The position numbers and the translations under genes were made by a program. DNA of 45,129 bases, taken from positions 1 through 45,129 of the IMG/VR virus record IMGVR_UViG_3300031785_000009. The stretch is one strand, 5' to 3'. Positions 1 through 45,129 of this stretch are shown here, in pieces (the first letter of the stretch is position 1; each line of letters opens with the position of its first letter). Under the pieces are notes generated by a model. It saw only the letters and a program-made list of their open reading frames with translations, was not told where the DNA came from and did not search any database. The stretch is from a virus.

Positions 1-63
1 AGAGAACTCTTAAGAATGGAAAATCTTTACAGTTCGTTTACACTGGACACACAAAAGCCGAGT
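1..63. repeat. Terminal overlap, copy 1 (circular closure)
   Basis: These 63 bases are identical to 45067-45129. The frame of the major capsid gene runs through the join without interruption. This is what an assembler leaves when it closes a circular or terminally redundant genome, so it is read as an assembly overlap and not as the phage's true direct terminal repeat. Confidence 0.95.
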
Positions 64-1025
64 TCCACACACCCGGCAACAGCATCATGGGTAACTCCGA
101 CGGAGCACCTCCAGTTGCTGAAAAAACTATTACATGCGACGACCTATTAATAAGCTCGGCGTTTGTATATGAACTGGATGAAACACTTGCTCACTACGAA
201 TTGAGGGGAGAAATTTCCAAGAAGATTGGATATGCTCTTGCTCAAAAGTACGATAGACTAATCTTTAGAGCTATCGCTAAAGGTGCTAGACAAGCTTCTC
301 CAGTTTCTAAAACAAACTTCGTCGAACCCGGCGGTACACAGATCAGAGTAGGTACAGGTAATGCTACAGAAGCTTACGATGCTGCTAAATTAGTAGATGC
401 TTTCTATGATGCTGCTGCTGCTCTTGACGAAAAAGGAATTTCTACTGACGGCAGAGTAGCCGTTCTAAACCCTCGTCAATACTACAGTCTTATCAATACT
501 GTAAGTTCTGGTGTAATCACATCTGGTTTAATCAACCGTGACGCACAAGGAACAGCTTTACAGTCTGGACAAGGCGTAGTTGAGATTGCTGGTATCAAGA
601 TCTACAAGTCCATGAACATTCCGTTCTTCGGAAACTATGGTACTAAGTATGGTACTGCATCAGCAACTAACCCCGGTATCGCAGATCCCGGAAACACAGG
701 TTCTTTCATTGGCGAAGGAGCAGAAGATGCTAGAGCTTCAGTTACTGGTATTAACGGTAACTATGGTAATGGATCTGACTTCGCTAACTCTTGCGGATTA
801 ATCTTCCAGAAGGAAGCTGCTGGAGTTGTAGAAGCTATCGGACCACAAGTTCAGGTAACTTCAGGCGACGTTTCAGTTGTTTACCAAGGTGACGTTATCC
901 TTGGAAGACTTGCAATGGGAGCAGATTTCTTAAATCCTGCTGCTTGCGTTGAGCTTATTGCTGGAGCTGCTGTCGGATCTACAGGTAATGCTGCATTCGG
1001 TACATCATACCCTGCAAACGCTTAA
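1..1025 (+). CDS. Major capsid protein, 3' part (gp10-like)
   Basis: C-terminal part of the T7 gp10-type major capsid protein, which builds the icosahedral shell. The reading frame enters from position 1 in mid-codon and continues the segment starting at 44907. Joined across the 63-base end overlap it gives about 394 residues. The junction reads GKSLQFVYTGHTKAEFHTPG, matching the gp10 pattern in which a GKSxQF stretch is followed by a G-T-A segment and PG. Downstream ITCDDLLISSAFVYELDE matches the gp10 region after the N-arm. The Met codon at 87 is internal and not a start. A strong hairpin terminator follows the stop, as after gene 10 in T7, and tail tube A comes next. The gene is split only by where the contig was opened. 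Confidence 0.95.
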   Translation, partial: RTLKNGKSLQFVYTGHTKAEFHTPGNSIMGNSDGAPPVAEKTITCDDLLISSAFVYELDETLAHYELRGEISKKIGYALAQKYDRLIFRAIAKGARQASPVSKTNFVEPGGTQIRVGTGNATEAYDAAKLVDAFYDAAAALDEKGISTDGRVAVLNPRQYYSLINTVSSGVITSGLINRDAQGTALQSGQGVVEIAGIKIYKSMNIPFFGNYGTKYGTASATNPGIADPGNTGSFIGEGAEDARASVTGINGNYGNGSDFANSCGLIFQKEAAGVVEAIGPQVQVTSGDVSVVYQGDVILGRLAMGADFLNPAACVELIAGAAVGSTGNAAFGTSYPANA

Positions 1026-1042
1026 TTTTTTATTCTTTATAC

Positions 1043-1065
1043 GGGAGCTTCGGCTCCCTTTTTTT
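1043..1065 (+). terminator. Rho-independent terminator after capsid gene
   Basis: Perfect 6-bp stem GGGAGC/GCTCCC (1043-1048 with 1053-1058) closed by a TTCG tetraloop and followed by seven T (1059-1065). It lies between the capsid stop (1025) and the tail tube A start (1070). Its place corresponds to the late terminator after gene 10 in T7, which lowers transcription of tail genes relative to the capsid. Confidence 0.93.
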
Positions 1066-1069
1066 ACTT

Positions 1070-1699
1070 ATGACTACACCAATAGCAACCGATACCGAAC
1101 TATCCGCAGTTAATTCTATCTTGGGTAGCATAGGTCAGTCACCTATCACACAATTAAAAAATACAACAGGTGCATTAATTAGCACAAACCCAGAAATAGC
1201 ATTTATATATAATTTGTTAGTAGAGACTACAAAAGATGTATTAAATGAAGGGTGGCATTTTAATACGGAAGAGCATATTGAGATTACTCCAGATGCTAAT
1301 AAAAATATAGTTATTCCTACTAACATGCTACGTTACGACATACATGACGGACAGATATTTAGAGATCGTGATGTTGTAAAAAGAGAAGGAAAATTGTATA
1401 ACAAATCGGAGCACACTTTTGAATTTTCATCACCTGTATTTATTGATGCTACATACTTATATGATTTTGAGGATGTACCGTCAGCGTTTCAAAGATACAT
1501 TATAGCTAAGGCATCTACTAGAGCAGCTACACAATTAGTCGGTGATCCTCAATTAGCTAGATTATTACAAACTCAAGAAGCTCAAACTAGAGCAGCCGTC
1601 ATGGAATATGACACACAACAAGGAGATCATAGTTTCTTTGGCTTCCGAGACAGTCAAGGATATGACGCCTATCAACCTTACAAAGCATTAATTAGATAA
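1070..1699 (+). CDS. Tail tubular protein A (gp11-like)
   Basis: Adaptor (gatekeeper) ring protein between portal and tail nozzle, 209 residues, close to the T7 gp11 length. The N-terminus ELSAVNSILGSIGQSPI is the typical start of this family, followed by an alpha-helical region. The central IPTNMLRYDIHD and the C-terminal region RYIIAKASTRAATQLVGD are also characteristic. The ATG sits five bases after the terminator T-run, with no Shine-Dalgarno sequence visible. The stop codon overlaps the ATG of tail tube B by one base (TAATG), indicating coupled translation of two proteins that assemble together. Confidence 0.92.
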   Translation: MTTPIATDTELSAVNSILGSIGQSPITQLKNTTGALISTNPEIAFIYNLLVETTKDVLNEGWHFNTEEHIEITPDANKNIVIPTNMLRYDIHDGQIFRDRDVVKREGKLYNKSEHTFEFSSPVFIDATYLYDFEDVPSAFQRYIIAKASTRAATQLVGDPQLARLLQTQEAQTRAAVMEYDTQQGDHSFFGFRDSQGYDAYQPYKALIR

Positions 1700-4600
1700 T
1701 GGCAAGTGTTACACAATTAGTACCTACATTAACGGGTGGGGTTTCTCAACAACCAGACGAACTAAAACTTCCGGGACAAGTTAATGTTGCAAACAATGTT
1801 TTACCTGATGTAACACATGGTTTACTTAAACGTCCCGGTGGAAAACTTATTACTTCTCTTAGTGATGGAACAAATAACTCAGTATCTAATGGTAGATGGT
1901 TTCATTATTATAGAGATGAAGACGAACAATATATAGGTCAAGTTAGTAGAACTGGTGATATCAATATGTGGAAGTGTAGTGATGGTTCAGAAATGACTGT
2001 CAACTATACTGCTGGGAAAATAGCACACATTAGCATTGATAATGAAGGAACAGGTTATTCATCTGCACCTACCATAAGTATTTCTGGAGGTGGAGGTTCT
2101 AATGCTACCGCTACTGCTACTGTTAGTGGTGGAAAAATTACAGCAGTCACTATTACAAATGGTGGAACTGGCTACACTTCCTTTCCAACTGTAACAGTAT
2201 CAGGAGGTGGCGGTTCTAATGCCGTTCTAACAGCTTACACAGAATTACATTTTTATTTAAAACATGGTAATGATGAAGATGTACAAACATTAACTATTAA
2301 TGACTTTACATTTTTAACTAACAGAACTAAAACTGTTGCTATGGCTGATACCATAGAGGCATTAAGACCTCCAGAAGTATTTATAGAATTAAAGAATATA
2401 AAGTATGCAAGTCAATACTCTTTAAATTTATTTAGTAATAATAACACGACTCCAATTTCTACAGCTACCAGAATTACTGTAGATTTAGTTAGATCTAGTA
2501 ATAACTATTGTAACACTGATGGGACAATAGCTAGTCATTTAGCTCGAGTCAATAACTCAACTAGATGTCAGACAGTTAATAGTAGTGGTGATCCTACATT
2601 TAATGTAAATAATGATGAGCAAGCGCCTAACGTTGCAACAAGAATATTTGATATATCTAGTGGACAAACTTTAGTAGACACTAATGCTATTTCTACTGAC
2701 GGTAGTAGTGATTTTTCTTATCAAGCAAACATCTACGGAAAATTATATGGAGGAACTTATACCCAGTCAGGAACTACTGTTACTGTTTCTAGTAATGGTC
2801 ATGTTTTAAATACTGGAGATGAAGTTTTTTTTGATTTTTTAGCTGGTGCTGGAGTTGACACAACTAAAACTATAACTAAAATAGATGCTAATACTTTTAG
2901 CTTTACAGCAGATGCGTCAGCTACACAAAGCTCAGCAGCAAATGTTAACTATGCGTTAAATAATGTACAAGGTAGGAGCGACTTATATTTTAGAATTACC
3001 ACTACAGGTCAGTCTACGCCCGTAGGAAGTGGATCAAACGTAGAGTATAGGACAAGATATAATACAACAAACGACCTTCTTTACGGCGGTCAGGGGTGGC
3101 AACAGGGAGATCATTTCTATGTGTATATGAAAGATGCATACTATGAAGTAACTATTGACGAAGTTAGTACCTCAAATGTGCAAGCAAACCTAGGATTAAT
3201 TAGACCTACTCCAACAGCTTTTGACACTAAAACAACAGTAACCGCAGAATCTATACTTGGTGCTCTAAGAACAGAAATAGTAGCTACAGGAAACTTTAAC
3301 GCTGTAGAACAAATAGGTAATGGTCTATACATTAGTAGAACTTCCAATGTAGTAAATGGAGTTGAACAAAATTTTTTTAATGCTTCTACACCAGTTTCTG
3401 AATTATTAAATGTTGTAGCTGGAGAAGTACTTACTGTAGATGACTTACCACGTCAATCAAAACATGGATTTGTTGTAAAAGTAGCTAACAGTGCAAACGA
3501 AGAAGACGATTATTACTTAAAGTTTCTTGCTAACAATGGTTTGAGTGGTGAAGGTGTTTGGGAAGAATGTGTAAGACCGGGAGATAAAACTAACTTTGAT
3601 GCTGCTACTATGCCTATTCAGTTAGTTAGAACTAACTCTACAACATTTACATTATCTCAAGTAGATTGGGAAGGAGCACAAGTAGGTAGTACTGTTGTCG
3701 GAGGCACTAACCCACAGGCATCCTTTGTAACTAAAACTATCAATAAGATGGTATTCTTTAGAAATAGATTAGTTATGCTTAGTGATGAGAACGTTATTAT
3801 GTCTCGTCCGGGAAACTTTTTTAATTTTTGGGCAAAGACCGCACAAACGTTTTCTAACGTTGACCCTATTGATTTATCATGTAGCTCTACATATCCAGCT
3901 ATTGTTTTTGATGCAATACAAGTTAATACAGGTTTAGTTATATTTACAAAAAATCAACAGTTTATGTTGACTACAGATAGTGACGTACTAAATCCTAATA
4001 CAGCTAAAATAAATAGACTTTCATCTTACAACTTTAATTTTAAAACAAACCCAGTTAACTTAGGAACTACTATAGGATTTTTAGATAATGCTAATAAGTA
4101 TAGTAGATTCTTTGAAATGGCAAATATTAGAAGAGAAGGTGAGCCAGAAGTAGTAGAACAAAGTAAAGTAGTATCTCAATTCTTTGAAAAAGATTTAAAA
4201 ATTATATCTAATTCTAGAGAAAATGGATTGATATTATTTAGTGAAGAGAATACATCTACTTTATATGGCTATAGATATTTTACTTCAGGTAATGAAAGAA
4301 TATTACAAGCATGGTTTCAATGGACTTTAACAGGTACTATTCAATATCATTGCATGTTAGATGATGCTCTATATGTTGTAGTAAGAAATAACAGCAAAGA
4401 TCAATTACTAAAATATTCTATTAAGTTAGATGATAATGGTCATTTTGTAACTGCTGGAGAAGATTACCCTATACATTTAGATCACTGTAAAAGTGTTACT
4501 ACAGGTGGTGGTACTTATAGCAGTACAACTAACAAAACTACTTTCCCAAAACCAACAGGATTTGAAAGCTCTAATGATATTGCAGCTTACGATATTGACT

Positions 4601-5076
4601 CTGGTACTAACTTAGGTAGATTTGCAGAAGTAACTATTAATGGTTCTAATTTAGAGATATCAGGAAACTGGTCTGGAGAAACATTCCTTATTGGATATCA
4701 ATTTGAAATGCAAGTTGAATTACCTAAAATATTTTTTACTTATCAAGCTGGTAGTGCTACAAGAAAAGATACAAGATCTGATTTAATAATACATAGAGTT
4801 AAATTTAATTTTGGAAAAGTTGGATTGTACCAAATGGAAGTTGATAGAGTTGGAGTAAATAAACCTTTATTTATACAAGAAGTAGAATCTACAATAGCAG
4901 ATGCTTACACTGCAAACAATGTAGGTTTTGTACCAGATTTACAAGGAGTAGTACCTTGTTATGAAAGAAATAATAATTTAGTAATTACTGTAAAATCTAA
5001 ACATCCTTCACCCGCTACAATAGTTTCTTATCAGTGGGAAGGTAAATACACTAACAACAATTATACTCGTGTTTAA
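1699..5076 (+). CDS. Tail tubular protein B / nozzle (gp12-like)
   Basis: Tail nozzle protein that continues the adaptor ring, 1125 residues against about 794 for T7 gp12. The opening VPTLTGGVSQQPDELKLPGQ and KRPGGKLI are hallmark gp12 motifs (the GGVSQQP signature). The middle and end keep the beta-propeller-like pattern seen in the family, for example MVFFRNRLVMLSDENVIMSR. The extra length includes an inserted beta-rich segment at about residues 112-180 with two copies of a GTGYxSxPTxxxSGGGGSNA motif. It is translationally coupled to tail tube A upstream. A small GTG-initiated gene starts inside its last codons. Confidence 0.92.
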   Translation: MASVTQLVPTLTGGVSQQPDELKLPGQVNVANNVLPDVTHGLLKRPGGKLITSLSDGTNNSVSNGRWFHYYRDEDEQYIGQVSRTGDINMWKCSDGSEMTVNYTAGKIAHISIDNEGTGYSSAPTISISGGGGSNATATATVSGGKITAVTITNGGTGYTSFPTVTVSGGGGSNAVLTAYTELHFYLKHGNDEDVQTLTINDFTFLTNRTKTVAMADTIEALRPPEVFIELKNIKYASQYSLNLFSNNNTTPISTATRITVDLVRSSNNYCNTDGTIASHLARVNNSTRCQTVNSSGDPTFNVNNDEQAPNVATRIFDISSGQTLVDTNAISTDGSSDFSYQANIYGKLYGGTYTQSGTTVTVSSNGHVLNTGDEVFFDFLAGAGVDTTKTITKIDANTFSFTADASATQSSAANVNYALNNVQGRSDLYFRITTTGQSTPVGSGSNVEYRTRYNTTNDLLYGGQGWQQGDHFYVYMKDAYYEVTIDEVSTSNVQANLGLIRPTPTAFDTKTTVTAESILGALRTEIVATGNFNAVEQIGNGLYISRTSNVVNGVEQNFFNASTPVSELLNVVAGEVLTVDDLPRQSKHGFVVKVANSANEEDDYYLKFLANNGLSGEGVWEECVRPGDKTNFDAATMPIQLVRTNSTTFTLSQVDWEGAQVGSTVVGGTNPQASFVTKTINKMVFFRNRLVMLSDENVIMSRPGNFFNFWAKTAQTFSNVDPIDLSCSSTYPAIVFDAIQVNTGLVIFTKNQQFMLTTDSDVLNPNTAKINRLSSYNFNFKTNPVNLGTTIGFLDNANKYSRFFEMANIRREGEPEVVEQSKVVSQFFEKDLKIISNSRENGLILFSEENTSTLYGYRYFTSGNERILQAWFQWTLTGTIQYHCMLDDALYVVVRNNSKDQLLKYSIKLDDNGHFVTAGEDYPIHLDHCKSVTTGGGTYSSTTNKTTFPKPTGFESSNDIAAYDIDSGTNLGRFAEVTINGSNLEISGNWSGETFLIGYQFEMQVELPKIFFTYQAGSATRKDTRSDLIIHRVKFNFGKVGLYQMEVDRVGVNKPLFIQEVESTIADAYTANNVGFVPDLQGVVPCYERNNNLVITVKSKHPSPATIVSYQWEGKYTNNNYTRV

Positions 5077-5242
5077 CATCACCCTAACAGAAAATGAACT
5101 ACGCTATTTCTATTGGAGAATGAAAACCAATCGTTGGTATGAACGCTATACATTTGCTAGTAAAAGGGATAATCCTTGGCAAGAATGGATGGCTGGAACA
5201 ATAGATAAGCTAGAACCAATTTATAAAACACTAGATGAATAA
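5069..5242 (+). CDS. Small protein, unknown function (GTG start)
   Basis: 57-residue reading frame that begins at a GTG overlapping the end of tail tube B by 8 bases and ends inside the start of the next gene (ATG 5235). It is aromatic and charged (ELRYFYWRMKTNRWYERYTF, later NPWQEWMAG), with no membrane segment. Stop-start overlaps on both sides fit the packing of this genome and fill what would otherwise be a gap in a gapless operon. A shorter version could start at the ATG at 5120. I do not recognise the family, and its role is unknown. Confidence 0.6.
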   Translation: MFNITLTENELRYFYWRMKTNRWYERYTFASKRDNPWQEWMAGTIDKLEPIYKTLDE

Positions 5243-5690
5243 ATTTATTCACCCAATTACACCGGAAGCTGCATTACATGTGGCTTCTAACCTTTTACCA
5301 GATGATTACAGAGAAATAACAGAAGGTCATGGACATGACCCATTGGTAGCAATCCCTGCATGTTCTCTGATAGGTGATACTGTATACTTTACATCACCTG
5401 ATAATGAAATAGCTGGAATAGCTGGAGTAGAAAAAGATGGCAAAATCTGGATGCTATGTACCCCAGTAATCCATAAGTACCCACGTATGTTTGCTAAACA
5501 TGCAAAGCATTATGTGGAAAGTAGACAAGAGAAGTTGCTTTGGAACATCGTTGATAAACGAAACAAGGTTCATATAAAACTACTCAGATTCCTAGGGTTC
5601 AAATTTTTACGGGAATTAAAACACGGACCAAATCAATTATCATTTATGGAGTTTTGCCGTGGCAATTTCAGCGTTCTTAGGAGCGGGTAA
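5235..5690 (+). CDS. Internal virion protein gp13-like (GNAT-like fold)
   Basis: 151 residues. It lies exactly where T7 has gene 13, between nozzle gp12 and core gp14. The C-terminal half LLWNIVDKRNKVHIKLLRFL followed by GFKF matches the T7 gp13 stretch LWNYVWVGNTSHIRFLKTIG. That pattern (an N residue, then HIxxLxxxGF) is the acetyl-CoA-binding-like end of the GNAT fold. T7 gp13 is needed for virion assembly, and no acetyltransferase activity can be claimed from sequence. The gene overlaps the next one by 32 bases. Confidence 0.75.
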   Translation: MNKFIHPITPEAALHVASNLLPDDYREITEGHGHDPLVAIPACSLIGDTVYFTSPDNEIAGIAGVEKDGKIWMLCTPVIHKYPRMFAKHAKHYVESRQEKLLWNIVDKRNKVHIKLLRFLGFKFLRELKHGPNQLSFMEFCRGNFSVLRSG

Positions 5691-6474
5691 AGCTATTCTT
5701 GGTGGCATAGGTCAAGCCCAAGCAATTAAAGCTGAGAATCGAAGAAGAATTAGAGAGTATGAACGTCAGCTAGAAATACGTAAACGTAACTGGTTTCAAC
5801 AACTTTCTGTTTATAGTGCAAAAGTTAACAAATATAACATTGACCTAAACGAAAATGACTTAGCTGCACAACGTGGTTATGCTAAAGCACAAGCTAGTTT
5901 ACGTTCTTTAGGTGGTCAAGTTACTGCTCAAAACGAACAAAAGTTTAGAGAACTTGTATCAAAAAAATTAGGAAGACGTCGAAGTAGTGGTCAAACTGGT
6001 AGATCAGTTAGAAGAGGTGAAACCTTAGATATGGCTAGTTTTGGTAGATACACTGGAAGACAAGCTTTTGCTGTTTCTATGGCTAGAGAAAAATTTAAAG
6101 AAAACGTAGAAAATATTAGAAGAAAACAAACCAGTGCTCGTAGAGGTTTATACTCTCAAGTAGCTTTTAATCCAGTACCATCTATAGCCCCTAACCCTCC
6201 ACAATTAAGAGGTACAGGTATGGTTATGATGAATGCTATGATGGGAGCAATCGGTTCAATAGCTGGTGGAATGGGACAAGATTCCGGAGCACCTATTGGT
6301 GGTGAAGATTACTCATCTTTTAGTACATCGTTTGATGTGAACTATGACTTTGACAGCTTTTCAGGTTTTGGAGGTTCAGGAGCATTTAGTTCATTTGACA
6401 TGGGTGTAAATAGTTTTCCTGATTTTAGTTCTGGTAGTTTCCTTGATGTCCCAATATATGACATACCATTTTAA
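5659..6474 (+). CDS. Internal core protein gp14-like
   Basis: 271 residues with a GTG start inside the preceding gene. The N-terminus AISAFLGAGKAILGGIGQAQ is hydrophobic and Gly/Ala-rich. A long, highly charged helical region follows (RRRIREYERQLEIRKRNW onward). The tail is Gly/Ser/Phe-rich (about residues 195-271). This architecture and the position between gp13-like and gp15-like genes match T7 gp14. In T7 that protein is ejected first and forms a channel through the outer membrane during infection. Start choice rests on the conserved hydrophobic N-terminus directly after the GTG. Confidence 0.85.
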   Translation: MAISAFLGAGKAILGGIGQAQAIKAENRRRIREYERQLEIRKRNWFQQLSVYSAKVNKYNIDLNENDLAAQRGYAKAQASLRSLGGQVTAQNEQKFRELVSKKLGRRRSSGQTGRSVRRGETLDMASFGRYTGRQAFAVSMAREKFKENVENIRRKQTSARRGLYSQVAFNPVPSIAPNPPQLRGTGMVMMNAMMGAIGSIAGGMGQDSGAPIGGEDYSSFSTSFDVNYDFDSFSGFGGSGAFSSFDMGVNSFPDFSSGSFLDVPIYDIPF

Positions 6475-6477
6475 ATT

Positions 6478-8751
6478 ATGACAGACTCATTTCAAGGCGG
6501 GTTTTTTGAACCTGAAAAGTCCGAAGATTATGTAGCTCCTTTAATTAATAGCTACAAAGAAATCAACGAGGGCATGAATAATTACTGGACGCAAGAGCTA
6601 AGTAATTACAAATACGCAGCACAAGATGCTGGTAAAGATATGATGCTACTAGCCAATATGTCTGGAACCCTTGGCGATATGTTCAAACAACGTGAGGACC
6701 AAAAACGCGAGGAAGACATTGCAAAAGGTTATGAGTGGTATTATGAAAATGGTTTTAGTGACCAAGAAGTTAATGCTTATAGGGAAGCTAAAGCCGGTAT
6801 AATCGAAGATGGTATAGCTATAGACGAAGCTGCTTCTTCATGGATATCTAATGGTGGTGATATTTGGACTTCTGAAGAGTTCAGAAAAATGAATCCAGCT
6901 ATGAAACATGGAGCTGTAACGGCGTATGCTAGATCAAGACTTGCAGAATATAATCCTAAAGGTGATCCTAGATTAAAAGGAGCAACAACTTACGAAGAGT
7001 ACAAAGCTGCTGAAGCACTATATAATAGAGAATTTTTTAGAAAGTTTAAAGGTATAAATCCTGTACTTTTACAAGAAGAAGGTGTATACGAAAAACAACG
7101 CGACCTACAACAAGATGCTTACAACAGTTGGACAACAGGAAGAGCAGAGGAGATTGAGACACAACGTAAAAACATTGCTCAATCTAATTTTGTTAAGTGT
7201 GTAAACTCAAAAGGTGGTGGTAGTTGTTTTTTACAATATGTTAATGAACGTGGTCCTTACGTACAAAATGGTCCAGCAAGAAGAGAAGCTATAGAAATAG
7301 CTAAAAATTTAGCTGATTCTGGTTTGCTGACAGATAATATGATTAAGGAGATGAAAGCTAAAAATGACAAAAATAAATTTATTAGCTTTGCTGATGGTAA
7401 AGAGTATTATTACAGTGATTATTTTGCAGCAGACATTGTTGAAATAGAACAAAAAAAAGCTGACTTTGAAAACGCAAAGTACAGACGTGAAAAAACAGGA
7501 TTAGAAATAAATCATAGAAATCAGACAGATTCACTACTAGCAGAGCTAACACCTGAAGATGGTTTTAATTTTGATGAAGGATTTAAACAAGAAGATTTAG
7601 ATAAATTTAAAAATTTAAAAGCTAACCAATTATCTAGTGGTAACTACGACGGTAGAATCGACACTATTATTAGTGAGATGAGTCTAGATAAAAACCAACT
7701 AAAAGCAGCAAAAAACGAAGCATTAGAATTAGCTAAAAAAGGTTTATTAACTAAAGAAAAACTAAACACTTTTCCTGTACTTGTCGCATCTGATGGTAAT
7801 TTGCAGAATATTGCTAATACTATTGACGCTGGTAATGGTCAAGGTAAAAATAACATAAGTTTGTTAGAAACATTTATTAACGCCGAACTTAGTGTTAAAG
7901 GTACGTTTGGTGAAAAACAAGTAGCACAATGGGCTAAATCAGAATATATAAAAAAAGTAGAAGCATATATGGGTAAAGTAGAAGACCCACACGGTTTAGC
8001 TTATCAAGATGTTTTAAATACATTAAACACTGCTGTAGAGATTAATGCACAAGGTCAACCACATCCATTACGTAAAAATAATAAGTGGCAAATGCCTACA
8101 AATTTTGGTGAAGATTTTACTAGATTAAAAACTGAAAAACTAGAAGATTTTAATGACGTTAGAAATCAAATTAAAACTGTACCTAACGCTGTAAATACAA
8201 CACCAATGTTTTCTCCTACATACTTAGAAACTTTTAATGATACGTTTGGTAGTTCTGCTGGCACTATACCACAAAAAGCACATACGATTGCTGAGATGCA
8301 TAATTCTATGTATCCTAACGATCAAATAGATGCTTTTGAGGTTATACAAAGACAGCGCGAACTTGTAGGATTAGAACGTTTAACAGAACCAGCATTCTTA
8401 AAAGACTATAGAGATCTTGACCCTGCTGAAGTAAAAAAATATGAATTATATAAAACACCTAACTCAAGCGTACGTATTAATGCAACTTCTGGTAAAGAAA
8501 ATGTAAATATTATACCTTACGAACAAGGTGGATTATTTAAAGAAATTGCAGAAGCTAACGGTACATCATTTTCTGAGTACGCTGCTGCAATGGAAATACT
8601 ACCTAAATTAGATATAGATTTTGGAGTAGAAAATCCTTTTGCTCAACTAGATGATTATGAACTTCTTGAGTACAACAAAGCTGTATTTAAATATAGTGGT
8701 GGTACAGATAAACAAGCACTAGCTAACACAGTAAGAAAAGACTTTAAGTAA
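6478..8751 (+). CDS. Internal core protein gp15-like
   Basis: 757 residues, very close to T7 gp15 (747). It is almost wholly alpha-helical and charged, rich in Lys, Glu, Asn and Gln, with no signal peptide or membrane segment. It is identified mainly by size, composition and order (gp14-gp15-gp16). In T7, gp15 and gp16 form the internal core and then a periplasmic tunnel with motor-like function for genome entry. Its ATG follows the gp14-like stop by three bases (AAATTATG context, no Shine-Dalgarno). The next gene begins two bases after its stop. Confidence 0.85.
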   Translation: MTDSFQGGFFEPEKSEDYVAPLINSYKEINEGMNNYWTQELSNYKYAAQDAGKDMMLLANMSGTLGDMFKQREDQKREEDIAKGYEWYYENGFSDQEVNAYREAKAGIIEDGIAIDEAASSWISNGGDIWTSEEFRKMNPAMKHGAVTAYARSRLAEYNPKGDPRLKGATTYEEYKAAEALYNREFFRKFKGINPVLLQEEGVYEKQRDLQQDAYNSWTTGRAEEIETQRKNIAQSNFVKCVNSKGGGSCFLQYVNERGPYVQNGPARREAIEIAKNLADSGLLTDNMIKEMKAKNDKNKFISFADGKEYYYSDYFAADIVEIEQKKADFENAKYRREKTGLEINHRNQTDSLLAELTPEDGFNFDEGFKQEDLDKFKNLKANQLSSGNYDGRIDTIISEMSLDKNQLKAAKNEALELAKKGLLTKEKLNTFPVLVASDGNLQNIANTIDAGNGQGKNNISLLETFINAELSVKGTFGEKQVAQWAKSEYIKKVEAYMGKVEDPHGLAYQDVLNTLNTAVEINAQGQPHPLRKNNKWQMPTNFGEDFTRLKTEKLEDFNDVRNQIKTVPNAVNTTPMFSPTYLETFNDTFGSSAGTIPQKAHTIAEMHNSMYPNDQIDAFEVIQRQRELVGLERLTEPAFLKDYRDLDPAEVKKYELYKTPNSSVRINATSGKENVNIIPYEQGGLFKEIAEANGTSFSEYAAAMEILPKLDIDFGVENPFAQLDDYELLEYNKAVFKYSGGTDKQALANTVRKDFK

Positions 8752-8752
8752 A

Positions 8753-11700
8753 ATGAACGACGAAGTATTGAATGAGATAGAAAATGTAGCCCCTATTATT
8801 ACAGACGAAGCTAAAAAACTGTTTGCTGAACAAGACGCCGAACTAGGACTCACTCAGCAAACAACTGTAGACCAAGGTCAGGGACAACAAACTACAGATC
8901 AATCTCAACAGGTTTCTACGGAAACTACACAACAAGAATCTACACCAGTCGAAGCTCAACCAGTTGAAAAAAAAGGTCCTACTAGAAAGGAACTAAAAGA
9001 AAGACTAGAAGAAAAAAAAGCAAAAGGTGAAAAAATTACTTTTGCAGATACTTTTGGTGGTCAATCAGCAGATTTAAGAAACCCTCTTAACTGGGCTAAT
9101 TATGCCTCTGCTGCTGGAGCTGGTTATGTAGATTTTTTAACAGACACTGTAAACCTTATACCCGGGATAAACTTACCTAAGTTACCTAAGTACGAAAGTT
9201 CTACTTTACAAGGTATAAGACAAATGTCTTCTATAATTATACCTTCACTAAACCTTTCTGGTTTTTTAAAAAAACAAGGCGCTAGTGCTCACGCAAAAGT
9301 AAAATGGGCAATGGGTGACAAGCGACTTATGAAGTGGTTTGGTAGTGCTGGTATTGACGCTGCTGCTGGTGCAATAGTAGATCAGGTTGTAGAGTTTAAT
9401 GAATTTGAAGACAACGCATCTGGTGCATTAAAAAAAACTTGGCCAAGTACTTATGGCTGGATACCAGACGACATTGCTACACTCGACACCGATAGTCCTG
9501 ATACTAAAAGAATGAAAAATAGAAACGAAGGCATAGGTCTTAGTTTTTTTGGTGATTTTATATTAGGAGCTACTAAAATAGCTAGGTCTATGAAAGGTGT
9601 AGATGATGCAACTAAGTGGGTACCTAAGAATGAAAAAGCAAAAGAGTTTGTAAAAAACACTTGGGGTAAAGGTACTAAAGATGGTGGTGAAGAAATAACT
9701 GTAAACAACGCTAAACGTGTACAAGAGTTTAATGAAATAGGTAAACGTAATTTATCTCTAGCTACAGATGCAGATGGTAATATTAACTTAGATCAACCAA
9801 TAAAAGGTGTACATGATATATATGATGACTACGAAGTAGGTTTTAGAACAACCGACCCCGGAGGTATTGTATCTGCGTCAGTTGACGTTGTACGTATTAA
9901 TAAGAATATTGACAGTGTACATGGTAGCGTAGGTAGTGTGTTTTCTGACTCTGCATTAAAAGAAGGTCTTAACCTTGATGATGCTGGATTAGGAACTATG
10001 AAACAATTATCTAAAGATTTACAATTAGATATAGAATGGCACTCACCTAATGGTCCAAAAATAACACATGCAGAAGTAGTTAAGAATGGTGAAGACTTAG
10101 CAGCAGCTTTGTATGATATGGATGTAGACGAGATGAAGCGTGTCATAGACAACTTTTCTGGTGTAGACGTAGACTCAGGAACTAGAGTACTAAACTCTGA
10201 AGGTTATGTTGGTGTATTTAATGCTATCAAAAAATACTTTGATGACTACATGAATATGGACTTAGCTCGTGCTCAAGCTTATGTTGGTAAATCTATGGCT
10301 GACCAAGTAAAAGATATGGCAGAAGGTGCTAGATTAATGGATGGTACTGCTGCTGTACAACAAGCACAAGAACAGGTCTTAGATCGTTTACAATATCTAA
10401 TGAATATAAAAGGTCAAACATCTTACGCAAGAGGTAGGGCACTTAATATGATAAACCTTTGGAACCGCATGAAGAAGTTAGACTTTAAAAATCATGGTGG
10501 TAAGAAAAAGGTTATGGAAAATGCACTGGCTTTTATGGAAGGTGCAAACAAAGAAACATTAGATAATTTAAAAAATATAACAAAAGAATCTGCTGAAACT
10601 ATAGACACCATACGTCAAATAAATGCAGAGCGACCAGAAATGTTAAAACCATTAATGTTAGCTTATGAGTTTACTGACGGTAAGGTTAATAACATAGCTG
10701 AACTAAATAGATATTTTAAAAATTCTACTGGTATAATGCGTAAAGCATTTATTGATCTAGACCCAGAATATGAGTCAATGTTTATGCAAGGTGTTTGGTC
10801 TAATATATACAACTCTACTTTGTCAGCTATTGGTACACCACTAAAAGCTGCTGCGTCTAACATGGCTTTGATGATAGAAAGACCTATTGCTACATTAGCC
10901 GGAGCTATAGCGCAAAGAGATGTAGATATTATGAGAAGAGCTAGTTACATGTACTTTGGAGGTATAGGTGATACTGTACAAAAATCTTTCGATCACATGA
11001 GACTTGTGTTTCGTAAAGCATGGACAGACCCTAACTCTGTAGGTTATGTAATGAGAGAAGATATTGCAATTAAGAACGAAGGTCAGATAAAATCTCTTAG
11101 AGCATTTGCAGAAGCACAAGAACAATCAGGTAACTTTGGTCCTTCAGGAATTGTTGACAGGATAGAAGCTATGAATGATATAGCTAATCATCCATGGTTA
11201 CGTTTTAGTGCTAACTCCATGACAGCGTTTGACGGATTTACTAGAGCGTTTATTGGAGCTGTAGAAACTAGAGGTAAAGTATATGACGATATGATAAAAA
11301 GAACTGGTAAAAAAAAACTATCAGCTAAAGGTATTGAAAGATTAAATAAAAAGTATTACAGAGAAATGTTTGATGATACAGGCATGATTACAGATAAAGG
11401 TGTAGAGTTTGCGTCTAAAGAAATAGCTATGAACCTAGACAGTCCTGCTGTTGATAGTTTTAACTCTATTATTAAACGTTTTCCATTACTTAGACCTTTC
11501 TTCATGTTTCCTCGTACTGCAACAAACATGATTAAATTTACTGGTTCACATAACCCATTAGGTTTGTTTGTTAAACAATTTAATGAGTATGGAGAACCAT
11601 TTGCTAATCAATCAATAAGCAATGTTAGAAACTTACTAGAGCAAAGAGGTATTACTGGTTTAGCTGATGACAAGCTAGAAATGGCGTATGAAACAATACG

Positions 11701-12781
11701 TGCAGAATTAAAAGGTAGAAAAGCTATAGGTGCATTTGCCGTATCAGGTGCAGCATTTATGTTTACCTCTGATAGATTACATGGTAATGGTATTTACGAT
11801 AAGACTAGACAACGTACTAGAAACCAACTTGGTTGGCAACCTAGAAGTTACAAAGGTTGGGATGGTAAATGGTATAGCTATGAAGGATTAGGAGCTATAA
11901 GTGATTGGATTGCAGTTACTGCTGACATCATGGATAACTTTGACACACCCGGGTCTGACGGTACTTTAGATACTAATGGTATGGATACTGCTATGGCAAA
12001 AATGATGTATGTGATAGCAGCTAACTTAACAAACAAAACATTCTTAGCTGGTATAGAGCCATTGTACGACGTACTACAAGGTAACCCAAGTGCAACAGCT
12101 CGTTGGACTGCAAGTTTTGGTAGTAGTTTAGTACCCGGTAGTGGACTTAGAAATGAACTATCTAGATTAATGAGTCCCGGAATCAAAGAAGTAGAAAATG
12201 AATTTACACAACTTTTAGCTAACAGAAACCCCGGTGCAAAAGGACAACTTCCTGCTGCATATGACTGGGTAGATGGTGGTAAAGTTAGAGAACCAGACAG
12301 TTTCTGGACAAGAGCATGGAACGCCTACGCACCTGTATTTAAGGTAAGAGAAGGTATGTCTCCAGAAAAACAGTTTCTTATAGATGTAGAGTTTGACGGT
12401 AGACCACAGTTAAATACTGATGGTAACGGTGTTGAACTAACCTCAGCACAAAGATCAGAAGTTACTAGATTAATGGGTGAAGATAAGATCTTTAAAAAAG
12501 CCATTACTAAAATTATGAACTCTGCTGACGGTAAAAGATTTAGAGCTGCATACAAAAAAGCTGCTGAAACTGGTGCAGACATAGATAGAAAACAATTTAT
12601 ATTATTGCATCAACGACTACGTGAGGCATTAACAGACGCACAACAGTTTGCTATTGGTCGAATCTCAGATCGTGGTAATGTTGAACAAAAGCAATATTAT
12701 AATGCAAAAATAAAAGAAGCCACCCAACTTGGAGACGTAGAAGAAATTTTATTACTTCAAGATAGAGCAAATCGTTTGTAA
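8753..12781 (+). CDS. Internal core protein gp16-like
   Basis: 1342 residues, matching T7 gp16 (1318) in length and order. It opens with a Gln/Thr-rich, probably disordered stretch (residues about 25-75), then a charged helical segment. The rest is a long mixed helical protein with Gly/Ala hydrophobic patches that could meet the membrane. I could not see the N-terminal lytic transglycosylase domain of T7 gp16, so cell-wall opening during entry may depend on another protein. The gene follows the gp15-like stop by two bases and is followed six bases later by the tail fibre gene. Confidence 0.85.
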   Translation: MNDEVLNEIENVAPIITDEAKKLFAEQDAELGLTQQTTVDQGQGQQTTDQSQQVSTETTQQESTPVEAQPVEKKGPTRKELKERLEEKKAKGEKITFADTFGGQSADLRNPLNWANYASAAGAGYVDFLTDTVNLIPGINLPKLPKYESSTLQGIRQMSSIIIPSLNLSGFLKKQGASAHAKVKWAMGDKRLMKWFGSAGIDAAAGAIVDQVVEFNEFEDNASGALKKTWPSTYGWIPDDIATLDTDSPDTKRMKNRNEGIGLSFFGDFILGATKIARSMKGVDDATKWVPKNEKAKEFVKNTWGKGTKDGGEEITVNNAKRVQEFNEIGKRNLSLATDADGNINLDQPIKGVHDIYDDYEVGFRTTDPGGIVSASVDVVRINKNIDSVHGSVGSVFSDSALKEGLNLDDAGLGTMKQLSKDLQLDIEWHSPNGPKITHAEVVKNGEDLAAALYDMDVDEMKRVIDNFSGVDVDSGTRVLNSEGYVGVFNAIKKYFDDYMNMDLARAQAYVGKSMADQVKDMAEGARLMDGTAAVQQAQEQVLDRLQYLMNIKGQTSYARGRALNMINLWNRMKKLDFKNHGGKKKVMENALAFMEGANKETLDNLKNITKESAETIDTIRQINAERPEMLKPLMLAYEFTDGKVNNIAELNRYFKNSTGIMRKAFIDLDPEYESMFMQGVWSNIYNSTLSAIGTPLKAAASNMALMIERPIATLAGAIAQRDVDIMRRASYMYFGGIGDTVQKSFDHMRLVFRKAWTDPNSVGYVMREDIAIKNEGQIKSLRAFAEAQEQSGNFGPSGIVDRIEAMNDIANHPWLRFSANSMTAFDGFTRAFIGAVETRGKVYDDMIKRTGKKKLSAKGIERLNKKYYREMFDDTGMITDKGVEFASKEIAMNLDSPAVDSFNSIIKRFPLLRPFFMFPRTATNMIKFTGSHNPLGLFVKQFNEYGEPFANQSISNVRNLLEQRGITGLADDKLEMAYETIRAELKGRKAIGAFAVSGAAFMFTSDRLHGNGIYDKTRQRTRNQLGWQPRSYKGWDGKWYSYEGLGAISDWIAVTADIMDNFDTPGSDGTLDTNGMDTAMAKMMYVIAANLTNKTFLAGIEPLYDVLQGNPSATARWTASFGSSLVPGSGLRNELSRLMSPGIKEVENEFTQLLANRNPGAKGQLPAAYDWVDGGKVREPDSFWTRAWNAYAPVFKVREGMSPEKQFLIDVEFDGRPQLNTDGNGVELTSAQRSEVTRLMGEDKIFKKAITKIMNSADGKRFRAAYKKAAETGADIDRKQFILLHQRLREALTDAQQFAIGRISDRGNVEQKQYYNAKIKEATQLGDVEEILLLQDRANRL

Positions 12782-12787
12782 AAACAA

Positions 12788-15388
12788 ATGGCAACAACTG
12801 AAAATTTTTATACCGGAAATACATCCACCACATCTTTCGGTTACTCATTCCCAATATTACAGAACTCCGATCTTAAGGTAGAACTTGACGGGGTATTAAA
12901 AACTGAAAACACAAGTGGTACTAACAACGACTACTCCATTTCTGGCACAAACGTTGTATTTAACTCGGCTCCCGGGCAGAACGTAGATATTCATATTTAT
13001 AGATTAACAGATGTAGACTCAGCTAAAGCAGTATTTGCTCCGGGTTCGTCTATTAGAGCTGGTGATTTAAATAATATTGTAGATCAATCTTTATTTGCTA
13101 ATCAAGAGCAACAACAAAAAATTAGAACTGCTGACGTTAGAGATAATGCTGTTACAACTATTAAGATAAAAGATCTTAATGTTACAAGACCTAAGATAGC
13201 TAATGATGCTATTGATGGTACTAAGATAGCTGATGATGCAGTTAATTCTGAACATATAGCAGCAGACTCAATAGATGCTGAACATTATGCTCCCGGGTCA
13301 GTAGACACTACAGCTCTTGGAGCAGACTCTGTTACAGGTGCAAAAATAGCTGACGATCAGATTAACTCTGAACATTATATAGCTGGTTCTATAGACCATG
13401 AACATTTAGCTAACGATATAATAGATGGAGACAATATACAAGATGACGTTATTAATTCTGAGCATTATGTTGCAGGTAGTATAGACCACGAACATTTAGC
13501 TAACGATATAATTGACAGCGATAATATTCAAGATAATGCTATTAATTCTGAACATTATGTAGATGGTTCTATAGATCATGTCCATTTAGCTAATGACATT
13601 ATTGATGGCGATAATATACAAGATAACGTAATTAATTCGGAACACTATGCTGATGCTAGTATAGATCATGTTCATTTATCTAATGATTGTATAGATCAAG
13701 ATAATATACAGGATAATGCTGTAAGGTCTGAACATATACAAGCTAATGCTGTTACAGACTCTGAGATAGCAACTGGAACTTTAGATAACAGATATTATAC
13801 AGAAACAGAAGCTGAAGCTTTATTCCTTAGACAGGATTCTTCAGAAACTATTGCTAGTGGACAAACTTGGTCTAACTCAGACGCGTTCGTAGCTACTACG
13901 GCTGCTATTAACGCAAGAATTATTGACCTTGTTGATGAGGTTGGTGGTTTTACTGTTATTGCTACTGAATTAGTTTTTCCAAATACAAACCCACAAGGAG
14001 CTACAGGTCAAGCAGCTATATTAAGTATTGGTTCCTTAACACAGGCTTATACTCCTTCTGGAACTACAGTAACTATTGCAAACGGAACTATAGGAAATAG
14101 CACAGTAACTATTACTGGAGTGCCTTCAGTTTTACCTCAAGGTTTTGGATTATTAGTTGAATCTACTTCAACACTTAACACATATACTTTTCATAGATTA
14201 GTACCTAAAGCTACTGAAGTTACAACAGTTGCAAGCAACATTACTAACATTTCAGCAGCCGGTGCAAACGTTGTAGATATAAATAATTTTGCAGATTTAT
14301 ACCAAATAGGAGGCAGTGCCCCTACACAGAGAGCAGATGGATCCAGCTTACAAGACGGCGATTTATGGTTTGATAATTCCTCCGATAATTTACGGGTATA
14401 TGACGGGACTAATTGGGCTATCGTCACCCCTGCACAGAGTGTTCTTAATGATATTGCTATTGTCTCAGGTGCGATTACTTATCAAGAAGACTTAGGTCTT
14501 ATAAGTGATGCTGTATCTACAGGTAGTTCTAATGGTTCATTAGACATAGTTGCTGATGCTTTAGAAGACGAAAGAACATTTACTGTTACAGCAGCTACAG
14601 GTAAATTTATTATTGATGGTGTTGATAAACCAGCCCTTACATTACACAAAGGTTGGACATACACATTTGATGTAAGTGATAGTTCCAACGGTGCTCATCC
14701 ATTACGATTTTATGCTGGTAGTTCTCAGTACTCAACTAACGTAACTGTTACTGGTACACAAGGGCAAGCTGGTGCAAAAGTACAGATTGTAATACCAGAA
14801 TCTCAACCTAGTAACTTCCAATACTATTGTACAAACCACAGTGGTATGGGTAACACTATAACTGTTGCAGAGGACCCAATTAAAGCTGTAGCTGATATTG
14901 CAGCTAATGTTGTAACTGTGGCTGGTATATCTGGAAATGTAACAACAGTTGCAAATAATAACTCAAACGTAACGGCTGTAGCTGGTAACTCAAGTAATAT
15001 TAATGCTGCTGTAAGTAACGCATCAAATATTAACAGTGCAGTTTCTAATGCTTCAAACATTAACGCAGCAGTTTCTAATGCAACAAATATAAACACAGTT
15101 TCCGCTTCTATAGGTGACGTAAACAGGTATGCAAATGAATACAAAATTTCTAATACTGCACCCGGAAGTCCTAGTGCTGGTGATTTATGGTTTGATGGAA
15201 GTACTAACACATTAAAAAACTATAATGGTTCTGCATGGTTAGGTATTACATCTAACTCTGGAATACAAAACGTGGCTGATGATACATCACCCGAACTTGC
15301 TGCTGCATTAGATTGCAACAACTTTAATCTTACAGAAGTAGGAACTATAAGCGGAAACAATTTACAACTCGATTTCGGTACACTTTAA
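12788..15388 (+). CDS. Tail fibre (gp17-like) with HxH repeats and a cupredoxin-like domain
   Basis: 866 residues. Residues 1-110 form the T7 gp17-type virion-attachment domain, with FxYSFPILQNSDLKVELDG and FAPGSSIRAGDLNNIVDQ typical of it. Residues about 120-330 are repeat-rich and include four 30-residue units (192-311) that each carry SEHY and DHEH or DHVH. Residues about 580-700 resemble a cupredoxin: H637 in GAHPLRFY, then YYCTNHSGMGN giving C681, H684 and M687, a plausible type 1 copper ligand set. Short N-rich repeats (NSSNINAAVSNASNINSAV) precede a C-terminal GDLWFDGSTNTLKNYN motif that also occurs earlier. The protein should bind the host surface. Confidence 0.88.
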   Translation: MATTENFYTGNTSTTSFGYSFPILQNSDLKVELDGVLKTENTSGTNNDYSISGTNVVFNSAPGQNVDIHIYRLTDVDSAKAVFAPGSSIRAGDLNNIVDQSLFANQEQQQKIRTADVRDNAVTTIKIKDLNVTRPKIANDAIDGTKIADDAVNSEHIAADSIDAEHYAPGSVDTTALGADSVTGAKIADDQINSEHYIAGSIDHEHLANDIIDGDNIQDDVINSEHYVAGSIDHEHLANDIIDSDNIQDNAINSEHYVDGSIDHVHLANDIIDGDNIQDNVINSEHYADASIDHVHLSNDCIDQDNIQDNAVRSEHIQANAVTDSEIATGTLDNRYYTETEAEALFLRQDSSETIASGQTWSNSDAFVATTAAINARIIDLVDEVGGFTVIATELVFPNTNPQGATGQAAILSIGSLTQAYTPSGTTVTIANGTIGNSTVTITGVPSVLPQGFGLLVESTSTLNTYTFHRLVPKATEVTTVASNITNISAAGANVVDINNFADLYQIGGSAPTQRADGSSLQDGDLWFDNSSDNLRVYDGTNWAIVTPAQSVLNDIAIVSGAITYQEDLGLISDAVSTGSSNGSLDIVADALEDERTFTVTAATGKFIIDGVDKPALTLHKGWTYTFDVSDSSNGAHPLRFYAGSSQYSTNVTVTGTQGQAGAKVQIVIPESQPSNFQYYCTNHSGMGNTITVAEDPIKAVADIAANVVTVAGISGNVTTVANNNSNVTAVAGNSSNINAAVSNASNINSAVSNASNINAAVSNATNINTVSASIGDVNRYANEYKISNTAPGSPSAGDLWFDGSTNTLKNYNGSAWLGITSNSGIQNVADDTSPELAAALDCNNFNLTEVGTISGNNLQLDFGTL
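13361..13720 (+). repeat. Four 90-bp in-frame tandem repeats in tail fibre
   Basis: Four consecutive diverged copies of a 90-bp unit encode 30 residues each, starting INSEHY and containing GSIDHEHLANDIIDGDNIQD or close variants. Each unit has a DHxH sequence (DHEH, DHEH, DHVH, DHVH). The reading frame is preserved throughout, so this is a protein repeat in the fibre shaft and not an intergenic array. Confidence 0.9.
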
Positions 15389-17602
15389 ATGGCTAAATTA
15401 TTAAAATTAAGGCGTGGTACTACAACGCAGCACGCATCATTTACTGGTGCTGAAGGCGAAGTAACTATAGATACCACAAAAGATACAGCCGTCGTACATG
15501 ACGGCGCACAAGCTGGTGGTAGACCTCTTCTTAGAGAAGACATGTCTAACCTTCCAGCAGGAACAATAGACAACGCAGACGTTAACTCATCTGCTGCAAT
15601 AGCTGGAACTAAAATATCTCCTAATTTTGGTTCACAAGATATAGAAACAACAGGTAATATTGATCTTTCTGATTCAACTGGTTCTGGTAATAACAGAATA
15701 AAACTTGGAACAGGAGATGATTTAGAAATTTACCACCTTGGGTCTAATAATAATTCCTACATAACAGAAACAGGTTCTGGTAACTTAGTTATCGGTGGTG
15801 ACATGGTTAACTTAACCAACGCTGCTACTACTGAATCTTATATGCGTTGTACTGGAAATGGAGCAGTAGAACTATATTACGACAACGCTAAAAAGTTGGA
15901 GACTACAAGTGCTGGTGTAACTGTAACTGGTAATGTGGTAGCTGGTGACTTAAAATTACCTGATAATGGAGCACTTCGTTTAGGTGGAGATGCGTCAGCT
16001 CTTGGAGACTTAAGAATATATCATGATGGTAGTCATTCATATATTAAAGACGCTGGTGCTGGTGATATATTCATTAGACACGGAAATGATGATGCGATTA
16101 GATGTGTAACTGACGGAGGAGTAGAGCTATATCACGACAACGTTAAAAAATTTAATACAGATTCAGGTGGTGCTCAAGTATTTGGAGTTTTAAGATTTGA
16201 TGATGGAAGCAGCTCTACTAATCAGATAAATTTCGGAAATAGTGCTGACCTACAAATTTATCACGATGGAAATTCAAAAATACAAAATACTAACAATAGT
16301 TGTGATTTTAGATTAATTTCAAACTCCATAGAATTAAAAAGCCAAAGCGGTGATGAGTATTTCCAAAAGTGTACAGTTGATGGAGCAGTAGAATTATACC
16401 ATAATAACCTTAAAAAGTGCGAAACTTTTGGAAATGGAATTATAGTTTATGGACCAGAAGGTGGAGGTGGATTAGTTAATCTTTACGCTGATGAAGGTGA
16501 TGATAATGCAGATAAATGGAGAATACATGCAAATCCAAATGGTTCGTTCTATTTACAAAACTATACAAGTGGTTCTTGGGAAAACAACTTAGCAGCTACT
16601 GGTAATGGACAAACAGAATTATTTTACGACAACGTTAAAAGGTTTGAGACAACCTCGCTTGGTGCAACAGTTTTCGCAGAACTAAATATAGCAGGTTCTA
16701 GTAGTGGTACGTCATCTGGAACAGCAAAATTTAAAGGGTATAGAACAGTAGCTGATAATGGTGTGCTAGGAGAACTTCAGTTTATAAACCAAAGAGATAA
16801 TGATGTTCAAGCAAAGATAGAAGTAGTTGCAGATGGTGATACTAATGCTTATATTGATGTTTTTGCATCAACTGCTAACAATAGAACATTTAGAATTTAT
16901 GATGGTAGCGTTGCATTTCCTGATACTAATAAATTGGCGTTGGGAAATGGTAATGACTTACAAATTTATCACGAAAGTGGATATAACATAATAAACACTA
17001 ATACTGCTGGTAATTTAGATATTAAAAATGGTAGTGAATATATAGCTAGATTTGCTCCTAATGGAAACAATGAACTTTTCTACGACAACTCTAAAAAGTT
17101 TGAAACTACAAGTGCTGGTGTAACTGTCAGTGGATCCTTAACTGTTTCTCAAGGTAATTATTCTTACATTACTATGGGCGATAACGACCATGGAGCTAGA
17201 GATATACATAACAACAATAACCAAATTGGGTTTTTGCAACAAAGTGGTGCTTGGGGTGCTTATTGTGATGACAATGGTAACTGGACTGCTTCTGGTAACG
17301 TAACAGCTTACTCTGACTCAAGACTAAAAAGAGATATTTCTACTATTAATGATGCTCTTGGAATTGTAGGTAAACTACGTGGTGTTTCTTATAAATGGTT
17401 AAGAGATGGTTCTGATGGTATTGGTGTCATTGCACAAGAAGTAGAGGAAGTAATTCCTAGTGTTGTAGTTACAAATAAAGTTGAAGGTTTAGACGGAATA
17501 GAAGAAGTCAAATCAGTTGACTACGGAAAAATAGTAGGCGTACTTATAAACGCAATAAACGAACTTAAAGCAGAAGTAGACGAATTAAAAGGAGGTAAGT
17601 AA
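15389..17602 (+). CDS. Second tail fibre with self-cleaving S74 chaperone domain
   Basis: 737 residues. The N-terminus LKLRRGTTTQHASFTGAEGE followed by VTIDTTKDTAVVHDG is an Mtd-type or short-fibre attachment domain. The body has about five diverged repeats, each pairing an IYHDG strand with VELYYDNxKKFETTSAGVTV. The C-terminus (642-737) is a peptidase S74 intramolecular chaperone: S642-D-S-R-L-K647 gives the Ser/Lys dyad with the usual five-residue spacing, followed by GVSYKWLRDGSDGIGVIAQE. In known relatives the chaperone trimerises the fibre and then cuts itself off before the Ser. The gene abuts the first fibre and overlaps the next gene by one base. Confidence 0.88.
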   Translation: MAKLLKLRRGTTTQHASFTGAEGEVTIDTTKDTAVVHDGAQAGGRPLLREDMSNLPAGTIDNADVNSSAAIAGTKISPNFGSQDIETTGNIDLSDSTGSGNNRIKLGTGDDLEIYHLGSNNNSYITETGSGNLVIGGDMVNLTNAATTESYMRCTGNGAVELYYDNAKKLETTSAGVTVTGNVVAGDLKLPDNGALRLGGDASALGDLRIYHDGSHSYIKDAGAGDIFIRHGNDDAIRCVTDGGVELYHDNVKKFNTDSGGAQVFGVLRFDDGSSSTNQINFGNSADLQIYHDGNSKIQNTNNSCDFRLISNSIELKSQSGDEYFQKCTVDGAVELYHNNLKKCETFGNGIIVYGPEGGGGLVNLYADEGDDNADKWRIHANPNGSFYLQNYTSGSWENNLAATGNGQTELFYDNVKRFETTSLGATVFAELNIAGSSSGTSSGTAKFKGYRTVADNGVLGELQFINQRDNDVQAKIEVVADGDTNAYIDVFASTANNRTFRIYDGSVAFPDTNKLALGNGNDLQIYHESGYNIINTNTAGNLDIKNGSEYIARFAPNGNNELFYDNSKKFETTSAGVTVSGSLTVSQGNYSYITMGDNDHGARDIHNNNNQIGFLQQSGAWGAYCDDNGNWTASGNVTAYSDSRLKRDISTINDALGIVGKLRGVSYKWLRDGSDGIGVIAQEVEEVIPSVVVTNKVEGLDGIEEVKSVDYGKIVGVLINAINELKAEVDELKGGK

Positions 17603-18483
17603 TGGCTTTACAAAGCTCAGGTGCTATTTCACTTAATGATGTCGCTGGAGAGTTTGGTGGTTCTACACCTCACTCTCTTTCTGAATACTACGGAGTTGCA
17701 ACAGGAGTTCCCGGTTCTGGTACTATAAGTCTTAGTGATTTCTATGGTACAGCTAATGCTTACACTATTGAATATTTAGTTGTAGCTGGTGGAGGATCTG
17801 GATTAGGTACTGGCTGGCCAAGCATTCTTTGTGCTGGAGGCGGTGCTGGTGGTATGCGTACAGGTTCAATGTCAATTACTGCTGGTACTTCTGTATCATG
17901 CACAGTAGGTGGCGGTGGTGCTGCTGGTGGCTACAGAAACCCATTTTCACCGGCGGTTGGTGGAGACGGTGGTAGTTCCTCTTTCGGAGGCTACTCATCA
18001 TGCACCGGCGGCGGTGGTGGCGGTCAATGGAAAGACGGCAATCCCGGCGGATCCGGTGGTGGTGGTGGCGGTGACTCAGGTTACGGCAACTATAGCCATT
18101 ACGGAGGTAGTGGTGTAAGTGGTGAAGGAAACCGTGGTGGTAACGGACTAAACGGTGGTGCCGGAGGCGGCGGCGGTAAAGGCAGTCAAGGTGGCGATGT
18201 AACTGGACATAATAATGGTGGCGGAGGTAGTGGTAATTCTTGGCACGGTACTACTTATGCTGAAGGGGGCACTGCTGGCTCAAATGGAGCAAGTGGTAGT
18301 GCCAATTCTGGCGACGGAGGTCGTGGTCTATATGGTAGTTATGGTTCTGGCGGTAACGGTGGTAGCGGTATAGTTGCTGTTCGTTATGCTGGTGGAACTA
18401 GAGGTTCAGGTGGTAGCTCAGTATTTGCTGCTGGCGGTTATACCTATCATATTTTCAACAGTTCTGGTACATTTACGGCTTAA
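17602..18483 (+). CDS. Glycine-rich tail adhesin
   Basis: 293 residues. A conserved leader (ISLNDVAGEFG, SLSEYYG, ISLSDFYG) is followed by IEYLVVAGGGSG and a long Gly-rich region (about 60-270) with many GGGGxG runs, closing with the beta strands SGIVAVRYAG and YTYHIFNSSGTFTA. Known gp38-type adhesins use glycine-rich motifs packed as a polyglycine II lattice to display receptor-binding loops. This protein plausibly plays that role at the fibre tip. AGGAGGT lies 7 bases before the ATG. Local GC and Gly-codon content differ from neighbours because of the composition. Confidence 0.72.
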   Translation: MALQSSGAISLNDVAGEFGGSTPHSLSEYYGVATGVPGSGTISLSDFYGTANAYTIEYLVVAGGGSGLGTGWPSILCAGGGAGGMRTGSMSITAGTSVSCTVGGGGAAGGYRNPFSPAVGGDGGSSSFGGYSSCTGGGGGGQWKDGNPGGSGGGGGGDSGYGNYSHYGGSGVSGEGNRGGNGLNGGAGGGGGKGSQGGDVTGHNNGGGGSGNSWHGTTYAEGGTAGSNGASGSANSGDGGRGLYGSYGSGGNGGSGIVAVRYAGGTRGSGGSSVFAAGGYTYHIFNSSGTFTA

Positions 18484-18487
18484 GATT

Positions 18488-18934
18488 ATGCACTTTGCAA
18501 AAGTAAAAAACAACATAGTTGAACAAGTTATTGTTGCAGAGCAAGAATTTATAGATACCCTACCTAAAGAAGATGGGGTATCTTGGATTCAAACTTCGTA
18601 CAATACTTTACAGGGTAAACATTATGACCCTGCAACAAGAAAAGAGGATGACAAACCACCTCTTAGAGGAAATTATGCAGTAAAAGGTTGTATATATGAC
18701 CCAACATTAGATATCTTTGCACCTCCACAACCATACCCAAGTTGGAAATTAAATGCTGATGGAGTATGGGAACCACCTCATAGAAATGGTTTAGTTGGAG
18801 TAGTTGTTCCACTAGAAGATCCTAAAGAATTTGCTGATGATAAAGAAAAATGGATGGCATGGGATGAAGATGCTTACAATGCAGACAACACTAAAGGTTG
18901 GGTTGCATACACCATGCCAACAGGACCTGAATGA
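18488..18934 (+). CDS. Conserved marine phage protein beside tail adhesins
   Basis: 148 residues. The true start is taken as the ATG at 18488, directly after the adhesin stop; an upstream extension of the frame would lie inside the adhesin and encode a spurious hydrophobic stretch. Features are HFAKVKNNIVEQVIVAEQEF, then GVSWIQTSYNT, LRGNYAVKGCIYDP, PQPYPSWKLNADGVWEPP and a C-terminal WDEDAYNxxxxKGW segment. Such Trp/Pro-rich proteins are common next to marine phage fibre genes. Their exact function is unknown; a tail or fibre-accessory role is inferred from position only. It overlaps the next gene by ATGA. Confidence 0.75.
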   Translation: MHFAKVKNNIVEQVIVAEQEFIDTLPKEDGVSWIQTSYNTLQGKHYDPATRKEDDKPPLRGNYAVKGCIYDPTLDIFAPPQPYPSWKLNADGVWEPPHRNGLVGVVVPLEDPKEFADDKEKWMAWDEDAYNADNTKGWVAYTMPTGPE

Positions 18935-19428
18935 GTATAGAAAAATTATCTAATCCTTGTTCTTTTGCGTATTCATATATAAAAAGTGTTATTTTAAAAA
19001 ATGATTTTCGTTGGAGTCTTTATGATTCAGAAACTGGAGTACCATATTATGGTCATATTTTATTAAATAGACCAGAACTAAATAGGTATAGTTCAGTATT
19101 TTCAGAACATTTAGATCCTGTTGTATGTGCTGTAGACGAAATATTAAAACATAATAATTTCACTAATAATTATTTTTATCTAAGAAGTGCAGTAAATTGC
19201 ACAATTAGTGATGGAACTAATAAACAAACAGCAAAACATGTAGATCATGATTTTCCTCATAAAAATATACTTTTATATTTAACTGATACTGGAGGTAGAA
19301 CTTTCGTAGAAGATACGTATTATGACCCAAAAGAAGATGATGTAATCATATTTTCAGGCAGTCATTGGAACGAACTACCTCAAACTGGTAGACGTGTAGT
19401 AATAGTGAACACTATATACACTTTTTAA
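18931..19428 (+). CDS. Putative 2OG-Fe(II) oxygenase
   Basis: 165 residues. The candidate iron triad is H103-x-D105 in KHVDHDFPH and H145 in FSGSHWNELP, with R154 or R155 following as the likely 2-oxoglutarate contact (QTGRRVVIVNT). Strand patterns KNILLYLTD and DDVIIFSG between them fit the double-stranded beta-helix of the prolyl-hydroxylase-like family. The substrate is unknown. Oxygenases of this kind are frequent in cyanophages, where roles in modifying protein or balancing 2-oxoglutarate have been proposed. The start is the ATG overlapping the previous stop. A second, distinct oxygenase lies at 20393. Confidence 0.72.
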   Translation: MSIEKLSNPCSFAYSYIKSVILKNDFRWSLYDSETGVPYYGHILLNRPELNRYSSVFSEHLDPVVCAVDEILKHNNFTNNYFYLRSAVNCTISDGTNKQTAKHVDHDFPHKNILLYLTDTGGRTFVEDTYYDPKEDDVIIFSGSHWNELPQTGRRVVIVNTIYTF

Positions 19429-19447
19429 AAACATTTACATTTTAATT

Positions 19448-19753
19448 ATGTCAATTACAAAAACTTGGGAAGTTAACACCCTACAAAGAGAACTTGCCGA
19501 TGGATATGTTAACAAAGTTATCTATCGTGTAAAAGGTACTGATGGTACTTATGAAACAAGAGCTACAGGTGAAGTAGATTTAGAAAAGCCTAAGACTCTT
19601 ATACCTTACAAAGATTTAACACCAGAAACTGTAATAGGCTGGGTTAAAACAAAACTAGGCACAGATTCAGTTGCAGAAATTGAAGCAGCTATAGATTCAG
19701 AAATTACTTTACAAAAAACACCAACACACGGTGTAGGTACGCCTTGGGGATAA
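19448..19753 (+). CDS. Conserved small cyanophage protein
   Basis: 101 residues, opening ITKTWEVNTLQRELADGYVN and ending in a Pro/Gly-rich tail (TPTHGVGTPWG). No membrane segment or catalytic motif is seen. Proteins with this WEVxxLxRxxxDGYV opening recur beside tail genes in marine cyanophages, but I cannot assign a function. A 19-base gap precedes it, ending in TTTTAATTATG, a start context repeated at several genes here. The next gene begins at the base after its stop. Confidence 0.75.
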   Translation: MSITKTWEVNTLQRELADGYVNKVIYRVKGTDGTYETRATGEVDLEKPKTLIPYKDLTPETVIGWVKTKLGTDSVAEIEAAIDSEITLQKTPTHGVGTPWG

Positions 19754-20143
19754 GTGGAGATACCCACTATTGAAATACCATCAATACAAAAAATAGAAAC
19801 AATATCTATACCTTTGCCTACCGCAGACGTACCATCATACATACCTATGGTGGTACCGCCTAGCGATTTAGAAGCTCCTGAAGGAGTACAAGCAGAGGCA
19901 AAAGATGAACCGGAAGCAGGATTAAGAAAAGTAGACATACCGTTTACAGATTTTAAAATGCCTGTCCCGGAAAACGAAATTTTAGTAACGGCTGGGACAA
20001 CTGCGGTTGTCTCTGTAGCAGCCACTCTTACAGCTACAGCAGCTTTTAAATGGGCGGTTACTGCAATGAAACCTATACTAAAAACAACATGGAAGAAGAT
20101 AAGCCAATTAAAGGAACGCCAAAAAGTTTCTTTAAAAGACTAA
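19754..20143 (+). CDS. Unknown protein with C-terminal membrane segment
   Basis: 129 residues from a GTG directly after the previous stop. The first 80 residues are Pro/Ile/Glu-rich and probably extended (IPTIEIPSIQKIETISIPLP). Residues about 86-104 (LVTAGTTAVVSVAATLTAT) form a small-residue hydrophobic helix, and the end is basic (KTTWKKISQLKERQK). That topology suggests a tail-anchored membrane or membrane-active protein. It overlaps the holin-like gene by 55 bases and sits in the interval where T7 carries its holin, so it may belong to the same cassette. I do not recognise the family. Confidence 0.65.
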   Translation: MEIPTIEIPSIQKIETISIPLPTADVPSYIPMVVPPSDLEAPEGVQAEAKDEPEAGLRKVDIPFTDFKMPVPENEILVTAGTTAVVSVAATLTATAAFKWAVTAMKPILKTTWKKISQLKERQKVSLKD

Positions 20144-20391
20144 AAGAAGGTGTAGATGACCATGAAGAACAGATGGCAGTACTTGGCGCAGCAGTGCGTT
20201 TAGGTGTAGTTATCTGGTCAGGATTTATTATTACCTTAAGTTATGTCGAACTGCCTATGGTTAAAAAATCAGCTACAGCAGGCGATATCACGTTCGTAGC
20301 CTCGATTTTTACGGGCGCACTCGCAACTTTTGGGCTGTCTACGGGTAATGGTAACGGCAAAAATAAAGACAAAGAAAAACCAAAAGCATAA
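20089..20391 (+). CDS. Candidate holin (small membrane protein)
   Basis: 100 residues from the ATG at 20089. A charged N-terminus (MEEDKPIKGTPKSFFKRLKE) is followed by two likely membrane helices, about 44-65 (AAVRLGVVIWSGFIITLSYV) and 75-95 (ITFVASIFTGALATFGLS), and a Lys-rich tail (GKNKDKEKPKA). Size, two-helix layout and basic tail fit a class II holin. In T7 the holin (17.5) also lies between the fibre gene and small terminase. The start inside the upstream gene is preferred to the in-frame ATG at 20050 because it gives an ordinary soluble N-terminus. The assignment is inferential. Confidence 0.55.
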   Translation: MEEDKPIKGTPKSFFKRLKEGVDDHEEQMAVLGAAVRLGVVIWSGFIITLSYVELPMVKKSATAGDITFVASIFTGALATFGLSTGNGNGKNKDKEKPKA

Positions 20392-20392
20392 A

Positions 20393-20941
20393 ATGAAAAT
20401 TTTTCCACCCAACCAATTTTGGATAGAAGAAGATGTAGACCAAGAAATGATGGATTATATTTGGTCGCAAATAAAATTAGCTAATAAAGATCATAAGTGG
20501 GCATTAGTTGGTCATATAACGAGTAGCTTAAAATTACCAGATACAGATAGAAAGCTATCTAGTTGGGTTGAAAAAGTTGCTAAGGAATTAGATTACATAT
20601 ATCAGCCTACTTTTGCAGTTAGAGACTTATGGGTTAATTTTCAAAAAAAATACGAATTTAATCCACTGCATAATCATCCAAGTGCAATAAGTTTTGTTAT
20701 ATGGGTTCAAATTCCATATTTATTTGAAGATGAATGTAATACATCATTAGCAAAAGGATATAGTAATAATTCAGGATGTTTTGAATTTGCTTATACAACT
20801 TTATTAGGAAATATATCTAAATATTGCTATCCACCAACTCAAGGAAAATTATTAGTTTTTCCATCAAGTATGCCTCATCAAGTTTATCCGTTTTATACAT
20901 CCGATTTAGAAAGAGTATCTATTTCAGGAAATATTAATTAA
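20393..20941 (+). CDS. Second putative 2OG-Fe(II) oxygenase
   Basis: 182 residues from the ATG one base after the holin-like stop. It matches the family with the pattern W-x-N near NxHxHP, a Ser-containing strand, then GxLxxFPSxxxHxVxP and RxSIxxN. Here these are WVNFQKK, NPLHNHPSAIS (H93, H95), GKLLVFPSSMPHQVYP (H162) and ERVSISGNIN (R174). The ligand set would be His/His plus the distal His, with Arg for 2-oxoglutarate. It differs from the enzyme at 18931, which carries HxD. The substrate is unknown. Its position inside the putative lysis/tail-end cassette gives no functional hint. Confidence 0.72.
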   Translation: MKIFPPNQFWIEEDVDQEMMDYIWSQIKLANKDHKWALVGHITSSLKLPDTDRKLSSWVEKVAKELDYIYQPTFAVRDLWVNFQKKYEFNPLHNHPSAISFVIWVQIPYLFEDECNTSLAKGYSNNSGCFEFAYTTLLGNISKYCYPPTQGKLLVFPSSMPHQVYPFYTSDLERVSISGNIN

Positions 20942-20945
20942 AAGC

Positions 20946-21302
20946 ATGAAAAAATTAATCTTGCTTTTAGCTCTGTTATCACCCAGCATAGCTAGAGCCA
21001 ACACAGTGACCCCACAATTTACTTCAGGGTCAATGAACTCAACGACCACTACCACTCAAACTATTGTGGAGACGGAGCAACGCCAAGTATGGGGTGCTGC
21101 CGTAAATACGTGGTCAGGAAATAATGTAACTGCATCTGGAAACTTAGCAGACTCAGCTACAACATTTTCAGTAACTAACACCTCATTACCGTGGAACTTA
21201 GAAACCACAACAAGAGCAGCAGGCTTAGTAGAACAAATAGACTTTACAAGAAACTATACAATAAACTCTACTACTACATCGCTCTCTGTATTCTCTCAGT
21301 AA
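20946..21302 (+). CDS. Secreted protein with signal peptide, unknown
   Basis: 118 residues. A clear Sec signal peptide occupies residues 1-19 (MKKLILLLALLSPSIARA) with an ARA-type cleavage site. The mature part is Thr/Ser/Asn-rich and beta-strand-like (TTTTTQTIVETEQRQVWG, later TRNYTINSTTTSLSVF). No lipobox Cys is present. It overlaps the next signal-peptide gene by 112 bases in another frame. The pair sits between the holin-like gene and small terminase, so a periplasmic role in lysis is conceivable. I do not recognise a family. Confidence 0.7.
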   Translation: MKKLILLLALLSPSIARANTVTPQFTSGSMNSTTTTTQTIVETEQRQVWGAAVNTWSGNNVTASGNLADSATTFSVTNTSLPWNLETTTRAAGLVEQIDFTRNYTINSTTTSLSVFSQ

Positions 21303-21769
21303 GTCCAGTACTGGCTGAAGGAGATACCAATAATAATAGTAACCCCGTAGCAGCCGCAACGGGAAATGTTACAAATCAAGCTGTACAATTTCAAAATAAT
21401 GGAGCACCTAGCCGACAAGCCTTTGGTAGCAACATATCTTGCAATGGCAGCACTATGACATTTAGTCCATTTTATATGGGCAACGATACCGAACCTGAAA
21501 CAGAAGACGGTTATGTCATATCAGAAAACTGGGGGTTCCAAATTAATTTTATGGTACCTTTAAATAGAGATCTGACTAAGCAATGTGAACGCATGGCAGA
21601 GAGTCAGATACAAAAAAACAAATTAGACTTTGAGCTGGTTCGTGCATTAAAATGTGCTGAACTCCAGCAGAAGGGCTTTACCCTACTACCCGGGTCACGT
21701 GTATATCACATATGCTCCGATGTAGTACCTATTCAATCTTTATTAAAAAACAATGTTAGCAATCCTTAA
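21191..21769 (+). CDS. Signal-anchored protein overlapping its upstream neighbour
   Basis: 192 residues. A basic N-terminus (KSSRLSRTNRLYKKLYNK) precedes a hydrophobic stretch (YYYIALCILSVSPVLAEG, about 27-44) that looks like a signal peptide or anchor with a VLA-E cleavage site. The exported part has four Cys residues and no known catalytic motif. Only the ATG at 21191 gives the hydrophobic segment a Met start, which makes a 112-base out-of-frame overlap with the previous gene. Nested secreted proteins recall spanin pairs, but no lipoprotein motif supports that firmly. Function unknown. Confidence 0.65.
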   Translation: MELRNHNKSSRLSRTNRLYKKLYNKLYYYIALCILSVSPVLAEGDTNNNSNPVAAATGNVTNQAVQFQNNGAPSRQAFGSNISCNGSTMTFSPFYMGNDTEPETEDGYVISENWGFQINFMVPLNRDLTKQCERMAESQIQKNKLDFELVRALKCAELQQKGFTLLPGSRVYHICSDVVPIQSLLKNNVSNP

Positions 21770-21908
21770 ACCATTCGTACTATCTGCACTTAAGTCACCA
21801 AAATTTAAGACTTTTGTAGTCGAACTACTAGAAAAGCTAGTAGAGCAGACCGATAACGAGCTAGACGACAGAGCGTTACAGATTGTCAAAAAAGGCTTAA
21901 ACGTCTAA
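21753..21908 (+). CDS. Small amphipathic protein, unknown
   Basis: 51 residues. The start overlaps the previous gene's end by 17 bases. It begins with a short hydrophobic helix (LAILKPFVLSAL), then a charged region (FVVELLEKLVEQTDNELDDR). No Shine-Dalgarno sequence is seen. It would be the last gene before the hairpin-containing gap ahead of small terminase. A membrane-associated role in lysis is possible but not shown. Confidence 0.6.
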   Translation: MLAILKPFVLSALKSPKFKTFVVELLEKLVEQTDNELDDRALQIVKKGLNV

Positions 21909-21915
21909 AATACTA

Positions 21916-21961
21916 GGGTACAAACATACCCGAAACTTTTTTCATCGCCCTTGTAGGCGAT
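21916..21961 (+). promoter_or_regulatory. Two hairpins upstream of small terminase
   Basis: GGGTA/TACCC (21916-21920 with 21927-21931) is followed by ATCGCC/GGCGAT (21944-21949 with 21956-21961) with a 6-nt loop. A GAGAGGAG Shine-Dalgarno then leads to the ATG at 21977. The 68-base gap is unusual in this packed region. The hairpins may end or process the preceding transcript, or control terminase translation. There is no U-tract after the second stem, so it is not a classic terminator. Confidence 0.5.
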
Positions 21962-21976
21962 TCTGAGAGGAGCAAA

Positions 21977-22222
21977 ATGAAGAAAAAGGCAACAGAAGAC
22001 CAATTTAACGAGTTGCATAACCTAATTACTAAAGAATTTCTATCTCGTATAAAATCGGGTGAAGCAACTACACAGGACCTTAAGGCAGCTTGTGATTGGT
22101 TAAAAGCTAATGACATTAGTGGTGTTGCGTATGACGGAAATCCTTTATCTAAGTTAGCTCAGGTTATGCCAACGGTAGACCCAGAATTAGTAAAGGAGCG
22201 ACTTTATGGCAAGCACAGCTAA
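21977..22222 (+). CDS. Terminase small subunit (gp18-like)
   Basis: 81 residues, near the 89 of T7 gp18, with a strong Shine-Dalgarno (GAGGAG) 5 bases before the ATG. The helical sequence LITKEFLSRIKSGEATTQDL followed by AACDWLKANDISGVAYDGN is typical of the short small-terminase proteins of T7-like and marine phages. They bind packaging sites on the concatemer and stimulate the large subunit. Large terminase lies 1.4 kb downstream, separated by nuclease-like genes in place of the T7 spanins. It overlaps the next gene by 17 bases. Confidence 0.8.
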   Translation: MKKKATEDQFNELHNLITKEFLSRIKSGEATTQDLKAACDWLKANDISGVAYDGNPLSKLAQVMPTVDPELVKERLYGKHS

Positions 22223-22457
22223 ATACTATAGGTCCAACCCAAAAGCTAGAGCAACAAGGCTCAAGCAACAAAAAAAATACAACAAAACTAAAAAGGGTCT
22301 AGCCCTACGTGTAAATGCAAACAGACTTAATAGACAACTTGGTACCTACGGAAATGGTGATGGGCGCGACGCTGCTCACTATAAGGGGAGTACTACCAAG
22401 GGCAGACTCCAAAGTCCATCCGAAAACAGGAAAAGCAGACTTAAAATACGTAAATGA
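22206..22457 (+). CDS. Small basic conserved phage protein
   Basis: 83 residues, very rich in Lys and Arg (KARATRLKQQKKYNKTKKG). A conserved-looking core, GDGRDAAHYKGSTTKGRLQS, resembles the DGxDAAHxxG pattern of small proteins found in many cyanomyoviruses. No Cys or other zinc ligands are seen. The charge suggests nucleic-acid binding, and its place between small terminase and the HNH nuclease suggests a DNA-packaging accessory. Function is not established. It overlaps both neighbours. Confidence 0.7.
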   Translation: MASTAKYYRSNPKARATRLKQQKKYNKTKKGLALRVNANRLNRQLGTYGNGDGRDAAHYKGSTTKGRLQSPSENRKSRLKIRK

Positions 22458-22786
22458 CCCCATTACTACCTAAACCAGAACATTACTTACACAACTTAAT
22501 AACCATGACAAGTCCTGAAGCAAAGAAGCTCTGGAGAAGAGCTATCAAAGAGCACTTTAATTGTACATGTGTTTATTGCGGAGAAAATTATGAATTTAAA
22601 GAACTTACACTCGATCATGTCAAGCCTCGTTGCAAAGGCGGTGAGAGTATTACAACAAATTTGGTACCCGCTTGTAGGGCGTGCAACCAAGGTAAAGGTA
22701 GTAGCGATTGGCTTAGATGGTCGCGAGAAACATTTGGAAGTCAACCTGTTAGAGAACAACTAATACAAGATCACATAGCAGCATAA
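22454..22786 (+). CDS. HNH endonuclease near terminase
   Basis: 110 residues. A compact HNH domain is visible: zinc-knuckle pair CVYC, the catalytic LTLDHVKPRCKGG with DH, then TNLVPACRACNQGKG with the Asn and the second Cys pair. Such HNH enzymes adjoin terminases in many phages (for example HK97 gp74) and assist cos or concatemer cleavage; others are free-standing homing enzymes. The four-base overlap with the preceding gene and conserved position favour a packaging role. The start at 22454 gives the ATGA overlap; an internal Met at residue 18 is possible. Confidence 0.88.
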   Translation: MTPLLPKPEHYLHNLITMTSPEAKKLWRRAIKEHFNCTCVYCGENYEFKELTLDHVKPRCKGGESITTNLVPACRACNQGKGSSDWLRWSRETFGSQPVREQLIQDHIAA

Positions 22787-22788
22787 TT

Positions 22789-23631
22789 ATGGCAAAGGGT
22801 AGAAATCCAGAGTTCATAAAAGTAGAAAAATTTATCAATTCTGGAAAAGGTACTATTGCCGATTATCGTAAGCTAAACCCTGACGCACCATCGTTTAAGG
22901 TAAAAACTGGGTCTATAGCAAAAGGTAACGCAGTAGTATCCTATAAAAAAGCTGGTACGTTTGGTGCAGAAACTAAAAGAACCAAAGGCGTAAAAGACAG
23001 CAGTGAGCATCTTACAAAAGAACAATTAGCTCAATCAAAAGCAAAATCAAAAGCAATACGTCAAACAGGTAAGCAAGCTGACCACATAATAGAAATACAA
23101 GAATCTATAGGTTATTTAGAACAGTTAAAATTAGAAAAAAACTCAGGTGTTATTACAACTAAACAGTACAATAAAGAATTAGCCAAATTAAGAGCTAGAG
23201 GTATTGGTGATGACCCTAAAAATATTCAAGCCTTAACTGGAGCTGAAAATTCAGCTAAACAAGCACAGGTTGCTGCAAAAAATAGAGCATTACAAGCTAT
23301 GGAAATGCGCAACCCTAGCCTTAGAGCTTTAAAATTAACTAAAGGTGCTAAATTAGCTGGCAAAGCTATACCATACGTAGGTGGTGCAATAGCACTATCT
23401 TCGTTTGGCGGTTCTGTGCATGCAATGCAAAAAAAAGGCTTAACTAAAAAGACAGGCACAGATCTAGCATTTAGAACTGCTGACTTAGCGTTAGAAGGAG
23501 TAGATGCATTGACCGGTGGTTTGTCCACACCTGTTACTTTGGCGTTACAATTAGCGTTAGCCGGGGCTGAACATACAATCAATCAAGGCGCAGCTAAGAT
23601 ATCTACAAGCGACAGGAAGAAATTTAGATAG
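22789..23631 (+). CDS. HNH-like protein with Ala/Gly-rich C-terminus
   Basis: 280 residues. The N-terminal 95 residues are Lys-rich. Residues 97-157 resemble a zinc-free HNH domain: D98-H99 in QADHIIEIQ, then N145-I-Q-A-L-T, N154 and K157. The C-terminal part has two hydrophobic Gly/Ala stretches (AGKAIPYVGGAIALSSFGG at 190-208 and LSTPVTLALQLALAGA at 245-260) that could insert into membrane. This layout, a nuclease-like core with a membrane-active tail, resembles toxin or ejected virion proteins as much as packaging nucleases. It follows a canonical HNH gene and precedes large terminase. No family was recognised. Confidence 0.6.
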   Translation: MAKGRNPEFIKVEKFINSGKGTIADYRKLNPDAPSFKVKTGSIAKGNAVVSYKKAGTFGAETKRTKGVKDSSEHLTKEQLAQSKAKSKAIRQTGKQADHIIEIQESIGYLEQLKLEKNSGVITTKQYNKELAKLRARGIGDDPKNIQALTGAENSAKQAQVAAKNRALQAMEMRNPSLRALKLTKGAKLAGKAIPYVGGAIALSSFGGSVHAMQKKGLTKKTGTDLAFRTADLALEGVDALTGGLSTPVTLALQLALAGAEHTINQGAAKISTSDRKKFR

Positions 23632-23639
23632 AAACATAC

Positions 23640-25373
23640 ATGACAGATGTTTTAAGCGCCTTACAGGACGATTTCAAGCTGTTTCTGCAAGCTTTGTGGG
23701 ACCAGCTTGATTTACCACAACCTACTAGGGCACAATACGCGATAGCAGACTACATACAACATGGACCAAAAAGACTACAAGTACAAGCATTTCGTGGCGT
23801 TGGTAAGTCTTGGATTACTGGTGCTTTCGTGTTATGGACTTTATTCAAAGACCCAGAAAAAAAGATAATGATTATCTCTGCCTCTAAGGAAAGGGCAGAT
23901 AACATGTCTATATTTTTACAAAAACTAATTATAGAGACACCATGGCTAAATCATTTACAACCAAAGAGCGACGACGCGCGATGGTCAAGGATTTCCTTCG
24001 ACGTAAACTGTTCACCTCATCAGGCACCATCAGTCAAAAGTGTTGGTATTACTGGTCAGTTAACCGGGTCTCGAGCAGACCTAATGGTACTAGATGATAT
24101 AGAAGTACCCGGGAACAGTATGACTGAAATGATGAGGGAGAAGTTATTACAACTCTGTACAGAAGCTGAATCAATACTTACCCCTTATGATAATAGTCGT
24201 ATTATGTATCTGGGAACACCCCAGACTACTTTCACGGTATATAGAAAACTTGCTGAACGTAACTACAAACCATTCATTTGGCCAGCTAGGTTTCCTAAAG
24301 ATATTACACCGTACGAAGGACTTATAGCGCCACAACTACAAGAGGACATAGACAATGGAGCTTTACCTTGGGATTGCACTGACCCTGATCGTTTTGATGA
24401 CGATGACCTCGTTGACAGAGAAGCCTCAATGGGTAGAAGCAACTTTGCACTCCAGTTCATGCTCGATACGTCACTTAGTGACGCAGAGAAGTTTCCTCTT
24501 AAGATGGCTGATCTTGTTATTACAAGTGTCAATCCTACTACTGCACCCGACAACGTCGTATGGTGCTCAGACCCAGCAAACATACTCAAAGACTTACCCA
24601 CAGTCGGACTACCCGGAGATTATTTCTATTCACCTATGCAACTGCAAGGAGAATGGAGTGAATACACTGAGACAATTTGCAGTGTCGACCCCTCCGGACG
24701 AGGAGCAGACGAGACTGCTGCTGCGTATATATCCCAAAAGAACGGAATCCTCTATCTGCATGAGGTGCGTGCCTACAGAGACGGGTACAGCGACAATACC
24801 TTGCTTGACATCCTTAGAGGATGCAAAAAGTATGGAGCTACAACACTGGTTGTCGAATCAAACTTTGGAGATGGAATCGTAGCAGAGTTGTTTAAAAAGC
24901 ATATAATACAAACAAAACAACGTATATTAGTAGAAGAAGTAAGAGCAAATGTTAGAAAAGAAGAGCGTATTATTGATACTCTCGAGCCTATTCTTAACCA
25001 GCACCGTCTGGTTGTTAACAAGTCTGTCGTCGAGTGGGATTATAACTCCAACAGAGACGCAGCTCCAGAAGAAAGGCTTTTATACATGTTGTTCTATCAA
25101 ATGAGTCGCATGTGTAGGTCAAAATACGCAGTCAAGCACGATGACAGGTTAGACTGTCTAGCGCAAGGCGTAAAATACTTTATAGATGCACTGTCTATAT
25201 CAGCACAGGAACAGATTAACCTACGCAAACGCGAAGAATGGAACGACATCCTAGAACAGTTTATAGACGACCCACAATGCGCTACCAATCATTTGGTACT
25301 AGGAATGGATTTAGACCAGCGTAAGGCTGCTAGAGGTACCTCTGATGGCAATTCAGTACCTCACTGGTTTTAG
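23640..25373 (+). CDS. Terminase large subunit (gp19-like)
   Basis: 577 residues, matching T7 gp19 (586). The Walker A-like loop is FRGVGKS with K56; Walker B is LMVLDDIE (D152-D153). The ATPase drives DNA translocation into the prohead. The C-terminal RNase H-like nuclease shows CSVDPSGRGADE, an acidic pair around VVESNFGDGIV, and HDDRLDCLAQ, as in gp19-type enzymes that cut concatemers. The ATG at 23640 is preceded by a short 8-base gap. The gene ends just before the structured leader of the talC-linked small gene. Confidence 0.93.
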   Translation: MTDVLSALQDDFKLFLQALWDQLDLPQPTRAQYAIADYIQHGPKRLQVQAFRGVGKSWITGAFVLWTLFKDPEKKIMIISASKERADNMSIFLQKLIIETPWLNHLQPKSDDARWSRISFDVNCSPHQAPSVKSVGITGQLTGSRADLMVLDDIEVPGNSMTEMMREKLLQLCTEAESILTPYDNSRIMYLGTPQTTFTVYRKLAERNYKPFIWPARFPKDITPYEGLIAPQLQEDIDNGALPWDCTDPDRFDDDDLVDREASMGRSNFALQFMLDTSLSDAEKFPLKMADLVITSVNPTTAPDNVVWCSDPANILKDLPTVGLPGDYFYSPMQLQGEWSEYTETICSVDPSGRGADETAAAYISQKNGILYLHEVRAYRDGYSDNTLLDILRGCKKYGATTLVVESNFGDGIVAELFKKHIIQTKQRILVEEVRANVRKEERIIDTLEPILNQHRLVVNKSVVEWDYNSNRDAAPEERLLYMLFYQMSRMCRSKYAVKHDDRLDCLAQGVKYFIDALSISAQEQINLRKREEWNDILEQFIDDPQCATNHLVLGMDLDQRKAARGTSDGNSVPHWF

Positions 25374-25376
25374 GAC

Positions 25377-25421
25377 CGATGGCGTCCTTATAGGGGGAGA
25401 AGGGTGGACTCCCCCGTCCAC
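25377..25421 (+). promoter_or_regulatory. Promoter-like site with two mutually exclusive hairpins
   Basis: CTTATAGGGGGAGA (from 25387) resembles the downstream half of a T7-class promoter (TATAGGGAGA). Two hairpins then compete: GGGGGAG/CTCCCCC (25393-25399 with 25409-25415) and GTGGAC/GTCCAC (25404-25409 with 25416-25421). They share bases, so only one can form at a time. The site sits in the 111-base gap between large terminase and the small gene ahead of talC. A 16-base match to 25377-25392 occurs in the RNA polymerase gene at 30792-30807. Promoter activity is inference only. Confidence 0.35.
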
Positions 25422-25484
25422 AAATACACCCATATTACTGGATATCTCTTTTTGATATCACATAATACACCTCCACTAACTTCC

Positions 25485-25745
25485 ATGGAAACTAAGTTAA
25501 AGATAGATGGTTTTAGAAAGTTATATAAGAGTTTGAAGACTCCTTTCCCTCCCTTAAACTTTCTCATTTTGGGAATGTTGATCGGATTAGAGCAGAGATG
25601 GATAGAGTTAAAAGCTGAACAAGCTGTTGACGAAGCTATTGCTGATTTTATGATCGAACATCCTCCAGAAGTGTACAAAGCTGTGGTAAAAGCACACGAA
25701 GACGGTTCATTAAGCATAGGTAAAGCGTATGAAGATCTTCCTTGA
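25485..25745 (+). CDS. Small protein ahead of talC, unknown
   Basis: 86 residues from the ATG at 25485; the frame could extend upstream to a GTG at 25404 but that would run through the hairpin region. A hydrophobic stretch PPLNFLILGMLIGL (about 23-36) may be a short membrane or buried helix. It is followed by an acidic helical region (KAEQAVDEAIADFMIEHPPE). It overlaps talC by 17 bases and is probably co-transcribed with it. The family is not recognised. Confidence 0.62.
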   Translation: METKLKIDGFRKLYKSLKTPFPPLNFLILGMLIGLEQRWIELKAEQAVDEAIADFMIEHPPEVYKAVVKAHEDGSLSIGKAYEDLP

Positions 25746-26379
25746 CACAGCAGTTGTAGACGAAATAGACATTAGATTAGGTTCAGGTGTTATTTCTGGT
25801 GTTACAACTAACCCTACCCTTATTAAAAAGGCTGAACAAGAGCCAGATGTTATATATGAAGAATTAATTAACAATCTTGGCGTTAAAGACTTGTCAATAG
25901 AGGTAAATGGTCAATTTGCAGACCAATTTATAGAAAACGGCATAGCATATGGTAAACTTTGGCCACATCAGGCTACTATTAAGCTACCATGCACGCCTGA
26001 AGGCATAAAAGCATGTAAAACGCTGTCTTATATGGGCATTCGAGTTAATATGACGCTAGTGTTTAGTGTAAGTCAGGCAATACTATGTGCATTAGCTGGT
26101 GCAACCTATGTTTCACCGTTCGTCGGACGATTAGATGACAATGGTCACGATGGAATCGGTCTTATACGTGAAATAGCTAAAGTATACTGTCATAATAGAA
26201 CAGATACTAAGATACTTGCTGCCAGCATACGTGATGCTGCTACAGTTGGTAAGGCATTCCAAGCCGGTGCACACATTTGTACCATACCGCCGAAAGTATT
26301 CGACGATATGTACAAACATGTGCTAACAGATAAAGGATTGTTTCAGTTCTGCATAGACTCAGGACAGATAAACCCTTAA
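25729..26379 (+). CDS. talC: Transaldolase (TalC type)
   Basis: 216 residues, the short form shared with fructose-6-phosphate aldolases and typical of cyanophages. The Schiff-base lysine is K85 in QATIKLPCTPEG. FLDTA at the N-terminus, TTNPTLI and the SPFVGRLDD motif complete the barrel signature. E58 in SIEVN occupies a position where, as I recall, the aldolase subgroup has Gln, so transaldolase activity is favoured. Auxiliary-metabolism role: it shifts host carbon flow into the pentose phosphate pathway for NADPH and ribose-5-phosphate. It is the last gene before the non-coding genome-end region, its usual place in this phage group. Confidence 0.95.
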   Translation: MKIFLDTAVVDEIDIRLGSGVISGVTTNPTLIKKAEQEPDVIYEELINNLGVKDLSIEVNGQFADQFIENGIAYGKLWPHQATIKLPCTPEGIKACKTLSYMGIRVNMTLVFSVSQAILCALAGATYVSPFVGRLDDNGHDGIGLIREIAKVYCHNRTDTKILAASIRDAATVGKAFQAGAHICTIPPKVFDDMYKHVLTDKGLFQFCIDSGQINP

Positions 26380-26757
26380 ATTTTGACATAAATGTCTGAA
26401 GTGGTATACGCATACGTACGGAAACTCAAGAACCCCCTAGGGGGGTATGCCCGTACGCTATGCGCGATCAATTAACGCAGGCGCATGTCCAACGCGAGTC
26501 CAGCTCGCTTCGCTCGCCACCAACAACCCAGTCATTGCAGTGGTTATGGGGCAATGCAGTACTGTCCAGAAGACAGCTCGGCAGTCGGAGCGAGCGTAGC
26601 GAGCGGGTTCAACTAAACCGCGCGGGCGCATACGGGCGCGGATATCTTGAACGCGTGTCACGCGCGATCTGTTGCCGGTTGAGACTCAAGTGAGACAGTA
26701 CGGTTATCCGAACAAAGTATTATGTAATAATACATTGTTACAAAATGTTAAGATGAT
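26380..26757. other. Non-coding, GC-rich, palindrome-rich region (probable genome end)
   Basis: No credible gene. It contains many inverted repeats: GACAT/ATGTC (26385-26396); CGTACGG/CCGTACG (26415-26421 with 26451-26457), extended by GCATA/TATGC, around the palindrome CCCCCTAGGGGG (26433-26444); ATGCGC/GCGCAT (26460-26465 with 26481-26486); a 15-bp stem (26503-26517 with 26590-26604, one mismatch) enclosing CATTGC/GCAATG and CTGTC/GACAG; CGCGTG-T-CACGCG (26652-26664); and TTGAG-A-CTCAA (26679-26689). It separates the end of the late genes from the start of the early genes, where T7-like phages carry their terminal repeats and packaging sites. Confidence 0.7.
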
Positions 26758-26793
26758 TTGTAATAGTTGACAGCAGCGACTAGAATGAGGACA
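26758..26793 (+). promoter_or_regulatory. Sigma70-like early promoter
   Basis: TTGTAA (26758-26763) and TAGAAT (26781-26786) are separated by 17 bases, giving 4/6 and 5/6 matches to the -35 and -10 consensus. Transcription would start at about 26793. It is the first good host-type promoter after the putative genome end and faces the early genes, as expected for genes that host polymerase must read before phage polymerase is made. A TTGACA at 26767-26772 has no well-spaced -10. Confidence 0.6.
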
Positions 26794-26796
26794 TGT

Positions 26797-26879
26797 AGTA
26801 AGAGTTGTTTACGTTATGTTATATTCTCTCTCCTAGAATAGGTGAGAGAGATAATATAACTTAACTACAACTCTCTACT
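26797..26879 (+). promoter_or_regulatory. Long 5' leader hairpin of early transcript
   Basis: An 83-nt nested inverted repeat. Outer stem: AGTA plus AGAGTTGT (26797-26808) pairs with ACAACTCT (26867-26874) and, across a one-base bulge, TACT (26876-26879). Inner stem: GTTATATTCTCTCTC (26818-26832) pairs with GAGAGAG (26844-26850) and AATATAAC (26853-26860) across a two-base bulge. It would start a few nucleotides after the predicted transcription start and end 26 bases before the first ATG. Likely roles are mRNA 5' protection, RNase III processing or translational control. Confidence 0.75.
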
Positions 26880-26905
26880 CACTGTTCAATTTACAATTTT
26901 CGATT

Positions 26906-27220
26906 ATGTTCAACGTTTCAATCAAGCCAACACCTCGCACTTCTACAGCAGTAGAAGCTATACAGGTCAACCCTTTCAAGGGTTCAGTAACTCTTCGTTA
27001 CACCAATGGCTATGAGTACAAGTACTCAAACGTTAGCAGAGCTAAGATTGTTAATCTATTGATTAACGACAACATGTCACTTGGCTTCTGGGTACAAGAG
27101 CTTTCACAGAAAGCTATCCGTGTCAGAGATTACCTTTACGGTAATACTGTTGCTACTGGTAAGCTATGCTACCAGTTCATCGGTGCAACTTGCGACAGCA
27201 AAGCTGCCCTACCTTTCTAA
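26906..27220 (+). CDS. KTSC-like small early protein
   Basis: 104 residues, the first early gene. The layout resembles KTSC-domain proteins: RTSTAVEAIQVNPFKGSVTL, then RYTNGYEYKYSNV, a short helix, and SLGFWVQEL where that family has a Ser-Gly-aromatic segment. The function of this domain is not well established; it often occurs in phages and restriction-related contexts. The stop codon lies inside a CTAACC/GGTTAG hairpin that begins the structured region downstream. It may act on host functions, by its position as the first gene expressed. Confidence 0.72.
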   Translation: MFNVSIKPTPRTSTAVEAIQVNPFKGSVTLRYTNGYEYKYSNVSRAKIVNLLINDNMSLGFWVQELSQKAIRVRDYLYGNTVATGKLCYQFIGATCDSKAALPF

Positions 27221-27293
27221 CCTACGGTTAGTCAGCGTCACTGGTGTCTTGCTTGGGTTCGATTCCCAAGGACGCACTGACTCTTTAGAGTCA
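27217..27293 (+). other. tRNA T-arm-like structured RNA element
   Basis: CTTGGG-TTCGATT-CCCAAG (27252-27257, loop 27258-27264, 27265-27270) is a textbook TpsiC arm. Its 3' side runs straight into GACGC (27271-27275), which pairs with GCGTC (27235-27239), like an acceptor stem stacked on a T-arm. GTCA/TGAC (27231-27234 with 27278-27281) can extend it. Only 12 bases fill the place of D and anticodon arms, so this is not a normal tRNA. Hairpins CTAACC/GGTTAG (27217-27231) and TGACTC-TTTA-GAGTCA (27278-27293) flank it. It may be a tRNA-like regulatory RNA, a processing site, or a relic of an attachment site. Confidence 0.55.
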
Positions 27294-27318
27294 ATGTCCA
27301 CCTAACTCTCATCTTGTC

Positions 27319-28014
27319 ATGCTAGTCCACATCACAAAAAAATCCAGCAATGCTAAAACTGGCAAGATGCCAGTTACCACAACCGAGGAAGCATCATGCC
27401 CCAGCACTTGTCCACACCTACAGTCCGGAGGTTGCTACGCAAAGTCCGGTCCAGTCTCTTGGCACTGGAAAAAAGTGAGCCACGGTCTACGTGGTGGTAC
27501 TTGGTCTGACTTGACTGACTTTGTCAGCAAGTTAGAGCGCGGTCAGCTATGGCGCCACAACCAAGCGGGTGACCTTGGTTATACCAAGGACGCCAACAAT
27601 CGTGAACTAATCAGACTTGACTTGCTCAAGTCTTTAGTTGATGCCAATAATGCTAGTGGTGCCAAGGGTTATACCTACACACACCACCGCCTCGAGTACT
27701 TACACAACCTCGAAGCTGTAAAGTACAGTAACCGCAACGGTTTTACCATCAACGCCTCATGCGAGAGCATGCAGCAAGCGGACGAATGCGTAGCCGAGGG
27801 TGTGCCTGCTGTCGTTGTCGTAGACAACAGCAAGGACGTACCAACACATACGCCTGACGGTCACCGCGTTGTGGTTTGCCCAGCTCAAACACGTGACACC
27901 AACTGCAAAGACTGCGGTTTATGTGCTCAGTCCAAGCGCACTTGCGTTGTTGCATTCCTCGCACATGGCAACAAGTCCAAAAAAGTCAATCAGTCACTAC
28001 AGGAGGTAGCCTAA
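27319..28014 (+). CDS. Cys-rich early protein, possible Fe-S or zinc protein
   Basis: 231 residues with 11 or so Cys in two clusters: C27-x3-C31-x7-C39 near the N-terminus (CPSTCPHLQSGGCYAKSGP) and C187, C196-x2-C199-x2-C202, C209 near the C-terminus (NCKDCGLCAQSKRTC). The spacing suggests bound iron-sulphur or zinc. Between them are VVVVDNSKD and THHRLEYLHN motifs. Proteins with this CY-x-x-x-GP pattern occur in other phages without known function; some resemble radical-SAM-like families, but the CxxxCxxC triad is not exact. GC content is higher than in neighbouring structural genes. Confidence 0.7.
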   Translation: MLVHITKKSSNAKTGKMPVTTTEEASCPSTCPHLQSGGCYAKSGPVSWHWKKVSHGLRGGTWSDLTDFVSKLERGQLWRHNQAGDLGYTKDANNRELIRLDLLKSLVDANNASGAKGYTYTHHRLEYLHNLEAVKYSNRNGFTINASCESMQQADECVAEGVPAVVVVDNSKDVPTHTPDGHRVVVCPAQTRDTNCKDCGLCAQSKRTCVVAFLAHGNKSKKVNQSLQEVA

Positions 28015-28181
28015 TGGATAACCATATTTATATGGTTTATGATGACAGCTCGCCAGAGTCTACACGTGATGCCGACATTACGCATAAAACGTTGCTAGAT
28101 CAGGGCTATCGCGTAATACACAAGGACGTAGGATATACGTCCGCACGTTACGAATATGCGAGAGTTGTAGTTAATTCTTAA
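28014..28181 (+). CDS. Small early protein, unknown
   Basis: 55 residues from an ATG with a strong Shine-Dalgarno (AGGAGG, 28001-28006) placed at the end of the preceding gene; the start overlaps that gene's stop by one base. The sequence is Asp/Tyr-rich (IYMVYDDSSPESTRDADIT) with no known motif. A strong terminator follows, so it closes the first early transcription unit. Confidence 0.75.
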   Translation: MDNHIYMVYDDSSPESTRDADITHKTLLDQGYRVIHKDVGYTSARYEYARVVVNS

Positions 28182-28208
28182 TTATTATATAATTAAATAA
28201 ATCCCGAG

Positions 28209-28245
28209 ACCTCAGTCTATGACTGGGGTTTTGCCCTTTTTATTT
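28209..28245 (+). terminator. Rho-independent terminator of first early unit
   Basis: A 9-bp stem ACCTCAGTC/GACTGGGGT (28209-28217 with 28221-28229, one G-T pair) with a TAT loop is followed by TTTTGCCCTTTTTATTTTT. It separates the first early genes from the next small-gene block, so the latter probably needs its own promoter or read-through. Confidence 0.88.
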
Positions 28246-28255
28246 TTATTCACTA

Positions 28256-28306
28256 TCATCACAATCATTCACACACATGGACGCACACTCATCACAATCA
28301 TTCACA
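28256..28306 (+). repeat. 18-bp direct repeat pair at early gene start
   Basis: TCATCACAATCATTCACA occurs exactly at 28256-28273 and 28289-28306, a 33-base period, on both sides of the ATG at 28277. Related CATTCAC sequences precede the starts at 28463 and 29388. The pair could be a binding site or the product of a local duplication that also changed the N-terminus of the small gene. Confidence 0.7.
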
Positions 28307-28396
28307 AGCATCTTCGCAGGGACGCAGACAAAACCAAAGAGCAAGCAAAAAGACATACCAAAGTATCCTGAGCCAGAAGGCGACCCATCTTATTAA
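28277..28396 (+). CDS. Very small early protein, uncertain
   Basis: 39 residues: a Ser/Gln-rich start (MDAHSSQSFTSIFAG) then Lys/Pro-rich (KPKSKQKDIPKYPEPEGDPS). It begins just after a terminator and inside a repeated leader, with no Shine-Dalgarno sequence. It could be genuine, given the many tiny genes nearby, but coding support is weak. Confidence 0.45.
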   Translation: MDAHSSQSFTSIFAGTQTKPKSKQKDIPKYPEPEGDPSY

Positions 28397-28462
28397 GAAT
28401 TGTTACAATATCACACGGACGTACACATTACCAATTAGACTACTACTAGATCATTCACCACT

Positions 28463-28660
28463 ATGACTATCTTTGAATTTAACGAGCAGCTTTGCGAGAT
28501 TATCGCAGGCGAAGATGGCTACTACAATTATGACAAACAAGAAATTCTTGATTTAGCCAGACAAATGAAAACATCAGCAGAAGAGTATGAAAACATGCTC
28601 GACTGCAAGGACGCTGCCGAAGTGCACGAGTTAATGAATCCTGCGGTATGTGACGTATGA
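28463..28660 (+). CDS. Small acidic early protein, unknown
   Basis: 65 residues, acidic and helical (EFNEQLCEIIAGEDGYYNYD, then LARQMKTSAEEYENML). A CATTCAC leader lies shortly before the ATG. It overlaps the next gene by four bases (ATGA), starting a chain of coupled small genes that leads to RNA polymerase. Phage early proteins of this kind often act on host enzymes; no motif indicates which. Confidence 0.7.
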   Translation: MTIFEFNEQLCEIIAGEDGYYNYDKQEILDLARQMKTSAEEYENMLDCKDAAEVHELMNPAVCDV

Positions 28661-28863
28661 CTATGTACGAATGCAGAGTTAGTGAAACAACCATTAACTA
28701 CTATCGCCTAGAAGCAAAGAGTAGAACTGATGCAATCAAGCAAGTTAACTTAGCTATAGCCTCTGGCATAATGGGCAACATTGCACTAGATAACAGTGTC
28801 AATATGATGCCACAAATGAATTATGCAGTTCAACTATCACCCGAAGGAGAAATAATCCAATGA
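28657..28863 (+). CDS. Small early protein, unknown
   Basis: 68 residues. The start MTMYECRVSETTINYYRLEA and the segment RTDAIKQVNLAIASG look like a small mixed alpha/beta fold. No catalytic motif. ATGA overlaps at both ends place it within the coupled early chain. Confidence 0.7.
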   Translation: MTMYECRVSETTINYYRLEAKSRTDAIKQVNLAIASGIMGNIALDNSVNMMPQMNYAVQLSPEGEIIQ

Positions 28864-28982
28864 TAACTCCTAACTGGCGACATCACAGCGACAAGCAGCC
28901 CAAGTACAAGAAACATGTACGCATCATACAGGCAGCAAAAAAACGCACTAAACAACTAATCAAAAAACTCACAGCACAATGA
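28860..28982 (+). CDS. Very small basic early protein
   Basis: 40 residues, strongly basic (KQPKYKKHVRIIQAAKKRTK), with ATGA overlaps on both sides. The charge suggests RNA or DNA binding. It is kept because it fills an otherwise empty slot of the chain exactly, with coupled start and stop. Confidence 0.6.
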   Translation: MITPNWRHHSDKQPKYKKHVRIIQAAKKRTKQLIKKLTAQ

Positions 28983-29167
28983 CAATCGACATCACCCAAC
29001 AACTCAACTACTCTCAAGCAGTACGTAAAGCACGCCCAGAATGGGACGACGACAAAGTAAGAAGAGCAGCCGAGTACCTTGTGCTATACATGGACGTAAG
29101 GCTCAAGCCATACAAAGTCAATGAAAAACTTAACGAGTTTGACAAGGACGGAGGTTTCTTGTTCTAA
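28979..29167 (+). CDS. Small early protein, unknown
   Basis: 62 residues, charged and helical (ARPEWDDDKVRRAAEYLVLY), with no recognisable domain. It overlaps the preceding stop by four bases and the next start by one base. Confidence 0.7.
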   Translation: MTIDITQQLNYSQAVRKARPEWDDDKVRRAAEYLVLYMDVRLKPYKVNEKLNEFDKDGGFLF

Positions 29168-29370
29168 TGGAATACCACGACCTCATGCAGCAATCGGAAG
29201 AGCACAACAAAAAGCTACACCGTACCAAAGATGTTAACATTGCTGACATACTCACGTGGGAAGACAGAGATGCAATCGCTAAGATTGTAGACAACCGTGT
29301 TGCCAAAGAATATGGTGACATGTTCCCATTCAAGTGGCAATTCTCTTGCAGTGGTCACTTTATCTGCTAA
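29167..29370 (+). CDS. Small early protein, unknown
   Basis: 67 residues: a charged helical first half (QQSEEHNKKLHRTKD) and a C-terminal CSGHFIC motif with two Cys and one His. The latter might bind metal, but the set is incomplete for a zinc site. Coupled to the previous gene by TAATG. Confidence 0.68.
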   Translation: MEYHDLMQQSEEHNKKLHRTKDVNIADILTWEDRDAIAKIVDNRVAKEYGDMFPFKWQFSCSGHFIC

Positions 29371-29387
29371 TTCACACACACATTCGC

Positions 29388-29558
29388 ATGGACACCTACA
29401 AAATAGACTATTGCATTCCTGACAAGCCAAAGGAGTGCTCTTATATGTTTACTCAGGCTGTCTCTGACGAAGATGCAGCCTACTATGGTTTAGACTGGGT
29501 AGCAATTCACGGCTACAAACTTAAAAACGTTACAAAAATTAAGGTAAGAGGACGATGA
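29388..29558 (+). CDS. Small early protein, unknown
   Basis: 56 residues from the ATG at 29388, chosen over an upstream in-frame ATG (29334) that lies inside the previous gene. The 17-base gap before it carries a CACACACATTCGC leader like others nearby. Sequence features are a Cys pair (CIPDKPKEC), acidic DEDAAYYGLDW and a basic end. It overlaps the next gene by four bases. Confidence 0.65.
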   Translation: MDTYKIDYCIPDKPKECSYMFTQAVSDEDAAYYGLDWVAIHGYKLKNVTKIKVRGR

Positions 29559-29866
29559 AACGTAGAAAGTACTATCCTAATAATTGGCAGGCTATCAAGG
29601 ACACACCGGCTAAATGGTTTCCACCACTAGAATATGACGAACTAGCAGAGTGGAAGGTCCATGGCTATGTGTTGCCCAGTTCCATCTTCGGTATTATCCG
29701 TAGCGAAGACTCGCAGACTGGTGTCATTGAAGAGTTCACGTACAAGTCTGAGTATCAGGCTAAAGAACGTGTAAAGAAAGAAATGACACACGGACGCAAG
29801 ATAACGCTGTGCACCATGGAAGGTGTATGGCACGTAAAACCTTTAATTGATTTCAACAACCCATGA
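29555..29866 (+). CDS. Early protein, unknown
   Basis: 103 residues, aromatic and charged (KRRKYYPNNWQAIKDTPAKW), later ERVKKEMTHGRKITLCTMEG and a final WHVKPLIDF. It looks like a compact globular protein without a known motif. ATGA overlaps on both sides join it to the chain that leads to the RNA polymerase. Confidence 0.7.
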   Translation: MKRRKYYPNNWQAIKDTPAKWFPPLEYDELAEWKVHGYVLPSSIFGIIRSEDSQTGVIEEFTYKSEYQAKERVKKEMTHGRKITLCTMEGVWHVKPLIDFNNP

Positions 29867-29982
29867 GCGAAGACACATTTCAACGTAGGTACGAACAGTT
29901 ACTTACACTTGTGGTAAACCACCCACACAGAGAAGAATTAATTGCTATAATGCAAGAGCAAGTCTTAGACGACGACAATTAA
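29863..29982 (+). CDS. Very small acidic protein before RNA polymerase
   Basis: 39 residues, helical and acidic at the end (RRYEQLLTLVVNHPHREELI, then QEQVLDDDN). It overlaps the preceding gene by four bases, and its stop is followed immediately by the RNA polymerase ATG, so it may couple polymerase translation. Confidence 0.62.
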   Translation: MSEDTFQRRYEQLLTLVVNHPHREELIAIMQEQVLDDDN

Positions 29983-32319
29983 ATGCTTACACAACAACAG
30001 ATCGACGAGCAACAAGCGTTCGAGCGTAGACAAATACAAGGTGGACTGGACAGACTTCACAAGAACACAGACAAATTAGAAGAACAGACATACGCCAGTG
30101 CCACAGTTTATGGCTCATCATGTGTAACGGGAATCATGCCCGATCTAATTGTATACATAGATGAAAAGAAAGAAAAGTACAAGACATGCGCTGGCAGAGA
30201 TGCCATTGTCGTAGCTAAGTACATCATACCCGTACAGACAGAGATACAAGCTTTGCTTACATGCAAGGTAGTATTCGATCATGTCTTTGCGCCACGACAG
30301 AACAAGCAAGCAATCACAGCTACTGCGTTAGCTGTTGGCTCTGCCTGTGAAGCTGAGTGCCAGATGAACTACTACGAAAGAGAAGCGCCTGCACTACTAG
30401 CCACCCTCAAGAAAAATTATTGGCATCAAGCCAAAGGTACAGAGTACAAGCGTAAGTGCATACAAACACTTATGCATAAACAAAGCATCACACCATGGGT
30501 AGCGTGGGATAGAAACACCAAGATAAAGATAGGCACGTGGCTTATCGACTGCCTATGTGAAGTGTCTGGTTGGTTTACTAAAGAGCTAGTACGTAATGGT
30601 AGAAAAACTATAAACATACTAAGTCCCTCAGAAAAACTTATCAAACACAAAGATGAAATCATGCGAATGGCTGAAATGTTCAGCCCACTTGCTAAGCCTA
30701 TGCTTATCCCTCCACGTAATTGGCACGCTTTACAAGACGGCGGTTATTATCTAAATGACCTTACAAGATGTCATCAATTCATACGAAGGAGCGATGGCGT
30801 CCTTATACAGGGGGAAATTCCTTATAACTTTATCAACCGTATTCAACAGGTAAAATACAAGTTAAACCCCTATATAGTTAAGGTAGCGGAGGAGTTAGAA
30901 GTTAGAGGTATTAGCGTAGGAAAGTTTAAACCTATAACTCACCACGAGATACCACCTAAGCCATTTGACATTGACACAAATGTTGAAGCGCGTAAGGAAT
31001 GGAAGCGTGGTAAAACCAATGCAATGAACCTTCAGGCTGCGGAAGTGCGTAAGTCCTGCCGTACACGTATGACTATGAATTGTGTACGAGAGTTCAAGGA
31101 CGCAGACTTCTTTATCCCTTGGTCGTTCGACTACAGAGGTAGAGTGTATCCTATACCAGCGTTCCTAACACCACAAGATACAGACTTTGGAAAAAGTTTA
31201 TTGTTGTTTAGTAAAGGTGCTAGGATAAATGCACAGGGTATGAAGTGGATTAAGTTTCATCTTGCCACTACCTACGGACTTGACAAAGCTACAATGGAAG
31301 AGCGTATCGCATGGATAGATAAACCAGAGAACTATGATTTAGTTTCTCGTGTGTTCTACAATCCTATCGACAACATTGCTGACTGGGAAAATGCAGACGA
31401 GCCTTGGCAATTCTTGGCTGCCTGCTGTGAGTTCTGCGAGCTACACTTTGAGCATCGCTTTCACACACATCTGCCCGTCGCAATCGACGCTACTTGCAGT
31501 GGCTTACAAATCTTAGCTGGACTAGCTAAGGACAAATCGACAGCAAAAATTGTAAATGTGGTCGGCTCAAACAAACCACAAGACGCCTATAAACTTATCG
31601 CAGAAACAAGCGTAGACCACATACCTGAAAGACTTAGACCATACTGGGACAGGAAAGTAACCAAGCGTTGCGTTATGACCATACCCTACAATGCCAAGCC
31701 TTTCAGTAACAGATCGTACATCAGAGATGCATTTACAGAAAAAGGTGTAGAAGTTGACAAAGAAGAACTAACACAATGCGTAAAGGCTGTCAGGGACGCT
31801 ATGAATATTGTCGTTCCCGGACCTATGCAAGTGATGAAATGGATAGAGACAGAGATCTCACGTGCTATCAGATCAGGTGCACCAGAAATTAGATGGACAA
31901 CACCATCTGGATTTCCTGTTGTACAACGTTTGATGAAGCATGACAGACCTCTGAAAATAAAAACACAATTAATGGGACGATGCGAAATCAACGTCCAAGG
32001 TGCAGAAATAGGCGTAGACTTAAAACATCACAAGAACGCTACAGCTCCTAACCTTATTCATTCACTTGACGCCTCGCTGCTACATTTTGCAGCAAGTCAA
32101 TTTGATAAACCGATAGCTTTAATACATGATTCAGTTTTATGTAGAGCTACTGATATGTGTACTCTCTCAACTATTGTACGAGAGACCTACATGCGTCTGT
32201 TCGCAGAGCATGAACCACTAACTGACTTTGCCCTAGCAATAGGAGCAGAGACTGAACCACCGATTATCGGAGACCTACATGCGTCCGAGGTAATTGATTC
32301 CACTTATTTCTTTTGTTAA
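29983..32319 (+). CDS. T7-like single-subunit RNA polymerase
   Basis: 778 residues against 883 for T7. Catalytic residues are all present: D502 in VAIDATCSG (T7 D537), K561 in VTKRCVMTIPYN with Y569 (T7 K631 and Y639) and D716 in ALIHDS (T7 D812). The loss in length is mainly N-terminal, where T7 contacts promoter and RNA. The extreme C-terminus ends in YFFC instead of FAFA. The enzyme would transcribe replication and structural genes from phage-specific promoters. It starts right after the early chain and is followed directly by SSB. Confidence 0.96.
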   Translation: MLTQQQIDEQQAFERRQIQGGLDRLHKNTDKLEEQTYASATVYGSSCVTGIMPDLIVYIDEKKEKYKTCAGRDAIVVAKYIIPVQTEIQALLTCKVVFDHVFAPRQNKQAITATALAVGSACEAECQMNYYEREAPALLATLKKNYWHQAKGTEYKRKCIQTLMHKQSITPWVAWDRNTKIKIGTWLIDCLCEVSGWFTKELVRNGRKTINILSPSEKLIKHKDEIMRMAEMFSPLAKPMLIPPRNWHALQDGGYYLNDLTRCHQFIRRSDGVLIQGEIPYNFINRIQQVKYKLNPYIVKVAEELEVRGISVGKFKPITHHEIPPKPFDIDTNVEARKEWKRGKTNAMNLQAAEVRKSCRTRMTMNCVREFKDADFFIPWSFDYRGRVYPIPAFLTPQDTDFGKSLLLFSKGARINAQGMKWIKFHLATTYGLDKATMEERIAWIDKPENYDLVSRVFYNPIDNIADWENADEPWQFLAACCEFCELHFEHRFHTHLPVAIDATCSGLQILAGLAKDKSTAKIVNVVGSNKPQDAYKLIAETSVDHIPERLRPYWDRKVTKRCVMTIPYNAKPFSNRSYIRDAFTEKGVEVDKEELTQCVKAVRDAMNIVVPGPMQVMKWIETEISRAIRSGAPEIRWTTPSGFPVVQRLMKHDRPLKIKTQLMGRCEINVQGAEIGVDLKHHKNATAPNLIHSLDASLLHFAASQFDKPIALIHDSVLCRATDMCTLSTIVRETYMRLFAEHEPLTDFALAIGAETEPPIIGDLHASEVIDSTYFFC

Positions 32320-32898
32320 ATGTCACGTAGTATTCACGTAACTCAAGAGCCAGTAACCCTTGAAGGTTATCAGGCTATATTAAAACCAAGCAAGTTTGGC
32401 TATTCACTCAAAGCTATTGTCGGAGAGGACTTAGTAAACAAACTTGAAGAGGAAAGAACAGACTGCCTCAAGTGGGCAGAAAGTAAGCTCAAGAACCCAA
32501 GAAGAGCTACCTTAAAACCAACACCATGGGAAGAGGTATCAAAGGGTAAGTTTACAATTAAGTTCTCATGGTCAGATGACAAGAGACCACCTATTGTAGA
32601 CACAGAAGGTACACCTGTTAAAGATATGGACACTCCTGTTTATGCAGGCAGTAAAGTCAAGCTAGGTTTTACACAAAAACCTTACATTCTCAGGGACGGT
32701 GTAACCTATGGTACATCACTCAAGCTATCTGGTGTACAGATTGTAAGTGTACAGTCAGAAGTAGGCGTAGACACAGGCGACCTTGATGAACAAGGAGCTG
32801 CTGACTTATTTGGCAGTACAGCAGGCTTCAAAACAGCAGAGCCAAACGTAACACCTGATACAACACCTAGCTCAGTAGAGTTAGACGATGACTTTTAG
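32320..32898 (+). CDS. Single-stranded DNA-binding protein (gp2.5-like)
   Basis: 192 residues. It occupies the T7 gene 2.5 position between RNA polymerase and endonuclease I. A basic, aromatic OB-fold-like core (KFTIKFSWSDD, GFTQKPYILRDG) is followed by a Thr/Pro linker and the acidic tail SSVELDDDF ending in Phe. The acidic tail with terminal Phe is the feature through which gp2.5 contacts polymerase and helicase. The start abuts the polymerase stop, and its end overlaps the endonuclease gene by 11 bases. Confidence 0.88.
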   Translation: MSRSIHVTQEPVTLEGYQAILKPSKFGYSLKAIVGEDLVNKLEEERTDCLKWAESKLKNPRRATLKPTPWEEVSKGKFTIKFSWSDDKRPPIVDTEGTPVKDMDTPVYAGSKVKLGFTQKPYILRDGVTYGTSLKLSGVQIVSVQSEVGVDTGDLDEQGAADLFGSTAGFKTAEPNVTPDTTPSSVELDDDF

Positions 32899-33244
32899 GT
32901 CAGGTCTGGAGGAAAAGGTAGCAGACCTGTTGGTACAACTGGGCGTCGACTATGAATATGAGGAGACGTCCTATCCTTACACGATTGAACATAGCTATAC
33001 TCCTGACTTTGTGCTACCTAACAATGGAGTAATCCTAGAGGTCAAAGGGTATTGGGACCCACCATCTAGGCGTAAAATTAGACAAGTTATCAAGGACAAC
33101 CCAACAATAGATCTTCGCATGGTCTTTCAAGACCCCTACAAACGTATATCGAAGAAGTCCAAGACAACCTACGCAAAATGGTGCGAGCGTTACAGTATTA
33201 AATGGTGCGCTGCACATTGTATTCCAGTTGATTGGCTGAAATGA
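32888..33244 (+). CDS. Endonuclease I, Holliday-junction resolvase (gp3-like)
   Basis: 118 residues. T7 endonuclease I catalytic residues are visible: a helix Glu (E8 or E9), D40 in SYTPDF, then E51 and K53 in ILEVKGYW (the PD-ExK pattern). The enzyme resolves branched concatemers and, in T7, helps degrade host DNA. It is somewhat shorter than T7 (149). It overlaps SSB, and its TGA overlaps the primase-helicase ATG. Confidence 0.93.
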   Translation: MTFRSGLEEKVADLLVQLGVDYEYEETSYPYTIEHSYTPDFVLPNNGVILEVKGYWDPPSRRKIRQVIKDNPTIDLRMVFQDPYKRISKKSKTTYAKWCERYSIKWCAAHCIPVDWLK

Positions 33245-34806
33245 CAGCAGAGTTTATAAGACATGAGCCATGCGAAATGTGTGGTTCATCTGATGCTAAG
33301 GCAGTATACTCAGACGGAAATACATTTTGTTTTAGTTGCCACAACTTAACACGTGGCGAAGAAGAAGAAACAATTACCACCTTTACAAATGTGCCCCAAT
33401 TCAAAGGGTCAGCTCAACGACTCAACAAACGTAAGCTCAGTGAGAAAACTTGCGAGCACTACAAAATTTACAGAGACGGAGAACTTTTACGCTTCCCTTA
33501 TTTCAACAGCAACGGAGTTCTTCAAGGCTTCAAGACGAAAAATAAACTAAAAGAGTTTAAGTATGAAGGAACTAGCACTGACACTCTCTTTGGTCAGCAT
33601 CTCATTCCTTCTACCGGTAAATCAATTATTGTTTATGAAGGCGAACTGGATGCAGCCTCGGGATGGGAAGCCTACCCAAATTGGCCACACGTCTCGCTAC
33701 CACATGGCGCAGCGTCGGCAAAGAAAGACATTCAGAAACAACTACAGCTCTTCCAAGGTTACAAAGAAGTTATATTATTCTTTGACAAGGACGAGGCAGG
33801 GCGCAGAGCGACGGAACAAGTGGCTGCTCTCTTACCGTCAGGGACAGCTAAAATTGCTAATCTGGCAGACCCGTATAAAGATGCGAGTGATGCATTACAA
33901 GCCGGAGATACGGAAGCAATTAGAAAAGCAATATGGAATGCGGAGACTTACAGACCGGATGGAATCGTTGAGGGCAAATCATTATTAGAACTTGTTACCA
34001 ACCCATCACCACCTTGTGATTATGAATATCCTTTTGCAGGACTGCAACAGATGAGTCATGGCATACGGTTTGGAGAATTAGTTACTATCACGTCCGGGAC
34101 AGGGCAAGGTAAATCTACGTTCTGTCGGCAACTAGCTACACATCTACTGGAAACAGGAGAGAAGGTTGGCTACATTGCACTGGAGGAAAGTAACAGAAGA
34201 ACAGCACTAGGACTTATGTCGGTAGCTGCTGGTAAAGCATTACATCTTGGAGAACATACCAAGGACACACTACTAGAAGCATATGAGTATACGCTCAAAG
34301 GATGGGAACTCTACCTGTACGACCACTTTGGAAGTGCTGACCCTGATATTATTTATAGTCGTATTGAATACATGGCACTCGCTCTCGAGACTAAGATCAT
34401 CTTCTTAGATCATTTATCAATACTCATATCAGGACTAGATGGAGATGAGCGTAAAATGATTGACACTACTATGACTAAGCTACGAAGTTTAGTTGAACGT
34501 ACTGGCATCAGCTTATTCTTAGTGTCTCATTTGAGACGGACACAAACAGACAAGAACCACGAGGAAGGCGCAAGGGTTACACTTGGTCAACTACGCGGGT
34601 CGGCTGCAATTTCTCAGTTGAGCGATATGGTGTTAGGGTTAGAACGCGATCAGCAATCGCAAGATCAAGACCTTACTACATTACGCGTGTTGAAGAATCG
34701 TTACTCAGGTGAAGTCGGAGTGGCTTGTTCGTTACAATATGACAACAACACTTGTAAGTACAATGAAACTAAGAACGCAGTTTTCAATCCCAGCACAGAC
34801 TTCTGA
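33241..34806 (+). CDS. Primase-helicase (gp4-like)
   Basis: 521 residues from the ATG at 33241; a TTG nine bases upstream is in frame but the ATG gives the usual ATGA coupling. N-terminal zinc finger C11-x2-C14 and C30-x2-C33; TOPRIM motifs IVYEGELDAASG and FFDKDEAGRRA; helicase Walker A SGTGQGKST with K291; later IIFLDHLSIL (Walker B) and the DnaB-type SHLRR arm. This gives primer synthesis and 5'-3' unwinding at the fork, as in T7 gp4 (566 residues). Confidence 0.95.
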   Translation: MTAEFIRHEPCEMCGSSDAKAVYSDGNTFCFSCHNLTRGEEEETITTFTNVPQFKGSAQRLNKRKLSEKTCEHYKIYRDGELLRFPYFNSNGVLQGFKTKNKLKEFKYEGTSTDTLFGQHLIPSTGKSIIVYEGELDAASGWEAYPNWPHVSLPHGAASAKKDIQKQLQLFQGYKEVILFFDKDEAGRRATEQVAALLPSGTAKIANLADPYKDASDALQAGDTEAIRKAIWNAETYRPDGIVEGKSLLELVTNPSPPCDYEYPFAGLQQMSHGIRFGELVTITSGTGQGKSTFCRQLATHLLETGEKVGYIALEESNRRTALGLMSVAAGKALHLGEHTKDTLLEAYEYTLKGWELYLYDHFGSADPDIIYSRIEYMALALETKIIFLDHLSILISGLDGDERKMIDTTMTKLRSLVERTGISLFLVSHLRRTQTDKNHEEGARVTLGQLRGSAAISQLSDMVLGLERDQQSQDQDLTTLRVLKNRYSGEVGVACSLQYDNNTCKYNETKNAVFNPSTDF

Positions 34807-34903
34807 TTTGGATAGATTGATAAAACCAAACCCTCCTACTAAAGCAGCTAAAAAGCGTGCTAAGTTTAAGGACAAGACATACAAATCAAATGCTCGTATT
34901 TGA
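34763..34903 (+). CDS. Small basic protein between primase and polymerase, uncertain
   Basis: 46 residues in a frame that bridges the 83-base gap between primase-helicase and DNA polymerase, overlapping both. It is Lys-rich at the end (KPNPPTKAAKKRAKFKDKTY). Overlap with both flanks and the otherwise unused gap argue for a real small gene; composition alone does not prove it. Confidence 0.45.
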   Translation: MKLRTQFSIPAQTSDLDRLIKPNPPTKAAKKRAKFKDKTYKSNARI

Positions 34904-35408
34904 TATAGAAACAAATGGACTACTGAATGACGTATCTAAGATACATTGCATCGCAACTTTCGATACGGAAACGGAAACATCCTGTGTATTTAATCATAGG
35001 CGTGACCAGTCCGGTTCAATCAAAGATGGTATCACTCAAATTATGGAAAGCTCAAGCATTGCTGGGCATAACATTGTTGGTTACGATCTCCCCGTTATTC
35101 GGAAGCTCGGTAACAGCAGCGATTATACTGGTGATATTTATGATACTCTTATCCTGTCTAGGTTATACCACCCGAACCTAATGGAGATAGATAAGAAAAG
35201 ACAGTGGCGACACATGCCATTACAGTTATACGGTAGACATTCACTCGAAGCATATGGCTACAGATTAGGTGAGTACAAAGGAGACTTTGGTAAAACATCT
35301 GACTGGAAGGAGTGGAGTCAAGAAATGCAGGACTACATGGTCCAAGACGTAAAAGTAACAACTAAACTATGCGACCACTTTCGCCCCTACCTGACTGGTG
35401 CGCGTTAG
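34890..35408 (+). CDS. DNA polymerase, 3'-5' exonuclease part (first half of split gene)
   Basis: 172 residues. Exo I is LVFDIETNGLL (D5, E7), exo II includes AGHNIVGYDLP, exo III is YMVQDVKVT, all as in T7 gp5. An upstream in-frame Met at 34857 is possible but this start aligns with the T7 beginning. The frame stops at TAG shortly after exo III, while the polymerase domain continues in another frame from 35369, a 40-base overlap. Either the two halves are translated separately by coupling and act as a complex, or a -1 frameshift joins them, or the sequence has an error here. Confidence 0.85.
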   Translation: MLVFDIETNGLLNDVSKIHCIATFDTETETSCVFNHRRDQSGSIKDGITQIMESSSIAGHNIVGYDLPVIRKLGNSSDYTGDIYDTLILSRLYHPNLMEIDKKRQWRHMPLQLYGRHSLEAYGYRLGEYKGDFGKTSDWKEWSQEMQDYMVQDVKVTTKLCDHFRPYLTGAR

Positions 35409-36631
35409 AGCACAGAGTTCAGGACATACTTACTAAACAAGAAATACATGGATGGTATTTTGATGAACAAAAAGCTCAGCAACTTGAGTCATCTCTCCGA
35501 CGAGAGATGGAAGAAACTCAAGCAATACTTTGCGGACAATTCCCTTTCGTTGCAGGACCGTTGTTCACTCCTAAACGAGATAACTCAACACAGGGATACA
35601 GAGCGGGATGTGAAATACAACGAATAAAGGAGTTTAACCCAACATCGAGAGACCATATAGCATGGATTCTAACGACTCATTTGAATGTCAAACTGACCAA
35701 GACCACCACGACTGGGAAACCAATTATCGACGAGATTATATTGACGGAGATAGATATTCCCTTCTCGAGGTTATGTGCGAAATGTTTGACGATAAAGAAA
35801 AAGCTTGGGATGATATCAGAAGGCGTGAACGCATGGCGCAAGCTTGTTACGACGTCTAACCGAATACATCACCATTGCTCTGTGGCAACTAATACTTTTA
35901 GATGTGCACACAGAAACCCCAACCTTGGACAGGTACCAGCCGGTCCAGAGTTTAGAGAACTATTTACAGCCAGCCCCGGAAAGGTAATGGTAGGCGCAGA
36001 TTTAAGCGGAATCGAACTTCGCATGCTTGCCCATTATCTTGGCAGATACGATGGTGGTCGATACGCCGATATCCTACTTAACGATGACATTCATCAAGTT
36101 AACGCTGATAAAATAGGAATCACCCGTCGACAAGTCAAGACTGTTACATATGCATTCTTGTATGGAGCGGGAAATGAAAAAATAGGTATGAGTTATGATA
36201 ACTCTTTACAACCCAAGGAAGCCAGAAAAAAAGGACAAGAGATCAGAGAAGCTTACGTCTCTGCTATCGAAGGACTCGCCGACTTATTGGGAGCGGTTTC
36301 ACATAAGGCTACTCAGGGTCACATCATGGCATGTGACGGACGAAGGGTGCTGGTCGATTCACCGCACAAAGGACTGAACTATTTGCTTCAGTGCTCAGCC
36401 GGAGTTGTAGCAAAACGTTGGATGGTTATTGCCAACGATTTAGTCCAAGTAAAAGCTAGTCAACTGGCATTTGTACATGATGAACTACAGTATGAGTGTG
36501 AACAGGACTATGCTGACACTTTGATGGAAACCTTGGAAAATTCAGCAACATTAGCTGGACATTACTATAACTTGCGTTGTCCAATAGCTGCCGAAGCTAA
36601 AAAAGGCAAAACATGGGCTGACGTACATTAA
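35369..36631 (+). CDS. DNA polymerase, polymerase domain (second half of split gene)
   Basis: 420 residues. The region beginning LEHRVQDILTKQEIHGWYFD aligns with the T7 gp5 stretch IEHRAAWLLAKQERNGFPFD. Palm motif A is GADLSGIELRMLAHY (D211), the fingers helix is VTYAFLYGAGNEKIG, and motif C is FVHDELQ (D371-E372). The full family-A polymerase core is therefore present. ATG 35369 lies inside the exonuclease frame, giving the phage its own coupled start. The combined length (about 590) is shorter than T7 (704). An exonuclease gene follows four bases after the stop. Confidence 0.9.
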   Translation: MRPLSPLPDWCALEHRVQDILTKQEIHGWYFDEQKAQQLESSLRREMEETQAILCGQFPFVAGPLFTPKRDNSTQGYRAGCEIQRIKEFNPTSRDHIAWILTTHLNVKLTKTTTTGKPIIDEIILTEIDIPFSRLCAKCLTIKKKLGMISEGVNAWRKLVTTSNRIHHHCSVATNTFRCAHRNPNLGQVPAGPEFRELFTASPGKVMVGADLSGIELRMLAHYLGRYDGGRYADILLNDDIHQVNADKIGITRRQVKTVTYAFLYGAGNEKIGMSYDNSLQPKEARKKGQEIREAYVSAIEGLADLLGAVSHKATQGHIMACDGRRVLVDSPHKGLNYLLQCSAGVVAKRWMVIANDLVQVKASQLAFVHDELQYECEQDYADTLMETLENSATLAGHYYNLRCPIAAEAKKGKTWADVH

Positions 36632-36635
36632 ATTT

Positions 36636-37415
36636 ATGAAACTATTGATTGATTGCGACTACATTGTATATAAATGTTGTGCAGCAACCGAAACCGAAAT
36701 AGACTTTGGAGAAGACTTGATCGTTGTAACTTCTAACTTCACAGATGCATATAATTGTGTAAAGCGTGAATTAGAAAAAATACAAAGAGACTTAGGAGGG
36801 TTTGACGACCTAATTTTGTTTTTTACAAGTCCTAATAATTTTAGGAAAAAAATTTTGCCAGAATACAAGGGTCATAGACAGAGAAAAAAGCCCTGTGGAT
36901 TTAAGCGAGTTATAAATAACCTAAAAATAGAACACAAAGTTATTTTAAAAGATACACTTGAGGCAGATGATTCTCTTGGTATCTACGCTACGAAGTTCCC
37001 CGGTAATATTATCGTGTCTCCTGACAAGGACATGAGACAGATTCCCGGAAAATTATATGACTTCAATGAAACAGTTGACATCACACCTGAAGACGGTGCT
37101 CGTTGGCATCTAATACAAACCTTAGCCGGTGATAACACAGATGGCTACGCAGGCGTCCCCGGTATAGGGGTCAAGAAAGCCATGAAGATCTTTGAAGAAG
37201 AAGGATATAGCTGGAAGACAGTGGTAAAAACTTTTGAAGAGAAGGACATGACTGAAGAAGATGCGCTAGTTAACGCAAGACTTGCACGTATATTAACTGT
37301 TGATGATTATGACTCAGAAAAAAAAGAACCAATCCTTTGGACTCCCGGAGCCGACTATAGAGTTGACGATGCAACAGGAGTTAGACCTGAGACAGATAGA
37401 GATACAAATAAATAA
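36636..37415 (+). CDS. 5'-3' exonuclease (gp6-like)
   Basis: 259 residues. FEN-like features: LLIDCDYIVYKCC at the N-terminus, PEYKGHRQRKKP in the arch region, DTLEADDSLG, VSPDKDMRQIPG and the helix-hairpin-helix AGDNTDGYAGVPGIGVKKA. In T7, gp6 removes primers and recycles host nucleotides. Its end overlaps a small gene by 47 bases. Confidence 0.92.
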   Translation: MKLLIDCDYIVYKCCAATETEIDFGEDLIVVTSNFTDAYNCVKRELEKIQRDLGGFDDLILFFTSPNNFRKKILPEYKGHRQRKKPCGFKRVINNLKIEHKVILKDTLEADDSLGIYATKFPGNIIVSPDKDMRQIPGKLYDFNETVDITPEDGARWHLIQTLAGDNTDGYAGVPGIGVKKAMKIFEEEGYSWKTVVKTFEEKDMTEEDALVNARLARILTVDDYDSEKKEPILWTPGADYRVDDATGVRPETDRDTNK

Positions 37416-37539
37416 ACCAGAAGCAAGGAAGGAAGATATAATTATTGTTTTTATGGCTTTACAGCATCAAAACTTTGTACTACAAAATTGTTTACACAAA
37501 TTACTACAGAAATGGCAGGAAAAACACCCAATCGAATAG
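37369..37539 (+). CDS. Small protein between exonuclease and RNR, unknown
   Basis: 56 residues, helical (DLRQIEIQINKPEARKEDII, then MALQHQNFVLQNCLHKLLQK). It overlaps the exonuclease end and the RNR start. The amphipathic pattern suggests a coiled or bundled helix. The start at 37369 is the in-frame ATG nearest to a helical beginning; a longer form from 37300 would run deep into the exonuclease. Confidence 0.62.
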   Translation: MQQELDLRQIEIQINKPEARKEDIIIVFMALQHQNFVLQNCLHKLLQKWQEKHPIE

Positions 37540-38915
37540 CTAGGACAGGTCGAGTCCAAGCATGGATAGACAATCCCACCAATCGTCTGCCAGTATCATG
37601 TACGATATTCAACGTCGACGATAGTATGGAGGGACCAAATGGCATCGAAGCAAGCTGGCGTTTTGTTAGCCATGCTCTACGCTTTGGAGCAGGAGTCGCA
37701 GTCCACTTGTCGGACCTTAGACCAAAAGGAACAAAAACAAATAAGGGACCTGATACGCTTGTTGCAAGCGGACCAGTCTCATTCGCAAAAATCTACTCAA
37801 CATTAAATGAAATTCTTAGGCGCGGGGGGACGTACCGGAATGGCGCTTGCGTTCTCCATCTTGATATTACACATCCCGATATTCTTGATTATGTCAACGT
37901 TAATAGGTCGGAACTTCCGTGGGTCAAAAGATGTGTTGACCTCACCAGAGAACAGTGGACTAATACAGAAACTGGAACAAAGGAAGCAATCCTACGAGGA
38001 ATTGCAAAAGGAGATATTTGGCTCAACAAAATAAAACATGACAGAAATGGAAAACGAATCAGGAGCAACGTCTGCCTTGAGGTTTATTTGCCCTCACGCG
38101 GAACTTGCCTCTTACAACATATCAATCTCTCAGCCTGTCTTATCGGCGACTTACGACCAAGTTTCCGTGAAGGCATGCAAGAGTTGTGCACTCTCCATGG
38201 TAAGACAGGTGTTGGAGAATCTGGAGAATATTTAGAACCAGAGTTTGACAGACAGGTTGGACTAGGAATGCTTGGCTTAGCCAACTTCTTAGCTAACAAT
38301 AGAATTAGCTATGCCGAGTTTGGTAAGGCGCTTGAGGCAACAAATAATGCCGAGCCTTACGAAGGTTACGCAGGATTAGCAGCACGCGAGCTCTTCCTCG
38401 GCATACAAGAAGCTGCTAACATAGCAAGAGAGAACAAGATGGAACGGGCATTTGCTATAGCCCCAACTGCTAGTTGTTCTTATAGAAGTAGAGACATACA
38501 TGGATTTACTGCTACACCTGAGATAGCACCACCTATTGCACGTACTGTTGATAGGGACTCAGGAGAGTTTGGTGTCGAAACAGTAGAATATGGCAACGTC
38601 GAGATCGCATCCGAAGTAGGATGGGAGAGTTATAAATTAGTAGCAGATCAGATAATGATTATGCTTGACAGAACAGGATTGCTTCATGGCTATAGCTTCA
38701 ACAGTTGGAGCGACATGGTGACTTACGATGAGGCATTTATAGAAGAGTGGCTTGATAGTCCACAAACTTCTCTCTATTATAGTTTGCAAGTTATGGGAGA
38801 TACACAGGATAAGACAGATGCTTACGCAGCACTGGACGACACTGCTGTTGATGACTACCTAGCAAGTATAATGAGTAACAAACCAGACGAAATTTCTTGT
38901 GATTGTCAACAATGA
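37488..38915 (+). CDS. Ribonucleotide reductase alpha subunit, short class I-like
   Basis: 475 residues, reducing ribonucleotides to dNTPs. The catalytic set is complete: C38 in NRLPVSC and C207 in RGTC (redox pair), and N194-x-C196-x-E198 in SNVCLEVY (thiyl and acid/base residues). The consecutive Tyr pair Y430-Y431 in TSLYYSLQ matches the class I radical-transfer dyad (E. coli Y730/Y731). The C-terminus ends CDCQQ, a likely reducible Cys pair. An ATP-cone and most of the N-terminal domain of classical enzymes are absent. The start may be 37488 or 37512. The beta subunit follows with an ATGA overlap. Confidence 0.9.
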   Translation: MFTQITTEMAGKTPNRIARTGRVQAWIDNPTNRLPVSCTIFNVDDSMEGPNGIEASWRFVSHALRFGAGVAVHLSDLRPKGTKTNKGPDTLVASGPVSFAKIYSTLNEILRRGGTYRNGACVLHLDITHPDILDYVNVNRSELPWVKRCVDLTREQWTNTETGTKEAILRGIAKGDIWLNKIKHDRNGKRIRSNVCLEVYLPSRGTCLLQHINLSACLIGDLRPSFREGMQELCTLHGKTGVGESGEYLEPEFDRQVGLGMLGLANFLANNRISYAEFGKALEATNNAEPYEGYAGLAARELFLGIQEAANIARENKMERAFAIAPTASCSYRSRDIHGFTATPEIAPPIARTVDRDSGEFGVETVEYGNVEIASEVGWESYKLVADQIMIMLDRTGLLHGYSFNSWSDMVTYDEAFIEEWLDSPQTSLYYSLQVMGDTQDKTDAYAALDDTAVDDYLASIMSNKPDEISCDCQQ

Positions 38916-39625
38916 ATCCATATATAAAATTATTGTCCCGTAAAAGAACGTGGACACCAGTACAAACATCTAAAGGAAAACTAAAAGAAGGTGCAGAAGA
39001 AACCATCTACCGTGCTCTTGCAATACGCCATATGGAGTTACCAGTTGGCGAGTTCATTACAGACGCACTTGATAAAGAAGTTCCCGACACTGCTAGAGCA
39101 CTTCTAGAGTCGAACGTAAAAGACGAGATCAAACATGACCTCGCTCTTGGATACATCACCAACGCACTAGGCGTAGATGATAAAGCCGAAGCCGAAGCAT
39201 TGCGCTTACGTGCAGCGTGGGAACAACATCCAGACCACACAATTTGTAAGGCGTTAGTAGCAGAGAGAGCAATCTTTTTTGTATTACTACCGTTCTTTAG
39301 ATTCTGTGGAGACGCAGGACTACGTACAGTATCAGCAGACATCTCCAGAGATGAGCAAGTACACGTAGCAACTAACAGTTTAGTATGTACAGAGTTAGGA
39401 TTAAAACCTAGTAAATCTCTTGACATGCTACGTAAGGCTACAATAAACTGGGTCATGGAACCACTTGGTAAAAGTGCCGACAGATATTTGGACAAAAAAT
39501 TTTGGCTCGATGCTAGTGACAGACTAATGTACGAAGGCAAAGCGCCAGAATTCCAACAAACCAAGGCAGCTAGAATGCCTGCATTTTTTGAACACTCGAA
39601 TGTCAATCTCCCTCAATACTCTTAA
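38912..39625 (+). CDS. Ribonucleotide reductase beta-like subunit, Tyr-less
   Basis: 237 residues, all-helical. Two ExxH motifs (E72-x2-H75 in DEIKHD, E148-x2-H151 in RDEQVHV) with E42 and E118 (VAERAIFF) give the six-ligand pattern of a ferritin-like R2 dimetal site. The residue four after H75, where class Ia/Ib proteins carry the radical Tyr, is L79. The ATG at 38912 overlaps the alpha stop. Cyanopodovirus RNRs long called class II have been reassigned to class I on the basis of such a gene, and this genome fits that view. The metal used cannot be told from sequence. Confidence 0.82.
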   Translation: MNPYIKLLSRKRTWTPVQTSKGKLKEGAEETIYRALAIRHMELPVGEFITDALDKEVPDTARALLESNVKDEIKHDLALGYITNALGVDDKAEAEALRLRAAWEQHPDHTICKALVAERAIFFVLLPFFRFCGDAGLRTVSADISRDEQVHVATNSLVCTELGLKPSKSLDMLRKATINWVMEPLGKSADRYLDKKFWLDASDRLMYEGKAPEFQQTKAARMPAFFEHSNVNLPQYS

Positions 39626-39785
39626 GCTACATAACGATAGACTTAATGAGTTAATACAGAAGTTAGAAGACAACTTCGGGTGGAAACCTATTCACCCAAA
39701 AGAACCAATCGAATCAATCATGTACAGAGCTGGACAAGCGAGTGTGATTGACTACATTAAATCAATAGAAGACGAGGAAATTTAA
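39600..39785 (+). CDS. Small protein after RNR, unknown
   Basis: 61 residues from the ATG at 39600, overlapping the beta subunit end by 26 bases. It is helical (LKLHNDRLNELIQKLEDNFG) and ends acidic. The PKEPIESIMYRAGQASVIDY segment looks conserved-like, but I cannot name a family. Confidence 0.68.
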   Translation: MSISLNTLKLHNDRLNELIQKLEDNFGWKPIHPKEPIESIMYRAGQASVIDYIKSIEDEEI

Positions 39786-39787
39786 TT

Positions 39788-40042
39788 ATGTGTCTAGGAT
39801 CAGGAACACCATCCACACCACCACCAGCTCCATTACCACCACCACCCCCAGTGCCACCAGCACCTCCAGCACCTCTACCAACTCCTGAGCCAGTAGAGAA
39901 AACAGTGAACCCACAGGTAAAGAGAGCTAAATCTAAGAAAGCTCAAGGTGAATTTGCTTCAGGCACTTCACAACTTAGAGTACCTCTTGGCTCAAATGTA
40001 AATACCGGAGGATCTTCCCAGTCTGGAGGAATTAATAAATGA
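39788..40042 (+). CDS. Pro-rich virion-associated protein before portal
   Basis: 84 residues. An MCLGSGT start is followed by a long polyproline run (about residues 10-35), then a Lys-rich segment and a Gly/Ser-rich end. The gene abuts the portal with a four-base overlap. Short Cys/Pro-rich proteins in this place occur in many podoviruses and are tail or head structural accessories (compare T7 gp6.7 and gp7.3 by position). The exact role is unknown. The start lies in a TTAATTATG context. Confidence 0.7.
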   Translation: MCLGSGTPSTPPPAPLPPPPPVPPAPPAPLPTPEPVEKTVNPQVKRAKSKKAQGEFASGTSQLRVPLGSNVNTGGSSQSGGINK

Positions 40043-41637
40043 TAACAGCACGTGAGAGATATGAACAATTAGCTACAAGTCGTAGAGAATTTCTAGACAA
40101 AGGAGTTGAGTGTTCTGAACTTACGTTGCCTTATCTTATTCAAGACGATCTATCGTCTAGACCAAACCACGAATCTTTGAAAGTACCATGGCAAAGCATA
40201 GGTAGTAAGTGTGTAGTCACTCTTGCAGCAAAACTTATGCTTGCTATTCTTCCTCCCCAAACTAGCTTCTTTAAGTTACAACTACGAGAAGATAAATTGG
40301 GTCAGGAATTTACGCCAGAGGTAAAAGGAGAATTAGATCTATCCTTCTCCAAGATGGAGAGAATGATAATGGAATACATCGCAGCCTCAAATGACAGAGT
40401 AACTATTCATCAAGCACTCAAGCATTTGATCGTTAGCGGTAACGCCCTTATATTTATGGGTAAAGATGGTCTAAAAAATTATCCGCTTTCAAGATACGTT
40501 GTTTCTCGCGATGGGAACGGCAACGTTTTAGAGATAGTTACAAAAGAACTAATTAATAAAAAGACGATGGATATTGATATCCCGGATTCATCGGAAAAAC
40601 AAGGGATAGTAGATGAGACATACTCTACGGACAAGGATGACATAGAAGTATACACACATGTCAAATTAATTGATGGTAGGTGGGTATGGTATCAGGAAGC
40701 ATTCGACAAGATTATTCCCGGTAGCCGTAGTACTGCACCTAAGAATGCAAGTCCGTGGTTAGTGCTCAGGTTTAATTCAGTTGACGGAGAAGACTATGGC
40801 AGAGGCAGAGTCGAGGAGTTCCTCGGAGACCTTAAGACAGTTGAGGGATTATCTCAAGCGCTTGTTGAAGGCGCGGCAGCAGCCTCGAAAGTAATCTTTT
40901 TAGTTAGCCCATCATCCACAACTAAACCACAGACTATTGCTAAGGCTGGCAATGGTGCCATTGTATCTGGACGTGCAGAAGACGTACAGGTAGTACAAGT
41001 GGGCAAAACAGCCGATTTCTCTACTGCTGCAAACATGGCTAATCAGATAGAGAGAAGATTACTCGAAGCATTCTTAGTGATGAATATAAGACAAGCTGAA
41101 CGAGTAACAGCAGAGGAGGTACGACTCACTCAATTAGAACTTGAACAACAGCTAGGTGGTATATTTAGTTTGTTAACTATTGAGTTTCTAATACCTTATT
41201 TAAATCGTACACTCTTAGTTCTACAACGTAATAATGAAATACCTAAACTACCTAAAGATATAGTCAGACCTACAATCGTAGCTGGTATAAATGCTTTAGG
41301 TAGAGGACAAGATAGAGAATCATTAACACAATTTATTGGTACCATTGCACAAACTCTTGGACCAGAAGCATTGATGAAGTTTGTAGAACCATTAGAAGCA
41401 ATCAAGAGACTAGCAGCAGCTCAAGGTATAGATGTACTGAATCTTATCAAGACTCAGGAACAGATAGACCAAGAGATGCAAGCTATGCAACAAGCACAAG
41501 CACAACAATCTTTAGTGCAACAAGCTGGTAAGTTTGCTGGCACTCCTCTTATGGATCCTTCTAAGAATCCAGCAATGGGAATGGCTATGGAAGCAGGCAT
41601 GGCAGCAGATCTTGAACAACCACCTACTGACGAATAA
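40039..41637 (+). CDS. Portal (head-tail connector) protein (gp8-like)
   Basis: 532 residues, like T7 gp8 (536). The opening ARERYEQLATSRREFLDKGV, then VPWQSIGSKCVVTLAAKL and MLAILPPQTSFFKL, the central GRGRVEEFLGDLKTVEGLSQ and AERVTAEEVRLTQLELEQQL are typical of podovirus portals. The dodecameric ring is the gate for packaging and nucleates the prohead with the scaffold. The C-terminus is Gln/Ala-rich. It is coupled to the scaffold gene by TAATG. Confidence 0.95.
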   Translation: MITARERYEQLATSRREFLDKGVECSELTLPYLIQDDLSSRPNHESLKVPWQSIGSKCVVTLAAKLMLAILPPQTSFFKLQLREDKLGQEFTPEVKGELDLSFSKMERMIMEYIAASNDRVTIHQALKHLIVSGNALIFMGKDGLKNYPLSRYVVSRDGNGNVLEIVTKELINKKTMDIDIPDSSEKQGIVDETYSTDKDDIEVYTHVKLIDGRWVWYQEAFDKIIPGSRSTAPKNASPWLVLRFNSVDGEDYGRGRVEEFLGDLKTVEGLSQALVEGAAAASKVIFLVSPSSTTKPQTIAKAGNGAIVSGRAEDVQVVQVGKTADFSTAANMANQIERRLLEAFLVMNIRQAERVTAEEVRLTQLELEQQLGGIFSLLTIEFLIPYLNRTLLVLQRNNEIPKLPKDIVRPTIVAGINALGRGQDRESLTQFIGTIAQTLGPEALMKFVEPLEAIKRLAAAQGIDVLNLIKTQEQIDQEMQAMQQAQAQQSLVQQAGKFAGTPLMDPSKNPAMGMAMEAGMAADLEQPPTDE

Positions 41638-42515
41638 TGGCAGAAACATTATCTTATGATAACTCTCCTCAAACAGAGGTCCTTTCAGCAGACGAACAGG
41701 ACTCTCTTCAGGTTGGGGAGAAGCTAGTAGCAGAACAAGAAAAACTATTAGCAGGAAAATACAACAGCCCAGAAGAGCTGGAAAAAGCATACTTAGAGTT
41801 ACAAACTAAACTTGGAAAAGGAGAAGAAGCTGAGCAGACAGAAGGAGAAACAAATGATTCGGAATTATCTGAAGAAAATACTTCGTATTATCTAGAAGAT
41901 GGTTCTATTAATTATGAACAAGTTTCTACTGACTACGGTTCTGAAATAAGTAATGTGTTTCAAGAAAAAGGTATAGACCCATATGAAATTAATAAACATT
42001 TCCATGATTCTAAAGGAGAAATTACTGATGAAGATTATTCTCAATTAGAACAAGCTGGGTTTTCTAAAGAATTAGTTGATGCATATTTAAATGGAAGAGC
42101 AGTAGAGTCAGGATACTTAGAAGCTGACAGCCAAACTGAAACTGAAGTTGACATCTCACAACGAGATGTAGACAGCATACAGAACTCTGTTGGTGGCGCA
42201 AGAGAATATACAAATATTGTATCTTGGGCTGCTAACAATTTACCTGAAGAACAAGTCGTAGCATACGATAACTTAGTAGCTTCAGGAAATGTAGAAGGTA
42301 TTAACTTAGCTTTACAAGGACTAAAAGCACAATATGATGAAGCTTTTGGTAGCGAGGGAAGAACTCTACAAGGTAGAGCACCTCGTAGTAACGATGGCGT
42401 ATACAGATCGCAGGCAGAATTAATGTCAGCTATGAATGACCCTCGTTATGATTACGATGAGGCATACAGAGAGGATGTCCTCAGAAAATTAGAGAACTCG
42501 GATATTCAATTTTAA
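41637..42515 (+). CDS. Scaffolding protein (gp9-like)
   Basis: 292 residues, strongly acidic (Glu/Asp-rich stretches such as GEEAEQTEGETNDSELSEEN), helical and Gln-rich toward the end, with a basic C-terminal patch (YREDVLRKLENSDIQF). Acidic composition plus a C-terminal helix that docks to the capsid protein is the hallmark of podovirus scaffolds. It sits between portal and the photosynthesis genes that precede the capsid gene. Confidence 0.88.
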   Translation: MAETLSYDNSPQTEVLSADEQDSLQVGEKLVAEQEKLLAGKYNSPEELEKAYLELQTKLGKGEEAEQTEGETNDSELSEENTSYYLEDGSINYEQVSTDYGSEISNVFQEKGIDPYEINKHFHDSKGEITDEDYSQLEQAGFSKELVDAYLNGRAVESGYLEADSQTETEVDISQRDVDSIQNSVGGAREYTNIVSWAANNLPEEQVVAYDNLVASGNVEGINLALQGLKAQYDEAFGSEGRTLQGRAPRSNDGVYRSQAELMSAMNDPRYDYDEAYREDVLRKLENSDIQF

Positions 42516-42517
42516 TT

Positions 42518-42724
42518 ATGAAAACGAGAGATCTAGATACACTACTCGAAAACGAGTACCCTTACGAACCACCTATTCAATTAATTGAAATGTCACACCA
42601 CAACACCAACCCAATTTTTACACATGAAGCAGAACGTTTTAACGGCTGGGCAGCGATGCTTGGTTTTGTTGCTGCTCTTGGTGCCTACATTACCACTGGT
42701 CAAATTATCCCCGGCGTATTCTAA
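42518..42724 (+). CDS. hli: High-light-inducible protein (Hli)
   Basis: 68 residues. One membrane helix with the chlorophyll-binding motif E39-R-F-N42-G-W44-A-A46-M47-L-G49-F50, followed by GAYITTGQIIPG, typical of Prochlorococcus-type Hli. The motif's usual Arg (ExxNxRxAMxGF) is Trp at residue 44. Known role: binding chlorophyll and carotenoid to protect photosystem II, thus supporting the phage D1. It is placed directly after the scaffold, in a TTAATTATG start context. Confidence 0.92.
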   Translation: MKTRDLDTLLENEYPYEPPIQLIEMSHHNTNPIFTHEAERFNGWAAMLGFVAALGAYITTGQIIPGVF

Positions 42725-42755
42725 GCCGAGACAAATTCCTCCATATAAGTGGAAG

Positions 42756-42893
42756 ATGACTTGCTACGATTTTATACAAGCAAGGCACAAAGTTCTTCTG
42801 GATGCGGACCTTCCTATGGTGGAAAAATATAAAGTCATCCAGTTTTTCCTCAGTAAAGTCGAAGAGGAATGCAACAACATTCATTCAAGCTAA
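42756..42893 (+). CDS. Small protein between hli and psbA
   Basis: 45 residues (TCYDFIQARHKVLLDADLPM, then VEKYKVIQFFLSKVEEECNN). Helical with two Cys. It fills the 175-base space between hli and psbA and ends six bases before psbA. AGTGGAAG precedes its ATG. No family was recognised; its position suggests expression with the photosynthesis genes. Confidence 0.62.
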   Translation: MTCYDFIQARHKVLLDADLPMVEKYKVIQFFLSKVEEECNNIHSS

Positions 42894-42899
42894 TCACAA

Positions 42900-43979
42900 A
42901 TGGCAGCAATCTCACTACAAAGAGACACTACTACCAACTGGGAGAAGTTTTGTAACTGGGTCACTAGCACCGACAACCGCCTATACGTAGGTTGGTTTGG
43001 TGTGCTAATGATTCCATGTTTACTAGCAGCTTCCACATGTTTCATACTCGCCTTTATCGCAGCACCGCCTGTAGATATAGATGGCATACGTGAGCCAGTT
43101 TCCGGCTCGTTATTATACGGAAACAATATTATTTCAGGAGCAGTCGTCCCCTCCTCTAACGCAATCGGACTACATTTTTACCCTATTTGGGAAGCCGGTA
43201 CCTTAGACGAATGGTTATACAACGGTGGACCATATCAACTTATCGTCTTTCATTTTTTGATAGGCGTGCTTGCATACGCAGGCAGACAATGGGAACTATC
43301 ATACAGACTAGGTATGAGACCATGGATATTTGTGGCATACACAGCTCCAGTTTCAGCAGCTCTAGCAGTATTTTTAGTGTACCCTTTCGGACAAGGGAGT
43401 TTCAGTGATGGTATGCCTCTTGGTATTTCTGGTACTTTTAACTTCATGTTTGTATTTCAGGCAGAGCACAATATCCTTATGCATCCGTTCCACATGCTCG
43501 GTGTTGCTGGGGTATTCGGTGGAGCTTTGTTCGCTGCTATGCACGGAAGTCTCGTTACTTCCTCTATTATTAAAGAGACAACAGACGATGTATCGCAGAA
43601 CTATGGTTATAAGTTCGGGCAGGATGAAGAGACATATAATATTGTCGCTGCACACGGGTACTTTGGGAGACTAATTTTTCAATATGCTTCTTTCAATAAT
43701 TCTCGTGCTTTACATTTCTTTCTTGGTACTTTCCCCGTGGTTGGCATATGGCTTACCTCCATGGGAATCTGCACTATGGCTTTCAACCTTAACGGTTTTA
43801 ACTTTAACCAATCAGTAGTTGATGTTAATGGCAAAGTCATACCAACATGGGCAGATGTACTAAACAGAGCTAACCTTGGTTTCGAGGTTATGCACGAGCG
43901 TAACGCTCACAACTTCCCACTTGACTTAGCTTCCACCGAGTCAACTCAAGTGGCTCTATCAGCACCAACTATAGGATAA
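42900..43979 (+). CDS. psbA: Photosystem II D1 protein
   Basis: 359 residues in canonical D1 numbering. Mn-cluster and redox residues are present: Y161, D170, E189, H190, H332, E333, D342 and A344, after which the 15-residue tail is cut by host processing protease. H198 binds P680 chlorophyll, and residue 130 is Gln, the D1:1 form. The five membrane helices and the 225-245 loop ([20 protein letters not shown]) are intact, so the gene looks functional. Phage D1 replaces host D1 during infection to keep electron flow. The start follows the previous gene by six bases; the end overlaps a small basic gene (TAATG). Confidence 0.98.
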
Positions 43980-44218
43980 TGTCAAAGAACGTAAGCCTCA
44001 AGATGGGCAAACATAAATCTCGTACCGGTGGGCTTACGGCTGCTGGCAGGAAAAAATATAATCGTGCGACTGGTTCTAACCTTAAGGCTCCCCAGCCTCA
44101 AGGTGGACCTCGCAAACGTTCTTTCTGCGCTCGGATGAGCGGAGTAAAGGGACCAATGAAAAAACCAAACGGCAAGCCTACACGTAAAGCGCTTGCTCTT
44201 CGTAAATGGAAATGTTAA
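43979..44218 (+). CDS. Small basic conserved phage protein
   Basis: 79 residues. An SRTGGLTAAGRKKYNRATGS core and FCARMSGVKGPMKKPNGKP with two Cys (the last residue is Cys) resemble a family widespread in marine and enteric podoviruses near capsid genes (a DUF in databases, number from memory uncertain). Highly positive charge suggests DNA or head binding. TAATG overlap with psbA shows coupled expression; the next tiny gene follows in TTAATTATG context. Confidence 0.75.
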   Translation: MSKNVSLKMGKHKSRTGGLTAAGRKKYNRATGSNLKAPQPQGGPRKRSFCARMSGVKGPMKKPNGKPTRKALALRKWKC

Positions 44219-44220
44219 TT

Positions 44221-44346
44221 ATGCCCGGACACTACGGAAAAAAACCAGCCAAGAAAAATGGCACAGCCAAAAAACTTATGGCTAAAAACCCTAAGATGCC
44301 TGCTAAGGTAGCTAGGGCTATTTCTAAAAACATGAAGAAAAAGTAA
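44221..44346 (+). CDS. Tiny Lys-rich protein
   Basis: 41 residues, mostly Lys, Ala and Met (KKPAKKNGTAKKLMAKNPKM). It starts in the TTAATTATG context and ends in a TAATG overlap with the next tiny gene. No Cys; DNA-binding or histone-like composition. Function unknown. Confidence 0.6.
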   Translation: MPGHYGKKPAKKNGTAKKLMAKNPKMPAKVARAISKNMKKK

Positions 44347-44414
44347 TGGCACACAAAGGCAAAGGCTCCTGTAAAGGGGGCATGAAAAAAGGAGGCAAAA
44401 AGTATGGCAAGTAA
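44346..44414 (+). CDS. Tiny Gly/Lys-rich peptide
   Basis: 22 residues (AHKGKGSCKGGMKKGGKKYG), with TAATG coupling to the preceding gene and an 11-base overlap with the next. Its Shine-Dalgarno options are weak, but both ends are precisely coupled. It could be a leader peptide for the following gene. Confidence 0.45.
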   Translation: MAHKGKGSCKGGMKKGGKKYGK

Positions 44415-44556
44415 ACGAGGCTTGTATGCTAACATCCACGCTAAGAGAAAGCGCATTGCTGCTGGCTCTGGTGAAAAGATGAGAAAAGTCGGAGCTAAAG
44501 GTGCTCCTACTGCTGCTAATTTTAAGCGTGCAGCTAAAACAGCAAAGAAAAGATAA
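44404..44556 (+). CDS. Tiny basic protein
   Basis: 50 residues, rich in Lys, Arg and Ala (YANIHAKRKRIAAGSGEKMR, then KGAPTAANFKRAAKTAKKR). AAAGGAGG lies upstream of the ATG, a good ribosome-binding site. It resembles small virion or DNA-associated proteins of marine podoviruses by composition only. Coupled to the next gene by TAATG. Confidence 0.65.
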   Translation: MASKRGLYANIHAKRKRIAAGSGEKMRKVGAKGAPTAANFKRAAKTAKKR

Positions 44557-44687
44557 TGTCACAACAATCTGAAGGAGGTTGTTTCGGTAAAGCAAACGTC
44601 ACCCGGTATGGCTTCTGTAATGAAGAAGAGGAAAAAAAGAAAGAAACTGATAAAGAACTTTCTAACTCTGATAACACTGATAACTAA
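44556..44687 (+). CDS. Tiny acidic protein before capsid leader
   Basis: 43 residues: a Cys-containing start (SEGGCFGKANVTRYGFCNEE) and a charged, Asp/Asn-rich end. It contrasts in charge with its basic neighbours. It is the last gene before the 219-base leader of the capsid gene. Function unknown. Confidence 0.6.
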   Translation: MSQQSEGGCFGKANVTRYGFCNEEEEKKKETDKELSNSDNTDN

Positions 44688-44906
44688 TATCTTTATCATC
44701 TCCGGTGTCAGCCGACACTGGTTTAACAACGGAGAGAGGGCACCTCAGAGTCGGACCCTCTCTTAATTTGGCTTTTGCCCTCTAAGGAGGATACCATCAG
44801 CCGTATATACGGTGGGATAGACCACAAATCTCAATGAGTCCAATTAAGACTCGCAACTTTTTACGCGTAAGAACGATAGTTTATACCTTTAATTTTTAAC
44901 CAAAAA
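44688..44906 (+). promoter_or_regulatory. Structured leader upstream of major capsid gene
   Basis: No gene. Four stems: CCGGTGTC/GACACTGG (44702-44709 with 44714-44721, one G-T pair); AGAGAGGG/CCCTCTCT (44733-44740 with 44756-44763) followed by TTAATTT; the perfect palindrome CCGTATATACGG (44801-44812); and GAGTC/GACTC (44836-44840 with 44848-44852). AAGGAGG at 44784-44790 is not followed by a start codon. The capsid ATG at 44907 has only AT-rich sequence upstream. GGGCACC at 44738-44744 recalls the published Syn5 RNA polymerase promoter core (from memory). A strong late promoter and processing site would be expected here. Confidence 0.6.
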
Positions 44907-45129
44907 ATGGCACAACAAAATACAGGTACGTCTCAGGCAGCTAAGCTAACCCGTCCGGGTTCGTTAAATGGCGGTACTGACCCACGCGCCCTATATTTAA
45001 AGTTGTTCAGTGGAGAAATGTTTAAAGGCTTCCAGCACAATGCAATCGCAAGAGATCTCGTTATGAAGAGAACTCTTAAGAATGGAAAATCTTTACAGTT
45101 CGTTTACACTGGACACACAAAAGCCGAGT
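44907..45129 (+). CDS. Major capsid protein, 5' part (gp10-like)
   Basis: First 74 codons of the capsid gene, continuing at position 1 after the end overlap. ATG at 44907; the N-terminal arm QQNTGTSQAAKLTRPGSLNG is followed by the helix DPRALYLKLFSGEMFKGFQH, equivalent to gp10 LALFLKVFGGEVLTAF. The start is the first ATG after the structured leader and lacks a Shine-Dalgarno, so initiation of this very abundant protein probably depends on the open AT-rich leader. Confidence 0.93.
   Translation, partial: MAQQNTGTSQAAKLTRPGSLNGGTDPRALYLKLFSGEMFKGFQHNAIARDLVMKRTLKNGKSLQFVYTGHTKAE
45067..45129. repeat. Terminal overlap, copy 2 (circular closure)
   Basis: Identical to 1-63. See the entry at 1: it marks circular or permuted assembly of a complete genome, with the capsid gene frame intact across the join. 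Confidence 0.95.

Follow-up and report, generated by a model that had tools for sequence, protein, structure and literature searches.

A predicted cupredoxin domain with a putative type 1 copper site in the tail fibre of a T7-like cyanopodovirus

Cupredoxins form a classical superfamily in which the length of the ligand loop varies while the ligands persist, an axial Gln is known as the natural stellacyanin variant, and a first ligand followed by Asn (His-Asn) is typical of plastocyanin and azurin. Metals on phage tails have been discussed for iron, with reference to T4 gp37 and to the Ferrojan or Trojan horse idea. Fibres with iron-binding HxH motifs, including that of alterophage R22Y, have been considered in connection with marine trace metals, and a Trojan horse hypothesis has been formulated for iron (PMC11705849). 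A viral nirK has also been reported, which is a different gene from the fibre domain described here (PMC8115048). In the open-access literature we came across no description of phage tails with a cupredoxin domain, although an earlier mention in a subscription journal, or an assignment in InterPro, is not excluded; the open-access work that joins cupredoxins and cyanophages concerns Borgs, and the titles and abstracts of that on pelagiphages and copper contain nothing on tail copper.

The domain analyzed in this work shares its predicted fold and the His...Cys-His-Met order with rusticyanin (1rcy) and with the N-terminal cupredoxin of NirK (2dv6). However, these proteins act in periplasmic electron transfer whereas the fibre domain sits inside a phage tail fibre, is only about 15-21% identical to them and carries an HP pair at its first His. 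Amicyanin has in common with the fibre domain the C-x2-H-x2-M spacing and the CT.H..M loop, but it is an electron carrier of the host, and roughly one in five of the phage-type domains has a C-x2-H-x3-M loop. Some PF00127 proteins of marine bacteria (HPFYIK...YYQCSxHNGMYGTITV) also show the HP pair and YYxC, and they pass the Pfam cut-off whereas the window domain stays below it. The iron HxH fibres of T4 gp37 and R22Y likewise place metal-binding residues on a phage fibre, but their sites are formed between the three chains of a needle, whereas all four ligands of the cupredoxin site come from one chain. Lastly, the gp9-like protein of S-RIM2 joins a T4_gp9_10 N-terminal domain to a C-terminal cupredoxin domain of the fibre type, and its PDB matches (T4 gp9 and gp10) cover only the N-terminal part and not the cupredoxin part.

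The fibre gene and the predicted fold of its domain

The window, i.e. the whole stretch of 45,129 nucleotides that was analyzed, belongs to a T7-like cyanopodovirus and encodes a T7-type capsid protein, a tail tube protein, a terminase, a portal and an RNA polymerase that shares 73% identity with its counterpart in Prochlorococcus phage P-GSP1 and 61% with the one in P-SSP7 (Table 1). The 866-aa product is matched by PHROG tail-fibre families and is 36-38% identical to the fibres of S-TIP37 and P-SSP2. It qualifies as a T7 gp17-type fibre by its Phage_T7_tail N-terminus (PF03906, E 1.1e-7, residues 8-111) and by the location of its gene directly 3' of that for the internal virion protein.

Table 1. 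Coordinates of the fibre locus, of the candidate ligands and of other genes in the window
Feature	Position	Strand	Support
Internal virion protein gene	8753-12781		
Tail fibre protein, 866 aa, T7-like cyanopodovirus	12788..15388	+	ORF, Pfam, PHROG
T7 gp17-type N-terminal domain, fibre-to-tail attachment, residues 8-111	12809..13120	+	PF03906 above cut-off
Predicted beta-sandwich domain of cupredoxin type, residues 595-694	14570..14869	+	AlphaFold2, Foldseek, VIA, homologues
H637, first of the two putative His ligands (type 1 copper site; HPLRF strand)	14696..14698	+	kept in 61/62 clusters
C681, putative thiolate ligand	14828..14830	+	kept in 60/62 clusters
H684, putative second His ligand	14837..14839	+	kept in 59/62 clusters (aligned column)
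M687, putative axial Met ligand	14846..14848	+	59/62 clusters retain it; a few relatives have Gln or Lys
Following gene, probably for a distal fibre protein with Mtd N-terminal domain + S74 chaperone	15389..17602	+	PF18454, PF13884
Transaldolase	25729-26379		
Photosystem II D1	42900-43979		

Two other repeated elements were observed in the fibre. Residues 196-316 (13373-13735) are made of a 30-residue repeat, NSEHYV.GSIDH[EV]HLANDIIDGDNIQDD, that contains HxH at residues 204/206, 234/236, 264/266 and 294/296; HxH is the T4 gp37 iron motif in trimeric fibres, and most close relatives of the window fibre are devoid of it. The idea that these motifs are part of a cupredoxin system was discarded: of the 48 closest loci, some of which are incomplete, only 4 have any HxH N-terminal of the domain. 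The second element, GDLWFD(N/G)(S)(S/T)..L(R/K).Y(D/N)G..W, is found at residues ~524-547 (14357-14430) and ~798-821 (15179-15250), and the cupredoxin domain lies between its two copies, as though a small module bracketed it together with a spacer.

An earlier note on this DNA had proposed that H637, C681, H684 and M687, in the fibre at 14531-14880, form a cupredoxin-like copper site, and all four residues were located inside that interval with the spacings H637-x43-C681 and C681-x2-H684-x2-M687. Because the whole fibre contains only three Cys and two Met (one of them the start), in addition to 20 His, the C-x2-H-x2-M motif is not expected by chance, the number predicted from composition being 3 x (20/866) x (2/866) = 1.6e-4. 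C681 is the sole Cys of the domain and, therefore, no intra-domain disulphide is possible. Neither a cross-link of the fibre trimer, which the same note had contemplated, nor a disulphide through C681 found support, and this residue looks like a metal ligand.

To obtain a structural view of the domain, residues 588-700 (14549-14887) were modelled with AlphaFold2 from a diverse set of 37 aligned relatives (A1), which yielded ten strands with a mean pLDDT of 91.4 and a pTM of 0.85; the model contains no metal. The stretches TYTFDVSDSS and IVIPESQPSNFQYYC, previously noticed as fitting a Greek key, were both found and each holds a predicted strand, and the His...Cys-x(n)-His-x(m)-Met order occurs with the Cys at a strand end, C681 closing strand 90-94 of the model. 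When this model was compared with the PDB by Foldseek, 13 of the 14 rows with E < 0.001 were of cupredoxin fold, the top proteins being Hyphomicrobium NirK (2dv6), rusticyanin and multicopper oxidases including laccases; the sole other row was Shewanella SO1698, and AcoP, plastocyanin, amicyanin and CuA domains stood just under these rows. VIA superposed the model on the N-terminal cupredoxin of 2dv6 (residues 24-137) with Z 9.0 and rmsd 3.0 over 100 residues, and on rusticyanin with Z 7.6, and its matches also included coagulation factor VIII domains.

Because Z values of 7-9 are by themselves only moderate, an independent replicate was modelled from 17 other sequences, the C-terminal domains of gp9-like tail fibre connectors, which are distantly related to the window domain. 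This second AlphaFold2 model (pLDDT 91.0) gave rusticyanin as its first Foldseek match (E 1.6e-5), and VIA aligned it with the NirK cupredoxin (2dv6) with Z 10.1-10.2 and rmsd 2.4 over 93 residues and with rusticyanin with Z 9.0. The structure prediction and fold search suggested in the earlier note hence returned a cupredoxin from two independent models, so that a fold of another kind, which that note had given as grounds for refutation, was not observed, and, as far as predicted models go, the fibre domain meets the description of a Greek-key beta-sandwich cupredoxin. When the PDB was searched by sequence alone, with the domain or with the A1 profile as query, the top rows were Fc-receptor and antibody chains, which have YYC in common with the query, and the best plastocyanin stood at E 0.17. 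An Ig-like decoration domain was nonetheless rejected because cupredoxins rank first in the structure searches of both models and the domain has a single Cys instead of the Ig pair.

Conservation of the putative ligands

All four ligands were invariant in a first set of relatives. Since one of the six search peptides held the Cys-His-Met loop, the conservation test was repeated without ligand bias. Bacterial genomes were scanned with a ligand-free pattern, GT[PQA]G[SQN][AS]GA[YKT][VT], and in the resulting alignment of 51 sequences (50 domains and the window) the first His, the Cys and the second His were each present in 50, and the axial position was Met in 48 and Gln in 2. The viral scans used ligand-free patterns, plus one scan with the Cys in one of its two patterns; detection was then repeated on the pooled domains with a profile in which the four ligand columns had been masked, giving 250 unique domains, 238 of which have H, C, H and M complete. 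When these domains were grouped at 60% identity, which gave 62 clusters with 40% as their mean pairwise identity, the four ligands were retained in 98, 97, 95 and 95% of the clusters, and all of them fell within the eight most conserved of 114 columns. The earlier note had also named freely varying ligands as an outcome that would refute the site, and the survey ran against it.

The exceptions among the 250 domains were two changes of loop length that keep the residues (C-x4-H and C-x3-H), four replacements of the axial Met by Gln or Lys, five domains without the Cys, in all of which the adjacent His is also absent, and one without the first His. Some of the apparent losses in the H684 column are, accordingly, loop-length changes. 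As to spacing, C-x2-H-x3-M replaces C-x2-H-x2-M in about a fifth of the domains, and C-x3-H or C-x4-H are rare. The ligands are thus kept through changes of the loop, Met gives way to Gln, and Cys and His are lost together, a pattern that would be expected of a type 1 copper site. That the site binds copper is an inference in which we have good confidence, although there are no binding data and the convergence of the ligands and their distances remain unchecked in the model.

A few relatives have an axial Lys or miss both Cys and His and, therefore, the fold can exist without the site. This observation bears on a reading in which the domain would be a metal-free sandwich derived from a cupredoxin, with the four residues kept for packing alone. 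Copies without Cys, His and Met are indeed still recognisable, and the factor VIII domains among the structural matches indicate that a type 1 site is not obligatory for the fold. Nevertheless, the four potential ligands occupy the exact cupredoxin positions, rank with the best-conserved columns and survive changes in loop length, and Cys and His disappear jointly, which makes packing alone a very improbable explanation. As a separate observation, a contig of Prochlorococcus AG-418-C09 (L128) encodes, in a frame from position 456, a protein of 2,078 aa with four cupredoxin-like copies, whose ligand states are V-C-H-M, H-C-H-M, H-C-H-Q and, in one copy, absence of Cys, second His and Met.

Relation to accepted copper-protein families

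The window domain reaches 13.7 bits with the Pfam Copper-bind model (PF00127), under its curated cut-off of 21.2 bits. Copper-bind was, however, the Pfam family that the 37 members of A1 matched most often, if weakly (16 of them, best E 0.0017), and in Prochlorococcus phage P-HM1 a second domain takes an intermediate position (Copper-bind E 0.0014). Several of the bacterial genomes that contain the domain also encode proteins above the Copper-bind cut-off, and four of these, from marine bacteria (L146, L147, L148 and L150), read HPFYIK...YYxCSxH..(..)GM.GTI.V. When a profile of these four proteins was aligned with A1 by hhalign, a probability of 97.4 (E 9e-12) was obtained with the ligands paired H-H, C-C, H-H and M-M; the probability was 96.2 with all nine Copper-bind sequences, and the real pair scored 62 whereas the maximum of sixty column-shuffled controls was 17. 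Being below the cut-off yet related at the profile level, the window domain is a relative and not a Pfam-defined member of PF00127; it joins the cupredoxin superfamily by fold and ligands, and not that family by score. The relationship with bacterial proteins and with Copper-bind proteins makes a host origin of the domain plausible.

The first ligand, H637, is followed by Pro (HPLRF) and not by Asn. The His-Asn feature is not strict, since of nine accepted Copper-bind members compared five have HN and four have HP. As regards the likeness to amicyanin that had been suggested from the ligand loop, the spacing does match, but it is the NirK N-terminal cupredoxin and rusticyanin that are closest in fold, and the residue after H637 is Pro; furthermore, the NCBIfam amicyanin model TIGR02657 matched neither the fibre nor the domain, and PHROGs and NCBIfam offered no copper-related name for the fibre. 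We also observed that PF25489, a plant-named family (At5g54830-like), gives repeated weak matches (best E 0.0017) in 13 of the 17 gp9-like domains (L382:1474-1824, L131:3890-4318), and its domain may be distantly related to the fibre cupredoxin family.

Distribution of the domain and its possible roles

Among GenBank phages, 282 records match the domain, nearly all of them cyanophages, with pelagiphages and OM43 phages in addition, and no match was found among 72,556 plasmids, which led us to dismiss a plasmid origin. The domain is located in podoviral fibres (the window phage and pelagiphage Baldr), in the tail fibre of P-SSM2 and in fibres of Mosig, Melnitz and Bellamy. In S-RIM2 and ACG-2014d it lies at the C-terminus of gp9-like connectors and in parts of the following baseplate subunit, and in P-GSP1 and P-SCSP2 it lies at the N-terminus of another tail-region protein that is not the main fibre. 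The fibre loci of P-SSP7, P-SSP2 and S-TIP37 contain no cupredoxin domain. Given this placement in different tail proteins, its absence from some fibre loci and its one to three tandem copies, the domain behaves as a mobile accessory module of tail proteins in cyanopodoviruses, cyanomyoviruses, pelagiphages and OM43 phages. The earlier finding is confirmed and reaches further than was claimed for it.

Outside the phages, one copy each was found in marine flavobacteria (L123, L095, L105 and L114), in open frames of ~5,500-9,200 aa. The scanned N-terminal part of the L123 protein carries DUF7507 repeats and C-type lectin domains, and the latter suggest that surface adhesion is a setting common to the phage and the flavobacterial proteins.

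On the basis of what is established here, namely the gene, the residues, the predicted fold, the Copper-bind homology and the near-invariant ligands across many marine phage tail proteins, we interpret residues ~595-694 as a cupredoxin that has diverged but whose type 1-type copper site is complete, and that forms a mobile accessory module midway along the fibre chain. We give this reading a probability of roughly 0.7, bearing in mind that no metal has been measured. Sites with a single Cys and two His bind several soft metals, and a structural site for Zn, Cu or a mixture of both could also be envisaged, which would hold the sandwich of a decoration domain together extracellularly without copper-specific or redox chemistry. 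The repetition and relocation of the domain in one to three copies, as in Ig-like decoration modules, and the absence of any apparent redox partner would agree with such a site. A structural Zn site, however, would not need the axial Met, which is kept at the frequency given in Table 1, and its rare replacement by Gln is typical of type 1 copper sites, so that we regard a merely structural metal as unlikely.

If the domain is a copper-binding cupredoxin, its loading has to be accounted for. Because free copper in the cytoplasm is vanishingly low, we propose that the fibre would be made there in the apo form and would acquire copper on lysis or in seawater, an inference on which we would place even odds. 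More tentatively, and with somewhat more doubt than trust, bound copper may rigidify or activate an adhesive domain in its contact with the cell surface, rather than serve in an electron-transfer chain. If the fibres are trimers and there are six per particle as in T7, a virion would carry up to 18 sites. In the related phage P-SSP7 the fibres change from a folded to an extended state toward infection of Prochlorococcus (PMC5345008) and, therefore, a metal-dependent stiffness of a domain in the shaft could matter, although this is conjecture.

The same fibre states during adsorption (PMC5345008), together with the complete four-ligand site and the fact that most isolate matches infect cyanobacteria, would also suit a redox or copper-sensing switch, in which Cu(I)/Cu(II) cycling or the sampling of copper tunes fibre conformation and adsorption at the host surface. 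In contrast, the domain also occurs in Pelagibacter and Methylophilales phages as well as in giant proteins of bacteria, and it is therefore not tied to photosynthesis; moreover, P-SSP7, P-SSP2 and S-TIP37 manage without it at their fibre loci. We thus hold such a switch to be quite unlikely. Least credible to us is a copper version of the Trojan horse, in which a metal-uptake receptor of the host would recognise the copper of the fibre; its precedent is the hypothesis made for iron HxH fibres of marine phages (PMC11705849). A buried type 1 site, however, would not expose its copper to a receptor. In addition, Prochlorococcus and SAR11 have, to our knowledge, few or no TonB-type receptors for metal chelates. 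Returning to the copper-binding cupredoxin, its boldest extension would be that marine phage tails carry blue copper modules, on fibres, gp9-like connectors and baseplate subunits, that are loaded outside the host and whose copper binding or redox change controls fibre conformation and adsorption, making the virion a carrier of copper that also responds to it; we present this as a speculation that will probably not hold.

Should the assignment be true, a four-ligand copper site that is conserved in tail proteins of different kinds would link some of the most abundant viruses of the ocean to copper, a trace metal that is both scarce and toxic, through phages whose hosts are Prochlorococcus, Synechococcus, Pelagibacter and OM43 bacteria. 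It would provide a concrete site (one Cys, two His and one Met) for asking whether virion metals serve adsorption, stability or sensing, and a name for a domain that hundreds of phage genomes list merely as "unknown" or "tail fibre".

A minor observation concerns the pelagiphage records OQ414635 and OQ414636 of GenBank, where Hodr and Baldr seem to have exchanged locus tags, EXVC031PHodr tags being attached to the Baldr record and EXVC032PBaldr tags to the Hodr record.
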